From Bullera alba (taxonomy: Eukaryota > Basidiomycota > Tremellomycetes > Tremellales > Bulleraceae), in the NCBI GenBank assembly GCA_001600095.1, contig BCIX01000001.1, positions 1,302,001 through 1,366,000 of the forward strand: a stretch of DNA of 64,000 nucleotides, read 5' to 3'. Below are positions 1 to 64,000 of this stretch, in pieces. The notes beneath the pieces are model-generated. The model had not been told where the DNA came from. It searched no databases and was given only the letters and a program-made list of their open reading frames with translations. The translations under genes and the position numbers were made by a program. Positions within the stretch are counted from its first letter, which is position 1, and every line of letters begins with the position of its first letter.

Positions 1-569
1 ACGAGGCCTACCCCGGCATGGTAGTGTTCAACCTGGTTGGCTCCGCCTTCCTCTGGCATCAGGTCAGGCATATCATCGCCGTGCTATTTCTCCTCGGCTC
101 AAAAGTAGAGCCGGTCAGTCTGGTCCAGGATCTGCTCGACGTGGTCAAGAATCCTACCAAACCGGCTTATCAGATGGGTCACCCCCTGCCTCTTACCTTA
201 CACGAGTGCGGCTACGATGGAGGTTTGGACTGGCGGATGAGCACGTACGATGGGGCCACGGCGAACATGACACTAGAGGACTTGGATGTGGAGAAGAAGT
301 GGAGGAAGAAGATGGAGCTAGAGCTGGAAAGTGTGCAACAGGAAGCAGAACTGAGAGCATGGCAATGTGGAGGCCCATTGCGACGGATGAGAGAGATCTA
401 TGGTTCTTCGGCAGATGTCGCCCACGAAGGTCTTCTGTATCCCGTAGGAGGCGGAGAGACTGTCAATACCTCAAAGTACATCCCTGTACTGAATAGAGTC
501 AGAGGTGAGACGCCGGACGAGGTGAATAGGAAGTATAGGGAGAAGAAGGAGGCCCGTACATTACGATAA
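1..569 (+). CDS. PUS3: tRNA pseudouridine synthase, Pus3/Deg1 type, 3' part
   Basis: C-terminal part of a TruA-family pseudouridine synthase. The frame is open from the left edge, so the 5' part lies outside the window. The visible segment has the family block GSAFLWHQVRHI, in which the last helix and strand close the active-site cleft, followed by a segment that ends in a basic, charged tail. Pus3/Deg1 modifies U38/U39 in the tRNA anticodon arm. I prefer Pus3 over Pus1 because of the layout after the RHI motif (YDGGLDWRM), but without the catalytic Asp region the subfamily is an inference. The next gene, U1-C, is convergent and its stop codon is only 16 bases away. Confidence 0.8.
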   Translation, partial: EAYPGMVVFNLVGSAFLWHQVRHIIAVLFLLGSKVEPVSLVQDLLDVVKNPTKPAYQMGHPLPLTLHECGYDGGLDWRMSTYDGATANMTLEDLDVEKKWRKKMELELESVQQEAELRAWQCGGPLRRMREIYGSSADVAHEGLLYPVGGGETVNTSKYIPVLNRVRGETPDEVNRKYREKKEARTLR

Positions 570-584
570 TGCATACAACACTGT

Positions 585-1385
585 TCACGAGCCCAACATG
601 CGGAGTCTGTCGGGATGGATACCAGGTGCGCCTCCGCCGGGAGGACCTTGTTGAGGCGTGAACTGAGGTGGTGGACCTTGCTGTGGGACGAATGAAGGAG
701 GCGGTCGTGGTGCTTGGGCGTTCATGCCAGCTCCGCCTGAAGGTGGGAAGGGTGGTAGCTGACCTGCTGGAGGGAATGGCGGCATTTGTCCTCCCATGGG
801 AGGGAATGGTGGTCCACCTGGAGGTCCCTGGTAGCCGCCTGGCTGGAACGGTGGTCTGAATGGTGGTGGGCCGCCTTGGGGTGGGCCGCTGTATCCCTGC
901 GATGGGAAAGGAGGTTGAAAGCCTATACGTGGGTCAGTTCTGTACCTCAGTTCCCAATTACCCACCTCCTGGCCCGGGCATTGGGTTCATGAATCCAGCT
1001 CCTATCCTCATACTGGGCGCTGCCATCATCTGCTGCCTTCCTCCTCCTTCATGATTCGAGATAATAGCGTCGATGATGTTCTGGGCCTTGTCGTGGCCTA
1101 ACGATGCAAAGTAATCCCGGACGTTGGCAATGTGATTCCGACCAGTGTTGTGGGCCTTTCGGGCACTCATAGAGTCGTGGGTGCTACATTGGTCAGTCCC
1201 CGCCAGTTACTCCGATCACAGGCATTTCTTACAGATAACTAAGCAGGTGATCAGCTCAACTCAGTGACTTTGTCTGCAGTCACTCACATATCGCAATAAG
1301 TAGAGGATCAATCCAAAAAGGCGAATGTCAGCATCAGAACGCGTTAAGAGCAGGAATGTACTTATTCGCAGTAGTATTTCCCCAT
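585..1385 (-). CDS. YHC1: U1 snRNP protein C (U1-C), with AT-AC intron and microexons
   Basis: U1-C binds the U1 snRNP and stabilises the U1 snRNA/5' splice site duplex. Exons on the minus strand: 1385-1366, 1299-1288, 1238-1233, 1183-966, 922-585. These total 594 nt (197 aa). The joined N-terminus reads MGKYYCDYCDIYLTHDS and then [13 protein letters not shown], which is the U1-C C2H2 zinc finger (Cys6, Cys9, two His). After about residue 65 the protein is low-complexity Pro/Gly/Met-rich (PPFPP, GGPP repeats), as in other U1-C proteins. The conserved finger appears only if intron 1 is AT-AC (donor ATAAGTAC, acceptor CTCTAC) and if exons of 12 and 6 nt are used. Introns 2-4 are GT-AG (49, 49 and 43 nt). 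A straight read from ATG 1385 meets TAA after seven codons. Confidence 0.93.
1233..1238 (-). other. 6-nt microexon of the U1-C gene
   Basis: TTATCT lies between acceptor CTTAG and donor GTAAGA. It supplies the residues I/Y/L of CDIYLTHDS. Skipping it would give CDITHD and delete two conserved positions of the finger while keeping the frame. Confidence 0.85.
1288..1299 (-). other. 12-nt microexon of the U1-C gene
   Basis: This exon (T TAT TGC GAT AT) encodes the second Cys of the zinc finger. It sits between the AT-AC acceptor and a strong GTGAGT donor. Its length and phase are fixed by the conserved residues on either side. Confidence 0.85.
1300..1365 (-). other. AT-AC intron of the U1-C gene (66 nt)
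   Basis: The intron begins ATAAGTAC and ends CTCTAC. It joins ...TGC GA to T TAT TGC GAT, giving C-D-Y-C-D, the two zinc-binding cysteines of U1-C. The donor looks like a U2-type site with G1 replaced by A, not the U12 consensus ATATCCTT. CTGAT/CTGAC branch-like sites lie inside it. No GT-AG alternative keeps the frame, because the nearby GTACAT donor would retain an in-frame TAA. Confidence 0.88.
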
Positions 1386-1832
1386 TTTGGCGCTCGTGAA
1401 TCGCACTGGAGATTGCTGTCGATGGATGCTGAAGGCGACGGTGTCGCAGATAGCGTACTTTGGAGAGTGATGAAAGCTAAAAGCTATACGACAGTTGCAG
1501 GAGCAGCATCGAGCTTGAGCTTCACGAGACCGCGAGCATTAATCTCATATTCTAAGTGGAGGGTTCAAATAATTAGCACATAGCCACCAGCGCGGGCGGG
1601 CAGGCTAAGTTACGGTGATGGGTGCATGCATGTCTCCCGAAACACCATACTATTACTGGACGACCATGACCAACATCAACTCCTTCGACATGAATGGAAG
1701 GATGCCAGCTAGCGCTGCTATCGAATCGGAGCGCCTTCCGGAAACGAATTGCACGTCGCCCACCACGCCCGGAGAGCTTAAGTATTGGCGGCGGGACAGA
1801 CCTCGCCTTCGACCTTGTCATTCAATTGCAAC
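1386..1832. promoter_or_regulatory. Divergent intergenic region, U1-C / unknown gene
   Basis: The 447-base region between two divergent start codons should hold both promoters. I see no recognisable motif or further gene in it. Confidence 0.4.
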
Positions 1833-2564
1833 ATGCGATTTTTCGGCTCCAAGAAGAGCTCGGTTCCCGAGTCCACGTACATTACTGAGAATGGTGAGCC
1901 CACTGAAAAGATGATCAAAGAGCTCGTCACCGTCTCTAGGATGAAGGATCTGGTTATCAAGCGTGATCCCAACTCCACGTCCGCGCACTCTATCCAAATC
2001 TATCTAGATTACAACTTTCCAAAACGCTCCTTCCAGTTTCTGCGCATACATCGCCAGATACAACCAGACATAACGGCTATCGTCGCTCTCAATGGTAGCG
2101 ACCTGGACGTGGAGGCTATCAGCGCTATCACCTCGGCTCTTAAATTGAAGAAACGCTTCGGTAGCGAAGCTCATGCCGGCAGTTTCAATGTCAAGTCCAA
2201 CCCCCGAAGTGGAGAGAAGAGCTTCAGATGGGACACCGCAAAGTCTGACGAAACGAACAAGACAGAGCATACTGCTGCTCACATAGGGTCCGCTGCCGAG
2301 ATCGTCAGGGAGGTTGCGGGGGAGAAGCTCGTTATCGACGACCTATACAAGTTCGTAGCCCCCCAGTCCGATGCTTGGCGGCACGGCCAGTCCTACGCTG
2401 ACACCAAGGCACTTTCTGAGACCGTCTCGAAGGAGATTCTGTCAACTACGAGAACGACATACCTAACAGGCGGCAAGAGCAAGGTAGATGAGCTTTTGGA
2501 AAACTGGAATGCGGGATACGAAGACGAGCTGCAGTCAACGAGGTCATTCGTCACTCACGCGTGA
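1833..2564 (+). CDS. Hypothetical protein, 243 aa
   Basis: Single-exon gene. ATG 1833 is the first ATG in this frame; the open frame further upstream starts only with TTG. The product begins MRFFGSKKS and is hydrophilic, with no signal peptide or TM segment. It has an N-terminal Lys/Ser-rich stretch, a probable alpha/beta middle part (QIYLDYNFPKRSFQF, IVALNGSDLDVEAI) and an acidic C-terminus. I do not recognise a family. The length, normal codon use and clean intergenic flanks support a real gene. Confidence 0.6.
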   Translation: MRFFGSKKSSVPESTYITENGEPTEKMIKELVTVSRMKDLVIKRDPNSTSAHSIQIYLDYNFPKRSFQFLRIHRQIQPDITAIVALNGSDLDVEAISAITSALKLKKRFGSEAHAGSFNVKSNPRSGEKSFRWDTAKSDETNKTEHTAAHIGSAAEIVREVAGEKLVIDDLYKFVAPQSDAWRHGQSYADTKALSETVSKEILSTTRTTYLTGGKSKVDELLENWNAGYEDELQSTRSFVTHA

Positions 2565-2948
2565 TCCAACCATCCGCTGCCAGCGTCCTTGGTCGATCAG
2601 CTCTTACGGGGGGTGAATAGGTGGACGCTGAGCAGATTCACGGTAGCTACAACTTGCAGTGAAGGAGCATCAGGGGATGTTAGCTAAGCTATGTATGTAT
2701 CAGCTGCGTAAATGCAGGGCAATCCATGGAGGCCTTGGGGACGGCCCCAGGGAGGGCCTCAGGCCTCAGGCCTCAGGTCCAGCGTAAATTTGATCCCGCT
2801 GTTTGGTCGCGTGGTGCTTGAAAATGAGAACCAAACACAACGCGCCCGAACAACTTGATCAATGTCCTCAAAGCCTCATTCCTCTCTTCGTACATGAGCA
2901 CCCAGCACTGTGTTCACCTCTGCTGATCCTGTGGAGGATCGACCATCG
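2565..2948. other. Intergenic, 384 bases
   Basis: Contains the triplicated heptamer at 2755-2775. Otherwise I see no feature. Confidence 0.4.
2755..2775. repeat. Tandem heptamer, three copies of GGCCTCA
   Basis: Three perfect head-to-tail copies of a 7-base unit, about 170 bases upstream of the next start codon. This is a short tandem repeat with no known role. Confidence 0.9.
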
Positions 2949-5027
2949 ATGCTCGCCCCTCATCCCCGCCGGCCGCTATCAAGATCCTCCGTTGCCACGG
3001 CCATCAGCTCAACCGTGGTCGAAACGTCCCCTCCATCATCGTGGTCTGATCGGATGCATCCATCGCAAGGATCAAGCAGGACCAGCACAGTGGGCAGCGG
3101 CTGGAGTGATGATGGAACACATATACCTTTGCATGAGGAGGAAGCGCCCCTGATCGACTTTGGAGATGATAACACCAAGGGGTTCAAGTCGACAATCAAT
3201 CAGACACCTGGTGATAAATTACGGATGCTGCTCAAGCAGATGGAGGCGGAAGTGAGAGATGCCGCTCCAATCGAGGCACCGCCTCCTGTTCCAAGAGTCC
3301 AAACACCGAGATCGAAGTGGAGACAGGAAAGAGTGGAATATAGAGTCCCGGATGCAGGATCAGAGGAAGAGGAAGACAGTCCGCCAACACCCCCAATGAG
3401 GATCACGAACCCGTATCTGGCGAGAAAGAAGCAAGCTTCGTTGTCGCCGCAGCAGGCTCCTCGCTTGCCGTCTAGGGCTGCTGTTCTTCGCAACAGTGAG
3501 TCGAGGATATAATGAAAGATTGCTGATCCACAGGTATCACTCGGGAAGTCGAACCAGAAGCTGGACCATCGCGCAAAACCCCTCTGGAGACATTTATCGC
3601 GAGTCAATCAGTGCGACCAACCCCTGTCAATTCTCCTCCTCGGCTAAGTCGGACTTATTCCCCTCCTACCAAGAAAGGCAAGGAAAGAGCCTCTTTCTCG
3701 ACGGACGAGGAGACGAGCTCCCGGAGGCGACATGCTCCACGGAAATGGTCTGTGGAGCTCGCACCTCGCAACATGGAAGATTTCGCTTTGGACGCCGAGA
3801 ATTTAGAAGTACGAGGCGAGGTCGAGCTGGATATAGAGGACCTGAGTGGAGAACCACCCTGGGACGAAGCGGAACACAGTCAATTGGAGGCAGAACCACC
3901 TGAACCGACAATACGCAACTCGAGCTATACCTCGCGATACGCTTCTGCAGATACGTCCCTTCCAGCACTCCCGGAGCCCGATGAAGAAGACACGTCCGAG
4001 GAGGAGGACCGGCGGACCTTGTCCTCGAGACAAACGACCATGTTTCGATCACCGGTCAAACGGTCACCTAGGAAGGGGACACCTGAGCCCTCTTTACGGG
4101 ATGTAGAACCAAAACAGTCGCCCAGTACGAGTCGGTGCAGGGTCGTCGTTGATACGCCGAGGAAAGGGATATCGAATACGGGCAACACCACATATAGCGC
4201 TACCCCTCATCCTCCTGGCCGATGGGCGGCTACGCCACGAGTCAGAATCGAGTCCCCCAAGCAGTCACCCGCATCCTCAGCAGTCGGCATACATCGCTTA
4301 AAGCTGTCCCCACGCAAGCCCGCTCGTGCGGAGCAGAAAGACGGCGAAGGGGACGAAGGGAACTCGTCGTTTCTTGGCCGTATACCAGGCCTATCGAGGC
4401 TAGTTGCGAAACCGTGAGTGAACATCTTCGAGTGACCCTAAAGGCTGAATATCCGGTAGGATATCGATACCCCCCAAATCCACGACCGTGCATGAAGCCA
4501 AGGCAGCGCTTTTGAACGCTGCGAACACCACATCGACGGCCAGAGCTCAGACGGAGAGGGTTCAACAGCAATGGTTGGACACTCTACTTGCATTACAACA
4601 CGCTGGAGGGAGTGCTGCCCAAGTCGTCCGGAGCGGCTGGACCTGGAGCACATGGACATGGTGGCTGGGTGTGGAGATACTGCTTGTCTGGGGTGTATTC
4701 AGGTGAGCTAATCCGAGTGCCTTGGGGAGTGTTCCATCGAGCTGACCCATCTACAGAGTGACTCTTGATTATGCCACATCGGCACGCTGGCTTTCGGCTA
4801 TGGATCCTTTATCAATACCTCGGAGCGGGTCCGGATACTCGTTATCAGTGCCGCTGCCCTCGGCTGTCTCGTCGTTTGTGGTACCGCATCGGGGATCAGC
4901 AAACTTTTTCGACCTTCTGGAGCGGGCGGAGATATGGCGCGTCTTGGATCAGCTTGGTTTGCTTGGGGATCTAGGTGCGGGAGTAGTTGGAGAAGGTGTC
5001 AGGATGCTTGGAGGAGTGCCAACGTAG
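2949..5027 (+). CDS. Disordered protein with C-terminal membrane segment, 646 aa
   Basis: Exons 2949-3495, 3534-4413, 4460-4702 and 4757-5027 sum to 1941 nt. Introns are 38, 46 and 54 nt. ATG 2949 is the first ATG of the open frame; an upstream coding exon cannot be excluded. The first about 480 residues are low-complexity, with Ser/Pro/Arg-rich stretches, acidic patches (GSEEEEDSP, EEDTSEEEDRR) and several SPxK/R-type sites (RSPVKRSPRK, ESPKQSP) that look like CDK targets. A short helix with AQTERVQQQWLDTL then leads to a hydrophobic Trp-rich segment (WWLGVEILLVWGVFR), probably a TM helix, and a hydrophobic tail. The pattern resembles nuclear-envelope or spindle-pole tethers, but I recognise no family. 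Confidence 0.65.
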
Positions 5028-5221
5028 TAGATGATCTTGTAGCCCAGCTTGATGTGATCTCTTGCAGAGTACGGAGGCTCCTCATCGAGGCGGAATTTAT
5101 CCGGCTCACCGCTATGTACCGCGCACCGTTTCATCGACAATCGTGTTTCAACATTTCAATGTCCAGTGTCTAAATTCCACAAACTCCACATCAGATTGAC
5201 ACTTGGGAGGAGAAGGGCAGA

Positions 5222-8200
5222 ATGAGTGATGTCAAGTGGGCAGCGGATGAGCGTCGCTTGCAGTCGGCCTATGGTATGTGAAACGCCAGCTTTGGACCTA
5301 TTGTTGAGAGATCGAACTGACTGTCGCTACAGATGATATGTCGGCAGGCCGGCTCAAGGCGGCACAGGCTGCGGTGGACAAGGCACTGAAGAAGAGCCCC
5401 AAATCACAGCCAGCCCTCATCCTTCGCATGGCAATCTTGGAGAAGGCAGGCGCTTCAGAGGCGGACGTCTTGAAGGCTTACAAGGCAGCCAAGGCGTTGG
5501 GGGAGCCTAGCGCAAGGGGGGTATGGTGGATCAGTGTGGTGTTCCGCAATTTGCAGCGTCGTGAGTCTCTGTCAGGCTGGCGAATGGGGTTGTATATCGC
5601 TGACTTTGCATCGCTCATCTCCAGAGGACCTTACTTTACAGATGTACACGGAGCTATGGTCGACTCGTCCGCAAAATCCAGAGCTGGGGGAACAGGTCTT
5701 TCTGCACGCTGTGGCCGCTTGGGACAAGGAGACGATGTGTTCGTCCAGTAGGAAGATGTTCAACATGCTCAAAAGTCAAGCATGGGCAAGGGTAGCAGCA
5801 TGGGCAGAATTCATTTCCGTGAGTACAAGTACCGTGGACTGAGAGCTGAGGACTGGTAGAAAGCTCCTGAGCCGCCGGCAGATCAGTCATTCGGCGAGCC
5901 AGCTCCTGCCAATGCCCTGCGGATAGCCACAACATTACTGTCCACAACAGGGTCGACCAATCCGTCTGCAGAGATACTGTGGCTTAGACTGCAGATCCAG
6001 GTCTCGGCAGGAAATCTCAAAGAAGCTCTAGAGATGGCTCAATCGGACGGAGCGGACGGCAGTCTGTCCCGGACGTATTATCGGATACAAGCTGTGCAGG
6101 CAATCCTGTCAAGACTATCCGATAAGGGCGAGGAAGAAGAGGTCGAAGGAGGCTGGAGGAAGGAGTTCGACTGGGTGCACTCGAAAATCCAGTTGGACAA
6201 TGAGAGGTATGTGATGTGCTTTGAGGATCAGACTGACACAGTACAGTCAACGCAATTATCTGTTCTATCAACATCTACTCCGATGTCTTGAAAAGCTCAA
6301 GTGGAAGAAGGAGGATGTGAGCGACGTGCAATCGAGCCTGAAAGCTCTACACGAGCAAATCGGCTCTCGCGAGAGGTCTCCATCGCTGCTCATACTGGAG
6401 CTGGACAACACCCTCATCAAACGAGGACTTGAGGGTATGGAGGAGTCTCGATGGAAGAAGCTGGTCGAAGAGTATTGGGTCAGCTGGGGATCTCGTGGAA
6501 GCATCGTCTCTGAGCTTGAGGGGATGGTTAGGGGTGATCATGAGCGGCGCGAGATAATCCTGTCGATGGCAAAGGAGAAGGCGGCCAATCCACATGTGAG
6601 TGAGAAATGTGAGAACTCAGCTGACCAAGCAGACTGATCTCCAGGCGTACAAGGAGGTTGTCCACGCCGAGTTGTATCTCTTGCGATCCCATCCTGTCGA
6701 CTGGCAACCATCACGGCAGGACATCAGTAGAGTATGGGAGCTGTACATCGCCGGTCTAGCCTATGGTGAGTTTACTTGTTCTGTCAAGGCTGACGATCAG
6801 GACGGAACTTGCCAGAAACGGACGTTCAGCCCGCCGATGACATCGGTCTCGCAGCAGTACAGCTTATCTTGATCGAGTGGAACGAGTCTGGTAAAGAGGC
6901 GGCTCTCTTGGATGCCGTCTGTCGACTCCGGTACATCCTTTCAAAGTCGCCCAGCTCTGCGCACGCCAAGGTCCTGCTATCGCGTATCAGCAGGTTGACA
7001 GGTGGGTGATCAGTACGTGGGTTGAGCTGACCGATCAAGGCTCCGCCAGCACCCTTACGGACGAAAAGCTGTACTTGTCCCCGTCCGAGATCCAGCTGGA
7101 TACCTTGCTGCACGTTTCCGTTGAACGAGGTGCCGGTGAGGCCTACGCCAAAACCCTTCGACCCGACTGGCAGGCAGAAGTGCAAAAAGCTGCTAGGATG
7201 TACAAGCGCACCGCATCAGACGTGAGTCCATCTCTGAGGCCTTGAACACAGTCCGAAACTGACACTTTGCCTAGTTCCCCGAGTATGTCAAGCAATGCTT
7301 CCAGTATGAATCGTACGCGCAAGTGTCGAGTCTCAGGGAGATGGGCAGACTACAGACCACCTCGCTTCCTGCCCAAATCACACGTGTGGAACAGGCTCGT
7401 TTTAATCTGATCTCGGGTTCGGCATTGACAGCAGAGGCGGTCAAGCTGCTACGAAAGGGGCAGGAGAATGCGGAGAAGGATGAATTGGTGGATAATAGAG
7501 ATTGGCTGGTATTCGACATTGGAGGGGATCGACAACCAATTAGCGAGCTGCTCTCTCTGGGCAACGTCGACAATGCTTGGGCTAAAGAGTGGAGTCAGGT
7601 CCTGTTGGCAGTGTCGCAATATGGCTCTGGAAACCCTGTCTCATTCGATGCCAAGAGCAAGGTGAGTCGAATCCGTTCGGTGCTCCCGTAGGTGGGACAG
7701 CGGATGCTGACTTGCAATAGCTGTCTGTTCCCGACAGGTATTACTTGAACGCCGTGACCGCGGTGCTACGGTATACTTTGTCCAGCGCGGAGCCCTCGAG
7801 CATTGATGCACACATGGCAAAGCTCGACGGTGAGCTCGAAGCGTCCGTCGCCGAACATCAGCTGACACAATGACCGCAGAACTCGTCGAGGTAGCCAAGA
7901 AACCTCTGTCCAGCTCCCGATGGCATCAGCTATATCCAGCACTACTCCTAGTCGAGCTGTCCAAAACCCTCGAGGTGATCATTAAGACAGTGGAAGAGCA
8001 GGGCAAGCCAGTGGCCGCTGGTAAATCCAAATCGAAAGCGGATCCCAAAATCACAGCCATCCTGGCGAATCTGAGGAAGTTAAAGGAGGCAGTGAAGAGT
8101 GGAATGAAGGAAGTCGGGGACATCTTGGAGCGACTGACCGAGGTGTCCCCCGATAGCCTAGACTCATTACCGCAGGTGAGCACTAGTTGGCTTGTCGTGG

Positions 8201-8330
8201 ACCGTAGCTGATACTTGGCAAGCAGGACCAGAAAGATCACAACGACTCCATCATCAAGCAGGTCATGTCAGCTCGAACGGAGGGATTGCGAAATGTGGTT
8301 AGTCTGCTCAATGGGAAGAAGTTGCCATAA
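5222..8330 (+). CDS. NAA25: NatB N-acetyltransferase auxiliary subunit Naa25/Mdm20
   Basis: Non-catalytic, TPR-containing subunit that anchors Naa20 and the ribosome for N-terminal acetylation of Met-Asp/Glu/Asn starts. Twelve exons can be joined: 5222-5273, 5333-5560, 5625-5818, 5860-6206, 6247-6595, 6633-6765, 6801-7001, 7040-7221, 7275-7661, 7721-7829, 7880-8175, 8226-8330. They sum to 2583 nt (860 aa), the normal Naa25 size. The N-terminus has the family pattern ERRLQSAYDDMSAGRLKAA followed by TPR helices (KALKKSPKSQPALILRMAIL). The middle has SQRNYLFYQHLLR, and the C-terminal half is the Mdm20 helical domain. All introns are short GT-AG. No membrane segment or signal is visible, so it is cytosolic. 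Confidence 0.88.
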
Positions 8331-8433
8331 GCACTGTAGATGCATCGCAACATCCATAGCAGCATACCTTGCATAGATACAACCTCGGTCAACGGTCTGT
8401 CTGTTCATCCGGCTTCTGTCCTTGCGTAATAAC

Positions 8434-9593
8434 TCAGCCCGTCGCTGACTCGAGCTCGGTCGTACTCTGATTCATGAGTGCCAGGTCGCTACGAGCCGTT
8501 AACAACAACCAAATCAGTAAATACTCACATCTTCATCCGCTCGTAGTCATCATCTCCCAGATCACTCGTCGTTTCCCACAGCTGTTCAAACTCCACATCC
8601 AGCGCGGTCGCCGCCGTCGTTGCCTTTGCCTTGTCTTTATCGGGGCCAGGGAGCGGAGGTGGGGGCATCATCTTGGCTTCTTTGGGGTTAGTACCTCGAG
8701 TTGAGGGCGAAGCTGGTGTGAAAGGAGACGAAGGGGATGGATTGAGACTGTGTGACGAGCTGGAATGAGGGTGCCGTGACTGAGAGGGTTGGCCGACGGT
8801 CAGGTTGGGTATAGGTAATATCCATATTCTCTCTCTTAACCGTTTGTGCTGTATTATCGTCAGCGATCGAGTTCAAGTCCAGAGGTGCACAATACTCGCC
8901 CTTTCCCGGTCCTCTTCCATCCGTCTGAGGATCTCATTCCTCGAGAATGCCTGCTCGTGTGCCCTCTTTTTCGGCGATTCTCTGCAAGGTTCACATCAGC
9001 CTTGACATCATAGTTGTTACAGACAGCACTCACTCTGCAGCAAATGTCCGATCTGATAGCAGGTCTAGAGCTTGATCTATCGCTTCTATGTCCAATATTC
9101 TTCTAGTCCGCCAGCTGTCCAGTATCTGCCACCCTCGTCAGCAGACCGTTCCAGCCAAACTGCCGTCCAATCTTGATGAATCTCACCTGCCTCGCAGCTT
9201 TTAGATTCAACACTCCCTCTCTTGTATCCGGCACGACCTTGCCGACGACAAGGCTCAAGTCTCTCGTAATGTAGGCCACATATGGCATATCCGATGACCC
9301 TATTGATAGCGTTTGATCCAGTAGCGAGTCGAGGAAGTACAAGATGTTGATCCGAGTGTTGAGATTGGCCTACAACATCATCAGCTCTCATATAAGCTCT
9401 CATATCGCAGATCACGGCGACCAGGTCTCGCCTTTTCACATTCTGTGATGACACACTCCCACAGATCCTCGCCGCATCTACTGCCGTACTTGATAGCATA
9501 TCCGACCACCTTCTGAATAGATTGCGCCGAGGCGTTGAGCTTCCGGAGCAGCTGGAGAAAGTCTAGTCGGGCTTGAAAGGCGTCGAATGACAT
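8434..9593 (-). CDS. CTK3: CTD kinase I gamma subunit Ctk3
   Basis: Regulatory subunit of the CTDK-I kinase (Ctk1-Ctk2-Ctk3) that phosphorylates Ser2 of the RNA polymerase II CTD. Exons 9593-9432, 9369-9187, 9125-9034, 8981-8900, 8848-8529 and 8488-8434 sum to 894 nt (297 aa). The N-terminal CID-like fold is clear: FQARLDFLQLLRKLNAS, SIQKVVGYAIKYGS, GEDLWECV, NTRINILYFLDSLL. The C-terminal block ERHKRLRERIW is followed by a Pro/Ser-rich linker. Two introns (9431-9370 and 8899-8849) have GC donors, and no GT alternative keeps the conserved frame. The last exon is small (18 codons including stop) and less certain; reading on without the last intron would stop right after ERMKM. Confidence 0.85.
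8849..8899 (-). other. Second GC-AG intron in CTK3
   Basis: Donor GCGAGT, branch GCTGACG, acceptor ATACAG, 51 nt. It joins GAA AGG to CAC AAA CGG, restoring the conserved ERHKRLRE. Confidence 0.8.
9370..9431 (-). other. GC-AG intron in CTK3
   Basis: Donor GCGAGA, acceptor TTGTAG, 62 nt. It joins ...GAA AAG to GCC AAT CTC, giving CEKANLNTRINILYFL as expected for Ctk3. No GT donor in the right phase lies nearby. Confidence 0.75.
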
Positions 9594-9964
9594 GACCAAT
9601 GTGCGGAGGGAGCGATGGTCGACGAAGATTAGGAGTATGGGGACAGTGCGAACATCCGAGGGTAGACTGCGAAGCGTACGGTAGCGAGAACACTTGGTCG
9701 ACAGATAAATGTTTTAACCCAGTGATCGGAACATCGGAAAGTGGAGGTTGCTGGACTTCAGCTCCGCTGAGAAGCAGGACAGTCTCATGCGTGTAGTGTT
9801 CCGTCTTTTCGCGATCCAAAAGGGAAGTCTGGTCTCAGCTCGCCGAGTGCGTGCATGAGAGTTATGGCTATGACGATGGCCAGCACCCTTCAGTACCTTG
9901 AGTACGTCTCAACGATTGCCAAAAATACGGTCGGCACAGATGTCGGCGTGTTTCCCAAAAACAA
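9594..9964. other. Intergenic, 371 bases
   Basis: 5' flank of CTK3 and 3' flank of the minus-strand tRNA-Val. An open frame here (starting 9819 on the minus strand) has no protein-like composition. I see nothing else. Confidence 0.4.
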
Positions 9965-10049
9965 TGATTTCTGCCGGTTTCGAACCGGCGACATTCAGCG
10001 AGTTCGATTGAACTGTTAAGCTGACATTCTACCCCTGAATTAAGAAACC
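9965..10049 (-). tRNA. tRNA-Val(AAC) with 13-nt intron, copy 1
   Basis: The cloverleaf is visible on the minus strand. The acceptor GGTTTCT pairs with AGAAATC (one G-T). D-stem is ATTC/GAAT, anticodon stem TCAGC/GCTGA, and T arm GCCGG-TTCGAAA-CCGGC. The anticodon loop is 20 bases. Removing 13 nt after position 37 leaves a 7-base loop with anticodon AAC. The discriminator is A. A TATATA sequence lies about 25-30 bases upstream (near 10075), and a T run for Pol III termination follows the 3' end. It is identical to the copy at 11622 except for one intron base. Confidence 0.92.
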
Positions 10050-11621
10050 GTTGAAAATAAATGATTTTTGCCCACGTATATACCGTACCGGCGCTGCCCT
10101 GACATAGTGGAATACTCCTGTCGACACTTCACACATGCCTGAAGCGGTGTGCAACCCCCGTCGGCTGTACTGAAGGGCTTGAGAGCACATCGATGTGTCA
10201 CTGCCATGTCACTTTGGTGCTCGCCCTCAGTCATGATCCGGTGACACCGTGAAAGGGCGATGCTGTGCCTGATCCGTTCCGTCGGGTTCACGAAGTGTCG
10301 ATCTGGACAGATGCCTGGAAGTCTTGGCCGGACTCGTCGCTGGCCTGTCTGGGCCTCCGCAGCTCAAATATGTTCAATCATATGTCGTTCTTCCTCAGAT
10401 GATTCTGCCCGTCAAGCCATTGACGCTGTGCGTTCTGGTCCTTCTGGATCTATCCCATCTAGTACCGGCCGGGATATCGGGATACCGGAGGACACCGAGG
10501 GGCGAGCAATCTGATCATCAGAGATCGGAATGAGTGCCGAAATAGTGGAAGTCCGAGTTGATGACCACCTATAACTTGGGTCGCTTGGTCTCGATTGGAG
10601 AGTGCGAACTGACAGTATCCTCCCAATGCGCGATGGAGATTGGAATACGATGGTCCAAGTGTCGGAACCGGCAGCGAAGTCTGTGATCCCAGTACACAAG
10701 TGCAACCAGGGTCACAGAGTCAGACTGGCCATAGATGATCCAGACCAGAACAGACGGGAACGGACGTGGGTCCTTTTTTCGACTTGCTAATGAGTAATGA
10801 CATCAGGGCTACAGGTACGATAGGATGTGGTGAAACGTACTCAGATTGCACGGTCCCGAATCATGTATACCGTTCTGATGGTGCGAAGGAATATAGAGTA
10901 ATGAGAGTCATATCTGCACAAAGAAACGATTCGCTGAGACAGTAGGAGGCAGGTGTATCTGGGAGAAGTCAATGCCAATCCAGTGATATAGATTCTAGCT
11001 TGGGCTTGAGTTGGACACATCTCTACATCGACAGGTACTGACTATTGTGATCAGTATTTGGCTATCTTGCCATCGAGCAGGTGACCGCCGTTTCAAGGTC
11101 ACCCCTGTTGTTCATCGGCAATCGGAGATCGGTTCCACAATGAAGGGAGGTCACTCAGCGGCCGAGAGCCTGAGGCTCGCTTCTCGAGCTGCCGGTTGTA
11201 CCACACGGCGCCACGCCGGGCTCTCGTAACGATCAGCCATGTGAAACCAAGGCGGAGAGCGACAAGAAGAACAGGAGGACACGCAAATCGTCTCTCGATG
11301 TAGCTTGCAACTCGAACAGAAAGAGAGTTGGTGCATCGGATCGACTCGAACAGAGTGCAGTCGAACTTCCTAAGTCCGGAATCGAAACAGCCCGCTCCCA
11401 TCGGCCTCGGGCCTCACTGACAGTCTGACACTGGCTACTCTTATATGTTCTTGGACTCGACGACCCTCGATGTGGTGCCGGTAGCTCTCCTGTTTCAGCA
11501 CATAGTGCAGATCGCTACATACCACACGAGTTGCTCGAGTTACTGTAGCTCGGTGGTAGGGGCTTCATCACCGTTCCAACGATACAGCTTTATATGTTTG
11601 CTAAAAAACGTAAAGGCACGC
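10050..11621. other. Gene-free 1.57 kb between two inverted tRNA-Val genes
   Basis: All frames are broken into short open stretches without conserved motifs, introns or codon bias. I see no terminal repeats, transposase fragment or known ncRNA. The interval lies between two tRNA genes whose 5' ends both face it, so it contains both Pol III promoters' upstream regions. Confidence 0.5.
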
Positions 11622-11706
11622 GGTTTCTTAATTCAGGGGTAGAATGTCAGCTTAACAGTTCAATTGAACTCGCTGAATGTCGCCGGTTCGAAACCGGCAG
11701 AAATCA
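11622..11706 (+). tRNA. tRNA-Val(AAC) with 13-nt intron, copy 2
   Basis: Same cloverleaf as the copy at 9965-10049 (acceptor GGTTTCT/AGAAATC, anticodon AAC, T arm GCCGG/CCGGC, discriminator A). The only difference is T instead of C inside the intron (CAATTGAAC). The intron can fold as GTTC/GAAC. A TTTATATG sequence sits about 30 bases upstream, and TTTTT follows shortly after the 3' end. Confidence 0.93.
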
Positions 11707-12158
11707 TTCGTTTTTGCCTCTTGGACCACTTCGACGGTATGCGGTAGCGTCTTGCTATATCTTTTGCTTCTCGCACAATAGAAACGACAGCCAAAGGAGG
11801 CACGCATAACGTATGGTACAAGTAGTCACCCGGATTGACTATAGGGCAGCAAGCAGGCAAAGGATGAGCCTCTATTGTGGTGTTTTCAGGCCCCTCCGCT
11901 CTTAAGCCATCCTTCGAGTTTCGTTCGTTGGCCGCGCAGCAAGGAGACTTTGTCAGACTTGTGATGCCCGTGCTACTGAGTGCATCCATCATTATATACA
12001 ACTGCCCGTACTTTACGACATGGGCCTACAGCTGTCGCAGATGCTATCACGATCGATTATACCAGTGAAGCGATATACTGATCGGGCATCAGATCTGCTC
12101 TGTGGCAGATTATGCTGATATCTTTTCGGCGAGCTCCAAAACCCGGCCATCAAGATGG
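11707..12158. other. Intergenic, 452 bases
   Basis: 3' flanks of the tRNA and of the convergent FPGS gene. I see no further feature. Confidence 0.4.
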
Positions 12159-13753
12159 TCATTGCATGCTGAGGGCATGTTGCAGTCCGGCCACCTCCAT
12201 CACTCCTCCGACCAAGTGCAAGCTTCCCGCCACGAGCACTTCAGGCTTCTCCAGGTCGTTGATGATGTTCACGGCATGCTCGATCGAAGCTACGGCGTGG
12301 ACTTGCTCTTGGTCGAAGCCAGGGATCAGCCTCACCCATGCCTCCCTCAGAGCGTTCTGTGTCGCAAGTTGAGACAGATCGTTCGGGTCGATAGCTTTCG
12401 AAGATAGGTCTACGAATCGGAGTCAGTGTAGCACGATATATCTTGGGAAGAAGTGGGAAGAAGTGGGAAGAAGTGGACGATACTCACCGCCCTTGAACGC
12501 TCCAGAGACATAGGTGACGTTCGTGCAGAAGATGACGGTACTGAAGGTTTGTCCCAGCTCCTCCTTACTCAGTCCACTAGTCTGGCTACCAGCCTCCAAA
12601 AGTGATCCTAGCAGAGACTCCGCCGCTCGCCCTCCAGAGCAGTTGAACACCAAGACATTAGGCTTTCCCTCGCTCCATGCCCAATTTCCACAGCTCCGAA
12701 GGGATTCCGTGGTATGAGCGCCGTCCAACAGCCAGGTCGCTGATCCCTTCTCGACCCTTTGACATCTTCCAGGCCATCTTGTCGATTTGAGGGGTTCGAT
12801 GAAGGATGGCGGCAGTGACTCTGGATACGATTGACCGCGAGTCGAGAGGAATGACTTGGCTAGACCCACAGCCAATGATGCGTTGATCCGTTGATGAACA
12901 CCTCGGATCCCGAGAGGAGTATCGGGGATGCTCGGGACGACCTCGAATGGAGCCTGCACCTTCTTCGCATATTCCTCCAAGACGTCTCCAGCCTCAGTTT
13001 GCTTGACTGACAGAGCCGGTACGCCAGATTTGTAGATCCCAGCTTTATTCCGAGCGATGTCTTGTATTGTATTTCCGAGAACTGCTTGGTGGTCCAGGCC
13101 CAGGGACGAGATTCCAGTGGTGATCGGTTTGGGGACGATATTGGTGGAATCGTATAATCCGCCAATTCCGACTTCCAGTACAGTAGCATCGACTCCTAAA
13201 GAGAGGAAGGCGTGGAAAGCGAGCAGGGTGAGAAGTCGGAAATAGATGGGGAAGACGGGTGTAGCCGGCGTGAGGGTCTTCGGGTCGGATTCCAGTCGTT
13301 CCCACACTTCGAAAAAGTATTGCGCAAAAAGGTCTTCGCTGATGGGCTCCCCGTTGATCCTGATCCGTTCTCTCACGGCGCATAGGTGAGGAGAGGTATA
13401 TAGGCCTATCTGCGAGCCAGGCATGTGTGCTCGTAGGATACGCTCGGTGAAAGCCGATGTTGATCCTTTGCCCTTGGTTCCCGTAACGTGGACCACATTG
13501 AGCTTGTTCAGGTCATCCGGCTGGCATGGTCAGCATCAGTCGGCGAGTACACGACCCACCTTGTAGCCTATACGCTTCAGGTAGTCCAGCATCTCCGGGA
13601 TACCCAACTCCGTCAACCTTCCTCCCGACTTCCTTATCGCCTCAATTCTGCAGACATCAGTTGATGTTGCTCGATGACCACTCACGTTGCGGCATTAGAT
13701 TGACATGTGTTGAGCAAAGCAATCGCCTCGTCATAAGTGCGTTGGCGAGCCAT
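12159..13753 (-). CDS. MET7: Folylpolyglutamate synthase
   Basis: ATP-dependent ligase that adds gamma-linked glutamates to folates in the cytosol and mitochondria. Exons 13753-13686, 13647-13560, 13520-12488 and 12409-12159 sum to 1440 nt (479 aa), the usual size. The start MARQRTYDEAIALLN matches the family N-terminus. The P-loop VTGTKGKGS, the segment SLGLDHQAVLGNT (omega-loop/Mg-binding region), WLLDGAHT and the C-terminal VLVAGSLHLVGGVMEV are all present. I see no clear mitochondrial presequence; an upstream start could add one. Intron 3 contains a small tandem repeat. The gene converges on the tRNA-Val. Confidence 0.93.
12445..12476. repeat. Three 10-bp repeats in an FPGS intron
   Basis: GGGAAGAAGT is repeated three times without interruption. 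On the transcribed strand this is a pyrimidine-rich tract (CTTCTTCCCA units) within intron 3 of the folylpolyglutamate synthase gene. Confidence 0.9.
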
Positions 13754-14160
13754 CGTGCGTAGAAGCTGTATCGTGGGTCTCATGCAGTAGCAGCTTGATG
13801 TAGATCACTTCGCCATCAACGGGGCCCTGGGCTATGGATAGCCCCAAGGTCAGTCGTTGCGTGACACGGAACCTAAATTTCCGGACTCGACCGACACGTT
13901 AAGCTGGAAAGCTGGAAACGACACGAGGATGCCCTCAGCTAATAGGCAGCAGTCCGATGACCTTAGCTTCAACCGCTCGGTCGCCCCTTCTGCAACGGCC
14001 GACTAAACCAGATCTAGTATTCCTGGGTTGGCGTAGCAGCAGCGGAGTTTGTGACGACAGGCAGCTAGGGCCTACGAAGGCCGCGAAGCAGAGTAGCGGA
14101 GAAGAGCCTTGATCAATTGCGTTTATAACAGGGCTGCAAAAGCGATAAACATATCAATTC
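13754..14160. other. Intergenic, 407 bases
   Basis: FPGS promoter side and 5' flank of tRNA-Ala. I see no other feature. Confidence 0.4.
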
Positions 14161-14252
14161 GGGGATGTAGTTCAGTTGGTAGAACATTTCTTTAGCACTA
14201 GCTGGCTAAGAAATACTAGAAAAGGTCCAGCGTTCGATTCGCTGCTTCTCCA
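14161..14252 (+). tRNA. tRNA-Ala(AGC) with 19-nt intron
   Basis: Begins GGGGATGTAG like eukaryotic tRNA-Ala. D stem GTTC/GAAC, anticodon stem TTTCT/AGAAA, T arm CAGCG-TTCGATT-CGCTG, discriminator A. The 26-base anticodon loop reduces to 7 with anticodon AGC once 19 nt after position 37 are removed. The acceptor stem has one G-T pair and one T-T mismatch. A run of eight T follows directly as Pol III terminator. Confidence 0.9.
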
Positions 14253-14749
14253 TTTTTTTTGGGTTTGACTCGGTCTGTCATTCTTTTTGCTCTCTGTGTC
14301 ATCGTTACTCCGGTCTTCTGGTCCTCTGGCTCCTGTCTGGTCTCTGTGGTTCATACTCATACGATCCCCGAGAGATCACATCACCTTTGGCCTCGTCCTT
14401 CGCCTGGCGGCCCGGCCCAGTTTTCCCCTCCACCGACACGACCTTCGCAGGGGACTGAGATACGCCTAAGGAACACCCGGGAACCGCTTTCGCGTGGGGG
14501 GCGAGGGAGCGTCCAGGCCCATCGGTTCGAATCTATATAACAGGTATGCATGCTTGGGATGCAGTTGTATCAGGCGATGAGGGGTGTCTCTGTGTGTCTG
14601 TCTAGGTCTGTTTACTGGAGGACGATTTGCCCCTTTTCAGGCATACTCAGCTCGTCGTCGCTACAGAGCGGAACACGTTCGGGATCCTCCTCGTCGCTAC
14701 GGGGCCATGATCAGCTGATGTCATACCATATCGAAGGAGTGCCTGCTGC
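14253..14749. other. Intergenic, 497 bases
   Basis: Between tRNA-Ala and the 3' end of the four-TM gene. No motif or protein-like frame seen. Confidence 0.4.
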
Positions 14750-15539
14750 TCACTGGTCTCGGTCATCTATGTCCGCTTTGGATTGGTTTGCGAAGACGAG
14801 CGTGAGGAAAGCGGATAGCGCAGTAAGAGAGATGACGACGACTTCACCCCAACTAATGTCCACCCCTGCGTTAGATCATTGCGCCAAGTCAGAGTAGAGA
14901 CAACTCACCCGACCTGGACGTCGAGCAGAGAGTTGCTTTCAGGGTCGAGGTATGGCGCGAACATCATACCAAAGCCCATTACCTGTCGATCATTCAGTCG
15001 GTCTCGCCTGCTAAGTCAGAGGGACACTTACTGTCGCCACTGCACCCGACAAACTGGACAATCCGAGGATGGAAATGATACCGACCCGGTAGGCTCTCAG
15101 CTCCCGCTGACTGCACCATTTCTTGGCGATGGCGAGGTCGAACAGCAAAGAGCTGACAGTGGCGAAGAAAGTCAATGTAAAGACTGTGTGTCAGCTCCGT
15201 TGATAAGTCTACACCTACAAATCTGGTGAGCTGCCTTCATCCATGGTATCAGAGCGCTGTGTCAAAATGGTAAGGTAAGTTCTCGTCCAACGGTTGACCG
15301 CGACAGACGTACGTGACTTCATCACCGAGCTCGAGGGTGTCGCAGGGGACTACCCATTCCCCAAGCATACACTTCCCGCCGATCGTGACTGAAGCCAGAT
15401 CATGGCAGAGCAAAGACGTCGAGTAAGAGACGAGCTTGGTCAGCATGGCTATAGGGCTGGATTCGTCGAACAGGATGAATGGCGGGACGAGAAAGCTGAA
15501 TGAGATAGTAGCGAGGAAGCCAACGGCGAATCCAGTCAT
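14750..15539 (-). CDS. Four-TM membrane protein (Sur7/PalI-like topology)
   Basis: Exons 15539-15313, 15256-15219, 15183-15032, 14982-14909 and 14852-14750 encode about 197 aa. Four hydrophobic segments are seen: TM1 GFAVGFLATISFSFLVPPF at the N-terminus, a loop with three Cys, TM2 FFTLTFFATVSSLLFDLAIA, TM3 VGIISILGLSSLSGAVATVM and TM4 VVVISLTALSAFLTLVF. This is the topology of Sur7/PalI and claudin-like fungal proteins, but I see no family signature, so the family is inference. The N-terminus is uncertain. An upstream exon ending at 15605 joins in frame to a spliced exon starting at 15557, and its frame stays open past the COX16 stop, so the protein may be longer. Confidence 0.6.
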
Positions 15540-15888
15540 AAATGCCAGAGCGAGATGCTAGCGAGTAGCGATGCATCGGGACATGAGTGTGTCTCTGTAT
15601 ATACCTTGACGGTGTACGATCGATAACCTTTATCCGTACGGTGAAAGGTTGTCCGACCGGCAGTCGACTGATGGGCGATACCTCCTTTGACATGATCGCC
15701 TTTGAATGGAGACGCTTTTCCTGCGTGACTGGCGGTCCTAACCGTACCAGTAGATCGGCACCGGCGAACGAAGCCGGGGAGGACCACTGAGAAAGCCAAG
15801 GCGGGCCAGGGACAATGTCCAAGTGGGCGGCGTAGTGGCGAGTTGTTGAGTTCACTCGGTGATGAAGCTGATCCTCGCGAATCTTGTG

Positions 15889-16410
15889 CTAAACCCATCG
15901 ATCCTCCTTCCGGTGACCCTTCAGCGGGGCATCCTGGGCTGAAGGCGCTCCCCATTCTGGCGCGCCGGGTGGTCTCGGCACTCTAACGTTCTCCAAGTTT
16001 TCCCTATCCACCGCCGCAAGGGAGAACTTCTTCTTCTTTGGCTTGGACTCGGACGACGACGACGGGGTCGGTGAGGAGAGCGCTGCGTCGAGCGACGACT
16101 CTTTGTATGCGGGATTGTTCAGACGCTGTTGTCTGTCAGTGATGCAATAGTCTTGCCCACTCACGTAGTACTCCTCTCTGATGTCCACCTTCTTCCGGTC
16201 CTTGCTCATCCCCATCTCCTCCTCCCAATTCATCGTCTGCACTTTTTGCGCCTGATAGTCATACCGAGTTCTCGTGAACGCCTGGAGGAAGAACGACGAT
16301 CCAACGACGATGGAGAGGAAGGGCAGGCCGAAGAGGAGGAACGGATGTTTTCGGATCTGAACCAGAAGGGCGGACGGCTTCTTCAGCGTCTTTGAGCCGA
16401 AGGGCGGCAT
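15889..16410 (-). CDS. COX16: Cytochrome c oxidase assembly protein Cox16
   Basis: Inner-membrane factor that acts in Cox1/Cox2 module assembly. Exons 16410-16165 and 16125-15889 total 483 nt (160 aa). KHPFLLFGLPFLSIVVGSSF is the single TM region, followed by the family block RYDYQAQKVQTM, NWEEEMGMSKDRKKVDIREEYY. The 39-nt intron is in frame and without a stop, so retention would insert 13 residues. After the intron, RLNNP continues the conserved part, then a Ser/Lys-rich tail (PKKKKF) ends at GHRKEDRWV. ATG 16410 fits the family N-terminus; the open frame upstream lacks similarity. The stop is only about 350 bases from the minimal start of the next gene on the same strand. Confidence 0.92.
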   Translation of the reverse strand: MPPFGSKTLKKPSALLVQIRKHPFLLFGLPFLSIVVGSSFFLQAFTRTRYDYQAQKVQTMNWEEEMGMSKDRKKVDIREEYYVSGQDYCITDRQQRLNNPAYKESSLDAALSSPTPSSSSESKPKKKKFSLAAVDRENLENVRVPRPPGAPEWGAPSAQDAPLKGHRKEDRWV

Positions 16411-17176
16411 GATGATTCGAGCAAGTTGGTCTGGCGAGCAGATGTGATAGATGGAACGAACGTCCCTCCACTTTGAGCGCAGCCAGCGATGCAGCGATGC
16501 CAAGTCCTTCCTGCCGCAGCGACGTCGATCCCCGAACTCGTAAGATGCGACTGCGAGAAGCTTACCGGCTTGAGCTTGGCTCCCGACGGCAGACATTGGA
16601 CGAATGCGCAGTTTTATCAGAGCGACGAGGGTTGTCGAGGTCCGATTGAACGGAATCAAATCACGGCCGTCACCTGGTTACTGTCGCACTTTGCCAGACC
16701 CCCGCTTGAACCCCTTTTCTCTCTTGCATGAATCATCCTTCCTGTGTCTCAAGTCTCAAAGCCTCCTCGAGAGGTTGTCGGTGCTCCTCATCCATACGAA
16801 GAGCACCTGCAACGTCTTCTCCAGCTCGATCCATCCTAACGCCGCTGAGTTCACTCTGAGGCCATTCGACCGACGTCGCCTTACGCAGCTGGTCATCGCC
16901 AAGACTATCTGCATTTTCACCGCCTCGACATTACGACCTCGTTCACCGGCGGTCAAACCATCCCTCCACCCTCCTCCACTTCACTTGGACGCTTTGGACA
17001 GCTCTCTAGATCGTACATCTTCTGGTCTCACATCTACACTACTGTATCTATAGAACGGTGACCCCTTGTATTGTGCACGCCACTCGAAATCCGAAACGAA
17101 ACCTCGACGAATCCTTTGTACCCTTGCACCGACCTAGCGCATCGCCGACCGACCCATCCGATAGTATCCGTCCATT
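16411..17176. promoter_or_regulatory. Divergent intergenic region, COX16 / ADAM protease
   Basis: A 766-base region between divergent starts. Just before the ADAM start it is rich in C/T tracts, a usual 5' leader composition. No gene seen. Confidence 0.4.
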
Positions 17177-20011
17177 ATGAGCTCTAGGATTGCAGGACGA
17201 CCCCGTCCGCTACAACGGCGATCGATGTCGCCCCTCCTCCTCCTCACCCTCGCCGCGGTCCTCCTGACCACTCTGGTCAATGGTGAGTTGTTGATGATGC
17301 CTGCAACCGCTGACTTTATCAGCCCGATCGCCTCATCCCCCACCTTTGCGACGGCTGCACGAGCCTGCTTCATCCTCGCTCGAGATCTTGCCCCGGTTCA
17401 ACAAAGCAGGATCGACGTTCCGACCCCGGTCGTTCTACTCGACGCCGCCCCACGCTTCTACGTTACGCCATTCGGATAGCCTTCTCCTGTCCATCACCCT
17501 GCCCTCACTCATACAGCATGACGCGTACCTCCTCCTCCGGCCGACGGAGAATCTGCTTCACCCGAATGCCAAAATGGTCTTTGAGAACGGACTGGAGGAG
17601 CCACTGAGAGCGGAAGACTGGCTTTTGTACACCGGAGAGGTGATCAGCCCCAAGTGGAAAGAGCGGATATTGTGGGAGGAGAAAAGTGGATTGCGAAATG
17701 AAAAGACCGATGAGAGAGCCGTCATCGGTGCCGCGAGGATAATGGTTCATCATCCAGGCGGGTCGAGCCCGGACGACCTGCCAATATACGAAGGTCACTT
17801 CACCATCAACAACATCCACTACAACGTCGTCACCAAGGAGAATTATCAATACGTCAAGACCGACCAGGATGTCTCTGCCGACCAAGCCGGCGATGTTATC
17901 GTCTTCAGAAAGGCAGATGGGTGGCACGATGAAGGCGCTGAGCATGGCGCCCACAGCTGTAGTCATGACGCACTACCTCAAAACAATCTATCTCATCCAA
18001 TTTTCTCCGACCGACCGGGACTGGACGACGTTAGTACCGGCATGTTCAGTAAATTGCTCAAGCGACAGGACTTTGGTGGCGGCAATACCCCGAGCACCAA
18101 CTATGCTTCGTCCATCGGCAGCACAGCAGGATGTCCGTCGGAGCAGCAAGTCGTCTACATGGGTGTCGCTCTCGATTGCAACTACATCCAGACGTACAAC
18201 GGAGTAGAGAACGCCAGACGGAGGGTGCTCAGCAACTGGAATCAAATCACCGCGCTCTATCGATCGACATTCAGTATATCCCTAGGAGTGACTGAGATCT
18301 TTGTCAGATCCAACGAGACATGCTCTAGCAGCGCAACTCAGGGCGCCGAGTGGGACGTCAGCTGTGACGCAGGTTTGACCCTTGATCAACGGTTGAGTCT
18401 GTTCAGTCAGTGGCGAGGATCGAGGAGCGACGACGGGATCGGAATCTGGCATTTGATGAGTGCTTGTGCGACAGACTCAGAAGTCGGTGTCGCCTGGCTC
18501 GCCACCCTATGTCAAACGACGTCAAATTTCCAATCTGGTTCATTCGTCTCTGGCACTGGTGTATCCACTGCCCTTAGGAACGAATGGGCACTGATCGCCC
18601 ACGAGGTTGGTCACAACTTCGGTGCTATCCACGACTGTACGACTGGTTGCTCCCTACAACAACAGTGTTGTCCCGCCACCGCATCATCGTGTGACGCTGG
18701 TGGCCGATACATCATGAACCCAACGACTTCGGAATCGGAAGAGATATTCTCCCCGTGTACGATCGGAAACGTCTGTTCGAACATTGGCAGCCGAATGGTC
18801 AGTAGCAGCTGTATCCAAAACCCCGGAGCACGAAATGTGATCAGCGCCGAGCAGTGCGGCAACGGTATCGTGGAAGGAGACGAGCAGTGCGACCCTGGAC
18901 AGAGTGGAGACACGACCTGTTGCGACCCTCAAACCTGTCGATTCCGAGAGGGCGCCGTCTGCGACCCGTCGACCTCGGGATGCTGTACCGACACGTGTCA
19001 ATTCTCCTCCGCTGGAACGGTCTGTCGACCCGCCATTGACGACGCTTGCGACTTTGCCGAGACGTGCCCTGGAAACAACGCCACTTGCCCCCCGGATAGG
19101 TCCGCCGAAGACGGTACTAGCTGCGGCTCCAACAACTTGGCTTGTGCTAGCGGAAGGTGCACAAGTCTGGACAGACAGTGTCAAATGTCCGGAGGGTCAA
19201 TGAACCTGACAGAGTCGTGTGGACAGAGGAATGACCGAAGCTGTGTCGTGTCGTGCAGGGATCCCAGAATCACGTGAGTATTGCGTGGTTGTGACTAGCT
19301 AGTTGCTGACGATTATCAGAAACCAATGTGTGGTGCTGCAGACACCTCTCGTCGACGGATCGCCTTGTGGTGAGTTTGCAATCTGAAATACTAGGTTTCG
19401 ATCTGATCACGATATAGGCTATGGAGGACATTGTTACAACCAGACTTGCGAGAGCGGTTCGTGGCAGTCGACTGCAGCGGGCTGGTACACCAGTAACTTG
19501 CAAATATCCATCCCGGTCACCGTTGTTGTTGGTCTGATCGTGAGTGCATGATACCTGTCCCGGGTGACAGGACTGACACCCTGACTAGGTCCTGGTGATC
19601 CTGTTCTTCCTGATCCGGTGTATATTCCGATCATGCTCCGGAGGTGGTCGCAGATCCAAGAAGAACAATCTTGCTGCATTGCCACCACCACCCATGCGAC
19701 GAAGCCAACATGGTCAAGTTCCAGTATCTCAGCGGCATTCCGACTCTGTAAACTCGCAAGATCCGATCACTTCCACGGGGATCTATCCCAACGCACGCAG
19801 CGGCTCGCCTCCTAGGGATTATGGTAATTCATACTACCAAGGCGGACAACAGCAACAGCAACAACCTGGTTATAACCCCTATGGAAACAACCAGTACGGA
19901 CACAATGGCAACAATGGCCAGTACCCCGGTCAGCCAGCTCCCAACGGATGGGTAGACGAGAGTTTGTACAATGGGCAGAATTACGGTAGAAACGAGGTCT
20001 ATGGGCGATAG
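17177..20011 (+). CDS. ADAM-type metalloprotease with disintegrin domain
   Basis: Membrane-anchored zinc protease (fungal ADM family). Exons include 17177-17282, 17323-19273 and 19320-19369, then two more, ending at 20011. Order: signal peptide (LLLLTLAAVLLTTLVNG), prodomain, reprolysin domain with the zinc site HEVGHNFGAIHD, and a Met-turn region (RYIMNP). A Cys-rich disintegrin domain follows (ECGNGIVEGDEQCDPG-type start, CCDPQTCRF, CCTDTCQF), then a TM helix (VTVVVGLIVLVILFFLI). The cytosolic tail is about 120 aa, with Pro motifs (LPPPPMRR) and a Q/N/G/Y-rich stretch (GGQQQQQQPGYNPYGNN). Catalytic residues look intact. Likely a cell-surface sheddase; its substrates cannot be read from sequence. 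Confidence 0.92.
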
Positions 20012-20275
20012 ATCAGTTAGAGCGAGGCAGTAAAGTAGATCAAAAGGCAAGCAAGCGACTGTTGGCATCATTATATAGTGTATCGATTAGGCTCGAGTCG
20101 GGGGTAACGCGCAATCAACGAATGCAACGTGTGAGGATCTCAACTCTCGGGCAAAAGTCAAATGAGTCAAATCGCAGACATTGCAAATCGGCCGTTTCAG
20201 CTGACGTCCTCGTCGACATTCGTTCGCAGTTGAGCTCGAGTTTGACAACTATCGGCTTGCGTCACAAAAATAGTC

Positions 20276-23200
20276 ATGGTCGCCGAGCTCTTATCGCCAC
20301 GAACTCCGACTCGCTCCATCCTCGATGCGTTCATTACCCGGCATCAACATCTGCTCGAGCTGGAGCGCTCTGCCGAGGAGGAACAAACTAGATTGCTGAA
20401 TTCGAATTGCTCGCCCAAACTGCTGGAACAGAAGGGTCTAGCTATTGGCTCGCTCGGCGTCGTAGGCATCTCCGTCGGTCTAGGCGGGAAGAGGTGCGTG
20501 AGCCAGGGTGTGATAGCGGTATTGAAGGCTGATCGTAGACGTCCAGTCTGATAGAGCTCAATCGACCTCTGGCGTATCATACGACTCAGGAGCTACCGCC
20601 GCATACTATCCGGTTGGTGAGCTCCTCTAGGAGCTTCTACTGATTAGTCACAGCAATGGAGACCCTGTCCGTATTGAACAGCATGTCTCTGGTCAAGGTA
20701 AAACCACCAAGACAGCGAAGAAGAAGGCGCCAAGTGATGATGAAGAAGCTGCCGTCGAAGGGATCGTGTACAAAGTCTCCAGCGAGAGGATTGTCGTCGC
20801 TGTTGACGGCTCGAAAGAAGTCGAATTACCCGAGAGACTCCGACTGTAGGTGTTAAGGCTCATGATGTGGGTATATGCTAATTCCATATAGCCTCAAGCT
20901 CGCCAGCTCCGCGACTTTCGACAGGTGGGTCAGAAGCGAAAGTCTGCGTGGATGCCGCTAAGTGATGTAGGATGGAACGAACACTGGCTCATCTGCAGAG
21001 GATGGTCTTGCCGGATCCAGCACTCCCGCCCCCCAAAGCACACAATCTACCTCTTATCAACTCCCTCTTGACGCTGCGACAGCCTTCGTGGACGGAGGAC
21101 CTGCCTCAAACTTTCGACCAAATCGAAGGGCGAGATACGATCGAAGGGGTCAAGTGGCTAGGCGAGCGTTTGAACGATAGTCAGAAGGAGGCCATCGAGT
21201 TCTGCCTCAAGGCCAAAGACGCGGCATGTATCCATGGTCCACCGGGGGTAAGTTCTTCAAGGTACAACTTTGTCCTCAACGCTGACACAATATCGCAGAC
21301 CGGCAAAACGCACACGCTCATCGAATTGATATTCCAACTTCTCTCCAGGCCGTCAGGTCCAGATTCGACCCATCCTCCCCGGATCCTCATCACCACGCCT
21401 TCCAATCTCGCCCTGGACAACCTGTTACTGAGACTACACACACTCTCGCAGCAGGTGCCCTACTCGACGCTACTGCCGCCAGGATCAATCCTGCGCTTAG
21501 GTCATCCCACAAGAGTCCACCGGGATCTGGTGAGGGAGACTCTGGATTGGCGAGCGGAGAATGGCGACGACGGTAGTCTGGTTAAAGACGTGGGCAAGGA
21601 GATTCAAGGCCATCTCAGCGATTTGAGCAAGAAGAGGGGCGATCGAGGCGCCGTCAAGGGCAAAGACAGGGGAAAGAAGTGGGGTGAAGTTCGAGAACTT
21701 CGAAAGGAGTGGGTCCGAGCTCGATACACACTGAAAAATCCTCGTGCGGTGCTGACGTTACTGTAGATACAGGCAGAGGGAGGTCAAAGTCGTCAACAAC
21801 GTGCTCCTGGCAGCAAAGGTCAGTTTATCGTGGCAGAAACCGACCTGTGCTGACTCGTTGATAGGTTGTCCTGGCAACGTGTCACAGTGCTGGATCGAAA
21901 CAACTGAACAACATGCTGTTCGATGTCTGTATCGTGGACGAAGCGACACAGGCCGTCGAAGCGGTATGCTGGGTGCCGATTCTCAAGTCGAGAAAGCTGA
22001 TATTGGCTGGAGACCCGCAACAAGTAGGTGAGATTGGTCGGGACTAGAGCTGATTGCAACAGCTACCCCCTACTGTCATGAGTCGTAATGCCAAACCGGT
22101 CAAGAACTCGGTGTTACTGGGAGATAAGAAGGAGGCCGCTAATGGGGCAGTGGAGGCGGTAGCCGAGTCAGGGGCAGCTACGACAACTGTAGATGTCGAC
22201 TCGGAGCAAAAGACACAAGAGAGCAGCGCGGAGGAAATGACACCGGATGGCAGCGCGGAGGAAACGATATCGGATGGCAGCGCAGATGAAGCGACACCAG
22301 ATGTCTCCGCGGATGGAACTATACCGCAAGTCGCTGAACCCCCTATCGAAAAGACCACGAAGCCGACAGACGAACCTGCCCTTGACACCGGTGTGGAGCC
22401 GGACGCTGAGGACAACCTACAGACCATAAATCCGTCAGCCGAGACTGGCGATGAAGCCACCGCGGAGACGGACGGTCAGAGCGAACCTGCTCCGACTGAC
22501 ACTACGACGGAGCTCGATGAGGCTGAAGACCTTGACCTCAGTGATCGACCTCAGCTCAGGCCACCCAGGACACTCGAAACGACGCTTTTCGACCGCTTGG
22601 AAAGGCTCTATGGCGATGGAATCAAAAGAGTGCTAAAGGTGCAATACAGGTGAGTATCTCTCGGCTGGATGCTATCGCGAAGGGACTGAGCTGATCGTAT
22701 CCTAGAATGAACGAGAGCATCGCCTCGTTCCCTTCGACCACGCTATACTCGAACGAGCTGATTTCCGACCCGTCAGTCTCCACCCGGACGCTATTGGACC
22801 TCCCCACCATCGTCGATCCAACGGATGACGAAGTCAAGGACGTACTTGAGCAACCCGTCGTCTTTTTCGATACGGCCGGCTGCGAGTTTTTCGAGAAGAA
22901 TGAGGGCGACGACGATGTCAAGGGCAAAGGCGGAGGGCGGATCGGCGAAGGAAGCAAGAGTAATGAGAATGAAGCGGATGTCGTGGTCAAGTGGGCCAAG
23001 AAGCTGGTACGCAAGAGCGTGTGTAGGACCGAAGAGATCGCTGATCTGAACGCTCTAGGTCGATGCTGGAGTGCCAGAGGAGGAAATTGCAATTGTGACC
23101 CCATATCAAGCTCAGGTTTCGCTCATCTCGTCCTTGCTCCATGATCTGTACCCCAGTATGACCATCGGCTCCGTGGACGGCCTACAGGGCCAGGAGAGAG

Positions 23201-23508
23201 AGGTGAGTACCGCTGAGGGGCTTCAGGAGCTGATTGTATAGGCGATCATCTTGACGCTAGTCCGGTCGAATCCTGCAGGCGAAGTCGGCTTCTTGGGCGA
23301 GTACAGGCGTCTCAATGTGGCCATGACCAGAGCACGACGTCAGCTTGTGAGTAATCTGGCGCAGGAACTAGTACTTCGATTGACCGGGTCGAAGTGCGTG
23401 GTTGGCGATTCTGCGACAGTCGGCAAAGGAAGCAAATACCTCAAGGGCTGGATGGAGTGGTTGGAGTCCAATGCGGATGTCAGATGGGCCGGCGAGGAGC
23501 AGATGTAA
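20276..23508 (+). CDS. HCS1: SF1B DNA/RNA helicase, Hcs1/SMUBP2 type
   Basis: Superfamily 1B helicase related to yeast DNA polymerase alpha-associated helicase A and human IGHMBP2. About ten exons with short introns. The N-terminal beta-barrel region (20276-20950) is followed by LNDSQKEAIEF (Q-motif region), Walker A GPPG-TGKTHT split by an intron at the Gly, motif Ia (TTPSNLALDNLLLRL), motif II VDEATQAVEA, motif III GDPQQLPPTV, motif IV (VLKVQYRMNESIASFPS), motif V (DGLQGQEREAIILTLVRSN) and motif VI (NVAMTRARRQL). An acidic, Thr/Glu/Ala-rich insertion of about 150 residues (22085-22560) splits motif III from motif IV. In the first intron the acceptor CCAG|T gives KSLIELNRPL. Confidence 0.9.
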
Positions 23509-23667
23509 TCTGGAGTACTGTCGGGCAATGGACAAGACTATTATGATGCATTATGATACTCGTATATGCTTGCAAGGAACTCTACACACAAGGATACTTG
23601 ACAACTATCACGCTCGGGCCGGCAGAGATAAAGAAACGGGGTCGAATGCTTCGCCCAGTCAACACGG

Positions 23668-26600
23668 CTAGATTGTCTTTGCAAAGTTGATGAAGCCGCT
23701 CAGACCTCTGAAAGCGCCTCCTTCAGTCGCTCCCCAATCCTTGAGCGTCTTGCCCTCGTTGTCTCTCCAGACACCGTCGGGATCGACCAAGCCGTACTTC
23801 ATGGTATTTTGGTTTGCAACGAGCGTCTCCGTCATCTCGGCAACGTGTTGCTGAGGGGCAAAGGTCGGGGTCAGCGAGATTTGGCACGGAGGAGAGAATT
23901 AAGCCCACCTTTGAATCGATCATGACATTGACTTCTTGCGAGTGGAACCAACTTTGCGAGTCTAAAGGCCGGCAATGTCATTGGAGGTGACTCGCGCTGG
24001 AACACCGGTGCTCACCTTGATTTCCATTTCCGATGATGAGTACCTCGTCATCGTAGCAAGCGAACTTGATGTGGCAATTTCGCTGCTTTTTCACCGCATT
24101 CAAAGGTCGCACTTGGTCTTTACCAGTGTACCTGTCTTTCTATCAGAGATGCCCCAACGGTACAACGACCAAACTCACCAGTATACCTTGAGATACTGGT
24201 TCTTCTTCTCCTTGCTGAGGATCTTGTACAGCCTATCCACGACCTCTTCGTTGGTGCCTCCTTGGAACGGGATACTCTCGCCTTTGTCGTTGAAGCCTGC
24301 ATACACAGTCAGCGGAGTGCAGTGGCACAAGAGAGGAATCCAGGAACTCACCCAAATCGAGGAGGAGGACGACCTCGACGCCGCGTCGACACGACTGCTT
24401 GACGGCTCGTACGATCGGTCGGGCATTCAGCGTGGGCGTTTGGCTAGAATGTATCATGAGCTAGATTCCGCACTATGACATGGCACGACTTACATGAACA
24501 CCTTCTTTTTGGCGTATCGGAAGCCTGCGAGCCAGGCAGCATTCTGGGGGTTTCGGATATCTAGCAATGGGTCAGCAGGAAGACTTAAATTCACCTTCAA
24601 GGCGCACCATGATGACCGGGGACTATAGACTAAGTCAGCGAAAGTACTGCTCAGCTTGACTCCTTACTCACATCCATGAGGCTTTCTATTGCACATAGCA
24701 ATCGGGAACGGGTCGTGGGGTTTGTGCACGATATGTGGCCTGAAATTATCCAGCTCATCCGAATCCTCGACTGTGGCCCAGGCTTCGGACAGCACACCAG
24801 CGGCGTCTAACAGCGATTAGCAGATTCCAAGAGGGGACGGGATGAGCACTCACTGAACATCTTACTGAGCTGGACCATTCTTTTGCTTCCTCGACCTTCG
24901 AGGGCAGCGTCTGCCGACTCTGTGTCAATCTTGATGCCTCCGGTGGCGGCCGCGAGCTCTTTGTCCACCTGGGGATCCGCTTTGTCCGAAGCGATCACAG
25001 GTGATTTCCCTTCGATCTCATGTGGCATCCTCGCTGAAAGAGGAAGTGGTTCACCATTGTCATCGGTGACATCGTGTTGCACTGGTGCCTGAGCTGGAAC
25101 GTCCAGTCGACCTTCTCGCTCCATGGGCTCAAGTGGTGAGCGGGGTGGATGTCCATCTGGTGGGAGGTGCAGCGATGAAGCGGTAGGCGAGCTCACGATC
25201 GGACCTTGGGGGTCCAACAGCCTGACGTGACGCACAGAGCCCCTGGGAGTATCTGGATGCGCGGCATCATTCAATGCAATCACCGAAGGCGAGTTGACGA
25301 TCCCACCCTCATTCTCGAACAGCCTTCCTGAACCATCTACGGCGGAGGTGTCAAGGAACAAGACGTGGCCCTTTTCCTTGGGCTTTTTGCTTTCAGTCCC
25401 CAAAGTGGGCATAGGCATACCGGGCTGTGGGTAAGACATGGCTTTAGGGGGTACGTCGTTGACCATTGTTGGAGTTGACGGGGCCTCTGAAGGATCCACT
25501 GCTGGTCCCATGGCGGCATTTTGCGCTGTGATAGCAGCAGTCTCCTTGTCGGTGTACGCTAGAATCCAAATCAGGAACGCTTCGACGAGAGTAATGGGAA
25601 CACTCACTCGTCCTATTAACGTCGGTCGTACTGCTCCTCCTACTTGGCCCTCGGGAGTTACTCCTGCTCCCCGCCCTGCTCGCAGTTCCCATTCCGATGT
25701 TCCCCGCCAAACGCTCTCTGAACTCTCTCAACTCGCTCATGGCGATATGAGCCCGAGCGTCCAGTCTCTCTCCAGGCTTCCAGTCGGTGAAGTTTTGTCG
25801 CTGCTTGTCGACGGCCTGTCTGACTGCTTCTCTCAGACGATCGATACCGTGCTCTTCAGTCTGAGCCCTCTCATCGTCCATATCTTTGGTCTGTCGGCGG
25901 AGCAGTCGTCTCGCCGCTCGGGCCGCTTTGAGAATCTCGATATCGTCAAAGTAGGGGTTGTGATCTTGGAACAAGTATCGAATGTTGCCTTCGCTATCGG
26001 TTGGCGGTTGGTATGGTTTGTTGATGCAAGGTAAAGGAGGTTCAAGCTTGTTGTACCACGAGTGAAGAGCGACCTCGTAGAAGGAATCGACAATTGGGCC
26101 CTCAAGGTGGGACATGAGCTCGAGATTGGGTCGATCTAGATGTCAGCGGGAGACTCGGTCATCAGACTTACCTTGGATATTGTTACTGTTGATCAAAGCC
26201 ACCTTTCGGTCGACGACCATAAACTTGGCATGGAAAGTACCCAGCAGCACACGATGGAAATTCTGTTGTCAGCAAGAAATATAGAGGAGCTAAACTCACT
26301 ATGACCTCTAGCTCCAAGCCCTGTACATCCTCCAATTTGGGCAGATCCAGAGGGACCCATTCTTGGGCGGTAACCGGAGCATGCGCATTCCACAATTGCT
26401 CCCAAGACCCTCGATCGTACATGACCTTGACGACCACCTTTTTGCGCTTCTCCTTGAGTACGAGCGCGGAGAGGTCCCTGAGCGCCTGCGATATCGTGTT
26501 CACGCTATTTGACGGCCTAGGAAGGGCTCAGCTGCAGACCTGTCAAAGTCAAGGGGCAACTCACTGCCAGTAATTGGTCGCCAAGAAGATCTCCTCCCGC

Positions 26601-27226
26601 GCTCGGAGGATCACATCACGGTAATGTTGCATAATGTCGGGAATGAGGGAGATGATTGTTAATGGGATAGTGGTAGTCGAGCCGAGTAGATCAGGTGGAC
26701 ATAGACCAGAAAGCTTGTCTCGCTCGAGGGTCGGCATACACGAGAGGTACATCTGATGTCATCAGCCCATGCGACCACCTCGATTGCTCAGAAGTCTCAC
26801 CTTCCAGAACAGCTCGCTGACCACTACACCATCACCCTCTTCCCCTTCCAGCTTCCATCCCGCCCTCTGCCTCAATCTCGGACCTTCGGCCTCCCACTTC
26901 TTGAGCTCGGCATCGCTCAAGCCCTCGATAACGCTGTGTTTGATCCTGAATCGGGTGAAAAGCCTGATCAAAGGGTTGGCTCGGGGAAACTGGGTGTGTA
27001 TGGCTTTCGAGGCAGCGTGATCGGGGTGATCAGCGAGATGTGTTGAGATGAGCTTTGGCGGAGGGAGGTGTTGAGCTCCTCGACTGGGTCCGGCAACCGG
27101 TTGCGTCGCATGAGGCGATGCAGTGGGTTGAGCATAAGCTTGAACTGGAGCACCAGGTGACGTGGGGGAGACTTGTTGATCCATGACCGCTTCTTGCATC
27201 TTCCCACTGCTGGAAAGAGTCGACAT
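23668..27226 (-). CDS. Phospholipase D-superfamily protein with two HKD motifs
   Basis: Cytosolic or membrane-associated PLD-like enzyme, split into many exons. The start MSTLSSSGKMQEAV is followed by a disordered Pro/Gln-rich N-terminus. A helical region contains MQHYRDVILRAREEIFLATNYWQ. The first HKD motif is HAKFMVVD (followed by LINSNNIQDRPNLEL). A long variable middle part rich in Ser/Arg and Pro lies roughly between 24850 and 25700. The second half has the second HKD motif HIKFACYD followed by GNGNQDSQSWFHSQEVNVMID. Both H-x-K-x4-D motifs are intact, so catalysis is expected. The GNGNQ-SQSWFHSQE signature marks a fungal PLD group distinct from Spo14 (no PX/PH seen). The substrate is unknown. 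Confidence 0.85.
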
Positions 27227-27822
27227 GGTGATCTGATGATCAAGTCGAGATCACCGCGGTGTGAAGTGGTTGTGACGACACCTGCCACCTCGCTGTGCCG
27301 CTTTTATGTTTCAGGTGACTTGAACCGGTGCAGTTGCGCGTCACAAAGGGATACCGATGTATCTTCTGCTTGAAGGTGGTGATGAAGAGGGTGAAGCTAT
27401 CTTCAGACTACTTGATGTATGTTGGGCGAGGTTGATTCAGGACATGAGGACCGAGACCTACCTCCCCCTAGCCTCCCGCAGTCGGTGATGATGAATGAGC
27501 CAAGGCTAAGACAGTTCTGTGGACCAAATACCGCCTAATCCGGACGTAAGCCGGATGTAATACCGTGCCTGAGCAATGCGGATGTAATACCGTGCCTGAG
27601 CAATGCGGGGCGGAGGTGATCTGGATGTCCGAGAGTATTAGAATAATTCATGATGAGCCCTTTTGATCGGATAGTATCAATGCTCGAGATGCGATTACGA
27701 CGATTACGACCCGGTCGTAATCAGCAACAGGAGCCGCCGGTGTCATGCAGCGAGCGGTTGGTTGGATGCCTTCATGTCGACCTCAACGTCAATTGAGTCT
27801 TGTTGTCCACATCAGACGGAAG
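27227..27822. promoter_or_regulatory. Divergent intergenic region, PLD / Rsm1-like gene
   Basis: A 596-base interval between divergent genes that contains a two-copy 27-bp tandem repeat. No other feature seen. Confidence 0.4.
27552..27605. repeat. Two perfect 27-bp tandem copies
   Basis: The unit starts CGGATGTAATACCGTGCC and occurs twice head to tail with no mismatch (27552-27578, 27579-27605). A degenerate partial copy (CGGACGTAAG) precedes it. Confidence 0.92.
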
Positions 27823-29261
27823 ATGAGCGACACTACCGCTGTCGATGACGACCTGCGAGACGTGTTCAGGTCCCTCTATCAGGATGACGACGAGATATGG
27901 GAGTACTCGGATGACGAGGCGGACAAGGTGAGTTGCAATCATGTCAATATTCGTGAACAGTCGCTGAACTTGATCATCAGACCCCAAGTACTGGACTACC
28001 TGGTGGAGCGATCCATACAACAGAGTTAGACAGCGTAGACAAGTCGATAGACGCCGAGCTATACCCCATGGAGAAGTATACCAAAGTGGGTCGACAACAG
28101 CCGGAGCAGGGCAAATCCTGACCTCGGACAGAAACGCTTCATCACGGCACTAGACTCACTATTCGACAGGAGCGAGAAGCGACAGAGAGTTTATCAGACA
28201 CCACCAACAAACTCGCTGATGACAACGACACCTTCCACATCAGCTCTTCCTCCAATATTCCCAGTGCAGATATCGTCAAGCTCTGCGACATTCGATCTTT
28301 CTTCGTTCAACCCGTTCTCACCACTACCCCTTCTATCCCGCCTGAGAACGTTCCAGCCCGCGACTTATCCTCAACTCCAGTCTCCACTGCATCCCGGGGA
28401 CTTGGCGTTGGGTGGATGGGCAAACGTAGCTCGGAATCAAGTACAATGCGTTACGTGTGGACAGAGCTGGACGGTGAATGGTATTCAGGAGATTGCCGAT
28501 AGTCAAGTCAGGACAGAGGTCATCAAGAGGATGGGTCTGGCGACAACTTCGAGACACAGGGCGGGGTGTCCCTGGAAGTCAACCCGTAGTCCAGGTAAGT
28601 AGTCGAAGAAACAGGTTGCGTGACTCGGTTAACGACGTTCTTCCCAGAAGCGCTTTTAGCGACATTACGGACATCGTTACATCCGATGCTATCGTCCTCC
28701 CTCGTACCTCTGGCCGCTAAGATAGAACAGGAGTGTACACAAGGAGGGGAAATTGCCTGGTCATCGCCGTTGGACTCCGCTCAAATCGACACTTTGCGTG
28801 GACAGCTCTCCACCGCCTCGTCATCGAAATCTGCTCCTCAGGAGTCCGACAGCCTAGTCGAAGATACTCCGGAGTCCTCTATTGGTGCCTTTGCAACAGC
28901 AGCTGCCGTCTTTGGCTGGTATCCGTACCAGCCTAATCAAGTTTCGAAGGAACAGGACTCGTCATATTCGCCATATGTCGATCCCGCATCACCACCGCAA
29001 CGCACGGAGATCGTTTCATGTCGGCTCTGCCAGCGCCGTGTCGGATTATGGACTTTTAGAGAAGGCAAAGAGAGGGTGTTTGACATGTCGAAGGAACACC
29101 TGGATTGGTGTCCGATCCGGTCCACGCCGCAGGATGAGTGGTGGAGGAGAATAGGCAGGCCGAAGGAGCATTCATCGACTGCCAAAGAGGGATTGTTGGG
29201 CTGGGTCAAGCTCAGTGACAAGATGGAGAAGAAGCCTTGGCGGAGGTATACGACTCGATGA
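27823..29261 (+). CDS. C3HC-type zinc-finger protein, Rsm1/NIPA (ZC3HC1) family
   Basis: Nuclear protein of the Rsm1/ZC3HC1 family (mRNA export or nuclear-basket factor in other organisms). Exons 27823-27927, 27981-28085, 28132-28594 and 28648-29261 sum to 1287 nt (428 aa), and all phases fit. The first zinc module has LALGGWANVARNQVQCVTC and RHRAGCPWK (C-x2-C...H-x3-C). The second has EIVSCRLCQRRVGLW and KEHLDWCPIR. Between them is a disordered Ser-rich stretch. The acidic N-terminal part (DDDEIWEYSDDEADK) is unusual. The conserved part may start only at the internal ATG near 28059 (MEKYTKKRFITALDSLF), so the first two exons could belong to a separate short gene. Confidence 0.8.
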
Positions 29262-29609
29262 TCAGCGGGAGCGGTCGGGCTACTGCAAGGCCTCCAGGCG
29301 CACGGGGAGGAGACTCTTGGAGTTCCCAGCCACCATGCATTTGTATGTTACCAGATACTATACTGGCACACTACCCACAGGGCACACTCCGCAATACATA
29401 CATGCTCGTGTATGCCACACCATGTACTCTACCAGAGGTGAGCCCAGACTATCCTGTACCCTTCTCCCGCTGTGTCTTGTACCGCTCGGGAAACTCGCGC
29501 CACACTCCTGCAAAACCCGGAAAACCCCGACTTCGTCATTGCGAGCTGCCTATTCACCATATCTTATCGTCTTCACATCAACCCATAAGCCTGCAAGCAC
29601 CTCGACACG
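29262..29609. promoter_or_regulatory. Intergenic, 348 bases, upstream of MIC60
   Basis: Tandem same-strand spacing; presumably the MIC60 promoter. Open frames crossing it (29215-29640 and 29237-29701) show no conserved sequence. Confidence 0.4.
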
Positions 29610-32031
29610 ATGCAAGCGCAGTTCCGTGTTGCCCATATGAGGGCCCCTCGGACTCTGCTCTCCCAAAAGAGGGTACGTGTGAAGGATTTGATGTCAACTG
29701 ACACTTTTGGCAGACTTTCGCAACTCCTCCAACTCTCCCTCCTTCACCTCCATCCGCCGTAGAAACGCAGAGGATCCCCGTCGTCGTGGTCTCTGGAGCA
29801 ACACCCATTGTCGAGCCTTCGACTGAGTCATTAACTCCACCCCCTCAGCTACCCCCCTCGGCATCCGGTACCCTCCCTCCCCCACCTCCGCCTCCGCCCA
29901 GACGACCTAAACGATATTTCCGTCGTTTCTTCCTTTACACCACCCTCGGCGCCCTGACCTTCTACCCCCTGTCTGGATGGCTGTCGACAAAGTACGAAGG
30001 ATACAGGGAGATCTTTGTCAACAACGTTCCAGGAGGAGAACTCGTGGCAGACTATGCGGACGAGCACAACTGGGAGACGATTGGATATGGCTCTGTGAGC
30101 AAGAAGGCGATTCAGGGCTGGCAAAAGGCCACAGGAGACGACAAGACCGGTGACGTCTCGGACCGAGCTGCCAGTGCGGCACGAGATGCGGAAAGTAGGG
30201 TCAAGGCTGGAGCGAGGAACTTGGAGGCTGAGGCGAAGAAGGCTGGAAGGGCAATTGAAGGCAAGGCAGAGTCGGCCGCACAAAAGGCCAAATCCGTCTT
30301 CCAGTCTGCGGGAGACAAGGCCGAGTCGGCCAAGGACACCGTCAGGGAGAAAGCCGCCAACACTCCTAGCCTCATAGATCGAGCTGCCGCCGCGACACAA
30401 GACGCTGCCGACAAGGCGAAAGCGCTGGCCCATCAAGCCGCCGAAAAGGTCTCCGAGTCCGCCCACCAAGCTTCTGCAGCCGTCAGCGACGCCACGCACA
30501 AGGCTTCCGCCAAGGTCTCCGAGGCTACAGCCAACACCCCCTTTAACTACTCTGAGGGCGTCGAGGGCATTGTGAGGCAAGCGGAGAAGGCTTTGGGTCA
30601 GACGGAAGACGAGATCAAGGGTGCCGCTGCAAAGGTCAGAGCTGCTGTCAAGCCGGACGACACACCAGCTGTGCCAACTCAGCGAGGCTACGTCGACACT
30701 CAGCGACCCCGAGAGCTTCGACCGGAGACTGTCACCCCAAAGAAGCCAAGCCATGAAGGCGAGGTCGTCTACCCAGGTACCCTCCCGCTCGGTCACGAGC
30801 CCCCTCCAGGGTACTACGTGCCAGCGCCAAAGGTCAAGTCGCCCGAGGAGACTGCCAAGGAGACACTCCCCCTTCTCGCGCCAAAGGTCCGAGAGTTTGC
30901 CGAATCCGAGCCGATCATCTCTCAACTCGCTTCAACTATCGACTCTCTGACATCCTCGCTTTCGACCCCAACGGCCGGTAGTGCTACCGGCATTCTGTCC
31001 AAAGCCCACGACGACCTATCGGCTTTGAGCAAGAGACTGGATGACGTGAAAAAGGCGGAGAAGCAGAGATTGGAGAAGACGGTCGAGGAGAAAAAGAAGG
31101 AGTTTGAGGCTATCCTCAAGAACAAAGACCAAGAGAGAGCTTCTGGCGAGCAGGGCCTGAAAGCCAACTGGGACAAGGAGAGGCAGACGATGGTCGACGA
31201 GTGGAGAGGATCGCTTGAAAAGGAGCTGGAGCACCAGAGAGAGGGCATCGAGCAGAGGTGAGTGAAGGCTTTTTGAGTCATGACACTGACATTTTCAGGC
31301 TACGCGAGGAGGTCGTGTCGCAGGGTATCGAACTGCAGAGACGTTGGTTGCGATCGATCAAGTCGCAAGTTGAGACGGAACGAGGCGGCAGATTGGCCAA
31401 GTTGGATCACTTGACGACATCGCTGAAACAGCTCGAGCGGATCACTTTGGACAACTCGGCCACTCTTGACGACAACGTCCGATTGCACAAGGTCTGGTCG
31501 GCATTGAGAGCTCTTCAGGCAAAGGCCGATAACGGAGATGTCGCCTTTGACGACGAGTTGCGTTTGTTGAAACACCTTGCCGCCACGTCGCCAGAGTCGG
31601 TTGTCAACGCAACGCTGTCGCAGCTCGAGTCTTCGGGTGTCGCTCAGACTGGAATCAAGTCGTTTGCCGCCCTGACAAGCTGGTTCACCAACTCTGTTTC
31701 GCCACGAGTCCAGTCCGCTTCCCTCGTTCCTCGACCCGAAGAGGCCAGCGTTGTCTCCCACGTCGCATCTGCCACGTTTTCGAAATTGATGTTCGCCCCC
31801 AAAGCGGGATTGGTCCAGGGTGATGATGTGGGAAGCATTCTCGCCCGAGCTGAGTGGTGTTTGGGAGAGAAGGATCTAGACGGAGCCGCTAGAGAGGTCA
31901 ACATGCTACAAGGATGGCCAAAGAAGCTCGCAGAGGACTGGCTCAGGGAGGCCAGGCGAAGATTGGAAGTTCAACAAGCTCTAGAAGTCGTCGGCGCCGA
32001 GGCCACCCTTGGCAGTTTGCTCTTGGTCTAA
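29610..32031 (+). CDS. MIC60: MICOS complex subunit Mic60 (mitofilin)
   Basis: Inner-membrane organiser of crista junctions. Exons 29610-29672, 29714-31257 and 31299-32031 give 2340 nt (779 aa), longer than the roughly 540-700 aa usual in fungi. The presequence (MQAQFRVAHMRAPRTLLSQKR) is basic and lies in its own exon. A Pro-rich linker and one TM (FFLYTTLGALTFYPLSGWL) follow, with GYREIFVNNVPGGELVADY just after it, as in other Mic60 proteins. Residues about 165-295 are an Ala/Lys/Asp/Glu-rich degenerate repeat resembling LEA proteins. A coiled coil (around DDVKKAEKQRLEKTVEEKK) precedes the C-terminal mitofilin domain, which ends with the conserved LAEDWLREARRRLEVQQALEV-type helix. Confidence 0.92.
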
Positions 32032-32095
32032 ATCGGTACCCTAGCCGGTCCAAGAGGGGTAGTCGGGAGCTTGAAAGCAAACATACATGCATGGA

Positions 32096-32555
32096 TCATA
32101 CTCGACCAGCGGCAAACGTCGCCCCGGCCTTCACTTGGGCAATGTTCTCCCCTTCGTCATCGAGGATGGCCTTGAGGTAGACAATGTCGGCTTTGGCTTG
32201 CCTCAAGTCGGTGCTGCCCAGTCGTGGAAGGATGTTTTGCTGATGACACGTCAGCCGCGGTAATAATCAGAGAGGGTGGTCACTTACCAGTCGCGCGAGC
32301 TTGTCTCCGATGACGTATCGAAACTCGGAGGGGTTGCTCACATAGTCGACATACTGGGCTGACAATGCAAAGGGGGTCGCAGTCAAGCTATGGCTTGTTA
32401 GCCATACATCACCACGCTGCCAATCTATACTGACGGAGGGGACTCATCCACTGGGCTTGGAGTAGTTTCAGCCACTTGGCCACTGAACCAACCATCAGCT
32501 GAGCTGCGTTCAACACGGTTGTCACTCACCCGGAAGGAATCACAGAGTCGCTCAT
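32096..32555 (-). CDS. Small unknown protein, exon model incomplete
   Basis: The last two exons (32387-32288 and 32239-32096) join cleanly to LTATPFALSAQYVDYVSNP...EFRYVIGDKLARLQNILPRLG and end at ATFAAGRV. The upstream part is less certain. ATG 32555 (MSDSVIPS) with donor GTGAGT and an exon at 32482-32452 are plausible, but the phases do not close with standard sites, so the N-terminus is unresolved. The gene converges on MIC60. No family recognised; no Cys motif or clear TM. Confidence 0.5.
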
Positions 32556-33197
32556 CTTGTAGTACGGGAGTCAGTCAGGTCGATCAGCAAGACTCGGATG
32601 AGTACTGATCAATCGCGCCCACTTCGCTTTTATAACACTATCGTAAGTCTCAACCATGTCATGGTCATCCTTTCACCTAGATGCAGGCTGCTCCAGTGCG
32701 ATCCATCTGACGCGTCACATGTCGCTAGGCTTTGAGCGACCTTTGTGCTCGCATCTGAAACGCATTCAACCGAACGGAAGCGTCGTTGTCTCAAACGTCT
32801 CACTTTGGCGTACTCTCTCTCCCATGTCTCGATGATCCTGGCTTTCTGGCGAGCGAGATCAGCAGGGTACTCCAGAGAGCCACCTGCTGATGGTGTGTCA
32901 CAAGCCGCCCATGTATGCGAGCAGACGAAGCAACGAAGTAGATTCTAGTAGAGTACGCAAGACGGAGCAAGTCCAGTGCTGCCAGAGCGCCAGAGCACCG
33001 GCCATTTTCGGCGCAATTCGACCGGGCCGGGAAGGCAATTGCGCCGAACACCCGGCCATCGGCGTATCGACCAGACCTCCTCCCGTTGCTCCATGAGTTC
33101 ATGTCCAGGTGATGCTATCTTTCGACATCTTCTGCTAGTCATCAAAATCTAGTCTTGCGTCCAAGACTCCCTGGCAACACAGAAACTTACAGCAAAA
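32556..33197. promoter_or_regulatory. Divergent intergenic region, 642 bases
   Basis: Between the small minus-strand gene and the oxidoreductase. Short open frames on both strands look random. No motif recognised. Confidence 0.4.
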
Positions 33198-34676
33198 ATG
33201 GCACCGCACACTCTAAGATGGGGCATCATCTCGACCGGGATGATCTCGACCCAGTTCTCAAAGGTGGGCCACGAACGATAAGCCGGGCAGTTCAATTCTA
33301 ACATCCTATTGTTAGGATCTCATGATTGATCCATCCACTCGAAATGCCTCGGATGTCGTGCACAAGATCACAGCCATAGGATCGAGGACCGTCGACTCCG
33401 CCGAGGCCTTCGTGGCCAAGCTCAAGTCGGCGGGCGAGTCTGGACCGGAGAAATGGGGTCTGGAGAACGGTACCCTCGATGGCGTCAAGGCGTACGGTAC
33501 TTACGAAGAGGTCTACAATGATCCTGTAGGTCCTTGATCGCTCATGGCAGTGGCTTTTCTGACCCTGCTGTCAGAACGTCGATGTTATATATGTCGGAAC
33601 GCCCCACAACTTCCACCACAAAAACTCAAAGGATGCCATGTTGGCAGGCAAGCACGTCCTGTGCGAGAAACCCTTCACACTCGACCTTGCCGAGCTAGAC
33701 GACCTCATCAAGACGGCCAAGGAGACCAACAAGTTCCTCATGGAGTGAGTCGACGTTCGTTGCCGCGTAGTCACTAACGAATCCGCAGAGCCGTCTGGAC
33801 TCGGTTCCACCCTATTGCCTACGAGGTCCAGGAGATCATTCACTCCAACAAGCTCGGAAGGATCAAGCGGTTCTCTGCAGACTTCTCTATGGACGCCAAG
33901 GTCGATTGTAAGTGTGACTGCCATCTGTCGAGGAAGCGATTTCTAACCGTACGACACAGCTCTGCCCGACAGCAGCAGAATGATCGACCCTAAACTGCTT
34001 GGAGGAGCCCTCCTAGACATGTAAGCGTGATCCGCCGACCAAACTCGAGTGCGAAGCTGACTGCTTGCGCAGGGGACCATACCCTTCGGTTTGGGCAATG
34101 CTCGTGCTCTTCCAACACCCCGACAACAAAGGGGTTGCGCCTAAATTAGTCAACTCGCATCAGACAATCTACAAGAGGACCGGTGTGGACATCAGCTCCA
34201 AATGGCTTTTGGAGTTCGAGGGCTTGAACAGCGTCGAAGCTTCCCTGGTGACCGACCTCTCTACCAAGGGCCTTGCGGATAACACTTGTGCGATTCAGTG
34301 CGAGGAAGGCGACCTGATCATCGAGTGTGAGTCGCTTCACGGCCTTGCTCACCAATCAAGTAGATCGGATATCTGACAAAGGGCTATAGCCCCGCCGTAC
34401 CGACCTACCGTCTACAACATTGTCCCTCACGCGAACCCGCCCAAAGGCCCAGACTTCCGAGGCGCCATCAAAGAGCGATCAAGACACGAGACTGCGGTCG
34501 GCATCCCGGGCGCTTTCATGCACTTTGAGGCAGACCACGTCGCGAGGTGTCTCCGAGATGGCAAGATCCAGAGCGAGAGGATGCCATGGGAAGAGAGCAG
34601 AATCGTTCAGGGATGGTTTGATAAAGTCAGGACAGAGGGTCCGACTGTCTTGAAGGATTTGAAGTCGGACTTCTAG
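33198..34676 (+). CDS. Gfo/Idh/MocA oxidoreductase, dihydrodiol dehydrogenase / xylose dehydrogenase type
   Basis: NAD(P)-dependent dehydrogenase of the dimeric dihydrodiol dehydrogenase / D-xylose 1-dehydrogenase group. Seven or so exons; the first ends MISTQFSK. The N-terminal Rossmann part (LRWGIISTGMIS; ITAIGSRTVDSAEAFV) is followed by VDVIYVGTPHNFHHKNS and GKHVLCEKPFT, the family EKP motif with the catalytic Lys. AVWTRFHP is a substrate-site segment. The C-terminal beta-sheet domain has GGALLDMGPYPSVWAM with the conserved DxGxYP pattern. No signal peptide, so cytosolic. The sugar or diol substrate cannot be decided from sequence. Confidence 0.9.
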
Positions 34677-34809
34677 GTAGGACGCTTGTGAAAGAGCTTG
34701 TAGGCAGATCAGGTCGTGTGCTATCAATGCATTACAATACAAACTATTCTAACTACTCTGTTGCATCGATCACAACTTGACCAGTCCCAAAAGCTTCCTG
34801 AATCGTCTT

Positions 34810-37800
34810 CTACTGCTCTTCTTGTGCTCGCTGGACTCGTCGAGCGAGACTGGGAAGACAGTTAGCTCAAGTAGTGTCTCCCTTTCCATGAAAGATGACT
34901 CACGCTGCGGCTAGGTCTAACTGACCAGCGGGGGCTTTAGGCGGTGCACCCACGGCGGCCGGTTTGCTCGCTGCAGCGGGAGGCGGTCTAGCAGCCGCTG
35001 GAACGGGCGGTTTACCTGGTATACTGGGTTTCGCTGCCACAGACGGTTTAGCGGGAACCACCGGCTTTGGCTTGGGTGCTGGTGGAGGACCTTTATTGCC
35101 AATCACACTGTTTGGCCTTGAAGAACCGGGTGTAGATGACGGCGAGTTGCCCGACGAGAGATTCATCCGGGAAATGCCATTGGCGACCGGGGCCACTGGC
35201 GCAGCGGGGGCAGGGGCCGGGGGAGGTCGACGCGCTACTGGGGGAGGCGGGGGTGGGGGCGCGGATTCGATGAGTTTCAAGCTAATCGTTCAATCAGCAA
35301 TGAACCAAGTCGTCCATGGGAAGACTGCTCACTAGTTCGATGGCGCCCAGCCCTCTTGACCGTTCTTGATGATCATCCACCATCCTACCACGTCAGCCGA
35401 GTCCTTAGCCTTGCAACTCACCATTGTCGTCCTTCTCCTTGACTTCCACTTGCTCCCCCTTGGTCAAGTTCATCTCGCCTTCTTGACCGGCGAAATTGTA
35501 GAGAACCTTGTACATCTCCTTTGGCGGACTGGCAGGAGCTGGAGGTGCCCGTGGGGGAGCCGGAGGAGCCCTATTGGCTCCCGGGATAGGTGGAGCCGCT
35601 CTACTAGCGGCTGCAGCGGCATTCGCCTGGACGGGGGCTTTGGGAGTCGAGACGGGAGCAGCAATCGTCGGTGGAGCAGACGGCTTGGTGGCACCTGGGA
35701 GGGCCTTCGCAGCTGGTCGGTTTGCGTTGCGAGCCTGGACAAGATCAGCAGAGAGTCGCGAAAGAGATCAGCCTGACCCACCGCCATTCCTGCTGGAGCC
35801 GCTTTGGGCGCTTTCTTTGCCTTGGGCATACGTGGCGGCTGTGGACTCGACACTAATTACAGTCAGTTGACATTCTTTGCTCCATCCGAAGACAGCTTAC
35901 CGCTATTTGGCGATTCGCCCGAGCCAACCAGGATAGTATGACTCTTGTAGACCGCGTCCCCACGAATCGATTCGTCCTTCTGAGCCTTGATTTGCGCTCT
36001 CTTTTCCTTCTTCTTCGCATAATCGATCCTGAAAGGTTTCAGCCGTGGAGCATTGAGATCGAGTCGGATAGACTCACACTGGGCCGATGTTCACGTTCAT
36101 GTTGGCTCCGGTCAGAGTGAGGATCACACACATCATCTCGGTCTTGAAGGCGGTGGTGAAGATTGGATCGCCTTCTTCGCAAGCGTTGACGTTGAGCGCC
36201 TGCATATACCGTTAGGGAAACGCGACAGATCCAACAGCGAAGGACCCACCACAAAGTCGTCACGCAAGTTTGTCATGGAGATACCCCTTATGGTGACCAA
36301 GGGGATCTTTCGCTCAAGACTAGTCGTGACTCGTCCATCCTTGGCAGCCGAGACGACAAAGTAGACCGCTTTGTCGGTCTAGGGTCGCTTAGCGAGTCCA
36401 CTCGAGGAGCTGAGAAGGGACTCACGACGATCAGGAAACGCGGCGACATCTTACTCGATCTACCCAGTTTCGAGACCAAGAGCTCGGCTCTTGAACTGAA
36501 ATGGACGCTCTCGGCAGCTTATCAAGAGGTCAGCTATGGACGCACAGCCATTGAGCTGACTTACGACCAATCGTGGCAGCGTTCCTCAACATCTCGCCTT
36601 GGGCACTTGTTCCCCCAACGTCAAGATAGTCTCCCATGAACTTGCGCATACCCAACAGACTGAATCTCCTTCTCTCCTTCCTTCCAGCATAGACTTCGTG
36701 CCCGTAATCCCGCTTTCGAGCGTACACCAAGGACTCTTTCTGATTCTTCCAGAATCGCTGGATCTTCGTCGCCGCCTCATGCTTTCTCCTCACATGGGCT
36801 CGCCACGCTCGTTGAATCCTCGACGCCATAGTGTGCCAGTACCTGTCCCTTTCACCCTCAAGATAGAAGAGCTGAATGTCAGCTCGGTAAATTGTGTAAG
36901 ACACCCACAGTCTCTGGGTTCTTGATGAAGGCTTTGGTGACACCCATCTGCCATTCATCTTTCGAGATCTTGGCGTCGGTCAAGATCCTCTCGCAACCCG
37001 ACCGATCATCCCCTTCCCAGATGTAGTCTCCGGCATACGACGTCGAGGGCGAGAGTAGGTAGAATCTGACATCAGTCAAGCTCATTAACGCACTAAACTC
37101 ACCTCTGGATCATCTTTGAGAACTCTGCTCGATACGCGAATCCGGCTCGTCTGACTCTGATGTTCTCCTGCAAACCGAGATACTTGACTTGATGCAAAAC
37201 CGCCTTGTCATCGTACTCTGTTGCCGACCTGTTCTCATTTGGCTTGATCGTCCGAATGTAGTGAGGCTGACATCGCATGAGGTTGGTCACAAGCTCATTG
37301 GCAGACTGCTTGATCTTGTCTCCTGCTGTCGGTGGTCGCTTCTTTGAGTCGCGGTCGACCTTGTCGGGGAACAGTGTGTGCAAAAACTTGTCTTTGCTTC
37401 CCTCGATCAGGTCGAGGATGTCTCGGATGAGAGTATCCTTGTTCTTGTCGGTCATTCCGGACACATTGTACAACACGTCACCGGCGTAGTGCTTGATCAG
37501 GAATTTGTTGCCTCGCGACTCAAAGTTGGGGTTGGACGAGAGCATGTTCGATCGCTGGATGAACGAGTTGTCGGCGGCGGACGGGTCGGCGTGGGCAGTG
37601 GCCGTAGCGTCGTTCAATGTGGCGAAGATTCCAGCCGGACGCTTCTCTTCTATCAGAGCGCACACAACAGCATTGTCGAAGACTAGGGTCAGCTTCGAGA
37701 CCTTCGCTCATACCCACATTTAATAGGAGTCCACTTGATCTGCTCCCTGACGTACTCTTCTTGTTCGGCTTTAAGTGTAAGCTCGATGAAGATTTGTTGC

Positions 37801-39606
37801 AGCTTCTCGTTGACGTAGTTGATACACAACTGCTCGAAGCTGTTGTCCTGGAAAATTTCGAATCCACTGTACGTCAGCTCCGCTTCTCTGCATCGACTCA
37901 CTAGATATCCAGGACACCAATGACATATTGCGAGGCCTGCTGAGGCTTCATGGACACGTTGACTCGACTGACGATCCACTCGAACAGGTTGTTGTATCTA
38001 TTTGTGAGCTTAGCCCCGGAAGCTCCACTCACAATGCTTTGGCCAAAGCGTCTCGTCCAGAGGAGGCTTGAGCGACATTCTGTGGCACCTCGTAAACGGA
38101 ACCTGTACACGTCAGCTCACTCCAGGCTATTCGTGCTCACCTCTACGACCGCCCCGTTGCGTCTCCATAATCCGGTTCAATAGCGCCTTCTGCAAAGAAG
38201 CAGGCTCCACCTCCATCAGGTAGGCGGCAAAATCCGTCACTCCCGTGTCCGAGATCATGGCATTGCCATCGTCACCTTCGACAAAGTCGACGTTTCCAAG
38301 CCAAAGGATCGTTGCGAGGACCTTGAATATCGAGTTCTGTTCATCTGCCGACAGACCGATAACCTCCATCGCACGCTAAATCACATCAGTAGCCATCCTT
38401 GCCCAAGTCCACTCACCAGAGTCTCGTGGAAGTCCGAGACGTCGTCGATACTGCGGACCTCGAGACAACCGCTTCGACTCGTATACGAGTATGAATCAGG
38501 TCCTTGGAGACCGAATGCCTCTACACTATCAGCATGGGCCTATCGATGTCAATCTCACCTTTCTGTTGCGAGCTGGCTCCCTTGGTGAATTGGTAGAAGA
38601 TGTGGAAATCTCGCTCGTTCTTGATCTGACCAACGACTCGGTTCTGCAAAGGGTCAGCTCGTGGTCAGTGGTGTGAAAGGACGACGTACCTTTTCCAGCA
38701 GGTAGTTGGTGATCTGTGCTCCAACTGGCTGTCCCATGCCGTTGAACATGATTTCGAGGTATTTGCCCTGCATTCAATCAGCTCACACGCACCATATAAC
38801 ACGATTGGCTCACGTGTCGACTCGAGTTGTCGTTTCTGAGCGTTTTGGCACAACCAAAACTCTCTAGGAGCGGGTTGGTTGCCAGAACCATCTCCTTGAT
38901 ACCCTCAATACCCCCTCCAGAGCCATCTCCCGCACTGACAGCGGCAATGTACTGCATGATCCGCTTCGCGGCCTCTGTCTTTCCAGCGCCAGACTCTCCC
39001 GAGATAATCACACATTGGTTCTCCTTGTCGTTGGTCATCCGGTAGTAGGCCGACTCGGCAATAGCGAAGACGTGGGGCGTCATCTCGAGACGGTTCTTTC
39101 CGCGATACGAATTTAGCGTCTCCTCGGTGTAGATGCCGAGGTCTAAGGAGATCAGCGGTGCTTTGGACTCGGGATCTCACCTCTGAATGGGTTGACAGAG
39201 ATGAGCACATGGGCAATGTAGGTCTGTGTAGAGTAAGCTCCGCCGGAGGAAGCCTCATCTCTCTCGTGTAGCTGCTCACGTAGATCTCTTGGTTGAAGAA
39301 ACGGTCCTTCAAGTTCTTGTTGATCTCCTCGTTCGTGATAGTGCTGAGCAACGTCATATCCGGCACACCGGCTGCTTTCTTCTTCTTGAATCCTTCAGAC
39401 CAATCGGCCTGGTGCCCTGATCAGCCTGATCCATCTCATTCAGCTTCCTGGACACCCACCTTGGAGATCTTTGCGCCCTTTGCGCCCGACGACGTAGCTG
39501 CACCTCCTCCACCGCTCAACAACCCTCCCATCTTGCCTTTCATTCCGGCCTTTTTGGATGGCGCCTGGCGAATTAGCTCTCGCTTCTCATTCGTTCAGCT
39601 CACCAT
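34810..39606 (-). CDS. MYO1: Class I myosin (Myo1/Myo5 type)
   Basis: Actin motor for endocytosis and polarised growth. The coding start is ATG 39606, followed immediately by an intron (GTGAGC), so exon 1 codes only Met. Exon 2 (from 39564) starts [14 protein letters not shown]. The motor domain has P-loop GESGAGKT, switch I NDNSSR, switch II DIYGFE, and the TEDS-site serine in [11 protein letters not shown], the PAK-kinase target in fungi. Two IQ motifs ([25 protein letters not shown]), the TH1 tail, an SH3 domain (near 35400-35520) and Pro-rich stretches ([16 protein letters not shown]) follow. The last exon gives [16 protein letters not shown] and stops at 34810-34812. The acidic Arp2/3-binding tail usual in fungi is missing from this frame but readable in another. 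Confidence 0.92.
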
Positions 39607-39922
39607 CTTGATTGATGCCTCCTTATGCTAGGCTATCTCGAGGACGATGCACGAGTTGTGTATAGCTGATGTAGAGATAGTCACCTTTGACGAGCACTCA
39701 TGCGGTGATGACGACTGCGGTGTCCGCGTTGTGCGCCTCCGGACATTGAAACAGCGGAATCAAATTCCACGTGGTCGAGGACGTTACCGCCAACTCGCTG
39801 GCCGCTGGAAAGGAAGACTGCCATCCTCTGCGACATCCAAGGCGACATCACACTCTCTAAGTTGCAGAGATCAATGAGCAAGAGATCGTAGCATCTACAA
39901 ACCACGGGAGAACATAGACAGG
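39607..39922. promoter_or_regulatory. Divergent intergenic region, MYO1 / CAF1
   Basis: A 316-base shared promoter region between divergent starts. No motif recognised. Confidence 0.4.
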
Positions 39923-41169
39923 ATGGCATCAATACGGCATCCGAATCAGAAGCCCGACTATGGCATACACGAGGTGAGCCGGAGTGGATCCGGCATGTCC
40001 TTTGTCTCTGTTACTGACATGCAGTCAGGTGTGGGCCGACAACCTCGAGAGCGAGTTCACCGCTATACGGAATCTGATAGATCAGTATCCATACATATCG
40101 ATGGTTGGTTCATGTCTGGCATCTTGCCCCTCTTCGGTCGATGAATGTCTCGAACAACGCGCTGATGAGATGGGATAGGATACCGAGTTCCCCGGAATAG
40201 TGGCTAGACCTATAGGAAACTTCAAGACTGGAGCGGACTATCACTTTCAGACCATGAGGTGTAATGTGGACTGCCTCAAGGTCATCCAGCTGGGCGTCAC
40301 GCTATGCGACGAGAATGGAAACTCGCCAGAAGTGTCCACATGGCAGTTCAACTTTCAGTTCAACTTGAAGTATGTTCAGATTTCCTAGGTTGCATCGACA
40401 GTCGCTGATTACTTCATAGTGAGGATATGTACGCTCCCGACTCGATAAAGCTGCTGAAGGACTCTGGCATCGATTTCAAGCGGTTCGAGGAGGAAGGAAT
40501 CGATGTGCAGTATTTTGGAGAATTGTTGATCACCTCGGGATTGGTTCTCTTCGACCAGGTCAAATGGGTGTCGTTCCACTCGTAAGTCTCTCACACTCTC
40601 TTATTGCCTGTGGCTAGCTTCGATGGGCACGTCGCTCACGCATGTCTCAGGGGATACGACTTTGGATACCTGCTCAAAGTCCTGACCAATGAGCCACTGC
40701 CGCCCAACGAGAACGACTTTTTCCATCTCCTGAATATCTGGTTCCCGTGCATATATGATATCAAGCACGTCGTCCGGTCTGTCAAAACGCTGAGAGGAGG
40801 ATTACAGGAAATCGCAGAGAGCTTAGGCGTGAGTCAGCTTGCTCTTCCCACATATTCAGAAGCCCTGGTAGCAGGCTTATCTTTTGGGCATGGCTGATCA
40901 TATCTACAGGTGCAAAGAATAGGTCCACAACACCAAGCTGGATCTGATTCGCTTCTGACTGCCGCCGTGTTCTTCAGAATACGCTCGACGTACTTTGACA
41001 ACAACCTAGATGACGAGTATTACAAGTGAGTAATGACAGGATTGCATCTTTTCGTCTACCCAGAGCTAATCACAATGCCAGGAATTACCTGTACGGCTTC
41101 TCATCTGGCCGTCATGGCAAAGTGTCGCCTCAGCCCGTCAACTCGTTCAGCAACGAGAAGCCATACTAA
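39923..41169 (+). CDS. POP2: CCR4-NOT deadenylase subunit Caf1/Pop2
   Basis: DEDD-family 3'-5' poly(A) exonuclease of the CCR4-NOT complex. Seven exons with short introns, ending [12 protein letters not shown]...NEKPY. After [17 protein letters not shown] the conserved start [17 protein letters not shown] is joined by splicing to DTEFPG (catalytic D and E). Next come [27 protein letters not shown], a Gly-Tyr-Asp segment [10 protein letters not shown] (third catalytic D) and [13 protein letters not shown] (His and the last D). All four acidic catalytic residues are present, so the enzyme should be active. Confidence 0.93.
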
Positions 41170-41586
41170 GCGGCATGTTCGGACATCAGATGGCCTTCTT
41201 GGGCCGACCAATGATGGGGGGAACGCGAGACGAGGTGTATCATCTTATTGTACAGCATCACCGATGAGGAAGTAGGCATGTCCATCAGTCCTATTGAGCT
41301 CTCCAATGTAATCTGTGACTCATTGTGCATCCAGTGACGGGCTTCATGAGGCATATCAGTCTTCTGAGTCTACTGTATACACATTATCATGTACAAGCGA
41401 TAATAGTGTCCTTATTCACAAGCGGTGAGATGTCCAGTACGTCTATTAGGTGGCGCTCTACAAAGTCGTCTCTCGATCCGTCACAGTCGTTGAGCGTTGT
41501 GTCATTCGCATCGTATCGTTACCGTCGTTGTCGTGATTGTCATCGTTATCATCATCGTATATCATGAAAGCTTTCTCGCCCTGAAG
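41170..41586. other. Intergenic, 417 bases, between convergent genes
   Basis: 3' flanks of CAF1 and of the Zn2Cys6 gene. Contains a simple TCG/TCA-rich stretch around 41515-41560. Nothing else seen. Confidence 0.4.
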
Positions 41587-44500
41587 TCAGATCAGCCCTC
41601 TGTCCCGATGTTTGTCCTCATTGAGAGTCGCGTACTTGGTTCTGCATCTCAATTCGAGATCGCTCACGAACCGGAAGATCATTTGCGTTTCCTCCAACAC
41701 CCTCTTACCAGCTATCCCACCAAAAGCGTTAGCTCAAATTGCCCAGGATGACATTGCTGGCGCACTCACCATCCAGCTGACCCGCTTCAGTGAGGGCTTT
41801 GGAACGCTTCATCATCTCATCGACAATGGTGGACAGCGGAGCTTCGACAATGGCCCGCATTGTCGAGTCAATCCCAGAGGACCCGGAGTGGCTCTTCGGG
41901 GATCGATCCACTGTGTAGCTGTTCGTACTGCCATTCGAGCCAGAAGAGGTGGTCGGAGCCATTGGAGCGGAAGTCATCTCGTGCACCTGTGCCTCAGTGC
42001 CATTGCCGTCGACAGTAGTACCCTGCGCGGGAGCAGACAACGCCCTGAGGAGAGTGACTGCTTGTCTCCCCAAAGCCGAAATCTGCTCGCAGTCGAGGTC
42101 GGCAGCGGAGTCTCGAGTGATACCGATCATTTTGGCGCCCAGCAATACGATACGCTGGGTCACGTCAGCTGCCATCTATCGCTGGGAGAGAGTGTGACTC
42201 ATCAACTCACAGCAACTTCCGAGTCAAGTGTCTGCGCCTCCAGTCTCGAAGCCGCGTCGAGAATCTCTCCCGCCTTTGCTTCACCGAGTCCCGAGCTCGA
42301 AGAGACGGTCGAATGTACCAGTTGCTGTCCTTCCGACCTGTGCGCTCGACTGAAAAGGTGAACAGCGAGGATGACCTGAGCGCTGATATGAGAAACATCA
42401 GCTCAGTCCAGATGCATTGGTCGAGCAGAATGACCTACCTCTTGGACAGCTGTACCCTGCCCGCTTCCGAGAACACATCGTTCATTGTCACTTTATCGCT
42501 GCCCTCCGTCAGACCAGGCAATGGGGCAGTCACCTGGCGATCTCCAAACCCGCTGATCCATCGAGACTCCGTGAGACTGACGGCCTTGTCCAGTAGCCAA
42601 ATACCCCAGAACGCATGTAAGCGGGATTTTCTGTCATCGTCGTCCGCCTCAAGGTGCTGAGGCGAGTCGGTCTCCATCATCGTGTCGGGCTCATTGTCCG
42701 TAGTGCGATCCAAGCCGCACTCTATAGCCAACCTGGATGCTATCAGCAAAGAGGCCAATCAATCACGGACTCACGCAACCCCTTTGGCCAAGAGCAATCT
42801 CGCTTCCAGACCCCTATTCTGTTCTTGGAACCACCTGGCAAGCAGCCCCAAGGCGATCAAGCAGTCCACCAATCGGTCTTGGTTCTTCACGCCCACGTCG
42901 ATCTTTCTCAAAGCGAGGTCGGCGAGCGACTCTGAAAGTGCCCTAACGGCAGGTATGTAGGAGGTCGAGCTGGCCACAGCATACTACGCTGGGAGTCAAC
43001 ACCACGGCCCGACTCGGCTTTAAGGAGAGATACGTACCATCGCAAAGAGAAGACTGGGGTGAGGCTCCCTGGGGAAACCAGGCTGCAATCTAGCCCTAAA
43101 GTCGGACTCATCAGGCCTCAGGAGATCCAGTTCACTGCCAGGCAGCGCAAAGTACAGATCGAGCCTGTCCGACAAATCCCAGAGAGGTAGCAAGTGATCG
43201 ATCGGAGATTCACAGAAGCAAGAATTACATTAAATCAGCATACAGTATACGCGGCATCTAGATACAACCAGAGATCAAAATCAGGCGGTGGGGGAGTCTG
43301 CGTATTGGACGCAGGTGAGGGGAAGTGAAGTGTGGAATTGGAGAGTTGAGGTGGGGTGGTGATCGTATATGGGTTTGTGGTTTGGGGATCAAAGGAATTG
43401 CCGTACAGGTATTCTCTGGCGTGTTGCGAGATATCCTTCTCCTCCACCGCTTGATATTGTTCTTGACTACTCGTGCCACATCTCGGGAACTCGCCGGAGG
43501 CCAGCATGGGGAACGGTACATTCCCTAGTGAAGGTGGTAGCGATGGGAAGGTCGTGTTGGAGGTGATGTGGATCGGGTCCGAGGCCATCGGCGCAAGCGG
43601 TGTTGTGACCGTATGTGTGTCGTTGATCGAAGTCGGTGTCATACCCTCCAGGGGGTCCGAGGGTTCCAACTGAGGCCAATACGACGTTTGAGCGTTTACC
43701 GTGTTTGAGGACGCCAGTGGGAATGGCAGCTGGAACGAGTTGACCATTGGCATTGGATCTGACTGCAGGTAAGGCTGACGTACATTGGCCTGAGTTGGCC
43801 AATTCCACGAAGCCAGCATATTGGATGGCCCGGGAAGGGAAGTCGCCTTGGAGCTCGCACTGACTGGCGTCAGGCGCTGCTGTGGAGGAAAGGGCGACGA
43901 AACGTTCTGGTACGGAGCCATCCCATGGGCGTAGCTGAAGCCCGATGTGGGCAGTGATGTGCGAGCAGGAATCGAATGGCGGTGAGAAGGGAGAGCGTGG
44001 ATACCCAGAGCCTCGAGAGAGTGTTTTCTGCTGACGACCCCTGCTGCTTGACGGTCGGCTTCTTCGATTTCGGCTGAGTCGGTGTCAGTAAGTTACGACG
44101 GAGCAGCTGGCCGAGCTATCTCACCTAGCTTCTTCTCCAGCTTCTCCACTCGAGAAGCAGGTCTGATGGTGTCGAAGACGCATCTGTCGCCACGCTTACT
44201 GCATTGGTCGCAGCGGGGCTTCTCCGCAGAGCATTTCTGTGTCGTTGTCAGCGAATGGCAGACAGTGACAGTACAGATCACTCACCAGCTTTTTGGCTCT
44301 GCACATCAGACAAGCGTCTCCTCGTCGCAAAGGCTGGACTACAGACGAGGTCAACACCATACACTAGAGCGTCATACCTCGCCACTCACCCTTGGTATGT
44401 CGCTTGGGCCCCGAGGACGGGCTAACCCCACTCATATCGCTGGAGGATGCTTTGGTCGACGACGAGGTGGCTCTTCTCGGCGTGGACCTGGACGAGGCCG

Positions 44501-44904
44501 AGGGTGGTTGCTTGGATGGCTCTGAGCGTCTTCGTAGTTTGGCTGTGGGACATTATGAGCGTGAGACCGGGTTTTGTGGGTATGAGAATGAGCAGGATGG
44601 GAAACTTGGGAATTCGCACGAGAGAAAGGATCGACATGATGATGTGCGTGGGTGTATGAGTGTATAGAAAGGAGTCTCCGGTGAGAATGCTCCGGGTGTT
44701 CGAGGAGCTCTGACGGGTCTGCAGAGACAAGGGAGTACGAGCATGCACATCTCGCGACTCGATCACGGTAGGAGATTGCTTTGTAGGTGATGAGCCCGGA
44801 GGGGTTCGACGAGGAGCGTAGGAGGGGTCGGATGTGAACGGAATATGTGCAGAACAGGAATATGAAACCGCGGCAGAAAAAGATGCGATGGTGCACTCAC
44901 TCAT
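41587..44904 (-). CDS. Zn(II)2Cys6 transcription factor with fungal-specific TF domain
   Basis: The DNA-binding cluster is CLMCRAKKLKC, SAEKPRC, DQC, SKRGDRC (C-x2-C-x6-C-x6-C-x2-C-x6-C), split by an intron after AKKL. A basic linker and a short coiled coil (RVEKLEKKL) follow, then a Pro/Ser/Asn-rich region. The helical fungal_trans domain spans about 43200-41700 (LPLWDLSDRLDLYFALPG, RLAIECGLDR, RLHAFWGIWLLDKAVSL). The C-terminus is LRCRTKYATLNEDKHRDRGLI. The start is uncertain. ATG 44904 with donor GTGAGT joins over an intron of about 350 nt to the exon starting near 44546 (TKLRRRSEPSKQ), and an in-frame 91-codon open stretch upstream reaches 45174. Targets unknown. Confidence 0.85.
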
Positions 44905-46716
44905 CGTTTTGGATTTCTGTTGGTGATCAGGCTGTGGTTGAACGGTCGGGACTGGAAGAGGGGGAGGTTGTCGCTCTTGTATGCTGTTGATATAAGCATA
45001 TAGAAAGTAAGGTAGCAACTGGTGATCAGGCCGCGGCGAGCATGTGCCGTAGAGCTGAGTAAGCTTGTCTTGGTCCACCTGCTGTTGCTGCAAAGGGGTG
45101 GGATCTCGTGCTTCGGGTTTCATCCTTCTTGGCTCGTATACGCGTTGCTTAGGGCGGATCTGGGAGATCTCCACTCGGTTTGTAAGCTGACTCGAGCGGG
45201 CGTCGGCGACCGAGACCGACGGAGATGGTCAGGGCAAACCGTCCAAGGCTGGGCGAGGTGGGGAGGTGGTACAGCTTCTGTGACCCACTGCGGTGCTACA
45301 CGCTGTTGGTATCGCGTGCTTCCCCTGTATCCAAAGGCACCGGGGGGTTGTATCCAATACAAGGTCGACTAGTGTCGATCACTATCGTTTCAAAGGGCGT
45401 TGTCGTCTCCGTGTGTGTCCGTTCGAGAGGGGCGATCAGGCGGTGATGCTTCCTGTGTCGTCTGATGCGCTGATGGATCATAAACTAACCCCACTCTGAC
45501 AAGAAAGTAGGGTGCCTCCTTTATATACTTACTGTGCATCTCTGCCTATCTCTGCTCCAGGTCTCGCTAGCGATCTCGCTCGCCCTCATCCTGTGCAGAC
45601 GTCGCCAGGCCTCTCGTGCCGCCCATGATGGGAAGCTAGCAGCAGGTTATGCCGTGGAGGGGGACAAGCTGGGACAAGTGCTTCGGACACAATCATGCTC
45701 AGTACACAGCGCCATGCGGCGCCATGTTGGAGTGTGGTGTGCCGACACATCTGTCATGCTGCTCAGCTGCTGAGATGACTCGACGAGGGAGTGGATCGCA
45801 AAGCCGCCCACATGACAGTTTGATAAGCCGATTACAGATCTCGGTATCAAAACATGCATATCGACTCATTAGATCCAGGCGGTCCGCTTTCACTGTCCGC
45901 AAGGTGTAGACGCTGATGTGCTTGCAGAGCCTGCCCAAGTAATCTCAGACTCCGTCCTATCACAGCCTATCACTCATCCCAAATAATGCCGTCCCAGCAG
46001 GGCCCGACACCGTGCTAGTGGCTTATTTAGCTACGGCCTGCTACGGCAAGTCTCGAGTCGAGCGAGAAAAGGTACGACAGAAACTAGAAGATGGCTCCTT
46101 GAGGCAATTCCGAAGCGACGAGCGCTTCGGACTTGTCTCCAGCTGGGAATGGGATCTATTTTACTTCCGTGCAATGACCGTGTGGCTCCAGGTGGCTCTC
46201 CCCTCATGTCCTCTCATGTCACTTGTCACTCCATCTCATCCGCTCTGACAAGGCCGCACCACGAACGTGCATCCTGTCGGCAGCATATGCCGTATGACCT
46301 GGCAGCTGAGTCGCGCAAGCGATCTCCACGCCTTACGACACGTACTGTTTCTGAAACCGGCACAGATTGCATCCTTGTGGTACATGATATCATCTCTCGT
46401 CAAGGCGTCACAAGGTCGTACCGGGCGTCTAATCGTGATCGTGATATCTCCTCTACTGTACAGTTATTAATACGACAATCGGGATCTCCGCTCAAGGCAT
46501 TCGGCATGATCAGTTCTATCTGATGACAGATGCAAGGGCTTGAATCCGCCAGATGCCGATGACATCCCGGTGTCCCGTCGAGGTCAGATTGAGACTAGTG
46601 TAGTATCGGCTCGTGTGACTATTCGTTGACGTTCGAAATCCGATCCGATAGGTTGATTCGTTACGCACAGACCAGTCGATCACAGCACCAGTGCGCAGTC
46701 ACCACCACTCAGACCA
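44905..46716. promoter_or_regulatory. Upstream region of the Zn2Cys6 gene, about 1.8 kb
   Basis: A long non-coding interval, typical of regulator genes with long leaders. The first 270 bases could be N-terminal coding sequence (starting MEISQIRPKQRV) or 5' UTR. No other gene, tRNA or repeat seen. Confidence 0.4.
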
Positions 46717-49700
46717 TCACGGCTGAGCCGTCGAGATCCCCGCATCGGCCGCTTTACCTCCACCCTGGGCTACTATACTCCTGAGAGTCCTCTTCTCCTC
46801 CAGCACATGCCTCTTCCATTTCTCCTCCATCTCCCGCATGCGCTCGCTCTCGTCAACGCCTTCACGCCATTGCAGCACTTTTTGCAATTTGGCCTCGTGG
46901 TCCAGTATCGTCTTTGCCTTTCCATCCACCTTGTCGATCTCATGCGTGAGGTGGGTGCGGTGGTGATACTGCGGATGAAGCTCGTCTTGGACTAGTACGC
47001 TCAGTACACCACCATTTGCCGAGCCGCGAGTTCCCGTGGATCCCGACATGCGAGACATTGCAGTCTTGCACGTACATGGCTCAGCCACGGCGTCATCCCG
47101 TGCCGAAAGTCCATCAAGCACCGGCCGGATCGGTGGAAGGCTGTCGGACGAGACGGGTTTCAGTAGTGGATTGTCTAGGAGCTTTCTTTTGGGGCTCTTT
47201 GGCGAGCGAAGGAGTGAGAGCGAGAAAGTCGACGGTGATGTCAATCCACGTGACGGCAGCGGCGGCGTGGCAGCCTCGGACAGCTTTGGTGATGATTTGT
47301 CCCCAGAACGAAGGAGGTTCATCATTCTGCCTGTGCGCGAGGGTGACGTCTTTATTGTGGCGGATATTGGAGACTGGGGCGGGACAAGCTGAGGTGTAGA
47401 AATTGTGGCGTTCGAGCTCGTCGCGGAGTCGAGAGGCATTGGCTGGCTGATTATGGAAATTGTGTTTGGGAGCAATGGCGCTGGACGTGGAAGCTCGAGG
47501 GAGTTGAGGTTTATTCCAGCAGCGTCCGTTGCGGTGAACAATGGCAGTGGAGGGGAAATGACTGGTCTAGCGGGGACAATCTGGGATTGAGGAGTGACGT
47601 TAGGATCTGCCTTCTTCCCACGCTTGACCGGCGAAGGCGACCATCTGGAAATGTCAAGCGTGGCGGCGTTGCGCGTCTTGGGTGACTCGCGAGCAGTCGA
47701 TGCGTCCCCAGAGTAGCTGAAAGGAGTGTTAGTTTTGAATGACACTGGGGTAGTGAGACTCACACGCTGTCACTCCTCGAGCTTTCTTCCTTGCCAATCT
47801 GGACCAGCTTCCTTGACTTGATCGCAGATACTGCTTGCCCTGGGAGACTAGGAGCGTCGGGAGGCGGCACGAACTTGTCCATTGACACTTCTTTGAGATT
47901 CAAGCCCGAATCGATAGAGTGCGTGTGATTCGCTTTCAACATGGCCTGCCCTATTCCCGCAAAGTCGGACGATCCTGAAGGCGCCATAGGCTCGGGCTGA
48001 GGACAAGGTGTACTGGGCGTCTCTACGATGACTGGTGCGGCGGAGAGTAGTTGTGAGGGAATACCCAATCGGTTCTTTGAACCACTGCTGACCATCTTTG
48101 ACGACGTGTTTTGTGAGGCTTGACCGCTTTTGCTGAGCGTGTTGAACGACATCGAGACCGCCTGACTGAGAACATTCTCCCTCCACGCCTTGTCGTCTCT
48201 GTCCGCATTCGTTGCTTCTTTGCCCTTTCGACTCCTTGTCGTGCCCATGGCACCAGTTATCGGAGACGAGATCTTCGACTTCATCTCGCTTTCCGCTTTT
48301 CCCGGATGCTCCTTCTCAAACACCTGGTTCAAGGATCTCGCCATGAAACCGTCTTTCCCAAACATGACGCGGATACTCGAACTCGCCGTCAAGAAGCTCC
48401 TGGTTGATTTTGTCGGTTTGATTGGCTCGGTTGTAGGGCCTTGCGGGAGTGCTTCGATCGCGTCCGCTGGGGAGCAAAGGGAGAAGGTGGTGTTGGGACG
48501 TTTGGCCCGGAATGACGGGGTTGTAGGCGAGAGCGGAGCCGGTTCGATGGGGGATTGTGCCGGAGATTGAAGCTTCAGGCTCACTTTGGACTTGCTTGAG
48601 AACAAGGAAGGCTTTTCGACGTCGGGAGATCGCGCAGCCTTTGACAGACTGACAGAGGTGAAGGCGCGGCGGAGCTGCCCTGGACCAAGTGACTTTGTTG
48701 ACCTCAATGACGGCTTGGGGTGGGTCGGGGGGAGGTAGAATGTGTTCTGGGCCAAGAGTTGGGACTTGCGCTTTGGCTTGGGAGTCGATCCGGTCAGATC
48801 TACCAGCTGTGCCTGTAATGACTCGGGGAGAGAGCTCGGCGTGTTTGCTGTCGACGCGGCGCTACTCGACGAGGTTGCCAATACCGATACCTCGCTAGCC
48901 AGTGCGGGATGCGGCTTCTCTTGGTATCGTACAGCTCGGCTTTCTGAAGGAGCTAGAGACACGTATCCTGAAGAAGGCGAAGAGTGGGGGTAAATCGAGG
49001 TGTCTATGGATCTTGGGCTAGACGTTGTGAATGAGGTATATCGACTGCCGAGGTCGATTGTCAGGTCGCCAGGGTAACCTGACTGGTATCTAATTGGCGG
49101 GACGGGCGGGGAAGCGGCATCGGCTATCCTTGTTGAACGTATCGAGAGCGATTGGGACCTAGGTCTCGGTTTCTTCTCCGCGGTGATACTGTCCTTCTTG
49201 ACCATATTGGCATTCTTCTTCAAACTGACGCTCCGCTTGAGTGTCGCCATGAATCCTTCCCCGTTCAACCTCTTCGCGGCGTCCTCCCTTGCCTTGATCT
49301 TCCCGGCATCATAGCTCCCTAATCCTTTACGGGTATCGCCCCTAGACATTGGCGCTGAAACCGGATAAATGACTCCTGGGGCATGTTTGCTGAACATCGA
49401 AGTGGCAGCACTGCTCCTCCTGGAAGGTGCCGCGGATCCTGCGGTGGAGTAATCCAGATGAGAGAATGAAGGAGATGGCAGGACGTCGGAGAGGCAGAGT
49501 GGGTCCCCAAAGTCTGGCTGGGGGAGTATGGGCGAGGCTCTCTCGCTAGGCGAGGTAGGGGGGATAGATCCAAGTGATCGCGAACGTCGGCGCATTTGTC
49601 TCGCATCGGGCCCGGGCTGCCATGTCAGCGGTCTTCACTTTCTGATGACTCACCTCTTTTGCCAGATTGCTTCTGTCCTCTAACGGCTTGGGAATCGTAA

Positions 49701-50232
49701 TTTCCAAAGGCCTCGAAGTCCGATTCTCCGTTGAGAAGGATTTTCGCCCAATTTCCACCAGCAATTCGCCTTTGCCATCCCCCATCCCATTCGGCTGCCT
49801 TCGCACCGTCCTCATGCTCTTGACGGGTGACTTGGGCTGTTCCACTCTCGGTTGTTCCCCAGACACCACCCGTTTGGCCGGTCCTAGCGGTTGCCTCTGA
49901 CTTGGTCGTCGGACTGCTGCAGGCGGCACGTCCGAGGAAGATAGTCTGGATTTGGTGTCGGATTGAGGGAACAGGTAGTGTATAGTAGAGGTACTAGGAC
50001 TGGCAAGTACTATCCTGGGCGTGCTTCCGGTACTTAGAGGAGACGACGGTAGGATGACTGTTGACGGACGCGATTTGATTTGTTGCGGAGGCGCTCGACT
50101 CTGGCCGAAAGGGTCGACTTGAGAAGGGGATCCGGGTACGGGAGGCGTGATTGTGATGGGGTTTGGAGGTTCATGCGGAGGGGGTGTTGGCCAGTGATGA
50201 TTGAACAAAGTCGAACGATGAGATTTGGCCAT
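46717..50232 (-). CDS. Large disordered Ser/Pro-rich protein, about 1100 aa
   Basis: Three exons: 50232 to about 49653, then from about 49616 to near 47763, then from about 47716 to 46717. Joins NLAKE|PGPDARQMRRR and SRSDSV|YSGDAS are in phase. Nearly the whole protein is low complexity, with many SP/TP sites and short basic patches (KKNANMVKK, KPKRKSQ). Only the last about 90 residues look structured: a predicted coiled coil (HEAKLQKVLQWREGVDESERMREMEEKWKRH, residues alternating charged and hydrophobic). No domain recognised. The composition is typical of phospho-regulated cytoskeletal or signalling scaffolds in yeasts; that is inference only. Confidence 0.75.
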
Positions 50233-50523
50233 GATGCGCGATGCGATTTGATTGATCCGTGAGGTGCAGTGTCGGGGGTTGTTCGAGTACGCTTTGATCT
50301 CGTTTCAGCTGATCGCCGAAGATTGCCATCAACCTCGACAGCTCGTCGACGTGCTAAGTTGCTTATTGTTAGCGTCTGAGAGGGATGCTACTGTTCAGGA
50401 CATACTCACAGACTAAAGCATCTAACGCACACCTTGTTTACATTCCCCTCGACAACTAGCCACGTCCCGGATAGCTGAAACACGAGCCAGCCGTCCTACG
50501 GCGGTCAGGATTCGAATCGAGTC

Positions 50524-51613
50524 TTATCGGTGCATCCGCTTGTACGCGGCCTTTACAAGTAGCAGCAGCGCGTCGAACGATCTCAGATACTTGAACCCGC
50601 CGAATATAGACAGAGCTATGGACATTACGATGACGAGGACAGCGAGGACTGCTTGTCAGTTGCTGACACAAGGCAAGCTACCTACAAGTGAAGATCGCGT
50701 GTCTGCGTTTCGACCGTTGGGCGAGACTGGTCTTCAGGCGAACGATCTCCGAGCTAAGATACATTTCCTACGACATGTAAGCGATGATCAGCTAGCGGTG
50801 AACGACTTACTGTCTCCTCTGCCCAACGCTCGATCTTGCCCAGCGCGTCTGTAGTCTCAACTCCTGACCCGGGGACTCGCGCTATCCTTCCCGGACCATG
50901 GGACGTTTCGTCCTCGTCCGCATCCCCATCTCTCTCCTCTAAGAACGTCTTCCAAGGGGTTGTGCGTGATCGCATGATCTCGACGTCGTGGGCGCGGGAC
51001 TCGATGATGTTGTCGAGTTTGGTTTTAACCGCGGGTTCTGCGGCGTGCAGCGCAGATTGCAGTTGTGTCGTAGCCCCCTGACCATATCAGCTTCACCAAC
51101 TGCTATTGCATATCTGCTCACCTCGGCCTGATTGTCCATGTCATTCAGCTCGCTCAGGAGTTGAGGTAGTTCCTGGTACAGGCGATGCTCAATTCCTCGC
51201 TGGGCGTTAGCGGGTCTCTACAGCTAGAAACCTACTCTAGATGCTCGAATCTGTCTCTCGTGCTCCTCACAGGCTGCCAACAGTCTGTCAATCTCTGATT
51301 GCAATGGTCTATGGCCGTCTTAGTGTTACTATCCGAGGATCTCGCCCACTCACTGCGTCCTCGATTGCACGTCTATGGCGTCTACTGTTGGCTTCCGACT
51401 GGGCTGTCTCAACAGCGGCACATTCCTACGCGCCCTCACTCGTCTCTCCTCCTTGTCATTCTGCTGCGAAGGCGCGGTGATGCTCTTGCTCATAGCAGCG
51501 GATCCATTGACAGTCCCGACATTCGCAGAGGACGAGGAAGGAAGGGTGGACATTCGCCGAGGGCCGTAGGGCAACTCAGCGTACAGCTGAGGGTGAAAGT
51601 CCGCCATGCTCAT
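50524..51613 (-). CDS. Tail-anchored coiled-coil protein
   Basis: Five or more exons. The start MSMADFHPQLYAELPYGPRR (ATG 51613) has a longer alternative at 51649. A basic N-terminal part is followed by helices IDRLLAACEEHERQI, GIEHRLYQELPQLLSELNDM and a coiled-coil region (VKTKLDNIIESRAHDVEIMRS; LGKIERWAEETEMYLSSEI). One C-terminal TM helix (AVLAVLVIVMSIALSIFGGF) follows, with a short basic tail ending YKRMHR. The layout resembles ER/Golgi SNARE-like or other tail-anchored proteins such as Use1 or Sec20, but I see no SNARE-layer signature that decides it. Confidence 0.65.
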
Positions 51614-53440
51614 GTTGTTTTTGGTAGTGTACAGTGACTGCGGGAACATGCCAAGTTGTCGAGGTGCTGATCGGATGGGGCAGTCTATCCCAAGGTTGAT
51701 GGCGAGGCTGGTGGCTCAGATAGCGAAGCTAGTAGAGATCGATTTGCATGGGCACGGTGACCACCCGCGCGGCGAGCCCGGTCGGGATGGACACTGCGGC
51801 GAAGTCCGTTAACAGGGCTGTCGGCCGCGCACGCCCGGCGGGCCGGCTCTGGCCCGGCCCCGGCCCTACAAGAGCCTTCAAGAGATATGTATGGTAAGCT
51901 TGTCCACTGGATCCACGGGCGCAGAGCTGAGAGCTCGGGGCTCTGACGTCTCAGCCTCAGGTACAGCAGCTCTGCCCATAGGACAGTGCAACTTGCTCGC
52001 AATATACTGAGTACGTACATGCATCAGGCTCGCTCCTCGCTCAGTACTGCAAACCTCCTAGTAGGCTAGTACTCCCAGCGTTCGGACATGCGGCAAGGCG
52101 TCAAAGCTCGTCCGGGCCGATGCTCGAAACGTGTGTTCTCGTATCTCTTTGTGGTTGGCACTATCGCCTACTATCGCCGTCATCACAGAACAGAGAAATC
52201 ACAGAGGTACAAGTACCACAAGACATTAACGGTTCAGCGTTTCTTCCGCGGGAATCGCGGACGGTGCGCTTGAATCGAGTTTTATCTTCCACATCGCTGA
52301 TCTTAAGGTTGCGGCGGAGTGCAGAAGCTGTCTCGAACACAGGTAGTCAGACTCAGGACGTTCTCGGACTGTCGACGAAGTGACGGTCGACGACTGGCGC
52401 GGCAGCCTTGAGCCTTGCTGTCGGAGTTCACGGGCGAGATACCGACTGATACCAAGGTCAGACAGGACTCTCGAAGACAATGGGATGGGCCCGACTTGTC
52501 TCAGCGAACAATGGCCTGGTCGTCATCAATTCGTCCATGGCGAACAGGCGCAAGTGGAGAGGTAATGACAGCGCCGAGCCAAACATGCAGAACAAAAGGC
52601 ACAAGAACAATAATAAGGCTCGTGGGCAATTAACGGAATGGACAATAAGCTGGAATCGGAGATTTGCGTCAAAGGTGAGACGATTTTCAGGAACAGCCGG
52701 TGTGACCCTGGGTGGACCTACCGCCGTGCCTTCATAAGGAAAAACTCGAGCGTGCCTTTCATAGACCTTTTGCCAAATGCGATGCGCACAGACCCTCGAC
52801 AGACCCTCCGCTACCTCCGCCTTTTTACGACTGTTGCTCACACCTCCAGCACACCTCTTCACAGCTGACTCCATGCTGCCCTATGCTGTCAGAGGCTGCC
52901 CATGCGATATCCAGTAGTCAGCAGCGGCAAGCAGCGGCACGGACGGGGATAGTTAGGGATCCCACGCCTGGATCAAGCATATCCCCCGAGCAGGGATCCA
53001 CATGAGCATGCCACAGCAGGCCACAGCGTCATGTTGCGTCTATCGGGCGCAGGCCATCCTCGACCGTCCCATTGTTCTCCGCCCCACGCCTGACGGTTGC
53101 GGTTGAAAGCAGCCCACGCCGTACTGTGGCTGAGTAGACAATAGAGAGGATGGATCGACACAACAGGGGTAGTCAGACAGGCAGTGCTGGCGAGAACGCT
53201 GGCGAGACCTAGACAAGCGTCTTCATGCGCCATGGGTCTCGAAGGGCGAGCTCCCTTCGACGCTAGAGGATATGATAGCAACAAGCTCTGACGCTTGCTT
53301 GAAGCTTAAAAGTGTGAGTGTCAGACAGACTACAGCACATCAGTCGATCTGCCACCTATAAAGTCAGTCTTCCGAGTCCCAGGCAGCTCTCGTTCATCCT
53401 CACTCTCCACGCAATCCACCTCGAGCTTCCATCCACCGCA
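51614..53440. other. Gene-free region, about 1.8 kb
   Basis: Only short overlapping open frames with no conserved motifs or plausible intron chains. A very GC-rich patch lies at 51820-51875. The last part is promoter for the secreted protein. No tRNA, repeat or mobile-element trace seen. Confidence 0.45.
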
Positions 53441-54437
53441 ATGTTTGCACGATCTCTCCTCGCTTTGCTACCTCTTTCGTTTGGGGTTCTGTCGGTCTCA
53501 GCACAGACGTTAACACCAGCCCAAGTCCAAGCTTGTGCGAGGTCAGCTGAGGTAGTTGGGTACCAGGAGTCCGTCGAATACGCCGTGGACGACGACAGCC
53601 ACTTCTACAATGCTACAATTAGCTATGGCCTCACCGAATGTCTTGGTCCCCCCCAAATACCGGTGTTGCGAGTGCAGGTCGTCAACCTCGAGGCGAGCGC
53701 GTTCATCACTTGTCCTATAAGCCAATTCGACGACACTGGTTTGCTTTACGTCCAATGCCCGATTACCTTGTAAGTGACCACGCCGCGTATGGTAGCTATG
53801 TGTGCTGACCAAAATGTAGAGGCGAGATTGCTAGGTCAGCCCAGGCAGGAGAGGTAGACTGTGAGTCTTGTGCTTCCCGAAAAATATGGCAAAAAGCTCA
53901 TATTACCAGGGGGACTACTGTTTCAAGTTGGTGCCAGACCCGTGACAGTCTTCACCCAGTGGGACACCATTGTCACCGGGGTGGATCCGGCTCCACCCGC
54001 ACCCGAGCCCAGTAATACTCGAAAGCGACAGCTCGCCCGAGCACAGCAGCCACAGTTCAGCTGTCTCCCTGGACAGTCGTACTGTTGGACCGGCAGGGGG
54101 AAAAACTTTGCTTGCGTCAACACCTCTTCCGACGTTGCATGTGAGTGATGAGCAATGCCTGCTTGACTGTAATCCAGCTGACATCAGATCTAGCCTGCGG
54201 TAGCTGTCCGTACTCCGAGGAGTCCACCGATTGCTCATCCATCGAGGGTGTCGACAACGTGACTTGCCGAGACTCCAGATGTCTAGGCGAGTACTTGCCG
54301 TCTGGTCACTCTGCGACATCAGCTGACAGACACCACCAGTCTCCTCCTGCGAGAAGGGCTACCAGGTCAGCACGGACCGAGCGTCCTGCGTGAGGGTATC
54401 CCAGAAGCGGGTTGATTCGAGGTTCTGGACCCGATAG
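53441..54437 (+). CDS. Secreted cysteine-rich protein
   Basis: The signal peptide is clear (MFARSLLALLPLSFGVLSVSAQ). The mature part carries NxT/S sites (NATISY), then a central segment with a dibasic site (TRKRQLARAQ) that could be Kex2-processed. The C-terminal Cys-rich part has CLPGQSYCW, CGSCPYSEEST-C, TCRDSRC and VSSCEKGYQV. Exons join in phase through four introns. The last (54287-54339) is GC-AG and is needed to reach SSCEKGYQVSTDRASC. Stop TAG at 54435. It resembles wall or secretome Cys-rich proteins of basidiomycete yeasts. No enzyme motif. Confidence 0.75.
54287..54339 (+). other. GC-AG intron in the secreted-protein gene
   Basis: Donor GCGAGT, branch GCTGACA, acceptor CACCAG, 53 nt. 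It joins CTA G to TC TCC TCC TGC and restores the Cys-rich frame. No in-phase GT donor is available. Confidence 0.65.
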
Positions 54438-54934
54438 GCGAAGTCCTATGAAGATAGACGGAACACTGTTCCACCCCTCACACAGTTTAGACAAGTAGAA
54501 TAGATCGAGCAGGTCCACGATAGAGGTCGGGAGCGTCGTATAGTGTAGTTGATCTCGAAGGTTTGTAGGTATTGTAGTATATAATTGTGATATAGACAAT
54601 GCCAATGTATGCGATGCTTGGTGAACTGGTGCTGGAGTCGAAGAGGCGTCGACAGTTGGCCGTGATCATCTTATCGAGCGGTCGTCAAACTTGTCGAGAG
54701 TACTTGAGATCATGAGAGTCGTCGAGACATCGGTCGTCGAACGCGGACTTGCGCTGCGCCGGCGACTTTGTCGAGTGCATGACATCATTTGCCGATTTGC
54801 CGGAGGCAGAATCGTTCATCCATTGCCTGCGTCGCTGCGAATGCTCAAGCGGTCAAGAACAACTCATAGCTCGCAACCGCAACACACCACTCCCCCTTGC
54901 ACACTCAAGCCCTACTCCAGCCTGGCCAATCACG
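54438..54934. promoter_or_regulatory. Intergenic / upstream of GH15 gene
   Basis: 497 bases. The GH15 frame stays open upstream to 54749, so a longer N-terminus is possible but has no family similarity. Confidence 0.4.
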
Positions 54935-57247
54935 ATGCCAGCGGCAGAGCAAGAAGCTCCCCGAGAGGCAACCGACTGCGTGGGACACCTCGTCCGTGGG
55001 ATCCAAGACCATGCGCTCATCGGCAATCTACGAACCGCGGCGGTCATTTCGATTGACGGAACCATCGAATCCATGTGCATCCCGTACTTTGACAGTCCGT
55101 CAGTCTTTGCACGGATCATCGACGAGGACAAGGGTGGTCATTTTGCGCTCAGCCCGACGTGGAGGTACAAGCCCAAGCAAGCGTATGCGCCAAACTCCAA
55201 CGTCCTCGTCACGAAATACCTCTCTGATGATGGTGTCGCCATGGTTACCGACCTGCTCGTGCCCAAAGGAGCCAACAAATCCGGCAGTCAGTCTAGAGGG
55301 GCACTGCCATGGTTGATCCGGCGAGTGGAGAGTATCCGAGGAAAAGTCCCGTTCAGGATGGAATGTGCCCCGGCTTTCAACTACTGCAGAGACAAGCACG
55401 AGACGGAGATTGTCGAGGACGACTCGGTCACTTCGGAATGTAGGCACACGAAGAAAGCCCTGTTCACCTCTCCCGGACTCCAACTAGACCTCCGCTTCAT
55501 CACATGGTCAGACGACGACACTGTGAAAGAACCAGAGGTGGAGTTGAAGGTGCAGGACCTCAGCGAGAGAGGTCTGCTAGGTCCAGCGGCCGTAGCGGAC
55601 TTTGAGCTGGAGGAGGGTCAAGTGGTTTGCTTCGTACTGAGGCAGATTGACGACTGGGGATACGAAACGGACGAGCACCGCAAAGTCGCCAATCCCACCC
55701 CGGAACGCGCAAAGACCCTCGGTGTCGACTTGGCCACACTCCTCTCAGCCACCAGCAACCTTCGCCCTCCTTCAAACCCTATGATGTCGAGGCAGCTGCT
55801 CGAGTCGTTGATCAAGGACACCCAGATCTACTGGCAAAAGTGGATCGCCAAGAGTATCTACAAAGGTCGTTGGAGGGAAGCGGTCCATCGATCCGCGCTG
55901 GTGCTCAAGATGCTGGTGTTTGAGGAGACTGGGGCTATCGTGGCGGCACCGACGTTTGCACTCCCCGAGCACATTGGCGGACCGAGGAATTGGGACTATC
56001 GGTTCACCTGGGTCAGAGACACCTCGTTCACCCTCTACGCGCTGATCCGACTCGGCTTCACCGAAGAAGCCAACGCCTACATGGAGTTTGTCCTCTCTCG
56101 GCTGAAGGATCGCAACTCGGATGGCTCTCTCCAGATCGTCTACACCATTCACGGCGGCAAGGACCTAGAGGAGATTGAGCTGTCCCACTTGAAGGGCCAC
56201 AAGAACTCGAAACCAGTCCGGATCGGAAACGGTGCTGCGGACCACATCCAACTCGACATCTACGGCGAGTTGATGGACTGTATCTATCTCGCCCAGAAAT
56301 ACAGCAAACCTCTGGCATGGGAGTCTTGGGTCGCCGTTCGTCAGCTCGTCGACTTTGTCTGCACCCAAGTAGGAGAACAGGATCTGTCAATCTGGGAAGT
56401 TCGGGGAAAGACCAAGCACTTCCTGTACTCCAAGGTCATGATGTGGGTCGCCATCGACCGAGGACTTCGACTCGCGGAGAAGAGGGGTTTGCCATGCCCG
56501 CACCGAGCACACTGGCTGGAGACGAGAGACAATCTGTTCGAGGAGGTCATGGAGAAGGGATGGAAGTGAGTCAAGCCGGCCCTACTGCGCTGACACTTTA
56601 GCTCTGAGAAGGGATTCTTCTCCCAATCGTACGAGGACAAGGATTCTCTAGATTCGGCCGTTTTGATCATGCCGCTGGTCTTCTTCATGTCTGCCGCAGA
56701 CCCGAGGTTCACCTCTACCCTGGAGAACATTCTCAAGACGTGAGGTCAACTACTCGGTACTCTGCTGATACATTATTAGTCCCGAGAAAGGCGGTCTAAC
56801 GGCAAACTCCTCGGTGTATCGATACAACACGGAAAAGTCCGACGATGGTGTGGGTGGTGAAGAGGGCGCTTTCTCTCTGTGCACGTTGTGGACCGTCGAG
56901 GCGCTCACCCGAGCCGGTGTGTATCATCCACCATACCTTGACAAGGCGTGAGTTCAGCAGTACGTACTCGGCTGACGTGATAGCGTGAACATGTTTATGG
57001 ACTTCTTGGGCTATGGGTGAGTTTTTGGATCGATCCGTTGGGGCCGCACTGACCGTCATTCTAGAAACCACGTCGAGCTGTACAGCGAGGAGATATCCCG
57101 AGGTGGAGAAGGACTAGGAGTGAGTTCAAGGCTGCCAGAGCAAGGAGTCGAGCTAACGATGGGCAGAACACACCCCAGGCATTCTCCCACGTGACACTGA
57201 TCTCGGCAGCGTTCAACTTGGACAGAGCGCTGTCTGGCGGTAAATAG
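54935..57247 (+). CDS. GH15 glucoamylase/trehalase-like glycosidase
   Basis: Intracellular (no signal peptide) GH15 enzyme of the type common in bacteria, with an N-terminal trehalase-like beta-sandwich and an (alpha/alpha)6 barrel. The start MPAAEQEAPREATDC leads to the N-domain (LIGNLRTAAVISIDGTIESM, YFDSPSVFARIID). The barrel has PEHIGGPRNWDYRFTWVRD, the general acid region SIWEVRGKTKHFLYSK, and near the C-terminus LYSEEISRGGEGLGNTPQAFSH, which contains the general base Glu. Exon 1 is long (to about 56567), with four or more short 3' exons. It ends FNLDRALSGGK. All catalytic motifs are present. The substrate could be maltooligosaccharides or trehalose; sequence alone does not decide. Confidence 0.9.
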
Positions 57248-58048
57248 GGGGGATGACGCATACGTGCGAGTAGCAAGTACACATATGTAACAACATGCAA
57301 GCATATTGGAGTGATATTGGCCCGGACTCCCCAGGAGCAGCGAGATGAGGATTGGACTGTGTTGCGGACCTGTGGTAGCTATAGGCCAGCGAGTCAGGGC
57401 GAGTAGCGAGTGCATGTGCTGACCAGTACAACGAAGGTAGTTAGAAGAGCAAGAAGGAGAAGATATCATCAAAATATCAGAGGGAGACAGCTGGTGCACC
57501 AAATCGATCAGCTTACAAGCTAGAAACCAAGGATATCTGATTGTTCTGGCGTGGTGAAGCTGTCTCGGAAGTCGAGGTGATCACAGATGCGCAGACAGGC
57601 GCAGACCCAAGCGCAAAGCTAAGGTGCCCCGCTCTCAACACGATAGGGTTGAATCCGTTTGATCCCGTCTGCGTCCTGCGAATGCCTAAATTCGCAAAAG
57701 CGAATGTGGCGATATTTCAGATTGTGGCGGCGGGGCGAAGACACCGTGGTAGTCTATCACCATAGACCAGTAGCCTGTTCCATCAATGACTCTACTGTAG
57801 AATGTATCGATGCGTGGACGAAGTTCCGCGATCCGGACGTGTGACAGACCGGAACATGCAAGGACGCGAGAACTAGAACAGTTTACAGCACTACTTCTGA
57901 TCAATATGCCAGGCCGGCGGGCCGAGGCAGGCAAGCCAACTATACCCGATCACGCGTTTGTGCCACATATACGGCGTTATCGACGCAGTTGATGGACTTT
58001 TGCTCCGCTACTACCGCTAAAACGTTAAATCTAAGAACAATTGCTTTC
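57248..58048. other. Intergenic, about 0.8 kb, upstream of U6
   Basis: No protein-like frame. The last 40 bases (TAAAACGTTAAATC near 58015-58030) are the AT-rich spot where a U6 TATA element would sit. Confidence 0.4.
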
Positions 58049-58096
58049 GGCCGCCCGCAAGGGCGCGCCATAAGATAAAATTGGAACATTACAGAG

Positions 58097-58147
58097 GTAC
58101 GTCTCAAACTTCAATCCACTGCGTCCCAGTGCTAACCCCAAGTGTAG
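58097..58147 (+). other. U6 intron 1, 51 nt, inside the ACAGAGA box
   Basis: Donor GTACGT, branch GTGCTAAC, acceptor GTGTAG. It interrupts ACAGAG|A, the U6 sequence that pairs with the 5' splice site. Confidence 0.93.
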
Positions 58148-58155
58148 AAGATTAG

Positions 58156-58208
58156 GTGTGTTGATATCCCGCCTATCCAACCCCTGCCTGTGCTAATGAT
58201 TACCTAAG
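58156..58208 (+). other. U6 intron 2, 53 nt, splitting the AGC triad
   Basis: Donor GTGTGT, branch GTGCTAAT, acceptor CCTAAG. It separates AG from C of the catalytic triad, eight bases after intron 1. Confidence 0.92.
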
Positions 58209-58309
58209 CATTGCCCCTGCATAAGGATGACAACTTCGAACAGAGAGGGCTCTTCGGAGCACAATATTTTTGTCTTTTTGGTCATCAGCAGCGATCGAGA
58301 AGCTCGAGA

Positions 58310-59145
58310 NNNNNNNNNNNNNNNNNNNNNNNNNNNNNNNNNNNNNNNNNNNNNNNNNNNNNNNNNNNNNNNNNNNNNNNNNNNNNNNNNNNNNNNNNNN
58401 NNNNNNNNNNNNNNNNNNNNNNNNNNNNNNNNNNNNNNNNNNNNNNNNNNNNNNNNNNNNNNNNNNNNNNNNNNNNNNNNNNNNNNNNNNNNNNNNNNNN
58501 NNNNNNNNNNNNNNNNNNNNNNNNNNNNNNNNNNNNNNNNNNNNNNNNNNNNNNNNNNNNNNNNNNNNNNNNNNNNNNNNNNNNNNNNNNNNNNNNNNNN
58601 NNNNNNNNNNNNNNNNNNNNNNNNNNNNNNNNNNNNNNNNNNNNNNNNNNNNNNNNNNNNNNNNNNNNNNNNNNNNNNNNNNNNNNNNNNNNNNNNNNNN
58701 NNNNNNNNNNNNNNNNNNNNNNNNNNNNNNNNNNNNNNNNNNNNNNNNNNNNNNNNNNNNNNNNNNNNNNNNNNNNNNNNNNNNNNNNNNNNNNNNNNNN
58801 NNNNNNNNNNNNNNNNNNNNNNNNNNNNNNNNNNNNNNNNNNNNNNNNNNNNNNNNNNNNNNNNNNNNNNNNNNNNNNNNNNNNNNNNNNNNNNNNNNNN
58901 NNNNNNNNNNNNNNNNNNNNNNNNNNNNNNNNNNNNNNNNNNNNNNNNNNNNNNNNNNNNNNNNNNNNNNNNNNNNNNNNNNNNNNNNNNNNNNNNNNNN
59001 NNNNNNNNNNNNNNNNNNNNNNNNNNNNNNNNNNNNNNNNNNNNNNNNNNNNNNNNNNNNNNNNNNNNNNNNNNNNNNNNNNNNNNNNNNNNNNNNNNNN
59101 NNNNNNNNNNNNNNNNNNNNNNNNNNNNNNNNNNNNNNNNNNNNN
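58310..59145. other. Assembly gap (836 N)
   Basis: Unknown bases between the U6 gene and SF3B4. The odd length suggests a size-estimated scaffold gap. A tandem repeat on the right side may explain it. Open frames written through the N run are artefacts. Confidence 0.99.
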
Positions 59146-59413
59146 CGCTCCGAGCTCACCACTTTGTCAGCTGGTCGATTCACTCCACTCATAACGTCTA
59201 TTCTGATCCACTCAACTCATAATGTCTATTCTCCATAGCCCAAATGGATTTTCAGTGCTAGGTCACCTGACATGGGACCTCCCGATCCGATACCGTCAGC
59301 TGGTCAGAAGAAATAGAGAGCTCATATTCAGCATGGAATCCCCGGGTCTCGCGCAAACCCGATTTAGCATGTTCATTATGGCATGGCGTGTCGTACAAAA
59401 GAGGCTGAAGGGC
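59146..59413. other. Intergenic, right flank of the gap
   Basis: 268 bases downstream of SF3B4 that contain the 28-bp tandem pair. No gene seen. Confidence 0.4.
59177..59232. repeat. 28-bp tandem duplication beside the gap
   Basis: Two adjacent copies of a 28-base unit containing ACTCATAAYGTCTATTCT, with three mismatches. They begin about 30 bases from the end of the N run, so the repeat may continue into the gap. Confidence 0.9.
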
Positions 59414-60685
59414 TCAGAAGCCCATTCTGATAGGAGGCGGTGGCGGTCCACCCTGCGGAGGCTGTTGCTGCTGCTGCTGAGGTTGACCATATTGCGGCTG
59501 ACCATAACCCGGATAGCCATTGGCAACGGGGAACCCGGCAGGTGGTGCGGGAGGGTAACCTTGTTGGTAGCCATTAGGCTGCGGTGCGCCGTAGTCAGGG
59601 TATCCTTGGGGAGGGTAACCTTGCTGAGGAGGCTGGTACACCGGCATGCCAGGAGGAGGAGGGGGTGGAGCGGCTTGGGGAGCATAGGAGGCTTGTGGAG
59701 GTGCAGGGGCGGATGATTGGGCGGCGAGAGCTCCGGCGTATTGACCTATGTTGGATCAGCCAAAAGACAAGGAGCGGGGGCGATGAAGCCACCTACCCTG
59801 ATACGTTGCTGGCATGCCGCCCACTCCTGGAAGCACAGAGTTTTTCCTGCGCACAGTCGTCAGCCGCTTGCTCGATCACGGATCACAGCTCGCTCACTTT
59901 GCCTGGGCCGCCAATAACCTCTCCGCCTGAGTTCCATGCCTCTCGCCCTTTCCGTCCTTCTTGAACGCATATTGCACCGTTATCTGCTTTCCACCGAGGA
60001 ACTGTCCGTTCATATTTTCCACAGCCATGTCTGCGGCCTCAAAATCGTGGTACGAGACGAACCCATAACCCTTTGAATCGCCTGTCGTGGGATCTCGGGC
60101 AATCTAAGAAACGATCAGCACTGCATGCAGCTGTATGCTCACCTTTGGCTGCTCAGCTATCGCACCGAACGTGCTAAATGTGTCATACAGCGCGTTCTCG
60201 TCGACCATCTCGTCCAATGTGCCAATGAAGAGGTTCGCGCCGACGTCTAATGTCTTCTTGTCGTAACTAGCCTTGTTGACTCTTATTGGCTTTCCGTACA
60301 GCTTTATCTGGTTCATGATCTTGCAGGCGTACTCGGCATCGTCTTCCGCCAGGAACTCGCAGAACCCGAAACCCTGGTGAGCCATCGAGATACGATCTTT
60401 TGGTAGAAAGACATTCGCTGCGACGGTCGTGAGCCGTGATCTGACATTGGACCGAAATGGTAGACTTACACACTGGGCCTGCTTGCCTATAGCTTGATCA
60501 GCCTCATCCTCAATTACGCACAAGTGACTCACAACATCAGCTCCCACACGAGCGCATCGGTACACCGTTCATCTAGGTTTCCCTAAATGATTGGCATCAG
60601 CGATGCGACATTGTCGTGTCAAATGAGGCCTCACCAGATACACCGTTGCCTCTTGGTTCCTATCCTGCTCTGCCTTGTTCTGCAT
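59414..60685 (-). CDS. HSH49: SF3b subunit SF3B4/Hsh49
   Basis: U2 snRNP SF3b protein with two RRMs that contacts pre-mRNA upstream of the branch site. The start [20 protein letters not shown] gives RNP2 of RRM1 (VYLGNLDERC). A short exon supplies LQAGPV, then [21 protein letters not shown] (RNP1). The stretch [13 protein letters not shown] is a family hallmark. RRM2 has [13 protein letters not shown] and [11 protein letters not shown]. The C-terminal tail is Pro/Gln/Gly/Tyr-rich ([17 protein letters not shown]), as in other SF3B4 proteins. Introns are short GT-AG. It lies on the far side of the gap from the U6 gene. Confidence 0.94.
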
Positions 60686-61422
60686 GATGCCCCTTAGTCG
60701 TTTATTTCGTGTGTGCGATACGCCGCTGTCGAGATTGGGACTCTGGAAAGGCCTTGGACGTGGTCAAGTAGGTTGCAAGAAGGTGCTCAACCGCAACTCG
60801 AGTATACCGAGTCTCGACATCAAGTTTCAATTTGATTCCGTCTTTCGACGATCGTCCTTTTGCTGCTGGCGCATTCAGCTTTGATTCAACTGCTTGTGTG
60901 TCTCTCGGTCCTGGAGTCTCCTCACTTAGAATCAACTGGCATTCAGATGTGCTTGTGCCGCCAAACGCCTGGCAGTCAGCATTAAGAGGCCGGCGATATC
61001 GACACTTCGACCTCTACGACACCAGACCATGTCTGGTCGACCGTTCTCACAATCACTTGCACCGAGTTTCTAGCTTAGACTCAAAACAACTGGATGTACC
61101 AACTCTCGCTCGCACTGGTCTGTAGTATAGACGACACGCAGTTAACATCAGAAAGTGGGGATGCGGCCAACGGAAGTTGACGTCCGTCGAACCCTGTAGA
61201 GCCTCAGCACCTGATTTGAGGGTGATGAGGACCACAGACATGGTTGCTAGAGGCCGATCGGTGGTGAGGCCCGAAGCGACATCATATTCCAACGGCGGCG
61301 AGCTGTGGACTGGTTTGACTATAACAGATAACTCTAGGGTGTCTGACGACTCTGTCTAGTCACTGCACCCTATGCTACATCACGGGATACGACATATCGC
61401 TACACTCTTCGACTTCACCCCT
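60686..61422. promoter_or_regulatory. Intergenic, 737 bases
   Basis: Upstream of SF3B4 and downstream of the MAPEG gene. Short frames only; nothing recognised. Confidence 0.4.
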
Positions 61423-62123
61423 CTAGTACGAGGCGTATCCGGAGAAGAACCTGTTGCCGGCCTTGATGAACAAGGCAAAGCAAGAGAAGATACCCGTCAG
61501 GTACGCAACCGACCGGGCGTTCCCGGCAAGCTCTACAGCCGTAGGGTTAGCCCAGATCGAGATAGTCAAGGGGTCCGGCTCACTAGACTCGTTGTTGATG
61601 TAGATGTAGTTGAAAGCAATACGCGACAGAAGGTAGATGCCGGAAGCGGCATTGAGGAATTTTGGCTCGACTCGGGCGACGTTTCCGGCCACCTAGAAGA
61701 TTCACGATTCAGTCACGCACTTGATGTGCCTACAATCCACTCACGACGGCGGCGGCAAAGTAGGGCAGGGTAATGAAACCGTTATTCTGGGCCGCCTCGG
61801 CCCGGTTGAACCGCTCAGCGACGGCTGGGGGCAGCTGGGCCTCTTTCGCCTGGTCCTTCTTAGGGTTCTAGAAACAGTCAGCTCAAGTGCCATGAAGGGT
61901 GTGCGATTCTACTGACGCAGTTGTCCCACTCGGCTTTACCAGCCGCTTTGTGTTTGTTGAACAGACTGATGGCCCAGAAATGGGGGGCAATACTGGGGAA
62001 ACATCAGCCTGAGCCTCTCACTCGATGCTAATTTGCCCGATCCCAAGCTCACGCGGTAACCCAAGCGGCCGGGAGAGCGTAGAAGGAGAAGTTGTGGGCA
62101 GCGTTGAGACCGGCGAGAGACAT
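61423..62123 (-). CDS. MAPEG-family membrane protein
   Basis: Exons 62123-62053, 61992-61917, 61867-61745 and 61692-61423 sum to 540 nt (179 aa). MAPEG proteins are four-helix ER membrane enzymes (glutathione transferase/eicosanoid metabolism) or related. The signature RFNRAEAAQNNGFITLPYF is followed by AAAVVAGNVARVEPKFLNAASGIYLLSRIAFNYIYIN, as in the family. An extra N-terminal TM (FSFYALPAAWVTAIAPHFW) and a C-terminal TM (AYLTGIFSCFALFI) complete the fold. One donor is GTCAGT. Whether it has glutathione activity is unknown. Confidence 0.85.
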
Positions 62124-62527
62124 TGCAGGGGATTTGCTTTTGGTTTTAGGTGTTTGAAATGCTGAAAGAGTGGTCGAGGAGCTGAGGTCGAGCGAGGAAG
62201 AAGAAGATGCGGTTAAAAACTCTTATAGATGGACCAGTCCATCGAGCTGCAGCAAAGCTGCAGTCACCGTAAATTCAATCGGGATCATCAAGTGACACAT
62301 CAACTCTCCTGACGTCAGGCCTGCTTTTGTGCCGAAAATGCCGGATCCCGCCGGATGCTAGAGGTTGTCTTTGCCACAGTGCGCGACCCATCACTATATC
62401 GCCGTAACACCGCCGAGATTTCCAGCTGCTTCACCTTCATCCTATCCACGGTCTACCACTACAGTATCACTACCTATCACTACTAGAGCAAAGCAGCACT
62501 CTATCAACCACCTCTACACTCACCACA
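62124..62527. promoter_or_regulatory. Divergent intergenic region, MAPEG / mL40
   Basis: 404 bases between divergent starts; C/T-rich leader before 62528. No further feature. Confidence 0.4.
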
Positions 62528-63142
62528 ATGTCACGCCCGTTCGCCAGCGCAGTCGCAAGCTCATCCAGGCAGTACGCCACCAAAGCCCCAGTGGTCCCCG
62601 ACTATATCGCCGCAAAGCAATCCGGTGCCGGCGACAACAAAATCGACACTCTCAAACGACACCTCTATCCCCAAAATACCTTTGCTCCAAAGTCAGAGTC
62701 ACCAACCGGCCAGCATCACCCCGATGTCATCAGGAGAGTCAAAGCGCTACTACCCACTCGTGAAATCCACTCGACGATAGAAAAGGCATGGGCACTTTAC
62801 CAGGATCAACAACGAATGTTGCATCGGAGACGACTTAGAGCCAAGTTTAGAGCAATGGAGAAAGCATGTGACGAGCTCGACAAAATCACGAGGCCCCCTC
62901 CGCTTCAGTCAGCAACCGGCGGCTTTCTCAATGGTCAGCGTTATCCAAGGGCGCTGTTCAACCTAGCAATGGAGCCGGCCAACCCCCATGCGTTCCCTAA
63001 GCCGTCTGGTCGAAAAATTAGCCCCGAAGCGAGATGGAAGGAAGCCAGGTTGGATGGGTTTGTCCCAAGAGAGGCATGGATACCGACAGAGACGAAAGGG
63101 ACTGGATGGAATTATCAATGGCAAAGGCCTCGGAGTTCGTGA
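62528..63142 (+). CDS. MRPL28: Mitochondrial ribosomal protein mL40 (Mrpl28 family)
   Basis: Single exon, 204 aa. A basic, Ser/Arg/Ala-rich N-terminus (MSRPFASAVASSSRQYATK) fits a mitochondrial presequence. The helix HSTIEKAWALYQDQQRMLHRR, then KFRAMEKACDEL, and the LFNLAMEPANPHAFPKP segment match the mL40 pattern. After that, DGFVPREAWIPTETKGTGWN ends the protein. Large mitoribosomal subunit component. Its 3' end faces the RNase II gene. Confidence 0.78.
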   Translation: MSRPFASAVASSSRQYATKAPVVPDYIAAKQSGAGDNKIDTLKRHLYPQNTFAPKSESPTGQHHPDVIRRVKALLPTREIHSTIEKAWALYQDQQRMLHRRRLRAKFRAMEKACDELDKITRPPPLQSATGGFLNGQRYPRALFNLAMEPANPHAFPKPSGRKISPEARWKEARLDGFVPREAWIPTETKGTGWNYQWQRPRSS

Positions 63143-63285
63143 TTCATATCGCGCTAGATTCGGTGTCGCCGCTATGTATGGCGATTTAGGTCGACGTTGG
63201 CTTGATGGATCAATCGCAGGAGTCTCAGGAGCAGCGCTAATGCATGACTGAACGACACTGGCAACATGCTTTACAAACACCCCTC

Positions 63286-64000
63286 TTACACAACCTCTAC
63301 ATCAATGATCGGCGTGGGCCATGTCTGAGCGGTCGTCACCCTGATCATGATCTCGTCCCCGATCGCCATCGGCACCAGCTTGGAGGCCGGTTGGGGACAA
63401 CGTACATCGAGCCCGAGTGAGGGGATATGTACCGGAGTCGTGGTGCTACTGCCGCCAGAATTGTACACCGTCGGGCCCATCACGACGCCTTTGACTGGCC
63501 GAGTGATATCGACAAAGCTAGAGTCGTATGTGTAGCCATCTGGCTTTGGGTTTTGTAGCCTGGACGTGAACAGCTGCGATTGCCACCATGCGTCCGAGAA
63601 TCTGCCGAATCGACCATTAACGCGAACAGCTTGAGCGGTACGCTGTCCGTACTGGGCGACTTTGTCGAGGGTCAAAACCGGTGCGAGGCTCGTGGACAAT
63701 CCCTTTTCGGCCACTAAAGCGGATTTGATCTGCCAGTGTACCATGCAATCCTCGTACCGTCGCAACGGTGACGTGGCCTTGAGATAACCAATATTGTCGT
63801 TGTAACCCATCACCCAATTGGGCTGAGGCGTGGGATGCAGTGCCATCTGTGGAGGTTCAAAGTTGGCTCTGGCGATGTCCTCCTTTTTCACAAACATATC
63901 CGCATCTCGTTGGGCCAGAACATCGTCCAAGGTGACAATCGGCTGCCCAGGTATTGCGACTGGCCTCGGAGACGTCATGGACCGGAAAGGAGCGGGAAGC
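63286..64000 (-). CDS. DSS1: RNase II/RNB exoribonuclease, mitochondrial Dss1/Cyt-4 type, 3' part
   Basis: C-terminal part of an RNB-domain 3'-5' exonuclease. The frame runs off the right edge (the coding strand enters at 64000), so the N-terminal part is missing. The key segment GYLKATSPLRRYEDCMVHWQI is the RNB SPLRRYxD motif. After it comes a helical part and a C-terminal beta-barrel-like domain that lacks a clear S1 motif. I favour the mitochondrial degradosome enzyme (Dss1/Msu1/Cyt-4) because the sequence YLKATSPLRRYEDCMVH is closer to that group than to Dis3; this is inference. Confidence 0.8.
   Translation of the reverse strand, partial: LPAPFRSMTSPRPVAIPGQPIVTLDDVLAQRDADMFVKKEDIARANFEPPQMALHPTPQPNWVMGYNDNIGYLKATSPLRRYEDCMVHWQIKSALVAEKGLSTSLAPVLTLDKVAQYGQRTAQAVRVNGRFGRFSDAWWQSQLFTSRLQNPKPDGYTYDSSFVDITRPVKGVVMGPTVYNSGGSSTTTPVHIPSLGLDVRCPQPASKLVPMAIGDEIMIRVTTAQTWPTPIIDVEVV

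Follow-up and report, generated by a model that had tools for sequence, protein, structure and literature searches.

The window analysed here, a stretch of 64,000 nucleotides from Bullera alba, carries at 58049-58271 on the forward strand what its sequence confirms as a U6 snRNA gene, laid out in three exons and two GT-AG introns. The initial annotation had proposed a U6 split by two introns at 58049..58270, and we located the exons where it had placed them, together with every donor, branch and acceptor signal that it had named (GTACGT with GTAG, and GTGTGT with AAG).

Exon 1 (58049..58096, +, 48 nt) extends from the 5' stem-loop to ACAGAG, where it ends in ATTACAGAG. The stem-loop is GC-rich and is predicted to fold as GGCCGCCC GCAA GGGCGCGCC; the exact 5' end of the RNA presumably lies at 58049. 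Intron 1 (58097..58147, +, 51 nt) has the donor GTACGT, the branch site GTGCTAAC and the acceptor TGTAG, ending in GTGCTAACCCCAAGTGTAG. It is followed by an exon of 8 nt, AAGATTAG (58148..58155, +), which consists of the U6 bases absent between exons 1 and 3 and is the same as in the intronless U6 described below. Intron 2 (58156..58208, +, 53 nt) has the donor GTGTGT, the branch site GTGCTAAT and the acceptor CTAAG, ending in GTGCTAATGATTACCTAAG. Exon 3 (58209..58266, +, about 58-63 nt) starts with CATTGCCCCTGCATAAGGATGACA and leads into T5 at 58267-58271. It contains the rest of U4/U6 stem I, the region of U4/U6 stem II and of the internal stem-loop, the strand CAGAGAGGG of U2/U6 helix II, and a 3' UUCG hairpin. 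At 58240-58260, the 3' domain has another ACAGAGAG, which is the strand of U2 helix II, as well as the UUCG hairpin GCUCUUCGGAGC, and part of this hairpin is an insertion relative to the Rfam U6 consensus.

Intron 1 interrupts the ACAGAGA box before its last base (ACAGAG^A), and intron 2 interrupts the AGC triad (AG^C). Once both are removed, the ACAGAGA box, the AGC triad and the internal stem-loop CCCCUGCAUAAGGAUGACA follow each other in order. If both were taken out as a single intron of 112 nt, AAGAUUAG would be lost and the U6 spoiled.

The next gene downstream, at 59414-60568 on the reverse strand, encodes an RRM protein and is convergent with U6. This protein is most like the splicing factor SF3B4/Hsh49 (60104-60568 against chain 4 of PDB 5z56, E 5e-40), so that the U6 gene lies tail to tail with the gene of a spliceosomal protein.

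Identity of the spliced RNA and its pairing partners

Scanning positions 57900-58309 with cmscan and the Rfam U6 model (RF00026), using an E-value threshold, gave two matches on the same strand and in collinear order. Exon 3 matched at 58205-58271 (27.5 bits, E 6e-5, about model positions 50-105) and exon 1 at 58050-58096 (16.1 bits, E 0.19, model positions 1-44), the latter match stopping exactly at ACAGAG. Both scores are below the 44-bit cut-off of the family, each piece being scored singly, and cmscan of the whole window at the gathering threshold left U6 unreported, each U6 piece being short.

A contiguous U6 was available for comparison. A 19-mer pattern matched 8 loci in the genome contig collection, one of which (L012) is a real U6, and had no match in the viral contig collection. 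The L012 gene (2255-2359) is complete, intronless and scores 104.9 bits; its contig is labelled as a Verrucomicrobiaceae MAG and is probably a eukaryotic contamination. The 54-nt core obtained by splicing the B. alba gene is identical to it at 48 positions.

The spliced RNA could also pair with the U2 and U4 of the same genome, a potential that we read from the sequences. Exon 3 and U2 are predicted to form a helix II of 9 bp between CAGAGAGGG of U6 and UCCUCUCUG of U2. Both strands depart from the Rfam consensus (cgaGAaa in U6, CUUCucg in U2) and remain complementary. Two pairs are changed on both sides when read in pairing register; this was judged by inspection, because the Rfam alignment places a one-base deletion in U2 at this point. 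Among the U2 and U4 pairings, the shuffle control covers helix II alone: 39 of 2000 shuffles reached its energy. This control is rather weak, and the weight of helix II therefore rests on its expected position. The predicted U4/U6 stem I has 8 bp (GAUUAGCA with UGCUGGUU) and extends across exons 2 and 3, with -7.6 kcal/mol in the spliced RNA against -2.6 and -3.8 for its unspliced halves. U4/U6 stem II is predicted as well, and so is a U2/U6 helix I of 5 bp (UUAGC with GCUAA, -5.3 kcal/mol). That the RNA is predicted to pair with U2 and U4 of its own genome speaks against a pseudogene.

Signals and spacing of the two introns

We compared the two introns with candidate introns of this genome, taken as GTRNGT...CTRAY...AG spans of 40-75 nt in 262,841 sampled bases. 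There were 344 of these, against 92 when the branch motif was reversed; like the stricter sets of 153 and 190, they rest on motifs rather than on annotation, and roughly one in four of the 344 would arise by chance. Their lengths peak around 49-56 nt (n=344), a range that includes the U6 introns with their 51 and 53 nt. The commonest distance from the branch C to the 3' end is 16 nt (51 of 344), which is the distance in both U6 introns; in this count, however, the 3' end was set at the first AG 2 nt or more past the branch motif, which would give intron 1 a distance of 11 nt (13 of 344). The reason is an earlier AAG in intron 1, 7 nt after the branch A, that the proposed acceptor skips.

The individual signals are less typical. 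The donor GTACGT is modestly enriched among the candidates (18 versus 7 in the control) and GTGTGT hardly at all (12 versus 8). Branch motifs CTAAC and CTAAT make up a minority (55 of 344), and the AAG acceptor of intron 2 ends 39 of the 344 candidates and 18 of the 92 controls. In both introns, the GT at the donor, the branch motif, the AG at the acceptor, the length and the spacing agree with the spliceosomal (U2-type) introns of this genome, the donors and branch sites being minority variants. The combination is rare: among 523,162 sampled positions, 6 (about 1.1e-5) have a GTRNGT donor together with an AG ending 51 nt on and a CTRAY whose start lies 16 nt upstream of this AG end, and some of the 6 are probably real introns. 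If independent, two such sets of signals at junctions fixed by U6 homology would be expected by chance with a probability of about 1e-10. The possibility that one of the two introns is a copy of the other was rejected, since 2000 random pairings of candidate introns reached their global alignment score of 2.0 in 1331 cases.

Transcription signals of U6 and of U2, U4 and U5

The U6 gene ends in a Pol III-type terminator (58267..58279, +), TTTTTGTCTTTTT followed by GG. Upstream of the T5 at 58267, T runs in the precursor do not exceed 2, and the same holds for each intron; this is weak evidence, because 110 of 190 control introns also lack such runs. We examined the 3' flanks of the 18 best-scoring of 27 listed tRNA genes, including two in the window and keeping one (L066) that has no recognisable B box. 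In each of them the first 65 nt of the flank include a run of T5 or longer, and in 13 of the 18 the flank contains T5-G-S-Y, that is T5-G-(G/C)-(C/T). The background per 400,000 strand-bases is 115 runs of T5 or longer and 20 T5-G-S-Y sites. Since U6 has this tRNA-type T5-G-S-Y terminator, its sequence makes transcription by Pol III likely. The two tRNA genes of the window lie at 11622-11706 and 14161-14252, the latter containing an intron-like insert; neither was detected by ARAGORN when run for bacteria, and cmscan of the whole window listed 14161-14252 alone.

Other promoter signals are less clear. Between 57950 and 58309 there is no clear match to a B box, the best score being equalled in 110 of 299 random stretches, and a B box inside intron 1, where one is reported for Schizosaccharomyces pombe, is not significant either. 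A downstream promoter element would be unreadable, because 836 N occupy 58310-59145, directly after the gene. Upstream, at about -88, lies a putative sequence element, TGCCACATATACGGCGTTATCG (57961..57982, +), that is partly common to the U2 and U4 genes. It agrees with the upstream region of U2 in 16 of 22 positions at -97, where at least 15 would be expected 0.01 times per 300 nt on both strands. Its best ungapped agreement with U4, 13 of 22 at -89, is at chance level (0.38 expected). In gapped alignments of 150 nt of upstream sequence, the U6/U4 score was equalled by none of 500 random genomic stretches, U6/U2 by 3 of 500 (in a different register) and U2/U4 by 17 of 500. The region upstream of U5 has no clear match to the element: 211, 100 and 500 of 500 random stretches were as good against U6, U2 and U4, respectively. 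These comparisons are consistent with TGCCACATATACGGCGTTATCG being a possible snRNA promoter element common to U6, U2 and U4.

In fungi, U2, U4 and U5 are normally Pol II genes. In B. alba, T5-G-S-Y starts 15-26 nt past the Rfam end of each of the three: U4 (L002, 1632-1700), U2 (L003, 3' flank on the reverse strand) and U5 (L006, 1618-1680). In 30-nt stretches of non-ORF DNA, T5 or longer is expected in 0.9% and T5-G-S-Y in 0.15% of cases. The motif was first spotted by eye on U2, U4, U5 and U6, with several variants tried, and then tested on the tRNA genes; its rates on the snRNA genes are therefore after the fact, and the tRNA test is independent of that choice. The three genes have no T5 inside them or in the 300 nt upstream, and U2 and U5 contain one T4 each within the gene. 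Their Sm sites, chosen by eye from the Rfam alignments and without a control, are AAUUUCUGG in U4, AAAUUUCUUCC in U5 and AGAAUCUUUCC in U2, where a C breaks the U run of the Rfam consensus AUUUUU. In 140 kb of sampled sequence a single C/D snoRNA was detected, and the 100 nt on its 3' side contain no T5. We raise as a tentative, by no means remote, possibility that U2, U4 and U5 are all Pol III genes together with the intron-split U6, their Sm U runs being broken as if against termination. If so, the U6 precursor would belong to a set of Pol III snRNAs and be the only one of the four to need the spliceosome. This side result may be newer than the U6 introns themselves.

U6 copies in the assembly and the making of U6

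A search of the genome for an intronless U6 was a natural check on the locus. The assembly has 19,408,104 bases (19.4 Mb, 54% GC) in 7 contigs, one of them of 8.0 Mb. The Rfam model was run against it at two thresholds, E 0.001 and E 10, each run scoring the best 47 of 845 candidates. We also used a 21-mer (3 mismatches allowed) and a 19-mer (2 mismatches) as patterns and, as DNA queries, the spliced sequence of 114 nt and the locus of 280 nt; these searches, too, score the best candidates. Neither a second nor an intronless U6 was found by the model (among those best 47 candidates), the patterns or the DNA searches of this assembly, which has gaps, and the 280-nt search found no copy of the locus or of its introns elsewhere in it. 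A match to the 21-mer with 3 mismatches (C1:5086014) was rejected, having no downstream U6 core and no match to Rfam.

The assembly is good, yet it has gaps and missing ends. Reading the sequence of the 14 contig ends showed telomere repeats, TTAGAGG(G), within the outermost 70 bases at 5 ends (a scripted count of TTAGGGG gave 0), and N occur within 5 of the 14 end stretches. The repeats at these ends (L041, L045, L046, L051, L052) are a mix of TTAGAGG and TTAGAGGG, and not TTAGGG. U2, U4 and U5 are each found once and unsplit. U1 was not found in the genome by Rfam at E 1; a pattern for its 5' end had 2 matches (1 in the control), neither of which matched the Rfam U1 at E 0.1. U1 may be divergent, split or absent from the assembly.

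These gaps are what could favour a different reading of the locus, namely that it is a decayed or unused copy and that the real, intronless U6 is missing from the assembly, which shows telomere repeats at 5 of 14 contig ends and has N in 5 of the 14 end stretches and 836 N right beside the gene. We consider this very unlikely. The exons retain the core motifs, at 48 of 54 identical positions with the L012 U6, and are predicted to pair with U2 and U4 of the same genome. Against decay also stand the T5G terminator, which is that of the tRNA genes, and the signals retained by both introns at the exact U6 junctions; and the same assembly yielded U2, U4 and U5, each once. That the insertions are tolerated or handled without the spliceosome, for example by a fragmented U6 acting in trans, is more improbable still: nothing supports it directly beyond an AGC that can also be read at the border of intron 2, which ends in AG, and exon 3, whereas both introns have GT, branch site and AG at genome-typical spacing, the 8-nt exon 2 could hardly act alone, and stem I and the ACAGAGA box stay broken unless spliced.

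The reading that we hold to be very probable is that this is a functional and apparently single-copy U6 gene, whose Pol III precursor is spliced twice into mature U6. Pol III would make a precursor of about 220 nt, stopping at the T5G (58267). By intron definition, the spliceosome would then excise the two mRNA-type introns (51 and 53 nt) and keep the 8-nt middle exon, and the mature U6 would measure about 115 nt. Neither intron could stay, because ACAGAG^A and AG^C are interrupted and stem I is continuous only in the spliced RNA. Since the spliceosome contains U6 as a core component, mature U6 would be needed to make new U6. We infer this loop, like the transcription and the splicing it builds on, from the structure of the gene. 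The initial annotation had stated outright that the cell needs mature U6 to make U6; the absence of a second copy from our searches agrees with this, and the statement holds only if the gaps hide none. A core RNA of the splicing machinery that must itself be spliced in order to mature would form a closed loop, in which the level of U6 sets the rate at which U6 is produced. As a consequence, lost U6 could not be restored from the gene alone.

The positions of the introns suggest how they may have arisen. An origin of U6 introns by reverse splicing or mis-splicing is an old published idea, and the two introns probably inserted in this way into U6 while it was in the active site. Human U6 numbering places intron 1 after G46 and before A47, the two final bases of ACAGAGA; intron 2 separates G54 from C55 within the AGC triad. 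According to published work on the catalytic triplex, these bases of ACAGAGA and AGC are in contact across adjoining layers. Cuts separated by eight bases of sequence would thus come together at the active site, as expected if reverse splicing had taken place within an active spliceosome. Insertion by reverse splicing would also fit the borders, with an AG at the end of the exon and an AG at the end of the intron.

Introns of the mRNA type in U6 are known from fission yeast and from Rhodosporidium/Rhodotorula. The initial annotation called them rare and known from fission yeast and a few basidiomycete yeasts; this understates the survey of fungal U6 by Canzler, Stadler and Hertel (RNA Biology, 2016), which reportedly found spliceosomal introns at many positions along U6, thought to be independent insertions. 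The U6 of S. pombe also has an mRNA-type intron of about 50 nt in its conserved centre and is a Pol III gene. It has one intron and B. alba two, and its intron carries a reported B box that has no clear counterpart in B. alba. Rhodosporidium/Rhodotorula too are basidiomycete yeasts with more than one mRNA-type intron in U6, near the catalytic motifs. An intron-split U6 is thus already known in fungi, and in B. alba both cuts are inside the two most important motifs of the molecule.
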